Shown in pieces: positions 1 through 52,837 of a stretch of 52,837 nucleotides of DNA. The DNA is from a virus: positions 1 through 52,837 of IMG/VR virus record IMGVR_UViG_3300042361_000312. One strand, written 5' to 3'. The notes beneath the pieces were generated by a model that was not told the origin of the DNA, made no database searches, and saw nothing but the letters and a program-made list of their open reading frames with translations. Positions within the stretch are counted from its first letter, which is position 1, and every line of letters begins with the position of its first letter. The position numbers were made by a program, and so were the translations under genes.

Positions 1-2778
1 TCAAAGAAAATCATCCCCACCAGCAAGCGGATGGTCGAGCTATGGGGGCTGTCCACCGGCACCGCCAAGACCGACATCATTCTTGGTCAGGGCGAAAACG
101 GGGACATCGTGCAGTTCGATGAGGGCACTGAAACCACCAAGTTCGCTGGTCAGTTCACCGGGGATCGCCCAGTGGCCTTCTCCCAAGGTCGCCGTGGTGA
201 GGTCTACATCTACCAAGGCTACGGCAAGCGTGGGTTGGTGCGAGACTCATCGGGGACTGTTCGGCCTGTGGGATTGGATGCCCCAACGACAAAGCCCGAA
301 ATCACCATTGACACCGCTGCCAGCTACTACGTTGCCCGCGTAGACATTATCGACGCTGGTAACGGCTACAACCTTCCTCCTACTGTCAGCATTGCCCCTC
401 CTCCCGCTGGTGGCAAGCAGGCTACGGCACTCTCTCGCATCTCTGACGCGCGAGTGTCAGAAACTGAGATGGTCAGCAACGGGGCTGGCTACACGAAAGT
501 GCCCTGTGTCACGTTCACCGACACACCCAACGGACCAGCTACTGGAACGGGCGCATCAGCCAGCATTGAGCTAGAAGATGGTCATGGAATAGGTGATCAA
601 GACACCGGCATCGTCTACTGGGAAATATCCGAGCTACCCACTTGGTTCTGGCTCTGCCTGTCTACCTACGCCCGCGAGGGGCAGGGCATCATTGTCAACG
701 CAACGGGCGGCTCTGGCAGTGGTGCCAGTGCTATTTTCTGGCTTGACGGTGGCCTATACAACGGCAACTGCCTCGACCAGAACGCAGACGGCACGGAACT
801 GAGCGACTTTGGTGTTCGCGTTCAGGCTTATAACTTTGGCTCAGGCTACAAAGCAGGGGATGTTGTCACTGCACAAATTCATGTGGCAAACAGTTGGACG
901 AGTAGTTTTGGCCAAACCGGCCCAGACTGCAATACCTATCAGCAATGCCAGCTAAAAGCGGAGGGTGTCACCCGGTATGGCCCCACTGCGCCTGATCTTA
1001 CTTCGATCATTGAGGCAAACCCATACAAGCAGAGAAGGATTAAGACCAAGGTAGCCAACGGTGGCTCTGGATACCTGACCCCGCCAGTCTTCACAACTGA
1101 GGGTGGCGACATCATCAACACCGAGGTCGATTGTGACGGCAAGGTCACCAAGCTGATCCTTGCGGAGCCAGAAAAACTCTACCTCTTTCCTCCCAAGCTG
1201 GTAAACGAGGACGGGGACGTTGGTGGTGCTAGGGGGCTGGCTATCGTCAGGGCCCACTTCCGTGGCAAGTACCAGTGCTACTACAGGTATGCAGATGAGA
1301 ACGTGACCAAGGAGAGCGGTGGACCGATCTACTCAAACCTCAGTCCCGTCAATGAAGTGGACTGCGGTGATGTGGCGAAGAAGCTCACATGGACGCTACC
1401 GGGCACCCCTCCAGCAACTGCCACTCATGTAGAGCTTTGGCGGTCCAGTAGCAATCAGGCCACCCAGCTATTCAGGGTTGTCAAGCTGCCTGCCTCGACC
1501 ACCACCTACGAAGACCTTCTGTCAGATGCCGACCTAGTGCAGGACACCAAGAGAGAGGGCTACGAAACCCAGCCCATTCTCTACTCAGACGGCAGCCTGA
1601 ACATGAACAAGTACGGGATCGCCAGCGCGGACTTCGCGGTGGGTGTGGTGTTTCAGGACCGCACCTTCCTTGGAGTAGATACCACAGGGAAACGGCCCAA
1701 CACCTTGCTGTTCTCCGAGGCCGACAAGCCCGAGGCTGTGCCCGAAACCAATGAGCTACCGCTACAGACCAACGTCCGCGATACGGACTACATCACTGCC
1801 TTGATTCCCTACGCTGGAGCCCTGATGGTCTGTCAGTCGAGGCATATCAATCGGCTGAACTTTGTCTCTCGTCCCGAGATGGATGCCACCACCTCGCTGG
1901 TTGCCTACCGAGGCTGCCTGAATCAGAGGTGCTGGGACATCTGGATGGGCACTGGCTACCTCTTGGATGACAACGGCTTCTACACGCTTGATCCTCAGGG
2001 TCAGGTCGAGGACATTTCGGACAACATCGCCAGCTTGTTCCGCACCAGTCCCGATCCGACCGTGGACACCATTGATTTCAGCAAGCGGGAATGGTTCTTC
2101 GTGAGGGCCGACAAGAACTTGGGGGTCATCCGCATCCACGTTTCATTCAACGGGGACGAGGGCATCTACCCATCCCGCCAGATTGTCTATGACCCCGACT
2201 CCAAGACCTACTGGCAGGAGAAATACCCATACGTTTTCAGTGCCGCCACAGAGGCGCGGATGGAAGATGGCTCTATCCAAGCCATCACTGCCAGCGAGTC
2301 GAACCTCCACTTGTTTGCCGATGGTCTTACGGACGATGGCACCCCTGTGGATTACGCATTCCGCACCGGGAACATGGAGTTCATCACCGATTCCACTGCC
2401 AAGAACGGTGGTCAGCAAAACTCCCGCAATGTCGCCGTGGTCTATCGGCCAACTGACTCCGATTCCTTGCTGAAACTGTCCAACTTTTACAACGGCAGCA
2501 ACACCCCCCGAGGCAACGTAGCCATGAGGGATCGCGGGGTGGGGTTCATCCATGACATGGAGGCACCGGAAGCCTTTGTCAACATGGTCAAGCTGCCCCA
2601 CCAAGAGGCTGAGTCGCACGGCATTGCCAGAGCCCTGTTTGCGGGCAAGACCATAGAGGCTTTCTATGGCAATGACTCCCATGTATCTGTTCGCCTACAT
2701 GGGCAGCAAAGCAACTCTGGCCCCGTTGTAATCCACTCTGTAGATTTAGATGGAGTTGCAGCCGCCGGGAGCGAGTAG
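1..2778 (+). CDS. Large tail protein, 5'-truncated by window edge
   Basis: The frame is open from base 1, so the start lies outside the window; 925 residues are visible. The N-terminal half has at least four related segments with a G-x-GY core (GNGYNLPP, GAGYTKVP, GSGYKAGD, GSGYLTPP), spaced irregularly and followed by beta-rich sequence. Next comes a fibronectin-III-like stretch (LTWTLPGTPP...HVELWRSS), then a Trp/Tyr/Asp-rich C-terminal half that could be a beta-propeller. This composition suits a tail nozzle, hub or adsorption protein, and the gene sits between collagen-like fibre genes and other virion genes. Family assignment is inference; no enzyme motif is seen. The stop TAG shares its G with the GTG start of the next gene. 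Confidence 0.6.
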   Translation, partial: SKKIIPTSKRMVELWGLSTGTAKTDIILGQGENGDIVQFDEGTETTKFAGQFTGDRPVAFSQGRRGEVYIYQGYGKRGLVRDSSGTVRPVGLDAPTTKPEITIDTAASYYVARVDIIDAGNGYNLPPTVSIAPPPAGGKQATALSRISDARVSETEMVSNGAGYTKVPCVTFTDTPNGPATGTGASASIELEDGHGIGDQDTGIVYWEISELPTWFWLCLSTYAREGQGIIVNATGGSGSGASAIFWLDGGLYNGNCLDQNADGTELSDFGVRVQAYNFGSGYKAGDVVTAQIHVANSWTSSFGQTGPDCNTYQQCQLKAEGVTRYGPTAPDLTSIIEANPYKQRRIKTKVANGGSGYLTPPVFTTEGGDIINTEVDCDGKVTKLILAEPEKLYLFPPKLVNEDGDVGGARGLAIVRAHFRGKYQCYYRYADENVTKESGGPIYSNLSPVNEVDCGDVAKKLTWTLPGTPPATATHVELWRSSSNQATQLFRVVKLPASTTTYEDLLSDADLVQDTKREGYETQPILYSDGSLNMNKYGIASADFAVGVVFQDRTFLGVDTTGKRPNTLLFSEADKPEAVPETNELPLQTNVRDTDYITALIPYAGALMVCQSRHINRLNFVSRPEMDATTSLVAYRGCLNQRCWDIWMGTGYLLDDNGFYTLDPQGQVEDISDNIASLFRTSPDPTVDTIDFSKREWFFVRADKNLGVIRIHVSFNGDEGIYPSRQIVYDPDSKTYWQEKYPYVFSAATEARMEDGSIQAITASESNLHLFADGLTDDGTPVDYAFRTGNMEFITDSTAKNGGQQNSRNVAVVYRPTDSDSLLKLSNFYNGSNTPRGNVAMRDRGVGFIHDMEAPEAFVNMVKLPHQEAESHGIARALFAGKTIEAFYGNDSHVSVRLHGQQSNSGPVVIHSVDLDGVAAAGSE

Positions 2779-3428
2779 TGTCCTACGAAAAAGCTATCAA
2801 CGAAATCCAAGGTCTGCTTACCCAGACAGGCATTCCTCCGGGTCATGCACAGGACATAGCCGCCCGTCTGTCATCGGCATTGTCTCTGTACTATGACTAC
2901 CGTGCAAACGGTGGCGGCGGCGATAACTCGTCCACCAACCTCGACAACATCTCCCGGGCCAACAGCGAAGGTGCTGCCTTCAGGAACCGCTTTGGTGCCC
3001 CTGAAGAGGATCGCAAGCCGGGACTCGCTGGTAGGGCAGGCAAGGATGGTCTAAGTGCTTGGGCGAGGGGTGCCACTGGAGCCGCTGGCCAAGACGGCCA
3101 AGACGGTAGCAGCGACAACTACAACACATTCTATGATTACAGCACTACGGTTGTCGGCGGTGGTAGTGGCGTAGACCTAGGCAGAGTTCCCTGCGATTCA
3201 CTGAAGAAAAAGCTCAATGATTGCGGGATTAAGACGGGGGGCGGCTGCGAGGGGTGTGATAAGTGCAACCCCAAGTGCTGCCCCGGGTATGGCGGCACGG
3301 GAATGCTCAACGGCCAGTCTCTCTGCGCTGTCGTGGACTCTCAAGCCCGAATGCTCAAAGAGATCAGAGGGCGGCTGGACAAGATCGAAAAGATGCTTGA
3401 GGACACGGTGGACTGCCCAGACTCATGA
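2778..3428 (+). CDS. Short collagen-like, Cys-rich tail-associated protein
   Basis: This 216-residue protein starts at GTG overlapping the upstream stop by one base. It has an N-terminal helical part, a short imperfect collagen-like G-x-y stretch (about residues 75-110, with GLAGRAGKDG and GAAGQDGQDG), and a cysteine cluster (CEGCDKCNPKCC, about 155-167). It ends in a coiled coil (LKEIRGRLDKIEKMLED). Such architecture is typical of trimeric phage fibres or fibre adaptors. Position after the large tail protein supports a virion role; the exact role is unknown. Confidence 0.55.
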   Translation: MSYEKAINEIQGLLTQTGIPPGHAQDIAARLSSALSLYYDYRANGGGGDNSSTNLDNISRANSEGAAFRNRFGAPEEDRKPGLAGRAGKDGLSAWARGATGAAGQDGQDGSSDNYNTFYDYSTTVVGGGSGVDLGRVPCDSLKKKLNDCGIKTGGGCEGCDKCNPKCCPGYGGTGMLNGQSLCAVVDSQARMLKEIRGRLDKIEKMLEDTVDCPDS

Positions 3429-4309
3429 GCAAGTTCCTGAAAAAAGAAGGCAAGCTGGTCAAGCAGAACGGGAGGCTGGTTAAGTCCTCTGACCCCGCAA
3501 GCTGTAAGTGCTGTCCCACTGGTGACCCCTGCCTATTCGGGCTCTGCATCTGGAGGCCACCCGACCCTTGCTCTACAGGAAACTGTCGCCCAACACTCTT
3601 GCTAGACCCAGATGACCCTGACGTTTGCAATGGGTTTCCATACGACTGCAAGAGCGAGTCGGCCTGCAATCAGTGGTATGCGGCCAACCCCAATCCCCTA
3701 TGTGATTGCTGGTTCTGCGAGGACGGGGTGTGGGCCAACAAGCCAGCTTACGCCAAAGATTGTTCCGAGCAGGGCGGCTACACGGGCTCCAGCCCTCCCG
3801 AAGGCGTGGTGTGCGAGCCGCCACCGCCAGTTTCCTGCGGGGTTCCTGTCCCAAGGACCGCTACTGTCAACCTGTGTGGATTCATTGACCGAGCTTTCAA
3901 GCCACCCTGCGTGGGAGGGCAAACAGGGTATGCGGCCTTCTTTAATCAGACGGTAAATCTGACCCTGAAAGACCCGGTGCCAGCCGAGCCTATTACTTGG
4001 ATTGGTGAGTTGTCTCTTCCAGCCGGGTGGTCCGCACACAAGGTATATCTTTATCGCGGCACGGAGTCCTTTGAGTCATGCAACTGGGCGCAGATTCAGA
4101 TAACCTCCTCGCAGTGCGTAAGTGCCATATTCAGTCGAGGCAACTCTGAGCCGCTGCCGCCCTTTGCTTCGGGGTGGACTTTTGGGGCACTGCGCACCAC
4201 GGCCCCCGCCCCAGACCTAACGCTCCTAACTCCCAGAAACATTGCCTTTGACCGCCAAAGCACTTGCCGGGTTGAGTTTGGTGGCACAAGAGAGAACCCC
4301 CTCCCATGA
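3425..4309 (+). CDS. Cys-rich virion-associated protein, unknown
   Basis: This 294-residue protein is coupled to the upstream gene by an ATGA overlap. The first 25 residues are basic (MSKFLKKEGKLVKQNGRLVK). It then has about 20 cysteines, many in CxC, CC and CxxC arrangements (SCKCCPTGDPC, CDCWFCEDG), followed by a beta-rich C-terminal domain. There is no signal peptide. I do not recognise the family; the cysteines suggest a disulfide- or metal-stabilised extracellular structure, and the setting between tail genes suggests a tail or fibre component. Confidence 0.5.
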   Translation: MSKFLKKEGKLVKQNGRLVKSSDPASCKCCPTGDPCLFGLCIWRPPDPCSTGNCRPTLLLDPDDPDVCNGFPYDCKSESACNQWYAANPNPLCDCWFCEDGVWANKPAYAKDCSEQGGYTGSSPPEGVVCEPPPPVSCGVPVPRTATVNLCGFIDRAFKPPCVGGQTGYAAFFNQTVNLTLKDPVPAEPITWIGELSLPAGWSAHKVYLYRGTESFESCNWAQIQITSSQCVSAIFSRGNSEPLPPFASGWTFGALRTTAPAPDLTLLTPRNIAFDRQSTCRVEFGGTRENPLP

Positions 4310-4731
4310 TTACCTGCCACAAAGACAACCTGATAGCCAGATGCCAAGAGCGGGGCTACACCCTTGAACAGGTGATGCCCTGTGTAACCAAGCAAAAGGG
4401 GGACTTGTGGGTCATAGACGAGACTCACGCCAGCTACCCCCATGCCCGTGGCCCTGAGAAGCCGAAGTGTCTGGCGGGCACCCAACTCAAGGGGTTACTC
4501 AAGCGGGTTGGGATTACGGCTGCCCCGGGCTGTAGCTGTAACGCCAAGGCTGCCCACATGGACAAGATGGGCTGCCAATGGACCCGGGACAACATTGAAA
4601 CCGTGGTCGATTGGCTGGCAGAGGAGTCCAAGAAGCGGGGCCTGCCGTTTGTCCGCATGGCCGGGAGGGCCTTGGTTATGGCTGCGGTTACGCTGGCTGA
4701 GAGAAAAGCCCAAAGTAGCGTTTCAGTTTGA
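4306..4731 (+). CDS. Small Cys protein with GCSCNAKA motif
   Basis: This 141-residue protein has an ATGA overlap with the previous gene. The central segment (GTQLKGLLKRVGITAAPGCS, then CNAKAAHMDKMGCQW) and a following WLAEESKKRGLPF segment resemble a family I remember from Planctomycetota genomes and their mobile elements, where a GCxCxxRAxxMD motif recurs. Function is unknown; the conserved cysteines could bind metal. It is the last gene before a putative late promoter. The family link is from memory and needs a profile search. Confidence 0.5.
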   Translation: MITCHKDNLIARCQERGYTLEQVMPCVTKQKGDLWVIDETHASYPHARGPEKPKCLAGTQLKGLLKRVGITAAPGCSCNAKAAHMDKMGCQWTRDNIETVVDWLAEESKKRGLPFVRMAGRALVMAAVTLAERKAQSSVSV

Positions 4732-4750
4732 TGCGAGCGGGACATAAATA
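4714..4750 (+). promoter_or_regulatory. Putative late promoter, copy 1
   Basis: This 37-bp segment aligns without gaps to 51026-51062, with about 29 identities. The blocks AGTAGCG, TTCAGTTT and CGGGACATAAATA are shared. It lies just upstream of the start at 4756. A -35-like TTCAGT and a -10-like CATAAA are 15 bp apart. A third, weaker copy is at 35046-35059. The repeat upstream of three virion gene blocks fits a late promoter, possibly read by the phage sigma-like factor (23965-24504). Confidence 0.5.
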
Positions 4751-4755
4751 AGGTG

Positions 4756-5283
4756 ATGAAAAACCCTTGGGCCAACTCCGTTCTTGGCAGCTTTAACTGG
4801 GGCAACGCGCAGCCTGCCCCCGCCAAGCCAGCGGATGACGAGAAGGAAGACGAGAAAGAGGCACCGCAGCCAGCCGCCCAGCCTCGACCGCAGGCTGCCC
4901 AGGCTGCCCCCTCCCGAAAGCCGCAGAACAGCATGAATATGTTTCAAGAACACGCTGCCATGCAGGCAGATATGTACAAGTCCACCCAGGATGCTTGGCA
5001 GAGAGAGCATGACTCACGGGTGGCTCAGGCCCGAGAGGCCCGCAAGCAAGCACATGAGTACCAGCTAGAAATGCTGCGGCAGCAAGGTGCTTCACAGCGG
5101 GGTGCGGCATCACAAGCCTACTCTGCCGCCCCTTCAGATGCCGCCCGTCAGGCCCGTAATCGCTCTCTCTTGGGGATGGCAGGGATAGGTGGCCGCACTC
5201 TTCGATATGACGGGCAGGGGAACCGGACGGTCACCCCTCACCCTTTCGGCAACAGCCCACTCGCCCGCTCACTGTTGGGTTAA
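4756..5283 (+). CDS. Ala/Gln-rich virion-associated protein
   Basis: This protein of about 175 residues starts at ATG 4756, with GTG 4753 as an alternative, after AAGG. It is low complexity: an acidic, Ala/Pro-rich N-terminus (residues 20-55), a Gln/Ala/Arg-rich helical middle likely to form coiled coil, and a Gly/Arg C-terminus. It heads a set of small helical proteins followed by three very large ones, all directly downstream of a putative late promoter. A minor or ejected virion protein is likely, but this is inference from position and composition. Confidence 0.5.
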   Translation: MKNPWANSVLGSFNWGNAQPAPAKPADDEKEDEKEAPQPAAQPRPQAAQAAPSRKPQNSMNMFQEHAAMQADMYKSTQDAWQREHDSRVAQAREARKQAHEYQLEMLRQQGASQRGAASQAYSAAPSDAARQARNRSLLGMAGIGGRTLRYDGQGNRTVTPHPFGNSPLARSLLG

Positions 5284-5286
5284 TCC

Positions 5287-5706
5287 ATGAAGTCGCCGCT
5301 CCCACAAGCACCCACACCGAATTCAGCCCCCAAGATGCCCACCAATGGGCAGGGGATCAGCACTGGCTCTATCCGCCAGGGGCTTCTCAAGGAGTCTTCT
5401 GCCTTCACTCCGAAAACCGGGACGGCTACCGGGGACCGGGCTGCCAGCGATTACGCCAAGGGTATGGCTTTCTCCAATGCCGCCCAGGTGAACCGGGACT
5501 CCATGAAGGCCAACGCGGACATGGGCAACAAGCAGGCACAGCAAGGCGAGCAGATGGGCCAGCAATGGAGGCAGGCTCAGATGGGGCGTTACAAGCAACT
5601 GATGGGGCAGCGTAACCAACAGTCCTCTCTCGCCGCCAAGCTGCTTGAGCAACAGATCGGATTGCAGAGCGATTGGCAGACCAGCCTCATCGGAATGATT
5701 GGGTAA
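5287..5706 (+). CDS. Gln-rich helical virion-associated protein
   Basis: This 139-residue protein starts 3 nt after the preceding stop. The first 50 residues are disordered (Pro, Thr, Gly). The rest is predicted helical and very rich in Gln, Met, Asn and Lys (GNKQAQQGEQMGQQWRQAQM). It is similar in style to the flanking small proteins 4756-5283 and 5709-6170, with no recognised domain. It probably forms part of the virion interior with the large proteins downstream. Confidence 0.45.
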   Translation: MKSPLPQAPTPNSAPKMPTNGQGISTGSIRQGLLKESSAFTPKTGTATGDRAASDYAKGMAFSNAAQVNRDSMKANADMGNKQAQQGEQMGQQWRQAQMGRYKQLMGQRNQQSSLAAKLLEQQIGLQSDWQTSLIGMIG

Positions 5707-5708
5707 CC

Positions 5709-6170
5709 ATGCTAGGCGCAAGCAACACACCGTTCCGCATCAAGCCGCCCCGGCTGATTGCCGACTCAGCTACCGAGGACATGGCGAACAACGTCTATGC
5801 CAGTGGCTTGCAGAAGGGGCAGACCGCAGGCAGGGATGCCTTGCAGGCCAACGCTGGCAAGGGCTTTTCCGTTGGTGCCAACCAACAGATGTATGCCGCC
5901 CAGGCCGAGGCAGCCGGTGCCGCCGAGGGGGCCAAGGGTGCTGCCGCCATTCGTGCGGAAGACCAGGGCTTTAACTCTCAGGCGAAATTCGACAACGAGA
6001 TGCTTCGCCAAGGGGCTATGGCTTTTGACTACGGACAGATGACTGACGCAAACGATGCAGGATTTGGATACAAGTTCAATCAACAAACCAACCGAGCGTC
6101 TGTTCGATACGCTCGCCAACAGGCACAGCAACGTCTGCGTCTTGCCATGTTGGGTAAGGGTCTTGCCTAG
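5709..6170 (+). CDS. Ala/Gln-rich helical virion-associated protein
   Basis: ATG 5709, two bases after the previous stop, gives 153 residues (MLGASNTPFRIKPPRL...). The sequence is Ala/Gly/Gln-rich and mostly helical, with aromatic residues near the C-terminus (FDYGQMTDANDAGFGYKFNQ). It recalls small internal core proteins of podoviruses in composition and in lying upstream of larger internal proteins, but no family is recognised. A longer in-frame start at 5673 would overlap the upstream gene and is not favoured. Confidence 0.5.
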   Translation: MLGASNTPFRIKPPRLIADSATEDMANNVYASGLQKGQTAGRDALQANAGKGFSVGANQQMYAAQAEAAGAAEGAKGAAAIRAEDQGFNSQAKFDNEMLRQGAMAFDYGQMTDANDAGFGYKFNQQTNRASVRYARQQAQQRLRLAMLGKGLA

Positions 6171-6178
6171 GAGTAGTG

Positions 6179-6460
6179 ATGAGCCACCAAGCGATTAGCG
6201 GTCTTGATCTGGATGACCTCACCCCTAAGCAGCTTCGCAAGATGCTGAATGGGCTTGTGCGTAATCAACTCCCCTACGGCAAGAAGACCGACGAGGAGAA
6301 GGAGAAGCACGCGGAGAAGGACGAAGAAGAGTCCAGCTCCCTCGCTGACTTGAAGGAGTCCAAGAACGGCAAGCCCAAGACCCCCAAGGTGGAAGAGGAC
6401 GATCTGGTTGCTGAGAAAGACCTGCCGTTCCGCCGCAAGAAGAAGAAGGAAGACGCATGA
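6179..6460 (+). CDS. Highly charged small protein
   Basis: This 93-residue protein starts at ATG 6179 after AGGAGTAGTG. A short helical N-terminus (LDLDDLTPKQLRKMLNGLVR) precedes a Glu/Lys-rich disordered region and a C-terminus ending in six basic residues before EDA (RRKKKKEDA). It is coupled to the next gene by an ATGA overlap. Function is unknown; it is probably a minor virion or assembly protein. Confidence 0.45.
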   Translation: MSHQAISGLDLDDLTPKQLRKMLNGLVRNQLPYGKKTDEEKEKHAEKDEEESSSLADLKESKNGKPKTPKVEEDDLVAEKDLPFRRKKKKEDA

Positions 6461-9231
6461 GCCGCACAATTCGCAAGCTGCTTGGAGAGGCCGACAATGT
6501 GCCTGACGCACCTCGCGTAAAGACTGGCGAAGGGGCCGCGCGCAAGGCCCTGGCCCAGAACCCGAACAAGGCTGGTCACAACGTAGACACTGCCCTTCCT
6601 CTCAGTTTTGTTCGCAACCTGATCTACAGCGGTGCGCCCGAGGACTTGGCACAGCTTCGCAAGATCGTGGACAACATGTCCCCCGATGAGCAAGACAAGC
6701 TCTTGCGAACCATCACGGCGGAAACACGCAATCCCCAGGTGGCTGGCATTGACCCCGCGACCAAGAAGCCCCGCCCGATTGAGCTTACCGAAGAAGGCAA
6801 GATGCTGGTCGATGCGGTGTTCAATGGGGTGGACCCGGATGCCTCTTGGATTCAGAACAAGCCTGCCACTCCTGGCGGTGGCGTTCGCCTGGACGGTATT
6901 GATGCACAGGCAGGGATGGAGCCAAAACCGTTCCAGCCAGAGAATCCATCGGAAGACCCCAAGGTTCTGAAGGACGTTACGAGCAATCGTGGTGAGCTTG
7001 GTCTGAGGAAGGGCAAGGACAAGGACGGCAACACCGTCTACTACCCCAAGTACACAGACGAGAACACTGACCCCCAGACGCGGCGGGCTATTGAGCGAGC
7101 CAACGAGGGTCTTCGTGTTGGCCCTGTCTATGACGATGCCGCCAACACTCCACGGGGATCGGGAGTCAATCCGCGTCCCCCAGGCAGGGCTCTGGCCGCA
7201 GGGACTCAGACCCCCAAGCAGAAAGCCACCGCGTTAATGAACCGGCTTGCTGAAAACAGCAATGCCCATGACGTAATCGACAGCAAGCGGGCAAGCGATC
7301 CGCTGATGTTCGACACTGCGGATAGCAGACAAGACAACCCTAGCGTCTTTGCTCCGGGTAACACCGGCAGCAAAATGAAGAGACACGTTACGAGTGTCCG
7401 GCCCGCCGACCACAGCGATGCACTTGATGCCTTCCGCACAGTGAAGAGGGGTGAGTTCACTACCCCCAACCAGCAGTACAGTTCCGCAGAAGAGTTCGCC
7501 CGTGATTTCGTTTCCACCACGAACAAAGAGAGCATGAACGTCACGCCCGTCACGGCAGGCGAGCGAGCGGATGCGACTGAGTTGCTTCAGGATTACAACC
7601 ACGATCCTGACTTCCCTGTTGATCGGATGAATGGCGGCGACATCCCCCCTGGCCAGATGGCCGAAAAGAAGGCTGGCCCTCTTCTTCGTCAGAATATGCC
7701 TGACTCAGTGAAGGCCGCACAGACGGCAGAGCGGGCACTGATGATGGAGCAAACGATTGCCTCCCTCACCCGCAAATTTGAGGATATTTTCGGGCATCAA
7801 GGGTGGGGCGAGAACTACAAGCCAAGCACCCGCCCGGGTACGAGTGATCCCATTGAGCGTGGCCCCGCAAGTGATGGCGTGGCTACCACTCAGGACCCAT
7901 CCAACGTCCCCAATCTTGGCACTCCGAACGTGCGTGGTGAGGCTCCTGCCTTGAAGTCGCGTGTCGCCCAAGGAAACCCCGGCACGGAACTTGGTGACGA
8001 GGTTGGCCCAGAAGAGCTTGCTGACCTTCAGCAACGAGTAAGTGGTGAAGGCGAACCAATCTCGACTGAAGAGGTGGACCCCAACTTTGCCCTTGGCCGA
8101 GACTTGGGTGACCGCCGTGGGGTGAACAGCAAGCCTGCCAAGGAACTCCCCGGCAACAAGCCAGGGTCTTACAACGCGGTTGTGTATGACGAGGACGGGA
8201 AGAAAAAGTATATCCCTGACGGCGACCGTCCCTTTGCTAGATACAACCGGGAGAACCGCGACGTTCCCCAGTCTGACCTTGATCGGCGGCGGCTGTTTGC
8301 GGAGGAAATGAGCAAGAAGGTCGGCACCGAGATGGAGCGCACCTCTGTCTTGCGTAGACAGTTGCGGGAGCTTTTGGAGTCCGATGAGCCCGAGGCCCCG
8401 GGCACCAGTGCTGCGGCGGCGAAGGCCACCAAGATTGCCGAACTTCAGCGACGGCTGACGTTGGCAAAGCGGCTGGACTCCATGTCTGGCATCAACTCCA
8501 TGCAGACGATGGACCGCGAGGCGGGAACCATAAACCGCTCGTTCAATCCCTTCCCGGCCCAGACCGGGGGAGACTTGATTCCTGTCACCCCGGCCAACCC
8601 AAGCTCTGCCGGTGGCTCTATGGTGCCCGGTAGTCAGAGTGCTGCCCCAGGTGGTGCGTTGATCCCAAGCACTACTGCCGACCTTCAGGGTGGCAAGCTG
8701 GCGGCATCCTCCACACCCATTGATGCTGACGAGATTCTGCCGCCCCGCAGGGACCTCGACCTCAACAACGAGCCGATTGATGCAGAGTTTGAGATCAAGA
8801 GAGAGCCTGATCCGGTTGAGGTTAAGAGAGAGCCTGACCTAGAAGATGTGGTAATCAACCGTCCTGAGGACCCGTCCGTACACACCCCTGATGCAACGCC
8901 GCAGGCCGAGCCTCAGTGGAAGAAATGGGCGAAGAGGGCTGGGCTTGTTGGTGGTGCGTTGGGCATTCGTGAACTCCTGATTCGTGGCGGGCAACCTCCA
9001 GTTGGTGGTGGGCAGCCGCCGGTTGGTGGTGGCATTGAGCCGCCACCCCCGGGCAACATCCCGCCGATGGGACCTCAAGGCCCAGAGGGATTCCCCTTCC
9101 CCTACGTTCCCCGTGGTGGCGAGGGAAGCCAAGACCTGGGTGCCAAGCCCGAGGACCGGATTCGTGCCCTGCGTAACTTCAACATGAACCTGAATCCCAA
9201 CACGCAAATTCTCCAGAACTGGACGAGGTAG
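6457..9231 (+). CDS. Very large disordered virion protein (ejection set, first)
   Basis: This 924-residue protein overlaps the previous gene by ATGA. Most of it is hydrophilic and low complexity, with scattered helices. Near the C-terminus is one hydrophobic segment (AGLVGGALGIRELLI, about residues 830-845) followed by two PPVGGGQ-type repeats and a Pro/Gly tail. No catalytic motif was found. Its size, and its place ahead of two further large proteins (456 and 1212 residues), suggest the internal or ejected proteins of podoviruses (compare the T7 gp14/15/16 set), by gene order and size only. Confidence 0.5.
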   Translation: MSRTIRKLLGEADNVPDAPRVKTGEGAARKALAQNPNKAGHNVDTALPLSFVRNLIYSGAPEDLAQLRKIVDNMSPDEQDKLLRTITAETRNPQVAGIDPATKKPRPIELTEEGKMLVDAVFNGVDPDASWIQNKPATPGGGVRLDGIDAQAGMEPKPFQPENPSEDPKVLKDVTSNRGELGLRKGKDKDGNTVYYPKYTDENTDPQTRRAIERANEGLRVGPVYDDAANTPRGSGVNPRPPGRALAAGTQTPKQKATALMNRLAENSNAHDVIDSKRASDPLMFDTADSRQDNPSVFAPGNTGSKMKRHVTSVRPADHSDALDAFRTVKRGEFTTPNQQYSSAEEFARDFVSTTNKESMNVTPVTAGERADATELLQDYNHDPDFPVDRMNGGDIPPGQMAEKKAGPLLRQNMPDSVKAAQTAERALMMEQTIASLTRKFEDIFGHQGWGENYKPSTRPGTSDPIERGPASDGVATTQDPSNVPNLGTPNVRGEAPALKSRVAQGNPGTELGDEVGPEELADLQQRVSGEGEPISTEEVDPNFALGRDLGDRRGVNSKPAKELPGNKPGSYNAVVYDEDGKKKYIPDGDRPFARYNRENRDVPQSDLDRRRLFAEEMSKKVGTEMERTSVLRRQLRELLESDEPEAPGTSAAAAKATKIAELQRRLTLAKRLDSMSGINSMQTMDREAGTINRSFNPFPAQTGGDLIPVTPANPSSAGGSMVPGSQSAAPGGALIPSTTADLQGGKLAASSTPIDADEILPPRRDLDLNNEPIDAEFEIKREPDPVEVKREPDLEDVVINRPEDPSVHTPDATPQAEPQWKKWAKRAGLVGGALGIRELLIRGGQPPVGGGQPPVGGGIEPPPPGNIPPMGPQGPEGFPFPYVPRGGEGSQDLGAKPEDRIRALRNFNMNLNPNTQILQNWTR

Positions 9232-9233
9232 CT

Positions 9234-10604
9234 ATGAGCCGCAATGTCAGGAATGCACTCAAATGGCTTAGTGATCTCACTAATGGCACGGGTGGTGCCC
9301 CTGCCACTCCAGCCGGTCGCCCCGGCATCGTGCCACCTACTCCCGCTGCCCCTACTCCAGCCGCACCTACTCCAGCTACGCCGACTCCCACTGGCCGCAA
9401 CCTGCCGTCGCCTCCCCCGACTAGAAATCTCCCCGGGCCGACAGCCCCTCCAACGCCAACGCCCCGGGCTCCTGGCGTGAGTGGCTGGCAGAGGGCGGCT
9501 CAGATCGCTGCCGCAGTGGCGGCTGGCGGCTACGGGCTTGGCACTGTACTCAATGGAATTGGCGGTGGTGGTGATCCGCAGCCTGCCCCGGCTCCCCCGC
9601 AGCCATCGGCACCACCCCCCCCTCCCCTTCCCACGGTCGATCCCAAGACGGCAACAAGGGAAGAGATGCTGGCGGCTGGCTACCGAGACTACGGTGGCGG
9701 GTGGGTCAAGACAGGGGAAGGTGCGCCGCAGCCACGAACCAATGGCATGGGCGTGCCCGATCACTGGCGGCGGAAGATGTTTCTGAAGCAGCAAGCTAAT
9801 CGCTACCGGAATGAAATCGCTGCGAACCCCGCCATGTACACCGACATGGTTGCCTCGTATGACCAAGGTGGGCCTTCTCATTCAGCAAGGGCTGTTGCCA
9901 CCCGTGCGTTGACCGATCATCTGGACGCACAGAAGGCCGCTCAGATCGGCATCAACGTGGACAACCAAGCCAAGCAGAACAACATTGCACGGCAGATGGG
10001 TGTACCTCGCGGATACATCATGGCTATGGAAGATGTGTCGGCCAGTGCGGCGAAGGGTGACCTAGCAGGTGCCAGTGCGAAGGCTGCCATGTACGGACAG
10101 GTATACGGTCAGTCCTTCCTCTATGCCGCCCGCAACATGACCGATCAGCACAATGCCTCCGAGAAGGCGAAGGGTGAACTTGCTTCCCAGAAGCCAGTGC
10201 CCCCCACTGCGGTTGAGTCAGTGGACAAAGGCATGAAGGACATTGCCGCCATGCCCCCGGGTGCGGCTCGCAAGGCTGCCATCGAAACCCTCCATTCGCA
10301 GAGGAGCAACGGCGATCCGGCGGCAGCCAAGAAGGCAGTTGAGAACCACTACCAGCCAATCGTTCGTGAGATGGCGACCCGGCTTGATAGGCTCTCCCCG
10401 GATGAGTTGTCTGAACTCCAACAGGTGGCTGGCAACATGAGCTATTCCCAGTTCATGCAGTATGCTGGCCTGCCCGACACGGTAGATAACCAGAAGCACT
10501 TCCAGAGAATCTTTGGGAAGAACGCTTCGTATGCTCAGTTTGGCGACAACCTTGGATTTGGCATCGGCAACGCAATCCGTGGCCTTACCCCGTGGGCTGA
10601 CTGA
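9234..10604 (+). CDS. Virion protein with PTPA repeats and one hydrophobic segment
   Basis: This 456-residue protein starts 2 nt after the previous stop (TAG CT ATG). The N-terminal 120 residues are Pro/Thr/Ala-rich with tandem PTPAA and PTPT units. A single hydrophobic segment follows (AAQIAAAVAAGGYGLGTVL, about 83-101), then a second Pro-rich linker. The remainder is helical and Ala/Gln-rich. It ends TGATG, so the next gene is translationally coupled. The layout of disordered, membrane-active and helical parts fits an ejected inner-membrane-interacting protein; this is inference. Confidence 0.5.
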   Translation: MSRNVRNALKWLSDLTNGTGGAPATPAGRPGIVPPTPAAPTPAAPTPATPTPTGRNLPSPPPTRNLPGPTAPPTPTPRAPGVSGWQRAAQIAAAVAAGGYGLGTVLNGIGGGGDPQPAPAPPQPSAPPPPPLPTVDPKTATREEMLAAGYRDYGGGWVKTGEGAPQPRTNGMGVPDHWRRKMFLKQQANRYRNEIAANPAMYTDMVASYDQGGPSHSARAVATRALTDHLDAQKAAQIGINVDNQAKQNNIARQMGVPRGYIMAMEDVSASAAKGDLAGASAKAAMYGQVYGQSFLYAARNMTDQHNASEKAKGELASQKPVPPTAVESVDKGMKDIAAMPPGAARKAAIETLHSQRSNGDPAAAKKAVENHYQPIVREMATRLDRLSPDELSELQQVAGNMSYSQFMQYAGLPDTVDNQKHFQRIFGKNASYAQFGDNLGFGIGNAIRGLTPWAD

Positions 10605-13600
10605 TGGCATGGCGCAACCCGCTCCTCGACAGCAATCCGTTCCTGCCAATAGCAGATGACACGCCTGCACTGGCCGACCTCCCCGCATGGCAGCGGGACG
10701 AGGCACTGGAAGGTCTGACTCGCGGAACCCGCCCCACCTCAAGCAAGCTGCTTGGGTGGTTGAACGGAGCCAACTCCCTCAAGAACGACCTCTTGATGGG
10801 ACGGCCCCTGTTCTCTGGATCAGAGACTGGCGAAACGATGGATGCTTATGGCATTCGTCCGAGCGAGGATGCCTGGGGTGGGTGGGGCAGGCCAATCGCA
10901 GAGTTCGCTTTCGACGCTGGGACTGACCCCCTGAATCTTGTCTCGTTTGGTGCGGGTGCTGCCAGCAAGGCTACGCTCGCAGCCAGGGCGGCTGGTATCG
11001 CAGACGATGTGACCCGAGTTGCCGGTCGCAATCTTGTCGATGACGTTGCCCGTGGTGCCAGGGACATCGACCGGCTTGGCGACATGGGTTACGCCCGTAA
11101 CGCCACCCGCTCCCTGCATGACAACTTCGGCAAGGGCATCGCAGACCTGACCGATGATGACCTGTTGTCCCGCCCGATTGTCGGCAGTCGCACGGCAGGC
11201 AGGAACACCACGCTCAGAGAACTGGTCGAGGCCCAGGCCAACCCAGACGCAGCCCGAGAGGGTATCGAACAGTGGCTCCAGAAGAACCACCGCATGGGCT
11301 ATGCGGATGTGGCAAACGACCGGCTCTACAACGATGTTGGGTTGTGGCTGCCTAAGGTGCTTGGTGGTCCGGTGGGTGCCCAGATTCCCGATGCCTTTGG
11401 CGGCAGGGCTCTAGGTGCTGGGTCCGCTGCCCTGTTTGACCGGGCTGGTCAGGCACTGCGGTGGTCGAAACTTGGTCGCTATGGAGTGTCTGCCAGCAAT
11501 ATCTTTGGCGACAACGTGCAGGGTGCGACTGAAGAGGGGCAGCAAATCCTCTCTAAGAGTCTTGTCCGATCTGACCGAGCCGCCACCGAGGCAGCTTCCC
11601 GGTGGACAACCCGCATGGCCCGGGAGTTGGCAGAGCGTTCGCCCGCCGCATTCGGTGATCCCCAGGTTTCGACTGCCGTCCGCAACGTCATTGAGGGAAC
11701 AGCCAGCGCGGCTGACCGATCCCTGGTCACCAGCAACAACCTAGATGACTTCGTTACCCAGTGGCGGCAGACAGCCGACGATTACATCACCCGCAGCCGG
11801 GAAGCTGGCATTGGTTCCGCAGAACTGAACGATCCCTACGGAACAAAGTATTTCCCCCGTGGTGTGGACGATGGTGTGTTTGGACGCAACGCACCCGACA
11901 TGGGCGGCAAGTCTGGCAAAGACTGGTCTGTAATGACCGGCGATCAGCTTGCGAGAGATTCGGCCTACCAAGTTCCCGGTGGCACCCAGACCATCAATGA
12001 ACTGTCCCGAGATGCTGCGGTGACCGGCGCGGCCAACGATGCCATTGCTGCCGACCACATTCTTCAGACAGTCAATTCCCGGGTGGGTGCTGGCCCTGCC
12101 TACACGCGGGCCCAGGCGACCAAGCTGGCCAGGGACATCCGGTCCATGAGCCCCCAAGCTCTGGAGTCTGGTCGAGGACTGTTCGACAGGCACTTCCTAG
12201 AGGATGCCAGCCGGTATGTGCGTGGCCGGGAGCGGGCCATCGGTAGGTCGCGTGTTCTCTATGACGCTCTTGGGTCATCGGCCAACCTTGAGAACTATCT
12301 GCAAGTCCCGGGCGGCAGGCATGACTCCATGCTGCGGACGCTCACAGACCTCGACCTTCGCACCACCAACACCAATGGTGTGTTGCAGGGGGCTCAACAG
12401 CAAATCCTCGACCGCATCAATGCTCGACTGGCCGGGACGGGGCAGACACTCACCGCTGCCGATCTCGCCAACGTGTCAATCGACCAGAGAATCGTTGACC
12501 GATTCAACAGGATTTCCGACTACTACGCGATGCCCGAAGTGCAGGGTGTCCTTGGGAAATTCATGGACGATCTGACCAATATGTGGAAGTCGAGCATCCT
12601 CACATGGCCTGCCCGTTTTGCGCGTGACTGGTTCTCAGGTGCGATCAGCAACACCATTGAGGTGGGCAACGTCAACGACCTGAGGAATGGGTACGCAGCC
12701 GCCAAGTATTTGCTCCAGGGGCAGACCGACCGGCTGGGTCCACTCGTCGCCCAGATGCCCCGCTACAAAACGCTGGCTGAAACCAACATGGATGCTGCCA
12801 TCGCAGCGTTCCGCGATGACCTGGGTGCCTCTGGGATTCTTGGTGGCCGCAGGATCGAAGACGTTGGTGCCCGATGGACCGGCAGCCAGACAGGCGAGTC
12901 GATCCGCGATGCCGTCCTCCCTGGTGCCAGCCCTGTCACCACCGTTGGCTATCAAGTCGGTGATGCACTGAGCGGCAGAACCCCTCTCAGTCCCAACAAT
13001 GCCGCCTACTCCGAGTTCTACAACGGTGGGATCAGGTCATACACAGACCCTCTCAGAAGGTTTGCTGGGGCGATCAACCCATTCGGCGGCGAGAACTTCT
13101 CTGACTACATCGCTGACCGCCAACTCACTGACCCGCTGTTGAGGTGGGGTGCCAAACTTGGTGACACTACCGACACGATCAATCGGGTTGGGGGTTACGC
13201 CGGTTTAATGTTTCAAGGGGTCAGTGTGCCAGAGGCGAGTCGCAGAATCATGGCGGCTCAGGTGGACTACGGTTCACTAACAAGGTTTGAGAAGGGGTTC
13301 ATTAAGAGCTTCGTGCCCTTCTGGAGTTACAATTCCAGAATTGGTGCATATGTAGCACAGAAGATATGGAACCGACCGGGTGGTGCTTACACAAACATAG
13401 CACTGCGGGCACCCGATGCCGTTGTTAATCAGACTGACGCTGACAACCCCGATGATTCCTATACGCCCAAGCAAATCAAGGAGAGCGTAGGGTTCAGCCT
13501 GGAGGGATTGCGTGGTGTCCCAGGGCTGGGGAGTGTGATCGACGCACTGGCCCCAGAAACCCCGGGTGTCAACAGCTTCCTGAACTCCATCGACGTTCCC

Positions 13601-14242
13601 GGTCGCAGTCTTATCAATATGTTCAACATCAAGCAGGGGCTTGATGGTAGCGTGAAGTACGGGGACAGTGCATATAACACCTTCCTTGATACTACCAGTC
13701 AGCTAATGCACCCGATCATCCGCGACGGGGTGGAGTTACTGTCTGGCCGGAACCTCCACACTGGTAAATCGCTGAATGAGTTTGAGCCCACGATCCAAAA
13801 GCTGGGGCGGGCGGCTGGCGTGGACCCATACAGCACACCGGACTACCTGTTGAAGGGCAGCAATATGCTGCTCGACTTCGTTCCCCACGCACCGAGAGTG
13901 CTTCAGCTTACGAACCGTCTGATGGACGATGAGCGGGTGCCCAACCTGTCGGCGCGGCTGGGTCAGAATGCCTTCAATATGCTGACCGGCAGCAAGATCA
14001 CGAACATCTCTGAGGATGCGGCGAGGATGGATGCCAGCCGTGAACTGACCGATATGCTCTCTGATTCCCCAGCAATCAAGAAATTTGAGTCCAAGTACAT
14101 TCCAGAGGAAATGCTCCCATACGCCAGCCCCGATGACGTTCTCCTCTACCGGCTCGACAGGCAGATGAGGAAGGAAGCCAGGGCGGCGAAGAAAGCTCAG
14201 GCCAAAAACTTTGGCGACCTGGGCAATCCCTTCCTTCTTTAG
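10604..14242 (+). CDS. 1212-residue internal virion protein
   Basis: This is the largest gene in the window, with its start overlapping the preceding stop by one base (TGATG). The sequence is Ala/Arg/Asp-rich and mostly helical, with a recognisable aromatic segment (FVPFWSYNSRIGAYVAQKIW, about residues 900-920). It contains no obvious lysozyme or transglycosylase motif. It is comparable in size and order to the largest internal or ejected proteins of podoviruses (T7 gp16-like role by position). The 3' end overlaps the integrase stop by three bases in a convergent arrangement. Confidence 0.55.
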   Translation: MAWRNPLLDSNPFLPIADDTPALADLPAWQRDEALEGLTRGTRPTSSKLLGWLNGANSLKNDLLMGRPLFSGSETGETMDAYGIRPSEDAWGGWGRPIAEFAFDAGTDPLNLVSFGAGAASKATLAARAAGIADDVTRVAGRNLVDDVARGARDIDRLGDMGYARNATRSLHDNFGKGIADLTDDDLLSRPIVGSRTAGRNTTLRELVEAQANPDAAREGIEQWLQKNHRMGYADVANDRLYNDVGLWLPKVLGGPVGAQIPDAFGGRALGAGSAALFDRAGQALRWSKLGRYGVSASNIFGDNVQGATEEGQQILSKSLVRSDRAATEAASRWTTRMARELAERSPAAFGDPQVSTAVRNVIEGTASAADRSLVTSNNLDDFVTQWRQTADDYITRSREAGIGSAELNDPYGTKYFPRGVDDGVFGRNAPDMGGKSGKDWSVMTGDQLARDSAYQVPGGTQTINELSRDAAVTGAANDAIAADHILQTVNSRVGAGPAYTRAQATKLARDIRSMSPQALESGRGLFDRHFLEDASRYVRGRERAIGRSRVLYDALGSSANLENYLQVPGGRHDSMLRTLTDLDLRTTNTNGVLQGAQQQILDRINARLAGTGQTLTAADLANVSIDQRIVDRFNRISDYYAMPEVQGVLGKFMDDLTNMWKSSILTWPARFARDWFSGAISNTIEVGNVNDLRNGYAAAKYLLQGQTDRLGPLVAQMPRYKTLAETNMDAAIAAFRDDLGASGILGGRRIEDVGARWTGSQTGESIRDAVLPGASPVTTVGYQVGDALSGRTPLSPNNAAYSEFYNGGIRSYTDPLRRFAGAINPFGGENFSDYIADRQLTDPLLRWGAKLGDTTDTINRVGGYAGLMFQGVSVPEASRRIMAAQVDYGSLTRFEKGFIKSFVPFWSYNSRIGAYVAQKIWNRPGGAYTNIALRAPDAVVNQTDADNPDDSYTPKQIKESVGFSLEGLRGVPGLGSVIDALAPETPGVNSFLNSIDVPGRSLINMFNIKQGLDGSVKYGDSAYNTFLDTTSQLMHPIIRDGVELLSGRNLHTGKSLNEFEPTIQKLGRAAGVDPYSTPDYLLKGSNMLLDFVPHAPRVLQLTNRLMDDERVPNLSARLGQNAFNMLTGSKITNISEDAARMDASRELTDMLSDSPAIKKFESKYIPEEMLPYASPDDVLLYRLDRQMRKEARAAKKAQAKNFGDLGNPFLL

Positions 14243-15060
14243 CGGATGGGCGGGGGCATGGGGCAGGAGTTGGGCAGGAGCGTCCGGTCCACATAATGCT
14301 TCATGGCCAGTTCAGGGCTCCGATGCCCAAGGAATCGGCTGGAACTCCCGGGCTGGGTAGCCTCAACCCAAGTGGCTCCCGTGCGCCGCATCCACTTGCA
14401 GGTGCCTGTGAGCTTCGCTGCCGCCACCATCCGGTCCCAGCGAATCCGCAGCCACTTCTCCGACAGTGCCCAGCGGAAGACCCTGCCGTCCGGGGATAGC
14501 TCCATCAGTGCGTTGAGGGCATCCACACATTCATGGGGCAACACCTGCACCAAGGAGTCCCCCGTCTTGTGCTGCACGGTGTAGAGCCTGCCGTCCCTGA
14601 TCTGACTGCACCTCAGGTTCAACAGGTCACTGAACCGCAGCCCACAGGAGTACCCCGCAAGCAACCAAGCTGTGAAGAAAACGTGGACCGGGCATCCACA
14701 TTGCAGCTTGCCGGGGAGGTGGCGGGCAACGTGCAGCAACCTCGACAACTCTTCTCTCGTCCATGCAACCGGCGGCGGAACCGAGTGCTTGACTCGCCGG
14801 ACTCCTTCGATAAAATCTGCACAACCGGGGCCAAGTGCTGCACGAATAATCGTCAGTGCCTGCCTCCGGTAGTTCGACTTCGTGGTCTTACTGACCGCAA
14901 GAGAGTCGAGCCAACGGGTGACCCGTTGAGGAGTCAAGTCGGCCACGGAGGTTAGCCCAGATGCCTGAAGCATCTCAGCCGTTCGCATCAAATGCCGCTG
15001 GTAGTTGTGGCACAAGTCCCTACTCGCTAGGTACTCAACCGCAACCTCAGTCAGGGTCAT
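14239..15060 (-). CDS. int: Tyrosine recombinase (phage integrase)
   Basis: The start is taken as ATG at 15060 with AGAGGG upstream, giving 273 residues; a longer frame to 15213 crosses the intergenic terminator and is unlikely. An N-terminal SAM-like core-binding domain (about 1-80) is followed by the catalytic domain. Visible catalytic residues are Arg142 (CGLRFSDLL), Lys165 (HKTG), Arg225 (KWMRR), His246 (LGHRS) and Tyr256 (KHYVD). The usual box II His is Lys222, a known variant position. The gene lies beside a tRNA-Gly-derived attP-like sequence (15257-15301), so it should integrate the phage into that tRNA gene. Confidence 0.93.
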   Translation of the reverse strand: MTLTEVAVEYLASRDLCHNYQRHLMRTAEMLQASGLTSVADLTPQRVTRWLDSLAVSKTTKSNYRRQALTIIRAALGPGCADFIEGVRRVKHSVPPPVAWTREELSRLLHVARHLPGKLQCGCPVHVFFTAWLLAGYSCGLRFSDLLNLRCSQIRDGRLYTVQHKTGDSLVQVLPHECVDALNALMELSPDGRVFRWALSEKWLRIRWDRMVAAAKLTGTCKWMRRTGATWVEATQPGSSSRFLGHRSPELAMKHYVDRTLLPNSCPMPPPIR

Positions 15061-15076
15061 TGCATCCCTCTCATGG

Positions 15077-15099
15077 TGGTCACTCTCTTGGTGTGACCA
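15077..15099. promoter_or_regulatory. Inverted repeat upstream of int
   Basis: The arms are TGGTCAC and GTGACCA with a 9-bp spacer, 17 bp upstream of the integrase start. Perfect 7-bp arms at this position suit an operator or an integrase/excisionase accessory site. No second copy was found. Confidence 0.4.
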
Positions 15100-15154
15100 A
15101 CAGTGCCACGATCTGGGGGACTTGCCACCGCCCCCTCTAGGTGGCTCCGCATTG

Positions 15155-15181
15155 CAGGGGGTAACGTAGCCCCCTGTTTTT
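15155..15181 (+). terminator. Rho-independent terminator
   Basis: CAGGGGG and CCCCCTG pair across an 8-nt loop and are followed by TTTTT on the plus strand. It would stop rightward late transcription running through the antisense of int before the recombination genes. A small CCACC/GGTGG hairpin lies just upstream (15125-15144). Confidence 0.75.
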
Positions 15182-15211
15182 CCCGTTGAAAACAAAGGAT
15201 TGTTGACCCTC

Positions 15212-16141
15212 ATGGATAACTCCAGTTGTGCTGAAGCTGCCGTTTCTCACGGCCCGCAGCTTCCCAAGCTAGTGGCGGGGGTTCGATTCCCCTCGCCCGC
15301 TTTTTCTGTCCAGTTCGACGAGCCGATCACCACCTATCACGGTGATCTGGTTCACCTTGGCTCCACCCAGATTCGTCTGGCAGAGTCAGCCACGGTCTTC
15401 CATGACAACGTGGAGATGGGGTGGGGTTCCGACTCCAAGTCGGCAGCCCTCCAGCTAGGAAGTGCTTGGCACACGCTCAGGGAGATTGGTTACGACCAGT
15501 TCTCAGAGCGGGCGGTCACTGCCCCTGAGGAGCATTGTACCGCATCTGGGGGGTTGTCAACGAAGAAGGCAACCAAGGAGTGGCTCGCCACCCTGCCCCC
15601 AGATGCCATCATCTTGTCCCCCGAGATGGGGGAAATTCTTGGGAAGATGCACGACCGCTTCGTGCGGAACTCCCAGGCAGTAGAGCTTGAAGAGGACATC
15701 CTCCATAGGGAAGCCTCAATCCGGTGGGAGTCCACGGCTGGGGTCATGGCCCGCTGCCGCCCTGACTTCATCTGCAACAGCGGACAGTTGGGGGACTACA
15801 AGACCACCTCTGAGAAGAACATTCTCAAGGACTGGGCCCGGTCGGTGAAGCTCTATGGGTATGGCATCAGTGCGGCCCTCTACGAACAGGGCTGTGTGGT
15901 GTCGGGGATGGCCGAGCCCCCCATGCAATTCGTGGTGACCCAGACGGTCCACCCATTTCTCACCCAGGTCATCACCCTGCCGCCTTCCTACATGGATTGG
16001 GCCCGCCGCAGGCTGGATGAACTTCTCACTGACATCGCTCGTCGCAGGGCAACCGGCGATTGGATGGAGGACGGTTACGGCAAGGTTAATGAATTGACCA
16101 TGCCTGGTTTTGGGGATCGGGTTTTTTCACAGGTCGAATAG
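15212..16141 (+). CDS. RecE/DUF3799-type PD-(D/E)XK exonuclease
   Basis: The frame opens at TTG 15200 with the first ATG at 15212, about 309 residues. The first ~30 codons cross the attP-like tRNA segment, so the true start may be downstream of attP. The core shows a conserved entry helix (GSAWHTLREIGYDQFSER), then Glu (HREASI), Pro-Asp (CRPDFI) and D-x-K (GDYKTT), the PD-(D/E)XK nuclease signature of the RecE/exonuclease VIII C-terminal family. It should resect DNA ends 5'-3' and hand ssDNA to the annealing protein encoded 17 nt downstream (ERF), forming a phage recombination pair. Confidence 0.75.
   Translation: MDNSSCAEAAVSHGPQLPKLVAGVRFPSPAFSVQFDEPITTYHGDLVHLGSTQIRLAESATVFHDNVEMGWGSDSKSAALQLGSAWHTLREIGYDQFSERAVTAPEEHCTASGGLSTKKATKEWLATLPPDAIILSPEMGEILGKMHDRFVRNSQAVELEEDILHREASIRWESTAGVMARCRPDFICNSGQLGDYKTTSEKNILKDWARSVKLYGYGISAALYEQGCVVSGMAEPPMQFVVTQTVHPFLTQVITLPPSYMDWARRRLDELLTDIARRRATGDWMEDGYGKVNELTMPGFGDRVFSQVE
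15257..15301 (+). other. attP: attP core: 3' half of a tRNA-Gly(CCC) gene
   Basis: The sequence contains an anticodon loop TTCCCAA flanked by AGC/GCT (15258-15270), a variable region and a T-arm (GGGGG, TTCGATT, CCCCT). It ends with acceptor CGCCCGC and discriminator T. Everything 5' of the anticodon stem is missing, so this is not a functional tRNA. Phages with tyrosine integrases typically carry the 3' part of the target tRNA as attP, with crossover in the anticodon or T-loop region. It lies about 200 bp from the int start codon and inside the 5' end of the exonuclease frame. Confidence 0.85.
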
Positions 16142-16158
16142 TAACAAAGGAGTAACAC

Positions 16159-16860
16159 ATGGAGATCGACAACTACATTCGCGGCGTAACCTCATCCCCG
16201 GAAACCAAGCAGCTAGTAACTGCCTTGGCTCTGGCCCAGATGGAGTACAAGCCGATCAAGAAGACTGGCCGTAATGAGTACGGCAAGTTTGATTACTCGA
16301 CTCTCGGTGACATCTGTGTTGCCTTGCTGCCTGCCTTGAACAAGCATGGCTTCCCCATGCCGTTGTTTCAGACAGGCTACATGGGCACCGAGTTGGTGAT
16401 GGTCGGTCGCCTCGTTCACAAGACGGGTGAGTGGGTGTCGTGCGTCCTGCCGATGCGGGATCAAATCGACAAGAACGGCAACAGGCGTGAGGACAACCAG
16501 TCCCTTGAGGCTGCCAGCACCTACACGAAGAAGCAGTTGTTCCTCCAGCTTGCCGGTGGCTGGAGCGTTGGTGCCGAAGACTTGGAGCAAGCCGAGGAAG
16601 CTCACTCTCAAGTCAACGCCGAGGTGGCCAAGGAGAAGGCTCCTGCCCCTGCACCCAAGGCAGCGAAGAACGATCTGTACAAGAGGGTTGAGAACAAGTG
16701 CAAGACCCTGACCAAGCTGCCCGCCGAGCTTGCCAAGGTCTTCGCCCAGGCTGAGTCGCTGGCTGAGACAGGTGACCTGACGGCTGACGAGATCAGCAAG
16801 TTGCGCCGCCAGTTCGGTGCCCTTCTCCCCAAGGAAGAGGAGGTGGCCGGTGCTGTCTAA
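16159..16860 (+). CDS. erf: ERF-family single-strand annealing protein
   Basis: This 233-residue protein starts after a strong AAAGGAG. The N-terminal domain has the ERF hallmarks: ALAQMEYKPIKKTGRN, FDYSTLGDICVALLPALNKH, a conserved beta region (VGRLVHKTGEWVS) and EAASTYTKKQLFLQLAG. The C-terminal third is a Lys/Ala-rich linker and a helical tail. ERF proteins anneal complementary ssDNA during phage circularisation and recombination, working with a 5'-3' exonuclease, here the preceding gene. The 3' end overlaps the next start by 11 bases. Confidence 0.9.
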   Translation: MEIDNYIRGVTSSPETKQLVTALALAQMEYKPIKKTGRNEYGKFDYSTLGDICVALLPALNKHGFPMPLFQTGYMGTELVMVGRLVHKTGEWVSCVLPMRDQIDKNGNRREDNQSLEAASTYTKKQLFLQLAGGWSVGAEDLEQAEEAHSQVNAEVAKEKAPAPAPKAAKNDLYKRVENKCKTLTKLPAELAKVFAQAESLAETGDLTADEISKLRRQFGALLPKEEEVAGAV

Positions 16861-17407
16861 AGCCGACATCGACCAGCTTGAAGGGTACTTGTGTCGCGCC
16901 ACCCTTAATGAGTTGCCCAACGTGCTGATGAAAGTCTTGCCGTTGCTGTTCGCGGAGTTGCGAACCATGCAGTCGGCCCTGGATGAACAAGCGGAGAACT
17001 TCTTCGATGGGTTGCTTGAGAGAGATGACGGACGAGGACGAGGTGCTTCTGTCGGAACTGGTGTCGCAGGGGCTGGACTTCCTAGAGGTCAGGAAGCGGA
17101 TGCCGGACCTGCGGCTCCACGAACTGCGGAGCCAATACACCCAGTATCGGCGGTCAGCCAGGAGCGGGTTGATGAGGCCAGTGCCGGACGATCTGGCCGA
17201 GCGGATCAAGTGGGTTCAAGACCAGTGGACAACGCACGAATGGTCAACCCGGTGGGTGGGGAGGTTCGCCAACAAGAAGGAGACAGACCTGTCGATGGCA
17301 GCCAGCCAGATGCTTCAGTGAGGAAGCGTCGGGGGCGACCACCAAAGAAGTCATCGGTGTTGGATGGAGCGTTGGGAATCGAACCAATTACACACGGAGG
17401 TGAGTGA
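16850..17407 (+). CDS. Protein with AT-hook-like tail, overlaps another frame
   Basis: GTG 16850 follows GAGGAGG, giving 185 residues. The first ~60 residues form convincing amphipathic helices (VLSKADIDQLEGYLCRATLN...). The middle is Gly/Arg/Ala-rich and looks like the shadow of a second gene in the +1 frame (17025-17321). The last 30 residues contain a basic RKRRGRPPKK AT-hook-like motif. Either two genes share about 300 bases, or the frame is a 60-residue protein plus accidental read-through, or a frameshift joins parts. The stop lies at the csrA start. Confidence 0.5.
   Translation: MLSKADIDQLEGYLCRATLNELPNVLMKVLPLLFAELRTMQSALDEQAENFFDGLLERDDGRGRGASVGTGVAGAGLPRGQEADAGPAAPRTAEPIHPVSAVSQERVDEASAGRSGRADQVGSRPVDNARMVNPVGGEVRQQEGDRPVDGSQPDASVRKRRGRPPKKSSVLDGALGIEPITHGGE
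17025..17321 (+). CDS. Small HTH-like protein, nested in another frame
   Basis: ATG 17025 after GAGAG gives 98 residues. The composition is typical of a real globular helical protein, with Trp pairs and acidic/basic balance (MTDEDEVLLSELVSQGLDFL, WVQDQWTTHEWSTRWVGRF). It reads like a small DNA-binding domain that begins with a helix-turn-helix-type EVLLSELVSQGL segment. It lies wholly inside 16850-17407 in a different frame. Its codon-level plausibility is better than the overlapped middle part of the other frame. Confidence 0.6.
   Translation: MTDEDEVLLSELVSQGLDFLEVRKRMPDLRLHELRSQYTQYRRSARSGLMRPVPDDLAERIKWVQDQWTTHEWSTRWVGRFANKKETDLSMAASQMLQ
17392..17401 (+). promoter_or_regulatory. CsrA-consensus match in the csrA ribosome binding site
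   Basis: ACACGGAGGT fits the CsrA core consensus ACANGGANGT at all fixed positions and contains the Shine-Dalgarno GGAGG of the downstream csrA-like gene. This is the classic arrangement for translational autorepression. Confidence 0.5.
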
Positions 17408-17625
17408 TGTTGGTGCTAGGCCGCAGGGTGAATCAGACCATCGTGATCGAACCGGGGAACATCAAGATCACGGTGACGCACATCACCCAAGGTGGTGCCG
17501 TGCGGATCGGGATCGACGCGCCCCCTGAGTACACGATTCTCAGGGAGGAGTTGGTCGGGAAGTACGGCAGGCTGCAAGCGCAGGCCGAGCGGGAGGAGCG
17601 TCGTCGCCAGGAAGGGGGTGTCTGA
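17407..17625 (+). CDS. csrA: CsrA/RsmA-family RNA-binding regulator
   Basis: The 72-residue product starts at ATG 17407 after CGGAGGTGAGTG. It aligns end to end with CsrA: MLVLGRRVNQTIVI, then a beta-strand, then VRIGIDAP and REEL. The RNA-contacting residues Leu4, Arg6, Arg7 and Arg46 (E. coli Arg44) are all present. The C-terminal tail is charged and helical. CsrA dimers bind two GGA motifs, usually in hairpin loops and over ribosome binding sites, and block or activate translation. The gene lies between recombination genes and a helicase (TGATG coupling). Likely targets are discussed under the GGA-hairpin leaders. Confidence 0.95.
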   Translation: MLVLGRRVNQTIVIEPGNIKITVTHITQGGAVRIGIDAPPEYTILREELVGKYGRLQAQAEREERRRQEGGV

Positions 17626-19199
17626 TGAAGAAAGGACAAGTCTTCCTGCCCCTGTTCGACACCGATGTGCTTCGCCCCTACCAGAAGGAAGCCATCGTCG
17701 CCATCCGGCAGGCATACCGAGATGGGCACCAAGCTGTTCTTCTCGTCCTGCCTACGGGTGTCGGGAAGACCACCGCGTTCGTCGCCCTGCCCCGCGAAGG
17801 GGCAAGGGTGATGGTGGTGTCGGGCCAGGATGCCGTGAACAAGCAGACCGTGGCCACCATCCGCAGGCTGCGGGGCCGGGTGGCATCGGTCGAACAGGCC
17901 ATCCTCAAGGCGGATGCTGGCGACGAGTGGATCGTGGCTACCCACCAGACCTTGAAAATGAATGGCAGGTACAAGCGGTTTGTCGGGCACGTTGACCTGA
18001 TCATTATTGACGAGGCTGACATTCATTTCTCTGTGAAGTTCAGGGAGATGATGCAGGAGTTCATCGCCGCCGGGGCGAGGGTGCTGGGAGTAACAGCTAC
18101 ACCCCACCGAGCCGACAAACACAGCCCGCTGTTCGGCTTCTACACCTCATGCCCCTACTCAATGGAGCTAATGGAAGCCTTCAAGCAGGGCTGGCTGGTA
18201 AAGCCGAGGGTCATTGTCCACACCGTCAAGTCCATTAACTTCGATGCCCTTACCAAGACGAAGGTGGACTTCCTGCCCCATGAGATCGACGGCATCCTCA
18301 TGTCCGAGTCTGTCCGGCATGACATATGTCAACTGGTGAAGCAGCACCACAAGAAGAGTCACGGTGTAATCCGCTGCCGGTCTGTGCCCCAGGCAAAGGC
18401 CATCAGGGAGATGCTGACCGACCGCTATGGGCTCAAGGTTTCGTGCGTCTGGGGGGAGCAGAACCCCGAGGAGCGAGAGGCCGAGATCAAGAAGTTTGAG
18501 AGCGGCGAGAACACTCTCATTACCAATTGCCGGGTGCTTGGGCGCGGCTGGGATTGCCCTCAGGTCAACGAGATTTTCAATGCGGCCCCCACGAAATCGA
18601 AGGGCACGTTCCTTCAAGGTCTGGGACGGGGGACCAGGGCACTGACCGGGACCCTAGATGGACTGCACACGGCAGAGGAGAGGCTGGCTGCCATCGCTGC
18701 CAGTGCCAAGCCGGACTGGATTTTCCACGACATCACGAACACCAGCCGGTTCCACTCCCCGGTCACTGCCATTGAGATGCTCCTGAGCGGGCCGAAGGAG
18801 ATCATCGACAAGATCAAGGAGCAAAGCACGGACGAGGAAGTCACGCTGGATGAACTGGATGCCAGCTTGCAGGCCGAGCTTGATGCCCTCAAGGAACTGG
18901 AGCGGCTGGAACGCGAGGCCGAGAAGGAGCGGAGGAAGAAGCTGGTCATCGGGGTCACCTTCGATTCCCGGTCCCGTGACCTGTTCGCCCGCCCCGATGC
19001 CAAGACTCCCACCGTGCGTGGATTCAGGGTGCCCTTTGGCAGATGGCGAGGAAGGCCCCTGCGTGACCCTGTGGTGCCCTTGTCCTACCTCCAGTGGATG
19101 TTGAGGGAGGGCAAGCTGAATGCCATGTGGTCGGCTGCCGTGAAGCAAGAGGTGGATCGCCGTGAGGCAGTGCTGGCAGAGGAGGTGGCCCAATGGTGA
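17625..19199 (+). CDS. SF2 DEAD-box helicase with DUF3820-like tail
   Basis: The 524-residue protein starts in a TGATG overlap with csrA. Motifs: LRPYQ (16-20), Walker A PTGVGKTT (43-50), DEAD (129-132), a TATP motif (about 160) and a C-terminal motif VI-like QGLGRGTRALTG. The domain order matches restriction-helicase/UvsW-like SF2 ATPases used by phages for replication and recombination. A second region of basic coiled coil leads to a C-terminal VPFGRWRGRPLRD...YLQWML segment resembling the DUF3820 or ExoX-C-type module. It probably unwinds or remodels DNA for ERF-dependent recombination or replication initiation. Confidence 0.9.
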   Translation: MKKGQVFLPLFDTDVLRPYQKEAIVAIRQAYRDGHQAVLLVLPTGVGKTTAFVALPREGARVMVVSGQDAVNKQTVATIRRLRGRVASVEQAILKADAGDEWIVATHQTLKMNGRYKRFVGHVDLIIIDEADIHFSVKFREMMQEFIAAGARVLGVTATPHRADKHSPLFGFYTSCPYSMELMEAFKQGWLVKPRVIVHTVKSINFDALTKTKVDFLPHEIDGILMSESVRHDICQLVKQHHKKSHGVIRCRSVPQAKAIREMLTDRYGLKVSCVWGEQNPEEREAEIKKFESGENTLITNCRVLGRGWDCPQVNEIFNAAPTKSKGTFLQGLGRGTRALTGTLDGLHTAEERLAAIAASAKPDWIFHDITNTSRFHSPVTAIEMLLSGPKEIIDKIKEQSTDEEVTLDELDASLQAELDALKELERLEREAEKERRKKLVIGVTFDSRSRDLFARPDAKTPTVRGFRVPFGRWRGRPLRDPVVPLSYLQWMLREGKLNAMWSAAVKQEVDRREAVLAEEVAQW

Positions 19200-19666
19200 A
19201 ACCAGTCGCAGCATTCCTAGAGGATTTCCGCAAAAGCATACGAGCGGTAGAGAGATTCGCTGCCCTGCTTCGCAGGAAGAACGTGTCTGTCTGGCTGTCA
19301 CCAACCGAGATGACACCAGACATTGAGTCCCGCATGGATTACGCGGATAGCGGCGACCTGATGCTTCAGCTACGAGCCGAACACAAAGTCAGAACCATCC
19401 AGTTCACAAGCAGGGAAGACTTCCCATTCCCAACCATCATCATTGACGAGAAGTACAAGGTGGATGCTAAGGCCAAACAGTCTGCCCTGTTTGCCTACTT
19501 CATCGAATCATCTGACGGCCAGTGCGTGGCCTGCGTCTACGGTCACACCAAGCACAGGTGGAAGACCAAGGATGCCTATGACAAAAAGCAGGGGCGAGAC
19601 TGCACCTACTACGTCGTGCCAATTGAGTGCGTCAGATTTTGCAAGCCAGAGGAAATTTTTCTTTGA
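19193..19666 (+). CDS. Possible small nuclease-fold protein
   Basis: This 157-residue protein overlaps the helicase by 7 bases. The core SGDLMLQLRAEHKVRTIQF resembles the D-x(n)-E-x-K strand of PD-(D/E)XK nucleases. It is followed by FPFPTIIIDE and an Arg/Lys/Tyr-rich C-terminal half (HTKHRWKTKDAYDKK). No profile can be assigned by eye. Coupling to the helicase suggests a role in DNA processing. Confidence 0.45.
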   Translation: MVKPVAAFLEDFRKSIRAVERFAALLRRKNVSVWLSPTEMTPDIESRMDYADSGDLMLQLRAEHKVRTIQFTSREDFPFPTIIIDEKYKVDAKAKQSALFAYFIESSDGQCVACVYGHTKHRWKTKDAYDKKQGRDCTYYVVPIECVRFCKPEEIFL

Positions 19667-19679
19667 CCAAACCCTTGAC

Positions 19680-20325
19680 CAAATTTCAGCGGCAGGGTAA
19701 CGCTGGTCACAACGACACAATCAGCAATAGCAAGGAGAACACAAACGCTTTTGTCTTGGGGGCCCGATCTCTCGCACTGACCCGATCACCCGCCGTGGAG
19801 TTGGGCAGCCGTGATAACGGATGGAGTAAGGCAAGGCCGACCGGCAGCGACTGCAATCTGAGGAAGTAACTTGAGTGTTACCTTCGGCTCTAGCTTTCCC
19901 GGGTCGCAACTACTGCAACTCCTAACGAAAAGGGAGAGCCCGGGCCCCTGAGACAGAAGCAACAAGCTGTCAGCCGAGAGTGGCTGTCAGGATATGGGGG
20001 ACGATTAAAGCCCTGAACCGTTCGATGTAGGGGCCTATCCTCAACAGGGTCTAACCCAGAGGTAAGACAGACGGGCGTGACGATGTTCACAAGGCGACAG
20101 ACGAAGGGCCGGGAGTAGGCAGCAGCCGAAAGGTGCCCGAGGTGGTAGCTGAACCGCTGCTTCCACCGTGCAGTTCGCGTAAAGGTGACACCCAACTCTC
20201 TCGTCTACGGGAGGACTGAGGTCGCAGTAAGGAAATGCAGGCAGCTTAGTCTCGCTTGCACAGGGGCAATGAGGTCGTTTTGCAATGGGCTTTAGGTCCT
20301 ATTTTTTAGGTGCCATTGCCCCCGG
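19680..20325 (+). ncRNA. Candidate large structured non-coding RNA (~650 nt)
   Basis: No coding frame with plausible composition spans 19667-20392. Many local hairpins are visible on the plus strand: GTAAC/GTTAC at 19867; CCCGGG/CCCGGG enclosing CTCC/GGAG at 19898-19943; AGCC/GGCT around 19971; GTGA/TCAC near 20077; GGCA/TGCC enclosing a GCC-GAAA-GGT tetraloop near 20120; and GGTGG/CCACC at 20141-20167. A 9-bp long-range pair, GGGGCAATG (20262) with CATTGCCCC (20312), closes the 3' part and encloses a T6 run. A tandem TTGACCAAA and a possible TTGACC-17-TAACGC promoter lie at 19665-19702. It does not match RNase P, tmRNA or intron signatures I can recall. Confidence 0.5.
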
Positions 20326-20392
20326 TGTAGGCGGGTTAGATGCGACGATGCGGTGTGTGATTCGGAAGAACACCATTGAGAAAGGAAGTTCG

Positions 20393-20887
20393 ATGAGCAA
20401 GCACAGGGTAAAGACGAGGTGGAGAGGTTGGCACCACCAACACGGTGGGCAGAGGGACAGCACACCCAAGGTGGTGACGCAGACGGTTAAGTTCGGCCAC
20501 CCTGATTGGGTCATGCAAAGCGGCAGGCATACGGGCGTGAAGATAAGTGACCTGCCTATGGACTTTCTAGAGTGGGCAGCCAGCAAGATGGGGTGGGATT
20601 GGGCAAGAGAAGAGATAGCCAGAAGGTATTCGACCTTGCCTTCCCCAAAGAAGTCTTCTCCCCCACCGAAACCAAAGAAAGAAACACAGACTCGCAATCA
20701 TTCCGGTGATTACAAAGAGGGCTGCGAATACCAAAGGCTGCGGCTTGAGTTTGACCGTGCTGATGGTGATGCTGACGAGTGCCCTTTTAATACCAATAGT
20801 TATACTTACACAGGTCCATCCATTTGCTGGGTTGGTGGGCAGCCTGTCATTGTCCCCAGTGAGTTTCCTAAGGAGGCAGGTCTATGA
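20393..20887 (+). CDS. Hypothetical phage protein
   Basis: ATG 20393 after AAAGGAAG gives 164 residues. The start of the longer open frame (20285) would run into the structured non-coding region and is rejected. The N-terminus is basic with His and Trp (HRVKTRWRGWHHQHGGQ). A middle part (KFGHPDWVMQSGRHTGVKIS) and a disordered Ser/Pro/Lys linker follow. No domain is recognised; the next gene overlaps by 4 bases. Confidence 0.6.
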   Translation: MSKHRVKTRWRGWHHQHGGQRDSTPKVVTQTVKFGHPDWVMQSGRHTGVKISDLPMDFLEWAASKMGWDWAREEIARRYSTLPSPKKSSPPPKPKKETQTRNHSGDYKEGCEYQRLRLEFDRADGDADECPFNTNSYTYTGPSICWVGGQPVIVPSEFPKEAGL

Positions 20888-21237
20888 AGATTCGACACAA
20901 GACAGATCGTATGGAGATTGAGGTTGAGGGTAGTGACGTTAAGGAATGTTTCGTGGAGTTGGCCCAGTCCATTGAGGTGTTCTCCCAGAGCGTGTGCGGT
21001 GCCTGTCAAAGCCCAGACACCATGCCCACCGTGAGGGAGCGTGATGGAAATTCCTATCACGAAATGCGTTGCAATTCCTGCGGCGCAACCCTTTCGTTCG
21101 GGCAGACCCGAGTGGGCAACAAGCTGTACCCCAGGCGTAAGGGCAAGGATGGTTCCTTCCTGAGTGGCAATGGCTGGGTGAAGTGGCAGCAACGCGAGGC
21201 AGCACCATCCGCCGCCGCCTTCGATGACGCTTTCTAG
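20884..21237 (+). CDS. Zinc-ribbon protein
   Basis: The 117-residue product overlaps the previous gene by ATGA. Two Cys pairs (CGACQSPDT and CNSCGATL, about residues 37-40 and 61-64) form a zinc ribbon. This is followed by a basic segment (GNKLYPRRKGKDG) and an Ala/Asp tail. Such single-ribbon phage proteins commonly bind nucleic acid; the specific role is unknown. Confidence 0.7.
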   Translation: MKIRHKTDRMEIEVEGSDVKECFVELAQSIEVFSQSVCGACQSPDTMPTVRERDGNSYHEMRCNSCGATLSFGQTRVGNKLYPRRKGKDGSFLSGNGWVKWQQREAAPSAAAFDDAF

Positions 21238-21299
21238 TTTGCATCCCGGTTGCCGGACCCGGGCCATCAAATACCGGCATTCAATACACAAGGAGAACC

Positions 21300-21485
21300 A
21301 TGATGAAGTGCAAGTGCGGCGATAAGGCAGAGGTCTGGCATGAAGAGGATGGGGTCAACGTCCCCAAGTGCATGGAGTGCTACCTTGAGATCACCAAGGG
21401 CATCATCCCCAACCTTGGATGGTCGAGTGACTTCGGTGGTCGCATCGGCCTGACCCCCAGGCAAGCTGCCAAGCTGGAGAGCTAG
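21300..21485 (+). CDS. Small Cys-motif protein
   Basis: This 61-residue protein starts at ATG 21300 (or 21303) after ACACAAGGAGAACC. CxC and CxxC pairs (KCKCGDKAEVW, KCMECYLE) indicate a metal-binding knuckle. It is one of several small zinc-ribbon proteins in this operon. The ACAAGGAG leader also resembles a CsrA-type site. Confidence 0.6.
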   Translation: MMKCKCGDKAEVWHEEDGVNVPKCMECYLEITKGIIPNLGWSSDFGGRIGLTPRQAAKLES

Positions 21486-21487
21486 CC

Positions 21488-21919
21488 ATGCCCAGCAAGA
21501 AGAGCGACCGCATCCGCCGCCAGCTAGAAGCCTATGCCCTGATGGCTGAACGCTGTGCCGTGTGCTGGCACCCCAAGTATGTGAAGCGGTGGGGGAAGAC
21601 CATCTGCCTGCATCACATCGTTGGGCGGCGCGGCCTTGATCCTCACGATCACCGGAATCTTTTACCCGTATGTGAGGACTGCCACCGGCTGCACCATGAC
21701 GGTGATTCACGCCGGGAGTTGACGCTGGGCCACATCCTCACTGCCAAGCTGGAGGAGGACGGGGAAGAGATGTTCGACCTCGCCTTCCTGTCCAAGCTGC
21801 TTCACCGGGCTGGCCTGAAGGAAGACCCCAAGCCGTTGCCAGCATGGGTAGCGGAGGAGCGTGAGAAGAACGCTCGACTCCTGGCATCCCGAGCCCCTTA
21901 CATGGAGCGAGGTGAGTGA
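21488..21919 (+). CDS. HNH endonuclease
   Basis: This 143-residue protein starts 2 nt after the previous stop. An HNH core is evident: a first Cys pair (ERCAVCWHP), then LHHIVGRRGL with the His-His, N in HRNLLPVC, and the second Cys pair with final His (CEDCHRLHH). The C-terminal half is charged and helical. Free-standing HNH proteins nick or cut DNA, and in phages they serve homing or packaging. Here it lies in an early or metabolic operon rather than next to the terminase. Confidence 0.85.
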   Translation: MPSKKSDRIRRQLEAYALMAERCAVCWHPKYVKRWGKTICLHHIVGRRGLDPHDHRNLLPVCEDCHRLHHDGDSRRELTLGHILTAKLEEDGEEMFDLAFLSKLLHRAGLKEDPKPLPAWVAEEREKNARLLASRAPYMERGE

Positions 21920-22176
21920 TGGACAGAGACAGACTGGCTGAGATTAATCCCGAGATGCTCCTGGCTGATGGCCTTGAGGATGCCCTGATCGGTGTCACCA
22001 GCAACCACCACCATCCCCAGGTTGCCGTCTACTCCCATGAGAAGTGCATCAAGATTCTCATGGACCGTGACGGCATGAGTGAGGAAGAGGCAGAGGAGTT
22101 CTTTCACTTCAATACCCTTGGTGCCTACGTTGGCCAGCACGGGCCGCTCTTTGTAGCCGAGGTGGGGAATGCCTGA
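21919..22176 (+). CDS. Small conserved phage protein
   Basis: This 85-residue protein has a start overlapping the HNH stop (TGATG). The pattern GLEDALIGVTSN, VAVYSHEKCIKILMDRDGMS, EEAEEFFHFNTLGAYVG matches a widespread phage and bacterial protein of unknown function with the same spacing (LIG, YD..KCIEILM.RDGMS.EEA.E.F.FN..GAW.G). This assignment is from memory of the pattern. It is translationally coupled to its neighbours. Confidence 0.7.
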   Translation: MDRDRLAEINPEMLLADGLEDALIGVTSNHHHPQVAVYSHEKCIKILMDRDGMSEEEAEEFFHFNTLGAYVGQHGPLFVAEVGNA

Positions 22177-22329
22177 ATGCCAAGACAACTGCTGCTGCCG
22201 CTGCCGGAATGCAATGAGAAGGATCGTGGCGGATGCACTCGCAAATGCAACAGGTGCAACGCTGTCAAAGAAAACAACCAACCCTGTGTTGTCTGTGGAT
22301 GTCCCGAGTACCGAGTCGAAAGGAGCTAG
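22177..22329 (+). CDS. Small zinc-finger-like protein (50 aa)
   Basis: ATG 22177 follows the previous stop directly, and the frame ends TAG at 22329, just before the MazG-like start. Seven cysteines occur in 50 residues (CTRKCNRCN, CVVCGCPEY), a knuckle/ribbon arrangement. Tight packing between neighbours and the Cys pattern support a real gene. Confidence 0.65.
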   Translation: MPRQLLLPLPECNEKDRGGCTRKCNRCNAVKENNQPCVVCGCPEYRVERS

Positions 22330-22331
22330 TG

Positions 22332-22637
22332 ATGGAACTGATGATGCGCCATGTCGAGCAGTGGGCTATGGACAGGAAGATCATTCCGAACTCTACCCCT
22401 ATGGCACAGCTACTGAAGACCATGAGCGAGCTTGGTGAACTGGCCGATGCCACATTGAAGAAAGATCAAGACGGGATCATTGACGGACTAGGTGACGTTT
22501 TGGTAACGCTCATTATCTATGCCAAGCTCAGTAACGTAACGCTCCCAGCCTGCCTGACGATTGCTTACGACCAGATACGGAACAGGAAGGGAACGCTCAC
22601 CGAAGAGGGTGTCTTCGTGAAGGAAGGTGATACATGA
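22332..22637 (+). CDS. MazG-like nucleotide pyrophosphohydrolase
   Basis: The ATG at 22332 (GTG 22329 alternative) follows AAAGGAGCTAG, about 101 residues. The MazG-like all-alpha NTP-PPase pattern is clear: a first helix EWAxD, MSELGELADATLKKDQD with the metal-binding ExxE-type residues, then IDGLGDVLVTLIIYAKL with the conserved D in GDV, and IRNRKGTLTEEG. MazG-like enzymes hydrolyse NTPs or dNTPs to NMPs; phages use them to alter (p)ppGpp or nucleotide pools. It lies near a dATP/dGTP hydrolase gene. Confidence 0.88.
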   Translation: MELMMRHVEQWAMDRKIIPNSTPMAQLLKTMSELGELADATLKKDQDGIIDGLGDVLVTLIIYAKLSNVTLPACLTIAYDQIRNRKGTLTEEGVFVKEGDT

Positions 22638-22894
22638 AACGCAGGGTTGTCTACGTTGGGGGTCCGCTGTGCGGGCGGGCAGAGAAGCTGCAAGAGGATG
22701 ACCTTGTTGACTACCTGACCTATGACGTTGAGGGTAAGCGGTACACCTACCAGCACGTTCTTCGTCCGGTCACTCAAGGGACACTCCGGGTGCAGCACAG
22801 GTACTTGTTCCTGGGGCACAAACCAAAGCTGCCAGCTTGGTTGAAGAAGGCAATGGCCAAGCGAGAGAAGGAGGGTGGCCATGCCGGTGAATAG
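22634..22894 (+). CDS. Hypothetical phage protein
   Basis: This 86-residue protein has an ATGA overlap with the MazG-like gene. It starts KRRVVYVGGPLCGR and has a beta-rich core ending in HRYLFLGH. The GGPLCG start and H-x-Y-L core recall a small conserved phage family without known function. It overlaps the downstream nuclease by 14 bases. Confidence 0.6.
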   Translation: MKRRVVYVGGPLCGRAEKLQEDDLVDYLTYDVEGKRYTYQHVLRPVTQGTLRVQHRYLFLGHKPKLPAWLKKAMAKREKEGGHAGE

Positions 22895-23300
22895 TCGAGC
22901 CAAGGGGGCGCGTGCGGAAAGGTTGTTAGCTCAAACTTTAAGGGAGGTAATGGGATGGGAATCAGCGAGGCGGTCACAGCAGTTCAACGGTTGTGTGGAG
23001 GGGGGGGCAGCGGACTTGGTGATAGCGGAGGTTCCGCTTCTCCATGTGGAGAGCAAGATGGTCGAGGCTTTGAGCATTCACCCAACGATGGAGCGAGCCG
23101 TGCAAGAAGCTGGCACCAGCAAGTTAGCCGTGGTCTGCCACCGGAAGAAGAGGACAGACTGGCTGATCACACTGAGGCTGACCGACCTGCCCCGGCTGGT
23201 GTCGATGCTTTCAAGCTCTATGACACCGGGGCGCGGCGATCCCACCTCACCGAGCGGTACGATCTCGTCCCCCGCATCGGGCTCAAGCGAGTCGCCCTGA
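22881..23300 (+). CDS. Holliday-junction-resolvase-like PD-(D/E)XK nuclease
   Basis: ATG 22881 follows AAGGAGGGTGGCC; 139 residues. The N-terminus NSRAKGARAERLLAQTLRE with the ArR-QQF-G segment, then AADLVIAEVPLLHVESKMVE (Asp, Glu-x-Lys) and WLITLRLTDLPRLVSML match a common phage resolvase-like nuclease family. Homology ends near residue 113; the last 26 residues look like the accidental reading of the overlapping dATP/dGTP hydrolase gene. It probably resolves branched DNA during recombination. Confidence 0.75.
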   Translation: MPVNSRAKGARAERLLAQTLREVMGWESARRSQQFNGCVEGGAADLVIAEVPLLHVESKMVEALSIHPTMERAVQEAGTSKLAVVCHRKKRTDWLITLRLTDLPRLVSMLSSSMTPGRGDPTSPSGTISSPASGSSESP

Positions 23301-23485
23301 CGATGGCAGAGGGTGCGGAGAAGTACGGGCTCAATAACTGGGAGCGTGGGTTCCCGGTCAACGACATACTGAACCATGCGTTGGCCCACATCTTCAGCTT
23401 CTTGGCTGGCGACCAGTCAGAGGATCACCTGGGTCACGCCGCAGCGAACCTCCTGATGGCGATAGATACGGAGGCCAAGAAATGA
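22955..23485 (+). CDS. dATP/dGTP diphosphohydrolase-like protein, start unclear
   Basis: The recognisable domain starts around 23201 (FKLYDTGARR...YDLVPRIGLKRVALTMAEGAEKYG, GLNNWERGFPVNDILNHALAH, SEDHLGHAAANLLMAI). It fits the phage dATP/dGTP diphosphohydrolase (DUF5664/MazZ-like) family. No ATG, GTG or TTG lies in this frame just before the domain. The first ATG (22955, close behind AAGGGAGG) would add about 80 residues that are the shadow of the resolvase gene. Resolvase homology stops exactly where this domain begins, in the -1 frame, so frameshifting or a one-base error are alternatives. It would tune deoxypurine pools. Confidence 0.65.
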   Translation: MGISEAVTAVQRLCGGGGSGLGDSGGSASPCGEQDGRGFEHSPNDGASRARSWHQQVSRGLPPEEEDRLADHTEADRPAPAGVDAFKLYDTGARRSHLTERYDLVPRIGLKRVALTMAEGAEKYGLNNWERGFPVNDILNHALAHIFSFLAGDQSEDHLGHAAANLLMAIDTEAKK

Positions 23486-23826
23486 CTGGCGACATAGAGA
23501 CACGGCACCTCGACAACCTGACCCTGCAAGGGGGCTGGAGGTTACTGTGCGTGGGGCTCCTGCATGATGCCGCCCAGAAGATAGCCGAGAGCCGCAACCT
23601 ATTCCGGCAGGCCCGGGGAGTGGAGGCTTTTGCCTGCCGCTCCTGGGCCATGCAGCAGCGGGATGACTGGGCTGCCGCCGAGCGGTGGCTAAAGGGTGGG
23701 GTGGGGATAGTGACTATGGAAGATTGCTGCGAACTGTTGCAGGTTTCCCCCGAAGTGGCCCGTAAAAAGATAGAGGAGTACGCGCATGGCAAGCGAAGAA
23801 ACAAGCCATCCCGAGTCCCCTGGTGA
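23482..23826 (+). CDS. Hypothetical helical protein
   Basis: This 114-residue protein has an ATGA overlap upstream. It is helical, with a Trp/Cys-rich middle (QGGWRLLCVGLLHDAAQKI), and the C-terminal part (MEDCCELLQVSPEVARKKI) resembles a small DNA-binding helix-turn-helix. No family is recognised. It overlaps the next small gene by 41 bases. Confidence 0.55.
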   Translation: MTGDIETRHLDNLTLQGGWRLLCVGLLHDAAQKIAESRNLFRQARGVEAFACRSWAMQQRDDWAAAERWLKGGVGIVTMEDCCELLQVSPEVARKKIEEYAHGKRRNKPSRVPW

Positions 23827-23962
23827 GTGCGTTGACTGTGGCAAAAAGGCCACCGTCAATGTTGACCCATACGGTATGCCGAGTGAAGATGTCCGGTGCC
23901 GGGAATGCTATGAATCGCATTGCAGCCGGACGTATCGGGAGGCAACCCATGCGCGCCTGTGA
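23786..23962 (+). CDS. Small zinc-ribbon protein (58 aa)
   Basis: ATG 23786 follows TAGAGGAG and the frame ends TGA at 23962, two bases before the sigma-like start. CVDCGKKATVN and CRECYESHC give a CxxC...CxxC ribbon. The start lies inside the 3' end of the preceding gene. Spacing, ribosome binding site and motif all support coding. Confidence 0.65.
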   Translation: MASEETSHPESPGECVDCGKKATVNVDPYGMPSEDVRCRECYESHCSRTYREATHARL

Positions 23963-23964
23963 CT

Positions 23965-24504
23965 ATGCTCACCCCAGACCAGCAAGCTATGGCCGAGAGG
24001 GCCCTGGAGTTTGTGGCCCCGTGCCTGCACTACTTCATGGGGAACTACCCGTGTCTTAGAGAGGTGGTAGACAGGGAGGATTTGGAGTCGGCGGCTAGGC
24101 TGGCCTGTGTGATGGCAGCCCGCACGTTCGATCCCGCCCGGGACCCGAAGGCTTACTTCAGTCGGGCGATCATGCACGAACTTCTCAAGTCGTGCCGCAC
24201 AGAAATCCGTAGTCGAAACGGAAGTGCGTTTAGGATTCAGATAACAGCCATAGAAAGAAGGCTGCCACCAGAGAAGCTGGAAGATGATGCCACCATCAGC
24301 GAGATACTGACCGCCCTCCATGCCCTGCCTTCCGAGGATAGGGAGTGGATTACAGAGAGCGTCATAGAGGGGGTCAGTATCCGCAAGATGGCCAAGGCCA
24401 AGGGGATCAGTACCCGTCAGGCCGCGAAGCTACTCACCGCGAAGCTGGGGAAGCTACGTCGTGAGGCCGGACTAGCTTTGCAATCCGGTCCTTCCGTTTC
24501 TTGA
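23965..24504 (+). CDS. Sigma-70-family-like factor
   Basis: ATG 23965, 179 residues. The N-terminal half resembles region 2 (REDLESAARLACVMAARTFD, PKAYFSRAIMHELLKSCR). The C-terminal half resembles region 4: LTALHALPSEDREWITESV, then a helix-turn-helix GVSIRKMAKAKGISTRQAAK and LGKLRREAG. The length and two-domain layout match ECF-type or phage sigma factors. It could direct host RNA polymerase to the CGGGACATAARTA motifs before virion genes. The 3' end overlaps the convergent serine recombinase by 71 bases. Confidence 0.75.
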   Translation: MLTPDQQAMAERALEFVAPCLHYFMGNYPCLREVVDREDLESAARLACVMAARTFDPARDPKAYFSRAIMHELLKSCRTEIRSRNGSAFRIQITAIERRLPPEKLEDDATISEILTALHALPSEDREWITESVIEGVSIRKMAKAKGISTRQAAKLLTAKLGKLRREAGLALQSGPSVS

Positions 24505-25270
24505 CGAGCTTGCCCACCTTCATGTGAGCCTTTGCCTTATGCTCCGACCGGCAGTGGCACTGATAGCCTTCGCAAGGGAAGTTCCTCAGGAAGACAGAGT
24601 AGGCCCTGGTGAACCATGACTGCGTGTACTTGCAGCCATTGGCCCGCAGTGTGCCCGCCGCCTTGAGTACCCGCACCGCTTCCGCCACCGAGCGATAGCC
24701 CTTGTCACGCTGGTCATAGACCGTGGCCATCAGCCGCCGCTCATCCCAGTCAGGGACTAGCTCGTCAATCATCTTGTCCAGCTTCCAGCCTGGGGGTGGC
24801 CGCTTCTTCATCGGTGTCTTCCGCTGCCGCCGGATGACATGGGCTGCCTTCTGCCGGTCGCTCTTTGTGTCCGACTCCCACTGGTTCTGAAGGGCAATGA
24901 TGCCCGATGAGAACCTTCCGTTGGCGGTGGTGGTGTCGATCATAAAGTCGAGGACGCAGAGGTGGATGCCAGTCTCCTTGAGGAAGTGCGTCGTGTTCTC
25001 CCGGTCGCGGCTCGACCGGAAGGCACGGCACATCTTCGCCACGATGATGATGTCACCCGGCTTGACGAGACTGAACACTTCCCTGCCCTTCGGCCTGTTC
25101 CGAAAGTCAACGTGGTATGCCGACACACCGTGGTCATGGAACACACCGGCAAGCTCAAACCCTTGAGCCCGCAGGCTGCCCTCGTAGTAGGTGGTGCAAG
25201 CCGCAGCCTGCCACTCAGGGCTCAGGTTCTGATCGTCAGTCGAGACACGGGTGTAGATGTATGCCTTCAT
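24434..25270 (-). CDS. Serine recombinase (resolvase/invertase family)
   Basis: ATG at 25270, 278 residues. The N-terminal catalytic domain shows Arg8 and nucleophile Ser10 (YTRVSTDDQ), Arg82 and Arg85 (CRAFRSSRD), then the E-helix (GRFSSGIIALQNQWESDTKS). After the basic hinge (RQRKTPMKKRPPPGW) comes a helical DNA-binding region with a Cys/His-containing C-terminus. It is too short for a typical large serine integrase, so a resolvase or invertase role, or an accessory-locus recombinase, is more likely, especially as the phage already has a tyrosine integrase. Its start overlaps the LexA-like gene by ATGA. Confidence 0.9.
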   Translation of the reverse strand: MKAYIYTRVSTDDQNLSPEWQAAACTTYYEGSLRAQGFELAGVFHDHGVSAYHVDFRNRPKGREVFSLVKPGDIIIVAKMCRAFRSSRDRENTTHFLKETGIHLCVLDFMIDTTTANGRFSSGIIALQNQWESDTKSDRQKAAHVIRRQRKTPMKKRPPPGWKLDKMIDELVPDWDERRLMATVYDQRDKGYRSVAEAVRVLKAAGTLRANGCKYTQSWFTRAYSVFLRNFPCEGYQCHCRSEHKAKAHMKVGKLVKKRKDRIAKLVRPHDVASPASR

Positions 25271-25518
25271 TCGACCCACTCCTTCCACATAAAAGAAATC
25301 CCACGGGCTGTCATTGAATTAAGAGACAGGTAACCCTTGCGTTCCATTGCCTTGAGGTGGCCGACCACTCCATTGGGAGAGCGGATGCGGAACCTTTCTC
25401 CAAGCTCCCGAATCGACGGCTGAAATCCATTGAGGTCAATGTGTCTTGCGATGTACCTGAGTATCTCTTCCTGACGTTCAGTCAGCGGGTCAAGCTCTTG
25501 CTTCCACGGGTTGGTCAT
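25267..25518 (-). CDS. LexA-type winged-helix DNA-binding protein
   Basis: This 83-residue protein follows the LexA N-terminal domain pattern: LTERQEEILRYIARHIDLNG, FQPSIRELGERFRI, SPNGVVGHLKAMERKGYL. The peptidase domain is absent, so it cannot self-cleave. It is likely a repressor or regulator of phage genes. It is coupled to the serine recombinase (ATGA) and is a candidate to bind the palindromes near 27.5 or 34.7 kb. Confidence 0.85.
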   Translation of the reverse strand: MTNPWKQELDPLTERQEEILRYIARHIDLNGFQPSIRELGERFRIRSPNGVVGHLKAMERKGYLSLNSMTARGISFMWKEWVE

Positions 25519-25520
25519 GG

Positions 25521-25721
25521 TCAGTTCCTTTCTCGGTGTGCGCGGAATCTTCTCTCTTCGTACTCATGCGGTAGGTCGTTGCAAAGCTGCTTCAACTCAG
25601 CTTGCTTAGGGTCCTTCGCGTCGAGGTATCGGTAGCAGGCGATAGCCAGTTGGTAGAGCCGGTACTCCAGGGAGTTGCGGTCCACCGGGGCTACGCTCCG
25701 TTCTTCGTATGGGTCTGTCAT
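25521..25721 (-). CDS. Small hypothetical protein
   Basis: This 66-residue, charged, helical protein (SLEYRLYQLAIACYRYLDAK) ends 2 nt before the LexA-like start. It overlaps the upstream membrane-protein gene by ATGA. No known family. Tight packing supports coding. Confidence 0.55.
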   Translation of the reverse strand: MTDPYEERSVAPVDRNSLEYRLYQLAIACYRYLDAKDPKQAELKQLCNDLPHEYEERRFRAHRERN

Positions 25722-25972
25722 GCTGCCCTCCTAGGAAAGAGTCGCTCGTCATAGTCAAGGAACGCCAGGACAAAACACACCACCTCAACTGCCACTGCCC
25801 AGCCAGCGAGGACGGCAAACAAATCCTTGCTGGCGGAATGCCCAGCCAGGATGAGGAACACGATCATCGCGGCAGTCACCTTGACCCGCTGCCGGTAGGT
25901 CGCACCATCGTTGGAGGTGGAGAACGTAGTCCACCAATAATATAAGTACGCAATCTCAATGAGTGCGATCAT
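25718..25972 (-). CDS. Small membrane protein
   Basis: This 84-residue protein has two or three hydrophobic segments (residues 1-16, about 34-47 and 54-71) and an Arg-rich end (FPRRAA). The arrangement suggests an inner-membrane protein. It is coupled by short overlaps to genes on both sides. A holin-like role is possible but the operon is probably early, so superinfection exclusion or an unknown membrane role is equally open. Confidence 0.55.
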   Translation of the reverse strand: MIALIEIAYLYYWWTTFSTSNDGATYRQRVKVTAAMIVFLILAGHSASKDLFAVLAGWAVAVEVVCFVLAFLDYDERLFPRRAA

Positions 25973-26151
25973 GTCACCCTCGCTTTCATGGTTGTCTTGG
26001 CTGCCTTCCGCATGGCTTCCTCCACTGCGCCTCGTTCCAGAGCCCCGGCCTTCATCACTACGACTGCGAATCCCTTCAGCCTAAGGGCACGAATGAGTTC
26101 TGATTCCGTTCGTGCCATCCCGGCTCTGTAGCTGTGCTTGTAGAACATCAC
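25969..26151 (-). CDS. Small basic protein
   Basis: This 60-residue protein starts with Met-Met (ATG 26151 or 26148) after AAGGAGG within the upstream gene's 3' end. It is helical and basic (ESELIRALRLKGFAVVVMKA). No family is recognised. It has 4-base overlaps on both sides. Confidence 0.5.
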   Translation of the reverse strand: MMFYKHSYRAGMARTESELIRALRLKGFAVVVMKAGALERGAVEEAMRKAAKTTMKARVT

Positions 26152-26459
26152 TTCCTCCTTGGTTGTTTCTTCCTGAACACTTTCCCCAGCCGGTATGGCC
26201 TGCCGATAATCTCAGGGCTGGCAGTCTTCCTCTCCCCTGTCAGATGCAGCACCGCACTGCACCCATCCCTATCCCGTGCCTGGATGAAGTCATATCCATC
26301 CGCTTGGCAGTAGGCGATGAACTCAAAGGGTCCGCGTGATGCCAGTGGCACGGCAGTCCCATCGGCTAACTGGTAGACCGGCCCGCCCTTCGCGGTGAAT
26401 CGTGTCCCCGGTTTCAGTAGCCGTCGCTCGCTCATTCGGTATTCGGTCAGCCTGTTCAT
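26148..26459 (-). CDS. Hypothetical beta-rich protein
   Basis: ATG 26459 after AAGGGG gives 103 residues. The pattern TRFTAKGGPVYQLADGTAV, GPFEFIAYCQADGYDFIQAR suggests a small beta-barrel, with a basic C-terminus (RKKQPRRK). Function is unknown. Its leader contains a strong hairpin (26482-26510). Confidence 0.55.
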   Translation of the reverse strand: MNRLTEYRMSERRLLKPGTRFTAKGGPVYQLADGTAVPLASRGPFEFIAYCQADGYDFIQARDRDGCSAVLHLTGERKTASPEIIGRPYRLGKVFRKKQPRRK

Positions 26460-26481
26460 GTTCGTTCCCCTTGTGGCCAGC

Positions 26482-26510
26482 GGGGCGAGGAGCAACGCAC
26501 TCCCCGCCCC
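26482..26510 (-). promoter_or_regulatory. Leader hairpin between DUF932 gene and 26459 start
   Basis: GGGGCGAGGAG and CTCCCCGCCCC (plus-strand reading) pair over 11 positions with one mismatch around a 7-nt loop. There is no U-tract on the minus strand, so it is a weak terminator or an mRNA-stabilising or regulatory hairpin. Confidence 0.45.
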
Positions 26511-26524
26511 GCACTGCCTTGTGA

Positions 26525-27394
26525 CTAGACCGCCATCGTCATGGCCAAGTGCTGGGCCTGAAGAACCTTCGCGTCCGACAGAGCCATGATTGCCCGGTCG
26601 AAATCACCCGGCTTGCCCTTGCGGCGGGAGTCATGCTGGATGAATCCCTGTACCGCATTGAACGCGGCCCATGCACTGACTTCCTTGATTGCGGTGGGTT
26701 CGCCCAGTGCAATCTGCTCACGCATCAGCCGCCGCACGATCTGCTCAGTGCGGTTGCGGTGCATGGTGATCGACCGCTCCGTGGCACTCTCAAGCGGAGT
26801 GCCGTAGATGCCGTCGAGGAAATCAGCCAGCCGCACCTTGCGGTCAGCCATCTCCTTGATCGCCACCTCAAGGTTGCCCACCCCACTACGCAGCGAGTGG
26901 AAGTCTTCGATGAGGTCTTCCATCTTGGAGCGAAGGGAGTAGGTGTGCCTGATCCGCACCGAGGTTCCCGCCACCTTCTGGAAGATGGCGAGGTTGCCGC
27001 ACACCACCCGGAACAACCCGATGGTGGCAGTGAAAGCCTCGCCATAGCGGGCCGTCACGATCAGCCGGGGGAACACCGTGTCGTTCTTGTGAACGGTAAA
27101 CAGATGCTCCTTGGTGGGCTGGATGGAGACATAGTGTCCATCTCGGAAGCCCAACTGAACGTCGCCGCACTCACCCAGCACCGGCTCGCTCGCTTCCACC
27201 AAGGCACAGATGTCATCGGTGGTGTGAAGCTCGTAGTTGGCACTGACCGCAGGACCGAAGCAAGCTCCCGTGTCATTTCTGAACAGGCCACAGTGGGGAG
27301 TGGGCCGCATGTCCGGGGAGAACAGCGACTGCTTGGTCACATCGGGGAAGAAGTTGCGGACACGCTCGACAATCGAACTATTCAGAGGGGTCAT
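26525..27394 (-). CDS. DUF932-like phage/plasmid protein
   Basis: ATG 27394 is preferred over 27400 by spacing from AAAGGAA; 289 residues. The DUF932 pattern includes a central substrate-like domain (VQLGFRDGHYVSIQPT) and GLFRVVCGNLAIFQKV, followed by helical segments (EQIVRRLMREQIALGEP) and a conserved AWAAFNAVQGFIQHDSRRKG. DUF932 proteins are common on phages and plasmids; their function is not settled. It is preceded by the only well-formed promoter of this block and by GGA-hairpin leader copy 1. Confidence 0.75.
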   Translation of the reverse strand: MTPLNSSIVERVRNFFPDVTKQSLFSPDMRPTPHCGLFRNDTGACFGPAVSANYELHTTDDICALVEASEPVLGECGDVQLGFRDGHYVSIQPTKEHLFTVHKNDTVFPRLIVTARYGEAFTATIGLFRVVCGNLAIFQKVAGTSVRIRHTYSLRSKMEDLIEDFHSLRSGVGNLEVAIKEMADRKVRLADFLDGIYGTPLESATERSITMHRNRTEQIVRRLMREQIALGEPTAIKEVSAWAAFNAVQGFIQHDSRRKGKPGDFDRAIMALSDAKVLQAQHLAMTMAV

Positions 27395-27413
27395 GGTCAT
27401 TTCCTTTGGGTGT

Positions 27414-27452
27414 GAAAACAAAAAGCCCCGGACAGCGAAGTGCTGCCGGGGC
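27414..27452 (-). terminator. Intrinsic terminator in leader copy 1
   Basis: GCCCCGG and CCGGGGC with an inner CAGC/GCTG pair are followed on the minus strand by TTTTTGTTTT. It lies between the GGA hairpin and the ribosome binding site of the DUF932 gene, so it is in position to act as an attenuator rather than only end the upstream gene. Confidence 0.75.
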
Positions 27453-27470
27453 CAAGTCCATCGTTGCTAC

Positions 27471-27502
27471 TAACCAACAGGGCGAACTGTTCTCCGAACA
27501 GT
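27471..27502 (-). promoter_or_regulatory. GGA-loop hairpin leader element, copy 1
   Basis: The minus-strand stem is ACTGTTC/GAACAGT with loop GGA, followed by TTCGCCCTGTTGGTTA. It belongs to an eight-copy family with a variable, perfectly paired stem and an invariant loop and tail. Here it would lie at the extreme 5' end of the transcript from the promoter at 27514-27542. Confidence 0.75.
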
Positions 27503-27513
27503 AACGCACACAC

Positions 27514-27542
27514 ACGATACAGTATACAAGCGTATACGTCAA
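27514..27542 (-). promoter_or_regulatory. Promoter with overlapping palindromic operator
   Basis: On the minus strand, TTGACG and TATCGT are 17 bp apart. The spacer contains GTATAC-4-GTATAC (27522-27537), an inverted repeat placed for a repressor to block polymerase. It drives leader copy 1 and the DUF932 gene. The LexA-like protein is a candidate regulator, by inference only. Confidence 0.6.
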
Positions 27543-27851
27543 TTACCTGAACGGATTGTTGTCGATGAGGAAGTTCCCCGTCTTCTCGCGGTAGTCATTC
27601 TGCAACCGCAGGGTCCGGGTCTGTTCCTTCATCATCCGAATGCGGGCACCTCGCTCTGCGTACTCCATAGGGTCGCCGCCCCATAGGTAGTTCGCTTCCT
27701 TCTCCCGCTGCTCACGTTGCCATTGCTGGTTCTGCCATGCCTGTTGCTGCATGGCTTCCGCCTTGTTGAAGTAGCCCCATCCTGGCACGGGGTACTGACC
27801 GAACGCTGTGCCAGCTACCAGTGCCAGCACCAGGGTCATCGTCGTTCTCAT
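27543..27851 (-). CDS. Secreted or periplasmic small protein
   Basis: This 102-residue protein has a typical signal peptide (MRTTMTLVLALVAGTAFG, cleavage near residue 18). A Gln/Trp-rich coiled-coil region follows (QQQAWQNQQWQREQREKEAN), then a charged C-terminus. The function is unknown. The start overlaps the upstream stop by ATGA. Confidence 0.65.
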   Translation of the reverse strand: MRTTMTLVLALVAGTAFGQYPVPGWGYFNKAEAMQQQAWQNQQWQREQREKEANYLWGGDPMEYAERGARIRMMKEQTRTLRLQNDYREKTGNFLIDNNPFR

Positions 27852-28057
27852 CGCTCGCCTTCCTTTCCTGCCTTGTGTTTCTTCGTAATCTCATCCGCCT
27901 CTGAACGAGTCTCGCACTTTGCCACAAGCCATGAATTTCCGATGGCTGTGTCCCTCGCCCACACCTCAAACACACCGACAACCTCACCCCGTGCCGAGCT
28001 TTCGCTCAGTCGGTGCTGGGTCTGGACGGTGTGATAGATCACCTTGTGTCCGCTCAT
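27848..28057 (-). CDS. Small hypothetical protein
   Basis: This 69-residue mixed alpha/beta protein (VVGVFEVWARDTAIGNSWLV, CETRSEADEITKKHK) looks like a small domain of the kind common in phage accessory arms. It overlaps neighbours by 4 and 1 bases, which supports a real operon member. No family is recognised. Confidence 0.5.
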   Translation of the reverse strand: MSGHKVIYHTVQTQHRLSESSARGEVVGVFEVWARDTAIGNSWLVAKCETRSEADEITKKHKAGKEGER

Positions 28058-28317
28058 CAGCCACCTGCCTTTCTTGCTGCCTCATCGTGCAGCATATGGT
28101 TGACCTGTCGAATCACTTCCTCTTTCGTTGCTGACTCCACGTTCTCCCGCTGTGCCTCGTTCAGTGCATACCCACGGAGATCATCACCCAATGCCTTGGC
28201 ACACAGTGCGGCACCAAGTAGGTCGCCGTGCTGCGCCGCCTCATCGGCCAGTTGGTTGACACGCTTGCGCCAACGAGCATCCCGCTCCCTGCCACTCTCC
28301 TCGCTCTGCCACATCAC
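28057..28317 (-). CDS. Small charged helical protein
   Basis: This 86-residue Glu/Arg/Ala-rich helical protein (WRKRVNQLADEAAQHGDLLG) has a second helix ending HMLHDEAARKAGG. Function is unknown. The start overlaps the upstream gene stop by 4 bases. Confidence 0.5.
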   Translation of the reverse strand: MMWQSEESGRERDARWRKRVNQLADEAAQHGDLLGAALCAKALGDDLRGYALNEAQRENVESATKEEVIRQVNHMLHDEAARKAGG

Positions 28318-28547
28318 TCACCATTCCTTTCGATTGCTTCCGCCCACTTCACGATCTCTGCCACCTTCGCCGTGTTCACCCACCGTAGGTGATCGGCATC
28401 ATCTGCCCATGCGTCATCCATGATGGTTGCCATGCGCCTGTGCAGCAAAGGGCTGTTGAGACACCGGAGCCGAGCATTGCTATACGGCAGTGCCAACTCC
28501 CATGCGACAACGGAATGCCCAACCCGCCACCCGTCACGCTTGCTCAT
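28314..28547 (-). CDS. Small hypothetical protein
   Basis: ATG 28547 (MSKRDGWRVGHSVVAWELAL...) gives 77 residues; the longer frame to 28634 overlaps the upstream gene and is rejected. It contains a charged C-terminal helix (AKVAEIVKWAEAIERNGE). Its 1-base overlap with the upstream stop fits the coupled style of this operon. Function is unknown. Confidence 0.5.
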   Translation of the reverse strand: MSKRDGWRVGHSVVAWELALPYSNARLRCLNSPLLHRRMATIMDDAWADDADHLRWVNTAKVAEIVKWAEAIERNGE

Positions 28548-28750
28548 CACTCGTCCTCCGTTGAGAAACTCACAACCTCTACCTTGTCGCCAGCTTGAAG
28601 CGGCAATCGCCAGTCGGTTGCCTGCTCGTTGCACAGGTACACCGCACAGTCATGACGCGCCAGCCAGTCCACGCCTGACACCACATAGTCTTCGTCGTTG
28701 AAGCGAATGCGGTCGCCCACATTCAGTTCGCTAACCTTTTGTGTCTGCAT
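28547..28750 (-). CDS. Small SH3-like beta protein
   Basis: This 67-residue protein starts at ATG 28750 (GTG 28753 alternative). ELNVGDRIRFNDEDYVVSGV and LPLQAGDKVEVVSF suggest a small beta-barrel of SH3/KOW type. Function is unknown. It is coupled to its neighbours by overlapping start/stop codons. Confidence 0.5.
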   Translation of the reverse strand: MQTQKVSELNVGDRIRFNDEDYVVSGVDWLARHDCAVYLCNEQATDWRLPLQAGDKVEVVSFSTEDE

Positions 28751-28983
28751 CACTCACCTCCTTCACTGGTGGGTAGGTCGAACGACAACAACTTGCCGTC
28801 GATGAATGAACCTTTCATACGCCCCGTCGTGATCTCCCAGGCGTCGGATTGCGAGGCGGAAAAACCTGGAGCCACATACAGCTTCACGCCCACCTCCTCG
28901 CCAGCCGCACCAGTCTCTATCGACAGACCGTAACAACCCACCCGCTCCTTCAGCCGTGCCGTCGTGGTGAAATACGGAACCAT
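28750..28983 (-). CDS. Small hypothetical protein
   Basis: ATG 28983 after AAGGGAGGTGTA gives 77 residues (MVPYFTTTARLKERVGCYGL...). The beta-rich middle (EVGVKLYVAPGFSASQSDAW) suggests a compact domain. No family is recognised. The leader (28984-29060) holds a CCCCC/GGGGG hairpin, like other genes of this block. Confidence 0.5.
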   Translation of the reverse strand: MVPYFTTTARLKERVGCYGLSIETGAAGEEVGVKLYVAPGFSASQSDAWEITTGRMKGSFIDGKLLSFDLPTSEGGE

Positions 28984-29063
28984 TACACCTCCCTTGTTAG
29001 TCGAACCCCGATCCACAACTGGCCCCCGTGTCTCAGTCAAGGGGGTTGGCAGTGGGCCGCAAG

Positions 29064-29474
29064 CTAGAAGGGCACCACCTCCGCACCGTGAGCCTCGTCA
29101 TACGAACGGGCACCCTCCGCTTCGGAGAGGAGAGCGTTGGCCAGTGCAATCAAGTCCTCCCTCCACAGAGGGCGACCAATCGTCACCTTGTTCCCGCCCC
29201 ACGCCTTGCCCTTCACCCGCATCGCGGTGTACCCCTTGGTGTAAGCCACCAAGCTGATCCCGGGCAGCACCTCGACTGTCCGCTTGCCCTCGTCCACCGG
29301 CAGCTTGCCGGTGTAGCTGACCGGCTCGTCGGGCACAGTCTCGTCCACCACCACCACCGCCGGGGCAGTCCGGGTGATGGTCACCTCGACCGCCCGCTTA
29401 CCCTTGCCCACCGTCTTGGCCTTGGTCACAGTCTCGCCAGCCGCAATCGCCGCAATGATGTCGCTCGTCGCCAT
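29064..29474 (-). CDS. Hypothetical accessory protein
   Basis: ATG 29474 (MATSDIIAAIAAGETVTKAK) after ACAAGGAAC gives 136 residues; the longer frame to 29573 runs through the leader hairpin and terminator and is rejected. It is beta-rich and Val/Thr/Lys-rich with paired GKRAVEVTITR and GKRTVEVLPGI segments, suggesting an internal repeat. Function is unknown. It is controlled by GGA-hairpin leader copy 2. Confidence 0.55.
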   Translation of the reverse strand: MATSDIIAAIAAGETVTKAKTVGKGKRAVEVTITRTAPAVVVVDETVPDEPVSYTGKLPVDEGKRTVEVLPGISLVAYTKGYTAMRVKGKAWGGNKVTIGRPLWREDLIALANALLSEAEGARSYDEAHGAEVVPF

Positions 29475-29490
29475 GTCAAAGTTCCTTGTG

Positions 29491-29524
29491 TCAAAAGAAA
29501 AACCCCCGGCGGAATTGCCGAGGG
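29491..29524 (-). terminator. Intrinsic terminator in leader copy 2
   Basis: On the minus strand CCCTCGGC pairs with GCCGGGGG around a 6-nt loop, followed by TTTTTCTTTT. It lies between the GGA hairpin and the ribosome binding site, about 20 nt before the start codon. Confidence 0.75.
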
Positions 29525-29530
29525 TCGATA

Positions 29531-29563
29531 CCAACCAACAGGGTGAACTGTTCTCCGAACAGT
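29531..29563 (-). promoter_or_regulatory. GGA-loop hairpin leader element, copy 2
   Basis: The minus-strand stem is ACTGTTC/GAACAGT with loop GGA, then TTCACCCTGTTGGTTGG. The stem is the same as in copy 1, but the tail has A instead of G at the R position. Confidence 0.75.
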
Positions 29564-29569
29564 CGTGCG

Positions 29570-29638
29570 TCACTCACTACACATGAGGGACAGCACCATC
29601 AGGCCCGCCACTAGCAAGGCCCATAGGTTGTCACTCAC
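29570..29638 (-). CDS. 22-residue membrane peptide, tentative
   Basis: GTG 29638 overlaps the stop of the upstream gene (GAGTGAGTG), and the frame encodes VSDNLWALLVAGLMVLSLMC plus SE, one hydrophobic helix. Tight coupling and hydrophobicity suggest a tiny membrane peptide, but it is very short and could be chance. Confidence 0.3.
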   Translation of the reverse strand: MSDNLWALLVAGLMVLSLMCSE

Positions 29639-29979
29639 TCACCCCTCCCTTCTGCCTTGTTGATTGCTGCGTCTGCTGCATCCATCAGGTTGTCGTAAGA
29701 CTCGGCATCGTCGCCGCTGAAGTTGATGCCGAATATCTCTTTGGTATCGTTGGCATAGTCAATCGCCATGCGAACCACAGCCAGCAACTCAGGGGCAGCG
29801 GCAGCAAGGCGGGCATCAGCTTCCGATTGCTCTGTCTTTCGGCCCCCGCGAACAAACAGGCAATGCCAAGTGTTGGCGAACTCTTTGGCGGGTGCAAAGA
29901 AAGCCCAGTCGCCAGTGCCCAAACGCTTGTTGCCTACGCACCAAGTCGCCCTCCACGGTCCCGGTGTATGTTCAGCCAT
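29635..29979 (-). CDS. HTPGPW-type phage protein
   Basis: This 114-residue protein starts MAEHTPGPWRATW and contains EADARLAAAAPELLAVVRMA. That pairing (HTPGPW near the start and ANARLIAAAPELL-like helix) marks a very common phage family of unknown function. The C-terminus is acidic and helical. The start overlaps the upstream gene by 8 bases. Confidence 0.75.
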   Translation of the reverse strand: MAEHTPGPWRATWCVGNKRLGTGDWAFFAPAKEFANTWHCLFVRGGRKTEQSEADARLAAAAPELLAVVRMAIDYANDTKEIFGINFSGDDAESYDNLMDAADAAINKAEGRGE

Positions 29980-30193
29980 TGTCCATCTCCTTGATTACTT
30001 GTTGAAGTTTCTCGACCAGTTGAAAAGTCTGGTGCTGGTACGTCAGCACCCGATCCTTTTCCTTGGCATCTCGCCAGCCGTTGGCATTGCAGTCAGCGGC
30101 AACGCTTTCCCAGTGTTGCAGTTCTGCAATGGCACTCTTGACGAGGATGCCAAGCTCACCCCTCGTTAGTTCAACCGTCGTTTTCATGGTCAT
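29972..30193 (-). CDS. Small helical protein
   Basis: ATG 30193 (or 30187) after GAGGTGACGA gives about 73 residues. It is predicted to be two helices (LTRGELGILVKSAIAELQHW, HQTFQLVEKLQQVIKEMDNG). It could be a small coiled-coil regulator; no family is recognised. Confidence 0.5.
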   Translation of the reverse strand: MTMKTTVELTRGELGILVKSAIAELQHWESVAADCNANGWRDAKEKDRVLTYQHQTFQLVEKLQQVIKEMDNG

Positions 30194-30228
30194 TCGTCAC
30201 CTCGTTGTGTAGTGAGATGTGTGTTCAG

Positions 30229-30408
30229 TCAGCCGCCAGCATTTCTTGGGCAGACCCAAAGGTTCTCGTCAACGTACCGGCGAAGGTCAGCGAGGTTGCT
30301 GAACGTGCCCGCCGACAAGCAGCCGACAATCCAATACGGCCCGCCGTGCCCGCCGTCATAAACAAAGCCCCTGTAGTTCCGCAGTTCACTGCTTTTCCCG
30401 AGAATCAT
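30229..30408 (-). CDS. Small hypothetical protein
   Basis: ATG 30408 after ACGAAAGGAAACG gives 59 residues (MILGKSSELRNYRGFVYDGG...), ending VDENLWVCPRNAGG. The longer frame to 30591 includes the leader hairpin and is rejected. Aromatic and Gly-rich beta composition. Function is unknown. Confidence 0.5.
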   Translation of the reverse strand: MILGKSSELRNYRGFVYDGGHGGPYWIVGCLSAGTFSNLADLRRYVDENLWVCPRNAGG

Positions 30409-30453
30409 CGTGCGTTTCCTTTCGTGTGTGTAACTCAAACGATCCCCAACTCT

Positions 30454-30476
30454 CCCCTCTGCTCTGAACAGAGGGG
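30454..30476 (-). promoter_or_regulatory. Type-2 leader hairpin (before 30408 start)
   Basis: CCCCTCTG/CAGAGGGG pair around a 7-nt loop. The flanks TGACGG upstream and TTGGGGATCGTT plus GTTACACACACGAAAGG downstream are shared with the leader at 31355-31431, defining a second leader type. Confidence 0.6.
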
Positions 30477-30490
30477 GTGGCAGGGTGCCG

Positions 30491-30862
30491 TCACTCGTCA
30501 TCCAAGGCGGGCAGCAAGCCTTCCTTGTCGGTGGCCTTGGCGATGTCGCGGAACCACTCCTGATCCTCCCGGTGCATGGACGGGTACTCACTCAGGAGGT
30601 CCGTGAAGAACCCCTCCCGGCCCTCGTATGGGCTGCTGTAGAAGGACTCCAGAACGGTGCATTCCACCATTGCCACCTGAAAATCCTCGTTCGTGAGGAA
30701 GACGTTGCCGCTGTTGCTGTTGAAGGCAATCTTCACGCCGTCCTCGTTGAAGTCATCCGGCAGACCGCCGGTTTCCCATGCCTTGAGGATTTCCAGCACC
30801 ATCCGCCGCTCCCGGGCACCGGAGAGGAAGTCGGCCAAGTTTTCCGTGTAACCGTCAGCCAT
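30491..30862 (-). CDS. Hypothetical acidic protein
   Basis: This 123-residue protein starts MADGYTENLADFLSGARERR, at the end of GGA-hairpin leader copy 3. It is acidic and helical with an EDFQVAMVECTVLESFYSS core. It may be a small inhibitor-type accessory protein, but no family is recognised. The longer leader-crossing frame is rejected. Confidence 0.55.
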   Translation of the reverse strand: MADGYTENLADFLSGARERRMVLEILKAWETGGLPDDFNEDGVKIAFNSNSGNVFLTNEDFQVAMVECTVLESFYSSPYEGREGFFTDLLSEYPSMHREDQEWFRDIAKATDKEGLLPALDDE

Positions 30863-30884
30863 CGTTGCGTTCCTTGTGGGTGTG

Positions 30885-30917
30885 AAAAAGAAAAGCCCCC
30901 GGCGAAGTGCCGAGGGC
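30885..30917 (-). terminator. Intrinsic terminator in leader copy 3
   Basis: On the minus strand GCCCTCGGC pairs with GCCGGGGGC around ACTTC, followed by TTTTCTTTTT. It is placed as in copies 1, 2 and 6, just before the ribosome binding site. Confidence 0.75.
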
Positions 30918-30933
30918 CGTCATCCAAACCAGT

Positions 30934-30967
30934 ACCAACCAACAGGGTGAAACTAGCTCCGCTAGTT
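30934..30967 (-). promoter_or_regulatory. GGA-loop hairpin leader element, copy 3
   Basis: The minus-strand stem is AACTAGC/GCTAGTT with loop GGA, then TTCACCCTGTTGGTTGG with the first T of the tail shared by the stem. The TAG stop of the upstream gene (30962) lies inside the 5' arm, so translation of that gene would disrupt the hairpin. Confidence 0.75.
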
Positions 30968-31354
30968 CGTGTGTGTGAGAGCCTCAATCGCCCGGGTTAC
31001 GGGCTCATTGATCGACTGAAGCGTGTTGAGAATTTGCTTCTCGTCAATCAGTTCATTGGCAATTTCTGTCAGCCAATCGTCGTTGTCGCCAAGGTGGCAC
31101 TCGTTCCCCCATAGGGAGCCGAGGTGGGCCTTGATCGTGCCATCGTGCGATTGCAGGGACAGCACAACCCCCACGAAATACCACTCGTCCTTCTGCCACC
31201 GCTCAATTTGCTGCTCGTCATAGCAGTCAAAGTCTGACGGCTGGCATTGATCGTCGAAGACGATGGCGGCAACGAGCTTCATCTTTTTCGTAACGTCTGC
31301 CGTGATCGTGTCTCCGATGCAGGCATACTTGCCGAATTTCTGGTCGAATTTCAT
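30962..31354 (-). CDS. Hypothetical accessory protein
   Basis: ATG 31354 after ACGAAAGGGGATCGACC gives 130 residues (MKFDQKFGKYACIGDTITAD...). The acidic aromatic pattern (EWYFVGVVLSLQSHDGTIKA, LGDNDDWLTEIANELIDEKQ) resembles a small phage family without known function. Its stop codon is inside hairpin copy 3. The longer frame to 31633 is rejected because it crosses the leader. Confidence 0.55.
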   Translation of the reverse strand: MKFDQKFGKYACIGDTITADVTKKMKLVAAIVFDDQCQPSDFDCYDEQQIERWQKDEWYFVGVVLSLQSHDGTIKAHLGSLWGNECHLGDNDDWLTEIANELIDEKQILNTLQSINEPVTRAIEALTHTN

Positions 31355-31396
31355 GGTCGATCCCCTTTCGTGTGTGTAACCAACGATCCCCAATGT

Positions 31397-31418
31397 CCCC
31401 CTCCCCGAAGGGAGAGGG
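31397..31418 (-). promoter_or_regulatory. Type-2 leader hairpin (before 31354 start)
   Basis: On the minus strand CCCTCTCCC and GGGAGGGGG pair over 9 positions (one G.U) around a UUCG tetraloop. The downstream TTGGGGATCGTT and GTTACACACACGAAAGG match the leader at 30409-30490. Confidence 0.6.
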
Positions 31419-31431
31419 TGGTTGGATACCG

Positions 31432-31746
31432 TCAGTTCCCGGTCAAACTCCGCAGCGTTTGCTTGACTGAAGCCGCGTAGCCGTCCACCGCCCGCTGTGC
31501 GGCAAGCAGACGTTGCTCTTCCTTGTCGGCCTGTTGCTTTGCAATCCGGGCCAAACGCTCTGACCGATCCCGGTCTTCGTCGGCTTTGACCCGTGCGTGG
31601 TAGGAGTCCCAGACTGAGGGCACGATGTCGCACCGAACGCCAGACTCAAAGTCAGGCACAAACGGGGTCAGGGCATCTTTGAGATACCCTTCGGGCAGGT
31701 TGCCCACAAAGGTCTTGAGAAGGTCAATTTCTTCCTGCTTCGTCAT
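31432..31746 (-). CDS. Hypothetical helical protein
   Basis: ATG 31746 after TTGGAGAGCGACC gives 104 residues (MTKQEEIDLLKTFVGNLPEG...). A Lys/Glu-rich coiled-coil (RSERLARIAKQQADKEEQRL) fills the C-terminal half. Function is unknown. Its leader contains GGA hairpin copy 4 and a tRNA-like minihelix instead of a terminator. Confidence 0.55.
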   Translation of the reverse strand: MTKQEEIDLLKTFVGNLPEGYLKDALTPFVPDFESGVRCDIVPSVWDSYHARVKADEDRDRSERLARIAKQQADKEEQRLLAAQRAVDGYAASVKQTLRSLTGN

Positions 31747-31780
31747 GGTCGCTCTCCAAGGGTGTGAACAATCGAACCAG

Positions 31781-31827
31781 AGCGACAAGTGGGAATCGAA
31801 CCCACTTTGCGGTCAACCAACGTCGCT
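31781..31827 (-). promoter_or_regulatory. tRNA-like minihelix in leader copy 4
   Basis: On the minus strand an AGCGACG/TGTCGCT acceptor-like helix (7 bp, one G.U) encloses a 14-nt single strand and an AGTGGG-TTCGATT-CCCACT T-arm with a canonical TTCRANN loop. D and anticodon arms are missing. It occupies the position of the terminator in other leaders. Confidence 0.6.
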
Positions 31828-31830
31828 GCC

Positions 31831-31861
31831 ATCCAACAGGGCGAAATCAACTCCGTTGATT
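31831..31861 (-). promoter_or_regulatory. GGA-loop hairpin leader element, copy 4
   Basis: The minus-strand stem is AATCAAC/GTTGATT with loop GGA, then TTCGCCCTGTTGGATGG. The TGA stop of the upstream gene (31847) lies in the 3' arm. Confidence 0.75.
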
Positions 31862-32266
31862 ACGCACACGACCCGCAGCGTCGAAGTGTTCCATCTCGTA
31901 TGCTGCGATGCCGATTTCGTCAGAGTTTTCGCAGGCCCATTCCACGATGAAGGCCGGGAAAAGGTCGCTGTTGTCGCTCTCGCGGCCCGTCCGCATGGTG
32001 TAGCCATACGATTCCGCCGCCGCCGTCAGGAAGGAAAGCAGGCTTTCCATGCCCTCCCGTTCCGTTCCGCCCTGGCAGCCAGACCGCAGGTCACGTTCCC
32101 GGTGAATAAAACCCCGGTCGATAAACTGCGTTTCCCCCTGCTTGTCGGTGTAGGAATAGCCCTCTGGGAAGGCAATCGACACCTCGTAGCAAGTGCGGCC
32201 CTCGTAATCCCGATCCTGCCCGCAGACCGTGATGGTAACGTCGCCAATCGTCAGTGTTTCAGCCAT
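31847..32266 (-). CDS. Hypothetical accessory protein
   Basis: ATG 32266 after ACACAAGGGGCATCACA gives 139 residues (MAETLTIGDVTITVCGQDRD...). It is an acidic alpha/beta protein with an aromatic core (CYEVSIAFPEGYSYTDKQGE). It ends within the GGA hairpin. No family is recognised; a small inhibitor-like protein is possible but unsupported. Confidence 0.55.
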   Translation of the reverse strand: MAETLTIGDVTITVCGQDRDYEGRTCYEVSIAFPEGYSYTDKQGETQFIDRGFIHRERDLRSGCQGGTEREGMESLLSFLTAAAESYGYTMRTGRESDNSDLFPAFIVEWACENSDEIGIAAYEMEHFDAAGRVRNQRS

Positions 32267-32319
32267 TGTGATGCCCCTTGTGTGTGTGTAGCCATCTTCA
32301 GTGCCCGCATTACGGACAG

Positions 32320-32335
32320 ACCGGGTTTCCCCGGT
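32320..32335 (-). promoter_or_regulatory. Leader hairpin with GNRA-like loop
   Basis: On the minus strand ACCGGG and CCCGGT pair around GAAA in the leader of the gene starting at 32266. Downstream CTACACACACACAAGGGG resembles the type-2 leaders. No U-tract follows, so termination is unlikely. Confidence 0.5.
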
Positions 32336-32345
32336 TTCGGCTTGG

Positions 32346-32570
32346 TTACTCCGCGTGGATTTCCCCATCGGGGTAGACGGTCGCATACACCAGCCCGTCA
32401 AAGGCGTTGTATTCCGGCCCGTCGAGGTAATCCTCCCCGCACTGGGTGAACCGGCGACCGTCGCCCTCGTCAAGCTCAATGACATAGCGGGTTTCGTTGT
32501 TGTGGATCGCCCATGACAAAGCGTTCCGTTTTGCGGTGATATAACCCTCGCTGTCGTGATGCCGTGCCAT
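32346..32570 (-). CDS. Small hypothetical protein
   Basis: ATG 32570 gives 74 residues (MARHHDSEGYITAKRNALSW...). The YVIELDEGDGRRFTQCGEDY core is beta-rich and acidic. The longer frame to 32669 crosses the leader and is rejected. Its leader carries GGA hairpin copy 5 and a T-arm-like structure. Function is unknown. Confidence 0.55.
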   Translation of the reverse strand: MARHHDSEGYITAKRNALSWAIHNNETRYVIELDEGDGRRFTQCGEDYLDGPEYNAFDGLVYATVYPDGEIHAE

Positions 32571-32609
32571 TGTTGTGGCTCCCGTTTTGTGTGATCGAAC
32601 CCGTAACCA

Positions 32610-32659
32610 GTGCGGTTCCCCGGAGTCGAACCGGGGAAAGGCTTCCGTCAGCCAACCGC
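32610..32659 (-). promoter_or_regulatory. tRNA-like three-way structure in leader copy 5
   Basis: On the minus strand CGGTT/AACCG closes a three-way junction. Its arms are GGCT-6-AGCC and a T-arm CCCCGG-TTCGACT-CCGGGG with a canonical loop. It resembles a tRNA lacking the anticodon arm, and sits where other copies have a terminator. Confidence 0.55.
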
Positions 32660-32663
32660 CACC

Positions 32664-32694
32664 ATCCAACAGGGTGAACTCTCCTCCGGAGAGT
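32664..32694 (-). promoter_or_regulatory. GGA-loop hairpin leader element, copy 5
   Basis: The minus-strand stem is ACTCTCC/GGAGAGT with loop GGA, then TTCACCCTGTTGGATGG. The upstream gene's stop is 11 bases before the stem. Confidence 0.75.
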
Positions 32695-32704
32695 CAGGCG
32701 GGCG

Positions 32705-32944
32705 TCAGTCCAGATAGGAACGCTCCGCGTCGTCCATTGCTTTCGTCTTCGTGGCGAATGGGCCGAATGGGTCAGAATCGGGCAGGCAACCGGGGACGCA
32801 GGTCCACCAGTACCAACCGGCGGGGAGGGTTTCGCCGTCTTCGTCAGCCCAGCAATCGCCCTCGCAAACCCGCACACCGTCGAACTTGAAGATTTCGACC
32901 GTGCCGATGATGTCCTGATCGTCAGTGATGATGTCGTGGTACAT
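32705..32944 (-). CDS. GWYWW-type phage protein
   Basis: ATG 32944 after AAAGGGATCAC gives 79 residues. The C-terminal half PAGWYWWTCVPGCLPDSDPF, then GPFATKTKAMDDAE, matches a widespread small phage protein with the WYWW...PGCLPDS..GPF pattern. Function is unknown. It lies under leader copy 6. Confidence 0.7.
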   Translation of the reverse strand: MYHDIITDDQDIIGTVEIFKFDGVRVCEGDCWADEDGETLPAGWYWWTCVPGCLPDSDPFGPFATKTKAMDDAERSYLD

Positions 32945-32964
32945 GTGTGATCCCTTTGCGTGAA

Positions 32965-33005
32965 GAAAAGAAAACCCCCGGTGAATCAACGTGATCCACC
33001 GGGGG
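32965..33005 (-). terminator. Intrinsic terminator in leader copy 6
   Basis: On the minus strand CCCCGGTG and CACCGGGG pair around a 13-nt loop, followed by GTTTTCTTTTCTT. It lies between GGA hairpin copy 6 and the ribosome binding site. Confidence 0.75.
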
Positions 33006-33040
33006 GGCCGAGTAACCCCATCGGCCAATTTGGGGTGATG

Positions 33041-33073
33041 CCAACCAACAGGGCGAACTCCACTCCGTGGAGT
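33041..33073 (-). promoter_or_regulatory. GGA-loop hairpin leader element, copy 6
   Basis: The minus-strand stem is ACTCCAC/GTGGAGT with loop GGA, then TTCGCCCTGTTGGTTGG. It is 13 bases beyond the stop of the upstream gene. Confidence 0.75.
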
Positions 33074-33085
33074 AGGCGGGCGTGA

Positions 33086-33430
33086 CTACAGCGTGTGATA
33101 GCGGTCGAATGGAGTGTCCGAATGCCCCCGCAGGCCGAAGTCGGAAATGAACCAAGCCCCGTCGCGTTGATAGACCCGCTTGTTGATGCCGATGCCGCTC
33201 AGAAGGGCATTGATCCGGCTTTTGGTGGTCGCAGTCTTCCACCCACAGTGGTCGATGGTCACACCGTGGAACGTCCCGTCAGGCTTTCGCCCCGCCGCCC
33301 AAGCAATCGCATTCCCGTGCAGTTCCACCCGAAAGCCACCCGTCACCATGACCCGGGCCACAGTGTTGCCAGACCGAAATGGTCGCCCCGCTCTCACCGC
33401 ATCGCATAGCCGTTGCTCAATGACTCGCAT
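33086..33430 (-). CDS. Hypothetical accessory protein
   Basis: ATG 33430 after GGGGAGCGATGCA gives 114 residues (MRVIEQRLCDAVRAGRPFRS...). Beta-rich segments (TVARVMVTGGFRVELHGNAI) and a helical basic C-terminal part (TTKSRINALLSGIGINKRVY) suggest a nucleic-acid-binding fold. The longer frame to 33658 is hydrophobic repeat-like nonsense and is rejected. Leader copy 7 precedes it. Confidence 0.55.
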   Translation of the reverse strand: MRVIEQRLCDAVRAGRPFRSGNTVARVMVTGGFRVELHGNAIAWAAGRKPDGTFHGVTIDHCGWKTATTKSRINALLSGIGINKRVYQRDGAWFISDFGLRGHSDTPFDRYHTL

Positions 33431-33484
33431 TGCATCGCTCCCCGATTGTGGATGCCGCATCGACCGGAGTGGTCGATTGCCGAC

Positions 33485-33518
33485 ACCAACCAACAGGGCG
33501 AAATCTCCTCCGGAGATT
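33485..33518 (-). promoter_or_regulatory. GGA-loop hairpin leader element, copy 7
   Basis: The minus-strand stem is AATCTCC/GGAGATT with loop GGA, then TTCGCCCTGTTGGTTGG. Downstream there is no U-tract terminator but an ATCGACC/GGTCGAT hairpin near 33455-33473. Confidence 0.75.
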
Positions 33519-33530
33519 CCAGGCGCACGC

Positions 33531-34061
33531 ACACACGAAAGACAGCGCACGCGAGAGGGCAGGAAAGCACCGCACACCCAAGCACGAAAGACACCGCACA
33601 GGCCCAGGAGGAACCGCACGGGCAAGCCCAGGAAAGCACCGCGCAGGCACCCAAGCACGATGGCCGATTCCGATCATGGCCTGACCGATACCAGCCAAAC
33701 CATGCCAGATACCGGGCAGAAAACCATGCCGACAATGATGGGGATGGTGATCGGGATGGGGATGATAGTCAGCCGAAAGGGGTGTAATCTGCCGAAAACT
33801 TGCCACAGTGTTCCACGGGGCAACGGTTCCCCCACGGTTCCCCACGCCCGCCCGCTGGAATGCCCGGGAAGGCCCGTGGCTGCGGTTCTGCGGGCTTGCG
33901 GAGGCTCGCGGCTACCCCCGCACGGGCGAAGAAACGCGGGCTTGTGATCGCGTGTGCGGGCTCCCGGGCCCCCCCGCGCCCCCGCACCTATCTGTTAGTT
34001 CCCCCCCTGGACTTTTTCCCCATCCAAGAACTGGATTACACCCCTCCCTGCCAGAAACCAG
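33531..34061. other. Non-coding region with direct repeats
   Basis: No convincing gene is seen here. Open frames on both strands have repetitive or biased composition. Direct repeats include GGAAAGCACCGC (twice), CACCCAAGCACGA (twice) and CACGGTTCCCC (two adjacent copies near 33830). GC-rich tracts with CCCCC runs fill 33930-34020. It separates the three-gene minus operon at 34.1-34.7 kb from leader copy 7 and could hold a promoter or origin, but I see no clear -35/-10 pair. Confidence 0.4.
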
Positions 34062-34190
34062 TCAGTCTGCGTCTTTCCCCACAAGAACCCGGATCATCAT
34101 GCACACCATGCAGAAGCTGCCTGTGGCCACCATCGCGGTGATGCTCACCACCAGCACCACGGAACAGATTTGCAGGATTGCGGAGGTCAT
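34062..34190 (-). CDS. Single-pass membrane peptide
   Basis: ATG 34190 overlaps the upstream stop (ATGA); 42 residues. Nearly the whole N-terminal part is hydrophobic (LQICSVVLVVSITAMVATGS, then FCMVCMMIRVLVG), giving one or two membrane helices. A short charged tail ends it. Possibly a small membrane-active early protein; function is unknown. Confidence 0.5.
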   Translation of the reverse strand: MTSAILQICSVVLVVSITAMVATGSFCMVCMMIRVLVGKDAD

Positions 34191-34513
34191 GTGAGCCTCC
34201 CCAGTAGCTTCCTGATGGTGAGAGAGGCTGCCCGCAGCGGTTCGCACTGTTCCTCTGAGTGGCCCTTCTGGAGTCCTCTTCTGGCAGTCTCGGAGAGGTT
34301 CATCCATGCCAGTGTGAGTGCAGCCCGCTCCTCTTCGGTGAGGGTGGGCAGGAAGTAGAGCGGAGCCAGGGGCAGCGGTTTGTCCTTGTCGCCAAACCTG
34401 CAATCGTCGGCCATTGCTACTGCCTCTTCCTTCTGATGGGCCGCATAAGCCTCGTACACCGACACATCGTCAGGCGGGCCAATGGTTACGGCCCATGCCA
34501 CTGGGTCAGTCAT
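34187..34513 (-). CDS. Hypothetical protein
   Basis: ATG 34513 after AAGGAGAAACCACA gives 108 residues (MTDPVAWAVTIGPPDDVSVY...). AAHQKEEAVAMADDCRFGD resembles a small phage family seen beside DNA-metabolism genes, with a C-terminal helical part (LTEEERAALTLAWMNLSETA). It is coupled on both sides by ATGA overlaps. Function is unknown. Confidence 0.55.
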   Translation of the reverse strand: MTDPVAWAVTIGPPDDVSVYEAYAAHQKEEAVAMADDCRFGDKDKPLPLAPLYFLPTLTEEERAALTLAWMNLSETARRGLQKGHSEEQCEPLRAASLTIRKLLGRLT

Positions 34514-34716
34514 TGTGGTTTCTCCTTGGGGGGCAGTTCCTTGACTAGGGTGCATGGCAGTCTCTCTTGGAGGGCTTTGATGAAGGGGTGTTCGGGGAGG
34601 GGCACGGGGTCATCGAACGCTGCCAGGAGTGCGGCCCGTTCCTCTGGGGTGATCATGCCTGTGTCCCCATATACAGCGAAGTGAACTAACTCAGCCTGAA
34701 ACCGCATTCTGTGCAT
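34510..34716 (-). CDS. Small hypothetical protein, first gene of minus operon
   Basis: ATG 34716 (or 34707) gives 68 residues (MHRMRFQAELVHFAVYGDTG...), with a TPEERAALLAAFD helix and a Pro/Lys tail. It is the first gene leftward of the divergent palindromic control region. It is coupled downstream by ATGA. Confidence 0.5.
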   Translation of the reverse strand: MHRMRFQAELVHFAVYGDTGMITPEERAALLAAFDDPVPLPEHPFIKALQERLPCTLVKELPPKEKPQ

Positions 34717-34725
34717 GAGTTACAC

Positions 34726-34792
34726 GGCGGGCAATGGTCAGTGGACAGTAGACAAGTCACTTGTCCATTGCTTGTCCAAAGGATTGCCCGCC
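34726..34792. promoter_or_regulatory. Nested palindromic control region
   Basis: GGCGGGCAAT (34726) and ATTGCCCGCC (34783) are 10-bp arms of an inverted repeat. Their shared centre holds a second palindrome, GACAAGT-C-ACTTGTC (34751-34765). Extra TGGACA and CTTGTCC half-sites flank it. It lies between divergent genes (34716 leftward, 34850 rightward), as expected for a main operator or switch, or a cruciform. Confidence 0.6.
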
Positions 34793-34806
34793 TCTCTGAA
34801 GGTGTT

Positions 34807-34830
34807 TGTAATCAGGGCGGTTCGATTACA
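34807..34830. promoter_or_regulatory. Inverted repeat before 34850 gene
   Basis: TGTAATC and GATTACA (7-bp arms, 10-bp spacer) precede the TTAGGAG ribosome binding site of the rightward gene. It is either an operator or an mRNA leader hairpin. Confidence 0.45.
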
Positions 34831-34849
34831 CCCATTAGGAGACACGTTC

Positions 34850-35056
34850 ATGGGCAGGCCGAAGAACAGTCCGGTTTTTGATCAGATCACGAAGGATCGT
34901 CACCGGGAGTCTGATCGGGAGACTTACCATGAGCGGATGCGGGTGCTGCGGATGGACCCTGTGGCTCACAAGGAACACCTAGCTGCCAAGGCTGCCTACA
35001 TGAAGGACTACCGGGCGCGTAAGAAGCGGGCCAAGGGTAATCAAGCCGGGACATAA
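34850..35056 (+). CDS. Small basic protein, possible DNA binder
   Basis: ATG 34850 after TTAGGAGACACGTTC gives 68 residues (MGRPKNSPVFDQITKDRHRE...). It is strongly basic with a C-terminal AAYMKDYRARKKRAKGN segment, and the start GRPKNSP is AT-hook-like. It is the first rightward gene of the divergent region, so it is a candidate regulator. The longer frame from 34715 crosses the operator and is rejected. Confidence 0.55.
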   Translation: MGRPKNSPVFDQITKDRHRESDRETYHERMRVLRMDPVAHKEHLAAKAAYMKDYRARKKRAKGNQAGT

Positions 35057-35059
35057 GTA
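35046..35059 (+). promoter_or_regulatory. Putative late promoter, copy 2
   Basis: CCGGGACATAAGTA matches the core of the segments at 4714-4750 and 51026-51062 (one difference from CGGGACATAAATA). It lies immediately before a membrane-peptide gene and the virion gene block. Upstream similarity to the other copies is weak. Confidence 0.45.
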
Positions 35060-35063
35060 GGGC

Positions 35064-35198
35064 ATGGAACCCGCCCGCTTCGTTGTTGACCTGACTTACG
35101 CGATGGTGTGCTACCTCGCCTTTGTCGTGGGTGGCGTTGCGCTCGTAGGTGGGATTGCCGAGCTTTGGTTCCGGTGGAACGAGAGGAAGGGCGACTGA
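35064..35198 (+). CDS. Single-TM peptide (44 aa)
   Basis: ATG 35064 follows the putative promoter, and the frame ends TGATG at the next start. One membrane helix (MVCYLAFVVGGVALVGGIAE plus LWF) precedes a basic RWNERKGD tail. It may be a small holin-like or virion-membrane peptide; its place at the head of the structural operon is unusual. Confidence 0.55.
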   Translation: MEPARFVVDLTYAMVCYLAFVVGGVALVGGIAELWFRWNERKGD

Positions 35199-36457
35199 TG
35201 GCTCGCAACGTAGACAATCTTCGGAAAGTCTTGCAGGCCCCCGCCCGCGTCCTTTCCATACCAGAAGCGAACGACCTGCGGCTGAAGAACTACCAGAACG
35301 CCAAGCTGATTGACGATTACGCTATTGAGAACCCCCGCCCCATGTCGGCAGCGGAGAAGGTTGTCGAGGAGCGGCTGGATGACCGGAACTACACGACTGG
35401 TGGGGACTTGGCTCCCATGTCGGTTGCCCGTGAAGCCATTGCCGCCACGGGTGATCCAGATGCCTCGACCGTAACCAACAACGCTCTCTTTGAGGCCATT
35501 AAGGCTGAAGGCAAGAGAACGAATATGTTTCGGGACACCCTCACTGGTGATTCCCCGACTTACACCTACCCGGGAACGATCCATACCTCCAAGAAGCCAG
35601 ACTTTGCTGATGGAGCTATGGGTTTCTCTGAGGATGTTGCCGTTACGCGGACAACTCCCTGGAGGATGCTGGATGGAATCACCGGCAATCGCCCCCATTC
35701 AGACCGCATCGTAGGTCGGCAGATGGACCGCAACCTCCCTCACGGCATGGGGAATGCGGAGATATACCACCTAGATGACATCCAAGAGCAAATGAATCGC
35801 CCGTGGATGGTTTATCGGGGCCAGAAGGATGGGTTTGACGAGTCTACTTCCCAAGGGTTTGCGGACATGGCAACCCAGTCCATCTTCCTGAATCGCAGCG
35901 GCGATCAGATGGCGGCTGGGAAGTTTCAGCCTGTCACCAGGGGGATCAACGTAGCCCAGCATGAAGGAGGTGGGCACGGTGTCCTTCATCACTCTGTGCC
36001 CAGCTTTGATTACATCCTGCGGCAAAGCCATGAGAAATTGCGTGGTAACCCCCTAGAGCGGCCCGCGATTGGTGACATCAACCGTTCTCTCCTGACCACT
36101 CCTGAGGCTAGGTATTTGTCTAGCAACGGGCTGGAGATGGGGAATCTCCTGTTCCACACGAAGCGGCTCATCGAAACCGTTCAGCCGGGGATGCGGGATG
36201 TTGGTGCCACCCAGGCCACACTCGACAACGTGTTGGAGTACATCCGCAACTACAAGATGACTGGGCGTGATCCGATCATCAATCTTGAAGGCCACCCCAA
36301 TTACGGCTCTCCCGCTCATGGTCTTGAGAAGCAGATTGAGACTTTGCAGCAAATCATGAAGGCCCACGGGCCGGACGGGGCGAATGACTTTGAGACAAAC
36401 ATGAACTTCAAGACTAGCTCCACCAATCCCAGCCTACGGACGGCATTACTCGCATGA
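35198..36457 (+). CDS. Large virion-associated protein with HEGGGH motif
   Basis: ATG 35198 (MARNVDNLRKVLQ...) gives 419 residues; it is coupled to the upstream peptide by TGATG. Around residue 255 is a VAQHEGGGHGVLHH segment that resembles a zincin but has one extra residue (HExxxH), so activity is doubtful. The rest is helical and Asn/Thr-rich. Its place before the scaffold and capsid genes suggests a virion or assembly protein. Confidence 0.5.
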   Translation: MARNVDNLRKVLQAPARVLSIPEANDLRLKNYQNAKLIDDYAIENPRPMSAAEKVVEERLDDRNYTTGGDLAPMSVAREAIAATGDPDASTVTNNALFEAIKAEGKRTNMFRDTLTGDSPTYTYPGTIHTSKKPDFADGAMGFSEDVAVTRTTPWRMLDGITGNRPHSDRIVGRQMDRNLPHGMGNAEIYHLDDIQEQMNRPWMVYRGQKDGFDESTSQGFADMATQSIFLNRSGDQMAAGKFQPVTRGINVAQHEGGGHGVLHHSVPSFDYILRQSHEKLRGNPLERPAIGDINRSLLTTPEARYLSSNGLEMGNLLFHTKRLIETVQPGMRDVGATQATLDNVLEYIRNYKMTGRDPIINLEGHPNYGSPAHGLEKQIETLQQIMKAHGPDGANDFETNMNFKTSSTNPSLRTALLA

Positions 36458-37965
36458 CACCTGAAGAAGCACTCATTCACGCTTACGAGGCGGATATTGC
36501 CCGCCTTCCCCAGGAGCAGCAGCTTAGGTTCAATGCGCAGCGGATGGCGGCTGACCACATGGCTGGCAAGACCACGCCTGAGTTGAAGAGATTCCGCCAC
36601 AACGTGACGGTTGGCCACCCGAGCTACGATCCGAAGACCGAAGGTGAGCGGGCCCTCCAAGAACACATGCTCAGTGGGTACACGGGCCAGCCCTGGACTC
36701 CAGATCAGCATCGTGCCCTTGGTGGGCGTGACCCAAATTCCTACGAGTTCTCCCCCGGTGCAAAGTTCCTTGCAGATGCTGAGTCCAGGGCGAGGCTGCA
36801 CGATGACATAGCCAGGGCGAGAGGAGCCGTAGCGGCACCCCCGTCCCGTGGAATGTCCTCTCCCGGCGGTTTTATCCCCCAGTTCTCCCAGTATCAGAGT
36901 TCGGATGAGGACGTTCGCAATGCTGCACTTGCCCAGGCGGCGCAGCATTACGACAACGCTATCGTCCGCAAGAACTCCTCCATGAACCCCCTCCGGGGAA
37001 GTCCGATCCAGTCCTATGACCCCAGGCCCTACCGGCACACTGACCCCGAAACAGGTGAGCTAGGGGAAGAGACAGGTCAGCCAGCGGGGTTCATCGAAGG
37101 GCTCGACCTGAACCGAGAGATGCAGAACCCTGAGAACCCGATTGGCAGCCTGACCACCAAAGCATCTGGTGCTGTTTCTGACACGTTGAGTCTCCTGGGG
37201 ACTGCCTTGCTCCGCAAGACTGATGCGACCAATGTTCTTGGTGACGCGGCGACTCGCGTTGCTGGATCAGACTTCAATCGAAACAGCCCCGTCTTGGCTA
37301 AGGACAACGGCTGGCGGGCCAACGATGCTCTTCTCCAGCAAGGACGAGCCGCCCACAAGGGCTCAGAAGGCATGAGTGCTGGCGACACTTTCCGGGGTGC
37401 CATCGGTAATCACATTCTCCCAGAAAGCTGGAACGGCCAGATTCCCTACGTTCAGCCCCTAATCAATGCAGGAATCAGCTTTGCCAACGGAATGGGCGAC
37501 GGCATTGGTGCGATTGGTGCGACCAGGGCGGTTCCGAATATGGTCCGCAGTGCGGCGAGAGGTGTCGCCAGGACGGGTGTCCCGCTTGCCACTTCGTTTG
37601 CCAAGAGTACGGCTGATGACATTACTCGCCACTTAGCCACGCACCCGACCTACGGGGGCCGAATGCGGGCTTACAACTATGACGAGCTAGTGGACATCAG
37701 CAATGGCGTAGAGCTTTTTGGGGAACTTGCCACCCGCGACACCCGCAGCAACTCCCAGTGGGACATGCACCAGAAGTACGAGGAAGACCAGCGGCAGAAA
37801 TCCATTAAGACTCTTGAGGGACTGAATGACCAGATCGTTCGGCCCAAGTCCACAGTAACCAACGTAGGCAAAGCGATTGCCCCTTACGCGGCACCTCCCT
37901 TAATGCACACGGGGAATGCTTTATCAAAGGCTGGCAACTGGCTTGGCGGATTACTCTCCAAGTAA
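36454..37965 (+). CDS. Virion-associated protein, unknown
   Basis: This 503-residue protein overlaps the upstream gene by ATGA. It has helical N-terminal and disordered Pro/Ser/Gly-rich middle parts, then Ala/Gly-rich segments with hydrophobic character (LINAGISFANGMGDGIGAIG, about residues 330-350). It ends in a small helical tail with a GNWLGGLLSK amphipathic end. This layout resembles the 9.2-14.2 kb large virion proteins. Function is unknown. Confidence 0.5.
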   Translation: MTPEEALIHAYEADIARLPQEQQLRFNAQRMAADHMAGKTTPELKRFRHNVTVGHPSYDPKTEGERALQEHMLSGYTGQPWTPDQHRALGGRDPNSYEFSPGAKFLADAESRARLHDDIARARGAVAAPPSRGMSSPGGFIPQFSQYQSSDEDVRNAALAQAAQHYDNAIVRKNSSMNPLRGSPIQSYDPRPYRHTDPETGELGEETGQPAGFIEGLDLNREMQNPENPIGSLTTKASGAVSDTLSLLGTALLRKTDATNVLGDAATRVAGSDFNRNSPVLAKDNGWRANDALLQQGRAAHKGSEGMSAGDTFRGAIGNHILPESWNGQIPYVQPLINAGISFANGMGDGIGAIGATRAVPNMVRSAARGVARTGVPLATSFAKSTADDITRHLATHPTYGGRMRAYNYDELVDISNGVELFGELATRDTRSNSQWDMHQKYEEDQRQKSIKTLEGLNDQIVRPKSTVTNVGKAIAPYAAPPLMHTGNALSKAGNWLGGLLSK

Positions 37966-37970
37966 TTACT

Positions 37971-37990
37971 CCGCGTAACTATTGCCCGCC
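37971..37990. repeat. 20-bp repeat CCGCGTAACTATTGCCCGCC, copy 1
   Basis: An identical 20-mer is at 47007-47026; both start within 6 bases after a stop codon (TAA) and precede a new gene. Its last 14 bases plus GCCA recur within 41626-41643. Function is unknown; promoter, processing site or insertion scar are possible. Confidence 0.6.
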
Positions 37991-37999
37991 GCCAGACCC

Positions 38000-38031
38000 T
38001 TGACACAATTCGGTGGTCTTACTTCTTAAAT
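38000..38031 (+). promoter_or_regulatory. Possible promoter before scaffold gene
   Basis: TTGACA (38000-38005) is followed after 17 bp by TTCTTA, with an alternative TTAAAT at 38026. The -35 is perfect but the -10 is poor. It lies just upstream of the scaffold ribosome binding site GGAGG. Confidence 0.3.
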
Positions 38032-38041
38032 GGAGGCCACC

Positions 38042-39112
38042 ATGTCAGAAGACATTGAGCAGAATTCCGTTCCCGTTGAGAATGATGCTCCTGTTGCGGA
38101 CTCGCAGCCGGAATCGCACTCCGCTCCCCAGGCTGAAGTCGCACACTCGCCTTGGGACAGCTTCAAGCAACTGCCCCAGTTCCAGGGCCAGGATGACCGG
38201 GCAATAGCAACGAGCCTCTATCAGGCTATGCAGCGGGAGCAAGCTGCCACCCGCCAGTTGCAGCAGTACCAGTCGATCATGCCGATTACCCAGGAGTACA
38301 TCTCCAATCGGCCCCAGTACCAGAAGTGGCTTGAATCCCAGCAACAGGCGCAGCAACAGCCCCAACAGCAAGCTCCGCAGCAGGCTCCACCCCAGGCCAA
38401 GAAGTGGTGGAACCCTCCAGAACTCAAGGATTCTTACAAGCGTTACCTCACCAAGGACGAGAGTGGCCGGGATGTAATCCATCCTGATGCCCCGTATGAC
38501 GCGAGGCTGGCTCTCTCTGAGTGGCAGAACTACCGGGCCGACTTTGCCCAGAAGTTTCTGAGTAACCCAGAGGATGCCATTGGTCCGATGGTTGCGGAAA
38601 TGGCTCAAAAGCAGGCTCAGGAGATTATCCAAGAGCAGCTTGCCACCCGCGACCGCGAGGCTTATGTCGATACTTTTGAGAAAGAAAACGCTGACTGGTT
38701 GTATGACCAGAACACAGGTAGCGTTTCACCGGCTGGATTACTACTCCATAAGTATATAGACGAAGCAAGAGCGAGAGGTATTCCGCCCGGTAAGGATCGG
38801 GCTGACTACGCGGTTGAGAAGGTAGAGCTTGAGTTGTTCCGGCAACGGTACTCACTTGACTCTGCCCCACCCCAGCCGCAGTACCAGCCCCAACCACCCC
38901 AGGCGGCACCGCCAGTGCAGCAAGCCCCCGTGGCCCAAGCACCAGCACCTCAAGACCTTGCACAGCAAAACATGAGTTACTTGCGCCGGGAAGCCAGCCG
39001 AAATCCAAGTCGGTCAGCCGGTGCCGCCAACAACGATCCGCGACAGCCGAAGCAGAAACTTACTTTTGAGCAAATGTTGGCGGAAAACCTTAATGCCGCC
39101 GGTTACATCTGA
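38042..39112 (+). CDS. Capsid scaffolding protein
   Basis: ATG 38042 after GGAGGCCACC gives 356 residues. The composition is typical of scaffolds: acidic N-terminus, Gln/Ala/Pro-rich helical regions (for example QQQAPQQAPPQAKKWWNPP), a charged middle, and a short C-terminal helix that could contact the capsid (LTFEQMLAENLNAAGYI). It lies directly before the capsid gene, the usual order. It should guide procapsid assembly and then leave. Sequence identity to a named family cannot be seen by eye. Confidence 0.7.
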   Translation: MSEDIEQNSVPVENDAPVADSQPESHSAPQAEVAHSPWDSFKQLPQFQGQDDRAIATSLYQAMQREQAATRQLQQYQSIMPITQEYISNRPQYQKWLESQQQAQQQPQQQAPQQAPPQAKKWWNPPELKDSYKRYLTKDESGRDVIHPDAPYDARLALSEWQNYRADFAQKFLSNPEDAIGPMVAEMAQKQAQEIIQEQLATRDREAYVDTFEKENADWLYDQNTGSVSPAGLLLHKYIDEARARGIPPGKDRADYAVEKVELELFRQRYSLDSAPPQPQYQPQPPQAAPPVQQAPVAQAPAPQDLAQQNMSYLRREASRNPSRSAGAANNDPRQPKQKLTFEQMLAENLNAAGYI

Positions 39113-39126
39113 CCTAGGAGAGCCAA

Positions 39127-40260
39127 ATGGCTAATAGCACTGACTGGGCCCGCGTTATTCAGACTACGATCCAGAACTACCTTCGGGAGACTGAACAGAC
39201 CACGTTCCGTCGCTTTAAGGTTTTCGCCATGCTGGAAGGTTCCGGCAATGTGGTGATGAACAGTGCTGGCCTTAATCTCAACTGGCAGGTCCGTATGCGG
39301 AACCAGCCGGTGTCTGGTAACAACGGTGAGACTCCCCGAGTCTTTGCCCGTCAGAATCTCTTCTCGACCGCGACCCTCCCGTACCGTGGGTATCAGGTCA
39401 CGGATTCGATTTACAAGCGTGAAATGCTTGAGAACCGTGGTCAGGCCGCACTTATCAATGTCGCTGGTGGCATGGCCACGCGGCTTGAGGAGTCGATGAG
39501 CGAGCATCTGTCCAAGGAAATCTATATCGACGGTAACAAGGCTGGTAACGAACTTCGTTTCCACGGTCTTGAGTCCATGTTCGCCATCGACGGTACGGTC
39601 AACATCACCGATGGTAGCAAGCGGACTGCGAACCCTGACGATCCGTTTGGCTGGCCATCCGACAACTACGCTGGACTCAGCACTGGCCTTGGTGCCGTGG
39701 CTGGCTCGCAGCTTGAGGGTTCGTGGCCCAACGGTGTGGCCGATCCGGAGTATGACCACTGGTCGCCAATCGTGGTCAACTACACCAGCCGTTACTTCAA
39801 GGGCAAGAAGGCTGATGGCACGGATTCGTTCACCTGGGATGATCAGTGCGTTCAGGCTGTCCGCGAGGGCATTCAACAGGCAAAACGCAATGATACTAAG
39901 GAGAGCCAGATCGACATGGTGGTGCTTGATCGTAAGCTGTACATCAGCTACATGAACAAGCTCGACAGTAAGGAGCGGGCTCTCATCTCCAGTAACACTG
40001 GTCTGAAGCAGTATGGGTTTAATGACTCCTTCATGCAGGACGGCTGCGACGTTACGACTGAGTATGCCGTTCCGGCAGGCTGTGGTTACGGATTGTCAGT
40101 CGCCAACATGGAACTGTACTGCATGGAAGGGAACCTCCTGACAAGCGAGGGCCCGTTCTATAATGAGGATACACAGGCGTACAGGTACGTCGTGAGTGTT
40201 CTCGGGAACATGAAGCTGAAATCCCCGCGTAACTTCTTTAAGCTGCAAGCGATTGCCTGA
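39127..40260 (+). CDS. Major capsid protein (HK97-fold type)
   Basis: This 377-residue protein starts after CTAGGAGAGCCAA. N-terminal helix, then an E-loop-like strand region (LNLNWQVRMRNQPVSGNNGE), a long helix (RLEESMSEHLSKEIYIDGNK) and beta regions with many Tyr/Gly. It has no signal peptide or transmembrane segment. Together with the scaffold upstream and a decoration-like protein downstream, this is the capsid module. Its length and order fit podovirus-like capsid proteins with the HK97 fold; exact subfamily unknown. Confidence 0.8.
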   Translation: MANSTDWARVIQTTIQNYLRETEQTTFRRFKVFAMLEGSGNVVMNSAGLNLNWQVRMRNQPVSGNNGETPRVFARQNLFSTATLPYRGYQVTDSIYKREMLENRGQAALINVAGGMATRLEESMSEHLSKEIYIDGNKAGNELRFHGLESMFAIDGTVNITDGSKRTANPDDPFGWPSDNYAGLSTGLGAVAGSQLEGSWPNGVADPEYDHWSPIVVNYTSRYFKGKKADGTDSFTWDDQCVQAVREGIQQAKRNDTKESQIDMVVLDRKLYISYMNKLDSKERALISSNTGLKQYGFNDSFMQDGCDVTTEYAVPAGCGYGLSVANMELYCMEGNLLTSEGPFYNEDTQAYRYVVSVLGNMKLKSPRNFFKLQAIA

Positions 40261-40289
40261 TCCCAACCCTCACCTGAAAGTAGAAATCA

Positions 40290-41021
40290 ATGTCCATTAT
40301 CAGTGCCGATCCTTGGTTTGGCCGGGGTCAGACTCTCGGTGTTACCGACCCGACTCAGGGTGGTGCCGTCGTTGGATCGTCCAAGGTGTTCACCGACACC
40401 GACCCCCGGACGAGCAATGCCGGTTCGTTCCTTAGTAACCGTCTGGTGACCTGCATCGCGGTTCGCAACACCTCGACTGGCCCCCTTCTCGCGGGGCAGG
40501 TCGCCAAGTTCAAGAAGAGTGCCATTCTTGAAGAGGTGGACGGTACTGCGGCTGCGGTGGCCGACGCTCCGATTGGTGTGGTTGACGAGTATCTCCCGCC
40601 CGCAGGTGTTGCCGTTGGTGACATCTTCTGGCTGGTGACCGTTGGCCCGACTGCCATCATGACCTCGGCTACCTTTGCCCCCGGTGCGCTGGTGGGCATC
40701 GGTGCTGGTGGTACTGCGGCTGTTGGTGCGGCTGGCACTTCGATTGGTGTTGCGATCTCGCCCGTTGTGAAGGGCAAGGTTCGGACGCTCGTCAACGTGC
40801 AAGCTGGTAGTTCGGTGGTGCCGGTGACGAAGGGTGCCGACGAGGAAGCTCCTGCGGCGGAGGACGCTGCCGTCGATCCGGCTGCGGCTCCTTCCACGGC
40901 TGTTGAGCCCGTGGTCGAGGTTGCCCCGGCCCCGGTGGTCGAGCCGGTTGTTGCCCCGGAAGTTGCTCCGGTGGTGGACCCGGTTGTCGATCCGGCTGTC
41001 ACGCCTGAGCCCACTGTCTGA
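40290..41021 (+). CDS. Putative capsid decoration protein
   Basis: This 243-residue protein follows the capsid by 29 bp. The first ~185 residues are beta-rich with Gly/Thr/Val composition (TLGVTDPTQGGAVVGSSKVF, IAVRNTSTGPLLAGQVAKFK), typical of capsid head or decoration proteins. The last ~60 are a Pro/Val/Glu/Ala repeat tail (EPVVEVAPAPVVEPVVAPEV), perhaps surface-exposed. No signal peptide. Assignment is by context and composition. Confidence 0.6.
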   Translation: MSIISADPWFGRGQTLGVTDPTQGGAVVGSSKVFTDTDPRTSNAGSFLSNRLVTCIAVRNTSTGPLLAGQVAKFKKSAILEEVDGTAAAVADAPIGVVDEYLPPAGVAVGDIFWLVTVGPTAIMTSATFAPGALVGIGAGGTAAVGAAGTSIGVAISPVVKGKVRTLVNVQAGSSVVPVTKGADEEAPAAEDAAVDPAAAPSTAVEPVVEVAPAPVVEPVVAPEVAPVVDPVVDPAVTPEPTV

Positions 41022-41032
41022 CCAACCCAAGA

Positions 41033-41818
41033 ATGGAATCCCTAGCAATCACCGCTGGGCGGATTGCCATTCTGGTTGGCCTAGTGCTTGCGATCTTCGG
41101 CTGGCGGGATGAGCCCAAAGCTCCCCGCCAGCCGAAATCTTTTCAGCCCTACCAACTGAGGACAGAACCAACTCAAGTCCGGCTTCCTGACCCACCCCCG
41201 CCCAAACCCAAAACTGTGTCGGTGCTGGTCAAGCCGGACCTTCCCTTTGTCACTGGAATCTGCCCGCCCCTCAGGAAGCCAACACCGCAGAAGTGCGACG
41301 TTCTGACTGACCTCTACTGCCGCCTGGAGAACCCTCACTACTGGGCTGACCCCACAGAGCCCGGTGATCTGGTGACCTGGGCGCACGAAATGAATCACGG
41401 GGTGAGCAACCGACTTCACGCTAGCACGGTCAAACACGGCATTTATGTAGGGAACGGCAAGGGGATCGTCCTCAGGCACCCAGATATCACCATCGAACAG
41501 GTAGCCAACACGGTCCCCAAGAACCAGCGGGGGCCGATCTACAAGCTCTACATGGTCGAGCAACGGAAGGACTGGAACAAGAGTCCGATCTATTTGCTGG
41601 ACGAGTGGAATGCCTACATCACGGGAACTATTGCCCGCCGCCAACTTGGATGGGAGAAACGTAGCGAGACTGAAGACTTTGCCAGGGAGATGGAGAGGTA
41701 CTGCCGGGTGATGTTGTCCGTGGTCAAGAAGCGTGACCCCGATTACGCGGACATCCAGAACCTCTCCAACTTCATCGAATGGCAGTCGGACAGATTCGCC
41801 TCCCTAACAAAGGAATAA
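41033..41818 (+). CDS. Membrane-anchored zincin-like metallopeptidase
   Basis: This 261-residue protein has an N-terminal membrane segment (residues 5-23, ITAGRIAILVGLVLAIFGW) and a Pro-rich linker. Its catalytic motif HEMNH (118-122, WAHEMNHGVSNRL) fits the HExxH zinc-binding pattern. A downstream DEWNAY near residue 190 could supply the third ligand. It may degrade host envelope proteins or cleave a virion protein. It is the first of three envelope-type genes (with 41820 and 42113), so a host-exit role is attractive. Family unknown. Confidence 0.65.
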   Translation: MESLAITAGRIAILVGLVLAIFGWRDEPKAPRQPKSFQPYQLRTEPTQVRLPDPPPPKPKTVSVLVKPDLPFVTGICPPLRKPTPQKCDVLTDLYCRLENPHYWADPTEPGDLVTWAHEMNHGVSNRLHASTVKHGIYVGNGKGIVLRHPDITIEQVANTVPKNQRGPIYKLYMVEQRKDWNKSPIYLLDEWNAYITGTIARRQLGWEKRSETEDFAREMERYCRVMLSVVKKRDPDYADIQNLSNFIEWQSDRFASLTKE

Positions 41819-41819
41819 G

Positions 41820-42116
41820 ATGGACTGGGCCACACCACAGAACCTGATCTTGATCGTTGGCGTATTGCTCCTGACGAGCCCGTTTGTCACCAAGACAATC
41901 AGCTTGTGGCTGTCCTCTCTCCTGTGGAAAAGAAACCGAGAACAGTCCCGTGAGATCGGAACGGTGATTCAACTACTGGAACTCAAGAACAGCCTGGAGC
42001 GACAGGGGTGTGATGTTGCGGCCAATGTAACCCGGGACCTTGTGTATGCGGTGATCTACGATGCCAAGCCGCCAGAGAAGATGGAGAAGTTCAAGCTGGA
42101 AAGTAATCCAAAATGA
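41820..42116 (+). CDS. Small membrane protein
   Basis: This 98-residue protein has one clear N-terminal membrane segment (LILIVGVLLLTSPFVTKTIS) followed by a Trp/Leu stretch. A charged cytoplasmic or periplasmic domain follows (RNREQSREIGTVIQLLELKN). It lies between a membrane zincin and a CAP-domain protein, so it may serve as holin or spanin-like partner. This is by position only. Confidence 0.55.
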   Translation: MDWATPQNLILIVGVLLLTSPFVTKTISLWLSSLLWKRNREQSREIGTVIQLLELKNSLERQGCDVAANVTRDLVYAVIYDAKPPEKMEKFKLESNPK

Positions 42117-42568
42117 CTCCGCTGAGAGCGGCATTCGGATTGGCTATGGCAGCCTTTGCGTTGCTATGTCTCAACCAAGTTGTTCCCCTACTGATACCCG
42201 ATGAGCCCGCAGCTTGCCCGCCTCCCAAGAAGGTAGTCAAGAAGGCCCTGCCAATCGGAAATGTTTACGAGATGAAGGTAATCCAGCTAACAAATGACTT
42301 CCGAAACAAACATGGCCTGAAGTCGTTAATTCCTGACCCGGCCATGATGAAGTTTTCTCGCAACTGGTCGGGGGTCATGGCTAACGGCAGGATGGTTCAT
42401 AGTCGCGGTCCTTACGGCGAGAACATTTGCAAAGGTTACGCAACACCAGAGGCGGCAGTTCAAGCGTGGATAAGAAGCCCGCCACACCGCAGGAATATGC
42501 TTTCTAGTCGTTATACTTACATCGGAACCGGGCAGGTCAATTCTTCGTGGACGCAAACTTTCAGGTGA
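42113..42568 (+). CDS. CAP/SCP-domain protein
   Basis: The 151-residue protein overlaps its neighbour by ATGA. It has a signal-anchor-like N-terminus (residues 5-28) and a Pro/Lys linker. The CAP pattern is clear: LTNDFRNKHGLKSLI, WSGVMANGRMVHSRGPYGEN (H and GEN), and AVQAWIRSPPHRRNMLSSRY (the HRxN segment). CAP proteins are secreted and sometimes associated with peptidoglycan or adhesion. Three consecutive envelope genes suggest a host-exit or superinfection module. Confidence 0.8.
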   Translation: MTPLRAAFGLAMAAFALLCLNQVVPLLIPDEPAACPPPKKVVKKALPIGNVYEMKVIQLTNDFRNKHGLKSLIPDPAMMKFSRNWSGVMANGRMVHSRGPYGENICKGYATPEAAVQAWIRSPPHRRNMLSSRYTYIGTGQVNSSWTQTFR

Positions 42569-42572
42569 TGGC

Positions 42573-43166
42573 ATGAAGAGAGAGTGGAAATACCCCGGCA
42601 AGTGCTGTGACTGCGGCTGCGATACGCAGAGCAAGTATCGGCCCCGCTGTATCTCCTGCGGCCAAAGAAAGCGTCGAGGCAGCACCACGGGCCTGCCAGA
42701 CGGCTTTGTTGTTGACGAGTGCTTTCAAGAGAAAGTCGGCAATCTGATCTGGAGACTCCGGGGTGGCTATGCGGTGACACGACGAACCGAGAACGGCAGA
42801 GTCAAAAAAATCCCTCTCCACAATTTCATCTGGGAACTTTCTGGCAGAACGCTCCCGGCACTTCCTCTGACAATCGACCACTGCAACCGCGACCCCAAAG
42901 ACAACCGCCTAGAGAATTTGCGAATTGCCACACCTAGCCTTCAGGCCCTGAATCAAAAAAATAGGCCAAAGAAATCCGGCCTGCCCAGAGGGGTGTCTTT
43001 TGTGCCGTTCAACGGAAATGGAAAGCCAAGGGTCAGGCCATACGCTGCGAAGGCTGCCGGAAAGTTCATCGGAAATTTCGCAACCCCCGAAGAAGCATCT
43101 GCCGCCTACGAAAAGAAACGTGAAGAGTTGATGTCCCTTGAGCTTTCCCTTTCCTCCCCGGAGTAA
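42573..43166 (+). CDS. Free-standing HNH homing endonuclease with AP2-like tail
   Basis: This 197-residue protein starts 4 nt after the CAP gene stop. A Cys cluster (CCDCGCDTQSKYRPRCISC) is followed by an HNH_3-type core (LHNFIWELSGR, TIDHCNRDPKDNRLENLRIA). The C-terminal segment (RGVSFVPFNGNGKPRVRPYA) ends FATPEEASAAYEKK and resembles AP2 DNA-binding. This combination is common in phage homing endonucleases. It sits between two unrelated genes as an apparent insertion. Confidence 0.88.
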   Translation: MKREWKYPGKCCDCGCDTQSKYRPRCISCGQRKRRGSTTGLPDGFVVDECFQEKVGNLIWRLRGGYAVTRRTENGRVKKIPLHNFIWELSGRTLPALPLTIDHCNRDPKDNRLENLRIATPSLQALNQKNRPKKSGLPRGVSFVPFNGNGKPRVRPYAAKAAGKFIGNFATPEEASAAYEKKREELMSLELSLSSPE

Positions 43167-43171
43167 TTCCC

Positions 43172-43594
43172 ATGAAGAAGTATCTGTTGTTCGCCACTGC
43201 CCTCCTGTTGGGCAGCCTGACCGCTGGCATCATCAATGCTGGCGATTGTCACGGGACCAAGAAGACCAAGAAGACCGTCGCTGCCCCGGTGGCTGTCGAA
43301 GTCGAGCAGGATGTGACCGTGACCCCCGGTGTCAAGGTCAAGGAATCCGTCGAGGTCGATGGTGCCGGTGATGTGACCGTGACCGAAGAAGTGTCGGTGG
43401 GCGAAGGCTCCCCGGCTGGCAAGGCCCCGATGAGCCGCCGTGCTGCCCACAAGGCATCGAAGAAGGTTGCCAAGGCCATGCGTGAAGAGGCTTCGGCTGG
43501 TCGCAAGGCAGTCAAGGCTGCGGCCAAGGCGCAGGAAGCTGCCGGTGCTGCGGCTGCGGAAGGTGCCACCGCGAAGGCTTTCTTCGGTCAGTGA
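43172..43594 (+). CDS. Secreted Ala/Lys/Val-rich protein
   Basis: This 140-residue protein has a signal peptide (MKKYLLFATALLLGSLTAGI, cleavage near 24). The mature part is low complexity: Val/Glu/Asp repeats (VEQDVTVTPGVKVKESVEVD) then Lys/Ala-rich helical sequence. It is probably exported to the host envelope or periplasm. It follows the HNH gene and precedes a strong terminator. Function is unknown. Confidence 0.6.
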   Translation: MKKYLLFATALLLGSLTAGIINAGDCHGTKKTKKTVAAPVAVEVEQDVTVTPGVKVKESVEVDGAGDVTVTEEVSVGEGSPAGKAPMSRRAAHKASKKVAKAMREEASAGRKAVKAAAKAQEAAGAAAAEGATAKAFFGQ

Positions 43595-43617
43595 TCTAAG
43601 TGTGTGTGTTGTGTGGG

Positions 43618-43657
43618 GCCCGGGGGCGAGTGAGTCACGCCACTCCCCCCGGGCTTT
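43618..43657 (+). terminator. Strong hairpin, probable terminator
   Basis: GCCCGGGGG and CCCCCGGGC, plus inner GAGTG/CACTC, form a long stem followed by only TTT. It ends the capsid and host-exit block before the packaging genes, although the short U-run makes it weaker. Confidence 0.6.
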
Positions 43658-43672
43658 ACGCAAGGAGGCCCC

Positions 43673-43888
43673 ATGAGCGACATGATCCGCAAGCTCCTCG
43701 ACTCCCGGCTGCCCTCTGATGCGGTAGCTGGACTTGGGAACTTCCTGACTGGTCAGAGCGTTGGCGACCTGATGGCCCGTCAGGATGGCCAACCACCTGA
43801 GGAAGAGAGCCCTCTGGTGAAGATGCAGAAGATGGCTTCTGGCGTTCGACCTGACCCCAGCGTGTCTTCACTCCAGCTTGATAGGTGA
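43673..43888 (+). CDS. Small hypothetical protein
   Basis: This 71-residue protein starts after AAGGAGGCCCC. Its N-terminal helix (MSDMIRKLLDSRLPSDAVAG) is followed by a disordered Pro/Ser/Glu tail. It directly precedes the terminase small-subunit candidate and may be an assembly or packaging accessory protein, but no family is recognised. Confidence 0.5.
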   Translation: MSDMIRKLLDSRLPSDAVAGLGNFLTGQSVGDLMARQDGQPPEEESPLVKMQKMASGVRPDPSVSSLQLDR

Positions 43889-43891
43889 AGC

Positions 43892-44530
43892 GTGGAAGAA
43901 GAGATCGACATCCCAGACGTTGACCCGGACGGTCCTCTGGTGAATAGCCGTGCCTGCGAAATGTGCGGCATTGTCAAGCCTCTCGACCGGCGACGGTGGC
44001 CCCTGGTCCCCGGCACCCAGCACACCCTCCAGCCGATCTGCAAGCAGTGCTACAAGCTGGTCCGGCACAAGCAGAAGGTCGAGTCCACCTCCCGGCGGGC
44101 AGCGGAATCGTTCATGCAGGCCCCCGTGGTCCGCAGGGGCGGCAGCAATATCCCGCACAGCACAGAGCTACTTGAGTCGATCTATACGCTCTTTGGTGGC
44201 GTGAACGGTCTAGCCAACGAACTGGCCCACACCTACCACTCAGCCCCTCCCGGCGGGCGGATTCGCACCAGCATTCTGGAGTCTGTAGTCCGGCTGACAA
44301 ACAACGTGGCTGAGAGCGGCGCGGTGCAGAAGCCTGTCTCGCTGATGACGGACGCAGAATTGGAGGAACGGTTGGCACAGAAGATTGCAACCGCAGCCGA
44401 TGCCCACCGAAACCTCGCATACCTTCAAGAGAATGCCGATGTGGAAGTCCCGTCCGGCATTGTGAACCTATCTTCCTTGGATATTGAGCAGGCTGAGTCT
44501 ATGCGCAGGCTTTCGGAGCCGCCCGGGTAA
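43892..44530 (+). CDS. Terminase small-subunit-like protein with zinc finger
   Basis: GTG 43892 after ATAGGTGAAGC gives 212 residues. N-terminal acidic segment, then a Cys4 finger (CEMCGIVKPLDRRR, CKQCYKLVRHKQK) and helical segments (LLESIYTLFGGVNGLANELA, ELEERLAQKIATAADAHRNL). It lies upstream of the large terminase, separated only by an HNH gene, the usual position of the small subunit, which recognises packaging DNA. Assignment is by order and DNA-binding look, not by visible family identity. Confidence 0.6.
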   Translation: MEEEIDIPDVDPDGPLVNSRACEMCGIVKPLDRRRWPLVPGTQHTLQPICKQCYKLVRHKQKVESTSRRAAESFMQAPVVRRGGSNIPHSTELLESIYTLFGGVNGLANELAHTYHSAPPGGRIRTSILESVVRLTNNVAESGAVQKPVSLMTDAELEERLAQKIATAADAHRNLAYLQENADVEVPSGIVNLSSLDIEQAESMRRLSEPPG

Positions 44531-44536
44531 CGCGCT

Positions 44537-44568
44537 ACTTTTCGGAGAAAAGTTCGCCCTGTTGGTTG
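44537..44568 (+). promoter_or_regulatory. GGA-loop hairpin leader element, copy 8
   Basis: The plus-strand stem is ACTTTTC/GAAAAGT with loop GGA, then TTCGCCCTGTTGGTTG. It is the only copy outside the minus-strand arm. It lies 6 bp after the upstream stop and 47 bp before the HNH start, in the same orientation relative to transcription as the others. Confidence 0.75.
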
Positions 44569-44614
44569 TCAGAGCGGAACCGCTGTGGTAACGCTGCAAT
44601 GAGGAGGGTTACAG

Positions 44615-45358
44615 ATGACCAAAGAAGAGTTTGACGTTGCGGTGAAGGCTTTGCGGGGGAAGGTTGCGCCGAAGAAGGTCCACAAGAACAAGGCACAATG
44701 CACTCCAGAGGAATGGGCCGCCAATCTTGACTACACAACGCCCGAGAAGAGGCGCAAACAGAATCAGAGGTGGTACGCCGCGAACAAAGAAAAGGCTATA
44801 GCTTCTGCCGCCAAGTGGTTCGCCGCAAACCCAGAAAGGGTCCGCGAGAATCGTCGCAAGCGTTTTGCAAGAAACCCAGAAAAGGCTTTGGATCGTCTTG
44901 CAGCATGGGCGGCAGAGAATCCCCAGAAGGCCCGGTTGGCCCGCAGTAAGTACAAGCGGGAGCGTCTTAGGTCCGACCCGAACTTCAAGGCCAGCCAATA
45001 TCTTCGCAGTCGCCTTTACAGGCTCGTCAAAGGCAACGCCAAACAGGGGTCTGCCGTCCGCGACATGGGCTGCACCATTGAAGAGTTTTGGATCAACATG
45101 GAACGGCAGTTTCAGCCCGGGATGACACGGGAGAACATCGGCAAGGCGTGGGAGATCGACCACATCTACCCACTGTCCAAGGCCAACCTGAAGGAAAGCC
45201 GGGTGGATTTCTTGGCAGCAAACAACTGGCGCAACCTCCAGCCGTTGACGCCCGAGCAGAACAAGGAAAAGGGCGACTCGGTTACCCCTGAAGCCCAAGC
45301 CTTGTTTGACAACCTGAAGGCTGAGTTTGCCCGGGAGCTTTATGCAGAATCCGCTTGA
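44615..45358 (+). CDS. HNH endonuclease inserted between terminase genes
   Basis: This 247-residue protein starts after GAGGAGGGTTACAG. The N-terminal two-thirds are basic helical repeats (YAANKEKAIASAAKWF, FAANPERVRENRRKRF, FARNPEKALDRLAAWA), an Ala/Lys repeat of about 17 residues. The C-terminal HNH core is IGKAWEIDHIYPLSKANLKE with NNWRNLQPLTPEQNKEKGD. It lies between the small and large terminase genes, a known homing site in phages, and brings the only copy of the GGA hairpin on this arm. Confidence 0.85.
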   Translation: MTKEEFDVAVKALRGKVAPKKVHKNKAQCTPEEWAANLDYTTPEKRRKQNQRWYAANKEKAIASAAKWFAANPERVRENRRKRFARNPEKALDRLAAWAAENPQKARLARSKYKRERLRSDPNFKASQYLRSRLYRLVKGNAKQGSAVRDMGCTIEEFWINMERQFQPGMTRENIGKAWEIDHIYPLSKANLKESRVDFLAANNWRNLQPLTPEQNKEKGDSVTPEAQALFDNLKAEFARELYAESA

Positions 45359-47003
45359 TAACGTAAGCCAGCACGGTCGGAAAGAGATGATGGAGTTGCA
45401 GCGTGAGCTTGCATCTCGTCGCCTAGAAGCGGTGCGTCTTTACAAGCCCAATGCGAATCAGGCTGCGATTCATGAGTGCGAGTCAAAGGAAATCATCATC
45501 CTTGGGGGAAATCGGAGCGGAAAAACAACGGCTGCCCTCGTTGAGTTGGCGTGGGCCTTGACCGGAACCCACCCCATCGAAGGCCGCTACCCAAAGGAAG
45601 GCGGCGTTGCGCTCGTTGTTGGGGCGGGGTGGCGGCACATTGGGATGACAATTTACCCCGGGCTCCTGAAGGCCGGGAAGTTCGACATCATCAAAGACGA
45701 GAAGACTGGCGAGTGGCGGGCGTTTGACCCCGATGCAGACAAGGATCGGGCGGCAGATAAAAAGCCTGCGCCTCCACTGATCCCGCCAAGAATGATCAAG
45801 CAGACATCTTGGGTGCTGAAGAGTGCCGGATTTCTACAGTCCGTAGAACTTACGAACGGGTGGACTCTTTATTGCTTGTCGAGCGAAGGAGAGCCCCCTC
45901 AAGGGTTCAGGGCCGACATCGTGTTATTTGACGAGGACTTGTCCTCAGAGAGTACATGGTTGGCGGAAATGCAGGCCAGACTTGCAGATCGCCGTGGTCG
46001 GTTCATTTGGTCGGCGACCCCGCACTCAAAGAACGACGCTCTCTTTGGGCTGTGCGAACGGGCTGAAAAGGCTGCGGAGCAGGGACTGGAAAACCCCAAG
46101 CTGTTTCGCCTGCGGTTTCTGGATAACAACTTCATACCGGAAGAATCCCGAAAGCTCCTCATTGAGCAGTGGGCTGCCCAAGGCGAAGAAGTCCTTCGCA
46201 TGAGGGCGGAAGGGCAGTTCACCTACGACAGCATTTTGATGTACCCGAACTTCAGCATGGGAATCCACGGTTTCCCACGCAAGGAACTGCCTGACGGCCA
46301 AGTGCCCGAAAGTTGGTGCAGGTACGCGGCGGTTGACCCGGGACACGCTGTGTGTGCCGTACTGTTCGTAGCCGTCCCGCCTTCCGGGGATTTCGTCCTC
46401 CTCTATGACGAACTGTACATCCCCAACGCAAACGCCATTCTTTTCGCGGAGAAGTTCGCCGCCAAGCTGGCGGGCCAGCCCCAGCATTACGCCTTTTTGA
46501 TTGACTCCCACGGTGCGCGTTTAACGGACATTGGCGGTGGCAGGTCCCCCGGCCAGCAGTATTCGGAGCAGTTAGAGATGTTAGGCATCCGCTCAAAAGC
46601 CACCGGATCGTCCTTCATGCACGGCAGCGATGATGTAATGTCCGGTGTCGAGAGCGTCCGTAACGCTATGCACATCCGTGCCAATGGCACCACCAAGCTG
46701 CGAGTGCTAGAGGGGGCATTGCCCAACTTCCAGCGTGAGATAGCCCGTTACAAAAGGCAGTCCACTGTAGTTGGCGGCACTCACATCATTACCGACAAGC
46801 CTCACCCCCGCTCCGTATCGCACTTGATGGATTGCTGCCGCTACATATTTGCCGCAGACCCCAAGTACCACAAGCCAGAGGTTAAGGCCGAGGTTGCGTG
46901 GTGGGAGCCCTGGCTTGCTAAGAGGCGGCGGGAGCGTGGCGAGGACGCGAGCGTGGTTTACCTAGCCCCCTCAAGTTACACCTCCCAGACCTACGTTGCG
47001 TAA
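45342..47003 (+). CDS. terL: Terminase large subunit
   Basis: ATG 45342, inside the HNH 3' end, gives 553 residues. ATPase motifs: Walker A GGNRSGKTT (about 55-63) and Walker B ADIVLFDEDL (about 191-200). The nuclease domain has a VDPGHAVCAV strand with the first Asp (about 330) and LIDSHGARLTDIGGG (about 385-400). This fits a packaging motor of the TerL superfamily: ATP-driven DNA translocation into procapsid plus headful or site-specific cutting. A neighbouring portal gene completes the packaging set. Confidence 0.93.
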   Translation: MQNPLDNVSQHGRKEMMELQRELASRRLEAVRLYKPNANQAAIHECESKEIIILGGNRSGKTTAALVELAWALTGTHPIEGRYPKEGGVALVVGAGWRHIGMTIYPGLLKAGKFDIIKDEKTGEWRAFDPDADKDRAADKKPAPPLIPPRMIKQTSWVLKSAGFLQSVELTNGWTLYCLSSEGEPPQGFRADIVLFDEDLSSESTWLAEMQARLADRRGRFIWSATPHSKNDALFGLCERAEKAAEQGLENPKLFRLRFLDNNFIPEESRKLLIEQWAAQGEEVLRMRAEGQFTYDSILMYPNFSMGIHGFPRKELPDGQVPESWCRYAAVDPGHAVCAVLFVAVPPSGDFVLLYDELYIPNANAILFAEKFAAKLAGQPQHYAFLIDSHGARLTDIGGGRSPGQQYSEQLEMLGIRSKATGSSFMHGSDDVMSGVESVRNAMHIRANGTTKLRVLEGALPNFQREIARYKRQSTVVGGTHIITDKPHPRSVSHLMDCCRYIFAADPKYHKPEVKAEVAWWEPWLAKRRRERGEDASVVYLAPSSYTSQTYVA

Positions 47004-47006
47004 CAC

Positions 47007-47026
47007 CCGCGTAACTATTGCCCGCC
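47007..47026. repeat. 20-bp repeat CCGCGTAACTATTGCCCGCC, copy 2
   Basis: Identical to 37971-37990, again a few bases after a stop codon. Both copies are followed by a non-coding gap ending in a GGAGGC ribosome binding site and an ACCATG start. Confidence 0.6.
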
Positions 47027-47080
47027 CTCTAGGGGTCAGTAGGCTACGGCCAGATCATTCCCCGTGGTGGAGGCAAAACC

Positions 47081-47488
47081 ATGCAGATTGTTTCAGTCCA
47101 GATTATTGCCGACTTGTCTGTCGGTGATCTCGTCCTGTGGCACGATGACCCGCTCTCTAGCTCAAATCCGCCCAGCCTGGGTTGGGTCATTCAGAAGGGC
47201 AGAGAGACAATCTCCATCCTGATGTTTTCTGAGAACTCAGGGCTTGTAGAGAAGAAGAGCGTTCGCCACAGGGACGATCCGTTCTGGCGGGAGTCTGAGA
47301 TCGCTGGTAACTGGATTCAGTGGGGCTGCTTCACCGTCCATCCGACCACCGAGATTCTCAAGGAAATCAAGCCGTTCTTGACAAAGCTCAAGATGGCCGA
47401 GGCCCGCACCCCCAGTGACGAGCCGGTTCGCCGTGGCCCAGGTCGCCCCCGCAAGGAAGAAGCTGTGGAAGTGGAGGTGGCCGAATGA
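47081..47488 (+). CDS. Hypothetical protein with AT-hook-like tail
   Basis: This 135-residue protein starts after GTGGAGGCAAAACC. Its beta-rich N-terminal domain (VSVQIIADLSVGDLVLWHDD, SWVIQKGR-like strands) is followed by a short Arg/Pro tail (RRGPGRPRKEEAVEVEVAE) like an AT-hook. It could bind DNA during packaging; no family is recognised. It overlaps the next gene by ATGA. Confidence 0.5.
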   Translation: MQIVSVQIIADLSVGDLVLWHDDPLSSSNPPSLGWVIQKGRETISILMFSENSGLVEKKSVRHRDDPFWRESEIAGNWIQWGCFTVHPTTEILKEIKPFLTKLKMAEARTPSDEPVRRGPGRPRKEEAVEVEVAE

Positions 47489-47823
47489 GTCGCCTTCTTA
47501 CGGCTTTCGCTATGTGTTCGATCTTGACGGGGGTGGCTCACGCAAAGCCTCGTCGCCAGTACCAGCAAGGCCAGCCGGTCCAGAACATGGCACGGGCTGC
47601 TACCAACACCGCTCAGGGTGTCGCGGAAGCCTGTGCCCGCATGGGGCGGCTCCAGCACTTGGGTGGTAACTCTGGCCCAGAGGGTCTGGGTATGGGCTCC
47701 TCGCCAGATGCGGCCTATCGAAATTGTTGTTACGCCACCTCAGGGATGCCTGACGTTGACGTTGGTTACGCACAGAGCCCGAGCGGTCAGTGGTACTGTT
47801 GCAGAAGGTACGGTAGCAGATGA
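47485..47823 (+). CDS. Secreted Cys-containing protein
   Basis: This 112-residue protein has a signal-like N-terminus (MSRLLTAFAMCSILTGVAHA). The mature part is Gln/Gly-rich with paired cysteines (YRNCCYATSG, WYCCRRYGSR). It overlaps both neighbours by 4 bases. Probably exported; function unknown. Confidence 0.55.
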   Translation: MSRLLTAFAMCSILTGVAHAKPRRQYQQGQPVQNMARAATNTAQGVAEACARMGRLQHLGGNSGPEGLGMGSSPDAAYRNCCYATSGMPDVDVGYAQSPSGQWYCCRRYGSR

Positions 47824-49922
47824 GCGAAGCTAACATCGACCCAGACGTTCCCATGTCCGGTGGTGATCCCAGCCAACTGGCCGATCCGCCACCGGATGTT
47901 GTGCCCCAGCGTCAGATGGAGGATGCCCTCAGAAGCATCTCCACCGGCTGGTTGCGAAAACTGGAGCTTGCCCGCAAGGCAAAGAAGGCTTTTTCGGACG
48001 ATGCCAAGGAAGCGATGAATTTCTTCGATGGTGGAGAGAACTTCTTCTGGAAAGAGGGCGCGGCCCCCTACTCCAAGATTTCTCCCCCCAGCTTTCGGAT
48101 GACTGTGAACCGGGCTTTTGAGGCTGTGAAGCTCATTGGCTCAGTCATCTATGCCCGCAACCCGGTGCGGACGGTCACGGCAAAGAAGTTCCCAGCCGTC
48201 CCGCCTGAAGCTGTTGGGATCGACACGAACCAGCAACCCCAGACTGACCCGATGACTGGGCAGCCGATCCTTCCCCCGGAGATTGAGCAGTACATCCAGG
48301 CCAGCCAACAGATTGGCATGGTCGAGCAACAGCGGGAAGCGTTCTCTGAGATCATCAGTGCGTACTTGAACTACACCCCCGGCCAGTTGAACCTGAAGGA
48401 ACACACCCGCAAGGTGGTGGACGAGGGCATTCTCAAAGGCATGGGTGTGTGGTGGACCGAATTGATTGAGATGGGTGGCGAGGATGGCCCGCCGGTTGGG
48501 CTCATCGGTTCATTCCACGACAACGTGGACAACTTGCTTCTTGACCCGGATGCGGACGAACAGGAAGACATCCTGTGGTGTGCCCGTCGCTGTGTTCACC
48601 CGATTGCCGAGGTGGCTGAGAAGTACGGCTTGGAGCGGTCGGAACTGAAGGGGCACATGGAGAGCTTCGTGGCCCGGTCTATGGAAGAAGACCGTGGCTA
48701 CAAGATGAAGAAAAAGAACGGTAAGACGAATGACCTGATCGTCTACTGGAAAATCTGGTCAAAGACTGGATTCGGCCACAATCTCAAGGGCTCCCCGAAA
48801 GAATACGCCCAGATGTTCGATGGGCTGGGCCCGAACTGTTATCTGGTGGTGGCAGAGGGTGTCGATTACCCCTTGAATGTCCCCAAGGGCATTGCCCTAG
48901 AGGAACCAGACGAGACAGGTCTTCCCAACAGTTTGTTCACGCGGACTCGCTGGCCCATCCCGTTTTACGCGGATCACAACGGCTGGCCTTTCACCCCGTT
49001 CCAGTGCCACCGCAAGCCTGGGTCAGTGTGGCCGATCAGTCACATGAAACCGGGGATGCCGGAACTCAAGTTCCTGAACTGGGCACTTTCCTTCCTTGCC
49101 ACACGGGTGATGATTTCAAGCAAGACGATGGTGGGTGTGAGCAAGGCGGCGGGGGATGACATCAAGGAACAGTTGCTCCGACATGAGCAATCAGGGTTCT
49201 CGCTCATTGAGTTGTCCGAGACTCTTGGACGGTCAGTGAATGACATCGTGTCTGTACTCCAGCTACCCCAGGTCACGCCTGAGTTATGGACGATTGTCCA
49301 AGCCGTTTCAGAGATGTTCGACAAAAGAGTCGGACTCACAGAACTCACTTACGGCATGACCAGAAATTCCTATAGAAGTGCCGCAGAAGCGCAGGTGAAG
49401 TCGGAACAGATTTCGGTCAGGCCAGACGATATGGCGAACGTGCTGGAGGACGCTATGTCCATGCTGGCCCGCCGTGAAGCTCTGGCTGCCCGTTGGTTAC
49501 TCCAAGAAGAGGACATCGCTCCTGTGCTTGGCCCCATCGGTGCGTCTGTCTGGAAGAGTCTCCAAGAGCAAGTGAGCCTGGGCCAGCTTGCCATGAACTA
49601 CGACTACCGCATTGAGGCGGGCAGCGCGAGGAAGCCGAACAAGGCTGGGCGTATCGAAAGTTTACAGATAGCCCTACAGACTATGGGTCCGACGTTGCAG
49701 AACTTGCTCGCGCAGGGGGTTGTTGGGCCGTGGAATGCTCTGATGCGTGACTACTTGGAGGCCATCGACGTTGACCCATCTGGATACATGGTGCCTGAGC
49801 CGCCACCGCCTCAACCCCCTGCCCAACAGTTGCCACCGCCGCAGGAAGGTGGTAACGCTGAACCCGGTGCTGGAGGACCGCCCGACCAGCCGCAGCAAGT
49901 GCCACCGGAGTTACAGCCGTGA
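47820..49922 (+). CDS. Portal protein
   Basis: This 700-residue protein lies directly downstream of terminase. It has the expected helical/beta mix for a portal: a wing (FWKEGAAPYSKISPPSFRMT), then long helical crown/stem segments and a barrel region (LTYGMTRNSYRSAAEAQVKS; LTELTY...). The length, near 700 residues, matches P22-type portals, while T7-type ones are shorter. The C-terminal ~45 residues are a Pro/Gln-rich tail (PPPPQPPAQQLPPPQ ... VPPELQP) that is repeated at the end of the next gene. The stop overlaps the next start. Confidence 0.85.
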   Translation: MSEANIDPDVPMSGGDPSQLADPPPDVVPQRQMEDALRSISTGWLRKLELARKAKKAFSDDAKEAMNFFDGGENFFWKEGAAPYSKISPPSFRMTVNRAFEAVKLIGSVIYARNPVRTVTAKKFPAVPPEAVGIDTNQQPQTDPMTGQPILPPEIEQYIQASQQIGMVEQQREAFSEIISAYLNYTPGQLNLKEHTRKVVDEGILKGMGVWWTELIEMGGEDGPPVGLIGSFHDNVDNLLLDPDADEQEDILWCARRCVHPIAEVAEKYGLERSELKGHMESFVARSMEEDRGYKMKKKNGKTNDLIVYWKIWSKTGFGHNLKGSPKEYAQMFDGLGPNCYLVVAEGVDYPLNVPKGIALEEPDETGLPNSLFTRTRWPIPFYADHNGWPFTPFQCHRKPGSVWPISHMKPGMPELKFLNWALSFLATRVMISSKTMVGVSKAAGDDIKEQLLRHEQSGFSLIELSETLGRSVNDIVSVLQLPQVTPELWTIVQAVSEMFDKRVGLTELTYGMTRNSYRSAAEAQVKSEQISVRPDDMANVLEDAMSMLARREALAARWLLQEEDIAPVLGPIGASVWKSLQEQVSLGQLAMNYDYRIEAGSARKPNKAGRIESLQIALQTMGPTLQNLLAQGVVGPWNALMRDYLEAIDVDPSGYMVPEPPPPQPPAQQLPPPQEGGNAEPGAGGPPDQPQQVPPELQP

Positions 49923-50494
49923 TCGTCCTGAACGCAATTCTTGAGGAACGAAGGAAGAGAGATAACGCACGATGTTTGGCGTATTACCGCGACAATCGGG
50001 AGCGTCTTCAGGAAGCCAATTCTCAGTGGAAGAAGGACAACCCGGATAAGGTGCGAAAGCACCAGCGGACTCAAAACAACAAATACCACCACCTCTCCAA
50101 AGAGCAGCGCAAAGAATGGAGCCTGAAGTCGAACTACGGGATTACATACGAGCAGTTCGACTCCATGCTGAAATCTCAGAATGGCCTCTGCCCCATCTGC
50201 GGAATTGAGATGGTGGTGTGGGAGGGGCAGGGCAAGCCTGACTGTGCCTGCGTTGACCACTGCCATTCCACCGGAGTGATTCGCGGGCTCCTGTGCGGTT
50301 CCTGCAATCGCGCCATCGGGCTGTTGAAAGATGACCCAGCGATCATTGATAAGGCTTCCCAGTACCTCCGTTCGCCGCCGCAGCCTCCCCAGCCACCAGC
50401 CGGACCAGCCGATGCCGCCTCCCCGGCCCCGGAAGGTGGCGGGGAGGCATCGGTGCCGCCCCCTGAACCCATTCCCCCGGAGATGGCACCGTGA
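49919..50494 (+). CDS. Endonuclease VII-type nuclease inserted at the portal end
   Basis: GTG 49919 overlaps the portal stop; 191 residues. After a basic N-terminus, the core YGITYEQFDSML, GLCPICGIEM, CVDHCHSTGVIRGLLCGSCN and AIGLLKDDP match the T4 gp49-like Endonuclease_7/HNH family. The last ~40 residues (PPQPPQPPAGPADAASPAPE ... IPPEMAP) are a Pro-rich tail unlike a nuclease and much like the portal C-terminus just upstream. It looks like a homing-endonuclease insertion that captured the old portal tail. Confidence 0.85.
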   Translation: MIVLNAILEERRKRDNARCLAYYRDNRERLQEANSQWKKDNPDKVRKHQRTQNNKYHHLSKEQRKEWSLKSNYGITYEQFDSMLKSQNGLCPICGIEMVVWEGQGKPDCACVDHCHSTGVIRGLLCGSCNRAIGLLKDDPAIIDKASQYLRSPPQPPQPPAGPADAASPAPEGGGEASVPPPEPIPPEMAP

Positions 50495-51030
50495 TTGAGC
50501 TTCCCTTTGACATTCAGCGGGCCAGCCTGGAGGTCCGAGAGCATTACATCCGCATGGTCAACGCGGGGCAGTCTCCCCGATTCGCTGAGATGTGCGCCCT
50601 CCAGCAACCTCCAGGCACCCAAGGAACCGACCGGGCCTTCATGCAGGGCAGGCTCGACGGCAACTGGATGGACGGCATTCCGCCCAGGATGGCCAAGAAG
50701 ATGGCCAGGGAAGCCAAGGCATCGGGCATCAACATCAACGGCAAGTATTACTTGGGCGGGCTGGCTGACAAACGCGGGCACATGGACCCTAGTGCTTGGG
50801 TGGATTCTGTAAGCGACATCAAGCGGGTAGCCAAGGCGCGTAACCTCAACGTCAGCGGGATCGTGAATGTGGAGGGGCATGAGGTCGAGCCCGTCAAGCC
50901 AGCCCTAAATGCCAAGATCGTGGACAAGCTGGCCAAGCAGGCTATGGCGAGTAACTCAAAGCTGACCCGCCAGGAAGCTGTTCGTCAGGTCAAGGACAAG
51001 CACGCGCCTGCCTGGAAACGTGGCAAGTAG
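50491..51030 (+). CDS. Hypothetical virion/assembly protein
   Basis: This 179-residue protein starts at GTG overlapping the nuclease stop. Helical, Ala/Lys-rich (PRMAKKMAREAKASGININGKYYL), with a Gly-rich beta part (GIVNVEGHEVEPVKP) and a basic C-terminus. Between the portal and tail-fibre genes, it might be a head-tail connector or assembly protein, but the family is unknown. Confidence 0.55.
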   Translation: MIELPFDIQRASLEVREHYIRMVNAGQSPRFAEMCALQQPPGTQGTDRAFMQGRLDGNWMDGIPPRMAKKMAREAKASGININGKYYLGGLADKRGHMDPSAWVDSVSDIKRVAKARNLNVSGIVNVEGHEVEPVKPALNAKIVDKLAKQAMASNSKLTRQEAVRQVKDKHAPAWKRGK

Positions 51031-51062
51031 CGGTTCAGTTTTGTCTGGCCGGGACATAAATA
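51026..51062 (+). promoter_or_regulatory. Putative late promoter, copy 3
   Basis: AGTAGCGGTTCAGTTT ... CCGGGACATAAATA aligns ungapped with 4714-4750 (about 29 of 37 identical). It overlaps the end of the previous gene and lies directly upstream of the collagen-like fibre gene. Confidence 0.5.
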
Positions 51063-51077
51063 GTGCAGGAGCATTCT

Positions 51078-51965
51078 ATGTCCACGCCCAGCACCCATCC
51101 CAACTGTGCCTCTGATGAGAGGGGCTACCAGCGGATCAGGTTCCGTCAGGACACGGCTGAGAACTGGCTGAAGAACGACCCGATCCTTGCCTCTGGCGAG
51201 ATGGGTTACGTTATTGGTGCCACCGAAGGCCCGAATCTGAAGGTAGGCGACGGGTGGGTGAGGTGGTCCCAGCTTCCTTGGATAGCGAGTGGTGACGGCA
51301 CCGCTGGCCCTCCCGGTCCAGAAGGCCCTCCCGGCCACGATGCCCAGCACATTGTCTCCGAGGTCGAGCCGCCTCCCGGGGAAGAGATTGGCGACCTGTG
51401 GATTGACCCCACTGCCACGACCGAGACTGCTACCGTCACAGTTGACCTGTCGGCCTATGCGACCACCGATTACGTTGATGCAACCAAGGCCGAGATCATC
51501 GCTGCCGTTACCCCTGCCCTTCAGGAGCGGTACACCAAGCAAGAGGTAGATGCAAAGGTTGCGGCCCTTCAGCAAGGCGTGACTGATGCCAACCTTGGAG
51601 TGCAGGGTGTTGCCGACTTAATCCCATTTGTTGCTGGCGAACTCGGCACTCAGATTGATGCAAAGCTCGCTGGCAAGGCTGATCAGTCTGAGTTCTCTGC
51701 CTTTCAAGGCCAGTACGGCACCTTGGAGTCTGAGTTCAGGGAGTATTTCCGGCTCCTGAATCAGGGCTTTGCAACTGTGGCCCAGAAGCCTGACGTTGAT
51801 GCCGCCCTCGACCTGAAGGCCGATAAGACCACCGTTGGCTCCCTCGCCAAGACCCTGATGGATTCCATCATGGAGGTGAAGGACGGCACCTACACCAAGC
51901 CCGAAGTGGACGAGGCTATAGCCGCACTGACGGCACGGATCGAAGCCCTTGAGGCACGGCCATGA
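51078..51965 (+). CDS. Collagen-like tail fibre protein
   Basis: ATG 51078 (MSTPSTHPNCASD...) after GCAGGAGC gives 295 residues. Head domain: RIRFRQDTAENWLKNDPILA, SGEMGYVIGATEGPNLKVGD and WVRWSQLP, the pattern of phage fibre N-terminal domains (T-x-x-W-x-x-x-NPvLaxGE...KVGDG). Then a short collagen segment (GPPGPEGPPG), HIVSEVEPPPGEEIGDLWID, coiled-coil repeats and a C-terminal trimerisation-like helix. Should form a trimeric fibre. The HIVS...GDLWI block recurs in the next fibre. Confidence 0.8.
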   Translation: MSTPSTHPNCASDERGYQRIRFRQDTAENWLKNDPILASGEMGYVIGATEGPNLKVGDGWVRWSQLPWIASGDGTAGPPGPEGPPGHDAQHIVSEVEPPPGEEIGDLWIDPTATTETATVTVDLSAYATTDYVDATKAEIIAAVTPALQERYTKQEVDAKVAALQQGVTDANLGVQGVADLIPFVAGELGTQIDAKLAGKADQSEFSAFQGQYGTLESEFREYFRLLNQGFATVAQKPDVDAALDLKADKTTVGSLAKTLMDSIMEVKDGTYTKPEVDEAIAALTARIEALEARP

Positions 51966-52138
51966 CAATCAACACAGTCATCGTCTGGACAACCATCGTC
52001 CTAGGCGGGCTATTCATCTCTGGATACCTAGTCGGCCTAGCCATTGGTTGGTGGATGGACGCAGAGCATCGGGCCCTTCAGAGATGGCTTGACGAACACA
52101 TTCGCAAACTCAGCGAGGAAGAGGAGAAGTACAAGTAA
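51962..52138 (+). CDS. Small single-TM protein (58 aa)
   Basis: ATG 51962 overlaps the fibre gene stop, and its own stop overlaps the next start (TAATG). One hydrophobic helix (VIVWTTIVLGGLFISGYLVG plus LAIGWW) precedes an acidic amphipathic tail (DEHIRKLSEEEEKYK). It could be a holin-like or fibre-associated membrane protein; the position between fibre genes suggests a host-exit or late role. Confidence 0.6.
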   Translation: MTINTVIVWTTIVLGGLFISGYLVGLAIGWWMDAEHRALQRWLDEHIRKLSEEEEKYK

Positions 52139-52837
52139 TGGCCGCAATGTACTACTGGTCAGGAAGCGAGTGGCTGCCGATCTCCACAGGTGGCGGCTCT
52201 GACTCCGCACACATTGTGTCTGACACCATGCCCACCGACCCGGCGGCTGTCGGTGACTTGTGGATTCAGCCCAACGGCACTGCACCTCCCGGCTCTCCGG
52301 GTGAGGGTGAACCCGGCCCCCAAGGCGAACCGGGCCTTGCTGCCACAATCGAAGTAGCCGAAACGATCACGATTGAAGGTGGACTCCCAGCCGAAGTGAT
52401 CAATGTCGGTAACGAGAACAAGGCATCCCTGTCGTTCAAGATTCCGCAGGGCTTGCCCGGTGTGAAGGGCGAAGCTGGTGTAGCTGGTCCCGCTGGTCCT
52501 CAGGGTGTTCCCGGCGTGGCTGGTGAAGCTGGCCCTCAGGGCGAGCAGGGCATTCAAGGCCCAGAAGGCGTTCAGGGTCCTCAAGGCATTCAAGGTCAAC
52601 CGGGCCTTGGCATTAAGTACATGGGCACGGTCGCTACCCAAGGCGACCTTCCAGCTTCTGCCACTCAGGGCGATCTCTATGTTGTCTCGACCCCCGAGCC
52701 AGCTAGGGGATTTGTTTGGGATGATACCAAGGCTGCATGGCAAGACTCTGGCCCAGTGCAAGGCCCACAGGGTGTTGCTGGCCCCCAAGGCATTCAAGGC
52801 ATTCAGGGCGAGCCCGGGGTTGCTGGCCCCAAGGGCG
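52138..52837 (+). CDS. Collagen-like tail fibre protein, 3'-truncated by window edge
   Basis: The frame opens at ATG 52138 and runs off the window; 233 residues are visible. The N-terminus (MAAMYYWSGSEWLPISTGGG) and the HIVSDTMPTDPAAVGDLWIQ block parallel the preceding fibre. Several collagen-like G-x-y runs follow (GLPGVKGEAGVAGPAGPQ; GPQGIQGQPG), with an intervening globular segment of about 45 residues (YMGTVATQGDLPASATQ...). A probable receptor-binding or long fibre protein. The large truncated tail protein at 1-2778 could follow it if the genome is circular. Confidence 0.8.
   Translation, partial: MAAMYYWSGSEWLPISTGGGSDSAHIVSDTMPTDPAAVGDLWIQPNGTAPPGSPGEGEPGPQGEPGLAATIEVAETITIEGGLPAEVINVGNENKASLSFKIPQGLPGVKGEAGVAGPAGPQGVPGVAGEAGPQGEQGIQGPEGVQGPQGIQGQPGLGIKYMGTVATQGDLPASATQGDLYVVSTPEPARGFVWDDTKAAWQDSGPVQGPQGVAGPQGIQGIQGEPGVAGPKG

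Follow-up and report, generated by a model that had tools for sequence, protein, structure and literature searches.

Noncoding nature of the gap at 19667–20392

What is encoded in a long intergenic gap within a replication/recombination gene cluster of a phage? The window, which is the whole 52,837-nt stretch of viral DNA analysed here (IMG/VR record IMGVR_UViG_3300042361_000312), is an uncultured tailed phage record that codes for portal, terminase and head protein families, and also for an integrase, an exonuclease VIII-like protein, an Erf annealer and a helicase. An earlier sequence-only reading placed a candidate structured noncoding RNA in a gap of ~725 bp within a dense operon of this phage, and proposed an Rfam search (GOLLD, ROOL, HEARO and intron models) and an analysis of pairing in homologues as checks. 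We propose, with a probability of roughly 0.6, that the region at 19667–20392 is one allele (type A) of a swappable phage noncoding-RNA gene, the product of which would act in trans and the place of which, termed the slot, is fixed within an early replication/recombination cassette.

The gap between the ORF at 19193–19666 and the ORF at 20393–20887 is 726 nt long, in agreement with the earlier estimate. It contains 6–15 stop codons per frame in all six frames, and the tested ORFs overlapping it on both strands give no convincing Pfam match. The lone weak match (E 0.049) belongs to the downstream gene's own portion of ORF 20285–20887. Neither a long conserved frame nor a protein family match is found in the gap, and the statement that it has no coding potential is upheld. 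The minimum free energy of the gap relative to dinucleotide shuffles is ordinary (z −1.05 for the + strand and +0.12 for the − strand). The many hairpins reported earlier are present as letters, but not beyond chance, and their number alone is therefore no evidence for an RNA. The GAAA tetraloop hairpin is located at 20125–20134 (GCC-GAAA-GGU). The long-range pair, which was given as 9 bp, exists, but is actually 20 bp long.

No GOLLD, ROOL, intron or HEARO match is obtained in the whole window at the Rfam gathering threshold, and the search relaxed to E≤10 over 19550–20500 yields two chance hits and otherwise nothing. The proposed Rfam check thus matches no family, and the sequence-only reading was right in not recognising the conserved parts of GOLLD and ROOL. 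The relaxed-threshold Rfam searches of the slot sequences give chance matches only. ARAGORN detects no tRNA in the window, BLAST of type A against phage and plasmid records gives no match, and a literature search for a description of this locus found none. HEARO and a group I or group II intron are rejected, because their Rfam models give no match; the introns are also rejected because the slot lies between genes in every relative and is never empty, being occupied by other noncoding sequences.

Conservation of the type A RNA

A copy of type A is present at 8066–8791 of a related phage (L008), with 97.2% identity over 726 nt, or 20 differences. In the DNA flanking this block, the identity between the window and L008 falls to about 35–70%. 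Upstream of the block, L008 has a different gene from the window, and downstream, the beginning of the next ORF is only about 60% identical between the two phages. This block-wise conservation, together with the pair-sparing changes described below and the lack of a coding or Rfam match, defines the predicted type A gene at 19667–20392 on the + strand (~700 nt, ends approximate). Its 3' third (20169–20392, + strand), in which the long hairpin at 20263–20322 is located, shows 0 substitutions relative to L008 in 224 nt.

When the window copy is folded, 2 pairs are broken in L008, as compared with 10.9 expected (P < 0.0002). When the conserved element at the 5' border is left out, 2 pairs are broken, as compared with about 7.6 expected (P 0.0014 and 0.0020 in two runs). 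The signal is weaker when the L008 copy is folded (P 0.03–0.04). The reverse strand of type A gives P of 0.10–0.17, and two 700-nt helicase coding controls give P of 0.16 and 0.81. In the predicted fold, the 20-bp long-range helix is formed on the + strand between 19747–19766 and 19941–19960, and a compensatory change from G-C to U-A is observed in this helix at 19761/19946 between the window and L008. These results support the idea that type A evolves like a folded + strand RNA, as judged from two sequences; its structure is weakly tested, because only these two sequences with 20 differences are known. The support for a structured RNA at this site is therefore comparative, as the folding energy is ordinary, and the proposed pairing check yields a pair-sparing pattern and one compensatory change from a single pair of type A sequences. 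The + strand transcript is predicted to fold into a large RNA, in which the 20-bp helix would enclose a multi-branched domain.

Replacement of type A by unrelated RNAs in related phages

Relatives were collected by means of the helicase of the window and a 117-aa zinc-ribbon protein encoded downstream of the gap. Type A is present in the window and L008. The slot is occupied by type B in L006 and L009 (~490 nt, folding z −3.9), by type C in L007 (~345 nt, z −2.3), by type D in L018 and L019 (~460 nt, z −2.2), and by type E in 14 distinct sequences and L089 (~240–280 nt). BLAST among the slot sequences gives no match between types at E below 0.1. In the five close phages, the first ~41 nt of the gap are alike and the remainder differs by type. 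Type B passes the pair-sparing test on both strands, so that this test gives no strand for type B. Type D terminates in a hairpin followed by a T6 tract. In L091, the slot (2317–2650) is occupied by yet another noncoding sequence, termed type F, which shows no BLAST relation to types A–E; the ORF following it resembles the ORF at 19193–19666 of the window by eye.

The exchange is most clearly seen between L089 and L018. The ends of their helicase genes are 97.8% identical, and their DNA from the start of the zinc-ribbon gene onward is 97.8–99.2% identical. Between these flanks, L089 carries type E and L018 carries type D, and a 26-nt element containing TTGACA is present in both. This replacement between near-isogenic phages indicates that the slot holds swappable RNA genes. 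Two further differences between L089 and L018 are the accessory ORF that immediately precedes the slot and a segment about 1.1 kb downstream. This second swapped segment (9611–9741 in L018 and 1807–2308 in L089) follows the same kind of element, AAAGATACACAGACTTGACACGG, and consists of two short ORFs in L089 and a short noncoding stretch in L018. The sequence-only reading missed that the gap holds one allele of a slot that contains unrelated RNAs in sister phages, and that a family of such RNAs, type E, is present in distant phages.

The dense operon that had been described around the gap is the helicase/zinc-ribbon replication-recombination cassette, not a tRNA island. Its order would be helicase, optional accessory ORF, RNA, optional accessory ORF and zinc-ribbon gene. 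The SF2 DEAD/ResIII-type helicase gene (17625–19199, + strand) is located directly, or one ORF, upstream of the slot in the relatives retaining that stretch. The accessory ORF between the helicase gene and the RNA (19193–19666, + strand) has a 99% identical counterpart in L009, a type B phage, whereas L008, which carries type A, has another ORF instead. Because the same ORF precedes type A in the window and type B in L009, the RNA and its neighbours are exchanged independently. The ORF directly 3' of the RNA (20393–20887, + strand; 164 aa, with the Shine-Dalgarno sequence AAGGAAG) varies among phages. It is followed by the gene for the zinc-ribbon protein (20884–21237, + strand), which serves as the anchor for locating the slot in other phages and has an acidic C-terminal tail ending in F. 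Many of its homologues likewise end in an acidic stretch and F (DDAF, EIEPF, RIPF, DTPF). SSB tips consist of an acidic stretch and then F, and by this analogy the anchor is possibly a single-strand-binding or adaptor protein. The structure model of the anchor (pLDDT 79) gives no structural match at E≤0.001.

A helicase scan of GTDB genomes detects only remote helicases (best 32% identity), and no terminase relatives are found among 50,697 phage records. tRNA-like matches are located roughly 4–5.5 kb upstream of the RNA slot in five relatives. The match in L090 (1867–1939; 31.5 bits) is above the Rfam threshold, and those in L096 (1682–1751), L092 (1744–1788), L007 (3151–3213) and L008 (2435–2506) are below it.

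Border element upstream of the RNA

The conserved 5' boundary element of ~41–42 nt, TTGACCnAACCnTTGnCnnAnnnTCAnnGGCAGGGTAACGCT, is located at 19663–19704 on the + strand and is common to the five close phages regardless of which RNA comes next. The TTGACC at 19663–19668 within it is kept in all five. The promoter proposed earlier does not hold, although its letters are present (TTGACC at 19675–19680, a 17-nt spacer and TAACGC at 19698–19703). It fails the sigma-70 scan. Its −35 sequence is not conserved, being TTGCCA in L006 but TTGCCC in L007, and in L007 and L008 the upstream ORF terminates at the TAA of TAACGC. The sigma-70 scan by consensus detects no promoter, the TTGAC element included. 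The element (19664–19704 in the window) also codes for S[FV]D[RL]TL[AD]QKS[QR]AG-stop, which forms the C-termini of two different upstream ORFs upon translation (7572–8102 in L007 and 7572–8099 in L008). Because the element lies within these ORF ends, it may act at both the protein and nucleic-acid levels. It is a possible promoter and/or hairpin, and it marks the junction of the swaps. One RNA would be exchanged for another, structurally unrelated one through recombination at conserved borders, namely the TTGAC-containing element on the 5' side and the start of the next gene on the 3' side, and transcription may start from the border element.

Type E RNA family

Type E constitutes a new RNA family, in which covariation is strong and two pseudoknots are present. 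A search with a pattern from its core, CGAGCCTAAANAA(N10-22)GGAGNGG, yielded further phages. Fourteen distinct sequences were kept, and L099, L102, L104 and L117 were discarded as chance matches to this pattern. The helicases of the type E contigs are from 52% down to 29% identical to that of the window. Type E is located just 3' of the helicase gene in every type E phage retaining that stretch, and is often preceded by a TTGAC element.

The order of the elements is P1, P2, P3, P4 enclosing P5/P6, AAUAAGG and P7, with the end near GGGGUCUAG. In pseudoknot 1, the CUCG loop of P1 pairs with a downstream CGAG (CGAGCCUAAA). This pairing is invariant, so that pseudoknot 1 has no covariation of its own. 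In pseudoknot 2, the 5' strand of P7 is located inside P4. Conserved unpaired stretches are also present. The alignment of the 5' domain, which was fitted to the model, has 99.1% of its cells paired and 21 cells with double changes. The covariation of this domain is 0.272, as compared with 0.056 for shuffled alignments (0/500 for all measures), and the structure fails when it is slid along the alignment. The covariation of the middle domain (P5/P6) is 0.382, as compared with 0.111 for shuffled alignments (0/500), again in an alignment fitted to the model. The alignment-free strand permutation gives P of 5e-5 for P1, below 5e-5 for P4, 0.0025 for P5 and 0.013 for P7. L089, which was outside the building of both models, scores 20.6 bits with model R1 (P1 with its loop pairing, P2 and P3) and 45.8 bits with model R2 (the P5/P6 domain), the latter with a rough E-value of 8.5e-10.

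No Rfam family matches type E, and type E is absent at the DNA level from phage and plasmid records. Nor does the search pattern occur in the genomes (392 and 388) sampled from the phyla surrounding two helicase-bearing MAGs (Phycisphaeraceae and Chthoniobacteraceae). The gap of the window occupies the same position as type E, downstream of a helicase gene and upstream of a zinc-ribbon gene. However, the best scores of the window with filters off are 3.3 bits for R1 and 4.3 bits for R2. Type A is thus not detectably type E; the slot and the TTGAC border element are common to them, but the fold is not. Type D with filters off, and types B and C with default filters, show no homology to either type E model.

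Possible roles of the slot RNAs

The RNA is replaced between L089 and L018 while the helicase and zinc-ribbon genes remain near-identical. This result speaks against a match between the RNA and those proteins and favours an exchangeable function, which is probably directed to the host or to competitors. Type A would then be a stand-alone, early, trans-acting phage RNA, which may serve in host takeover, in counter-defence or in exclusion, and not as a fixed structural part of the phage's own replication machinery. This suggestion comes from a single observation, the fast turnover of the RNA between unchanged neighbours. It may further be, and we put this forward only tentatively, that this phage lineage possesses a dedicated slot for at least five mutually unrelated RNA classes, each of which would target the host or competing phages in trans.

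The same exchange makes it rather unlikely that the slot RNA works together with the replication/recombination genes beside it, for example as a replication primer or a helicase-recruiting cofactor. The candidate partners are the helicase, the Erf annealer, the exonuclease and the zinc-ribbon protein with its SSB-like tail. The constant position behind the helicase gene in type E phages, kept as helicase identity falls from 52% to 29%, and the terminal F after the acidic stretch of the anchor proteins are consistent with such a partner, but the structure model of the anchor has no significant match.

A long 5' leader, or riboregulator, acting in cis on the next gene is improbable, although in the window, L018 and L089 the end of the RNA is closely followed by a start codon, and the zinc-ribbon gene directly follows the RNA in some type E phages. 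The gene downstream of the slot is an unrelated ORF, an HNH gene or the zinc-ribbon gene, depending on the phage; L107 and L108 have a separate TTGACA element between the RNA and the zinc-ribbon gene; and the hairpin with the T tract in type D resembles a terminator in front of the gene. These three observations favour a stand-alone RNA over a cis leader, and L089 and L018 exchange the RNA but keep the gene.

It is likewise quite improbable that the slot is a DNA element, either a replication origin or a recombination hot spot, the inverted repeats of which form DNA hairpins. The slot is noncoding, prone to recombination and within a replication cassette, and the both-strand result for type B would fit such an element. 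In contrast, the pair-sparing signal of type A is confined to the + strand, the interleaved pseudoknots of type E (P1 loop/CGAG and P4/P7) and its conserved unpaired stretches are typical of RNA, and the sequence is replaced wholesale in near-isogenic phages.

A functionless recombination leftover would agree with the mosaic region and the ordinary folding energy, but is very improbable, because type A is conserved more than its coding neighbours and its changes avoid pairs; for type E it is already disfavoured by covariation kept across phages with helicases differing by up to 70%. A CsrB/RsmZ-like sponge for CsrA/RsmA, suggested by the homologue encoded inside the recombination cassette at 17407–17625 (Pfam PF02599, E 5e-17), is rejected for type A and has almost no likelihood in general, because GGA triplets are not enriched in type A (14, as compared with 17.6 expected from shuffles) and lie at most about one standard deviation above shuffles in types B–E, and because no CsrA match is found in the type E loci.

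Comparison with known systems

GOLLD genes are often located near tRNA islands. GOLLD is a large structured noncoding RNA found in phages and prophages, the function of which is poorly understood, and ROOL env-120 is a phage-borne RNA of 659 nt with unknown function (PMC12286853). Type A is large and phage-borne like GOLLD, but is smaller, has no Rfam match at E≤10, is not accompanied by a tRNA island, and is replaced by unrelated RNAs in sister phages. It is similar to ROOL in size (~700 versus 659 nt) and is also phage-borne, but differs from ROOL in having no Rfam match and in its helicase/zinc-ribbon cassette setting. ROOL and GOLLD are characterised by an RNA-only homo-oligomeric cage. 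Type E shares with type A the slot, its noncoding nature and, often, a TTGAC element in front; however, type A is about three times longer and matches neither type E model.

To our knowledge, GOLLD, ROOL and similar large phage RNAs remain without function, partly because no clean allele comparison exists. The near-isogenic phages with different slot RNAs make the function of phage RNAs testable by allele swap, and type E offers a well-supported pseudoknotted structure for such a comparison. As the slot is easily located through its anchoring genes, more such RNAs may be discovered by synteny rather than by sequence.

The 'moron' gene cassettes of temperate phages are swappable. The slot RNA resembles them in that it is independently exchanged at a fixed site with conserved borders, but its cargo is RNA rather than protein-coding. 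If the slot is indeed dedicated to unrelated RNAs acting on the host or on competing phages, it would correspond, at the level of RNA, to variable accessory-gene or counter-defence islands.
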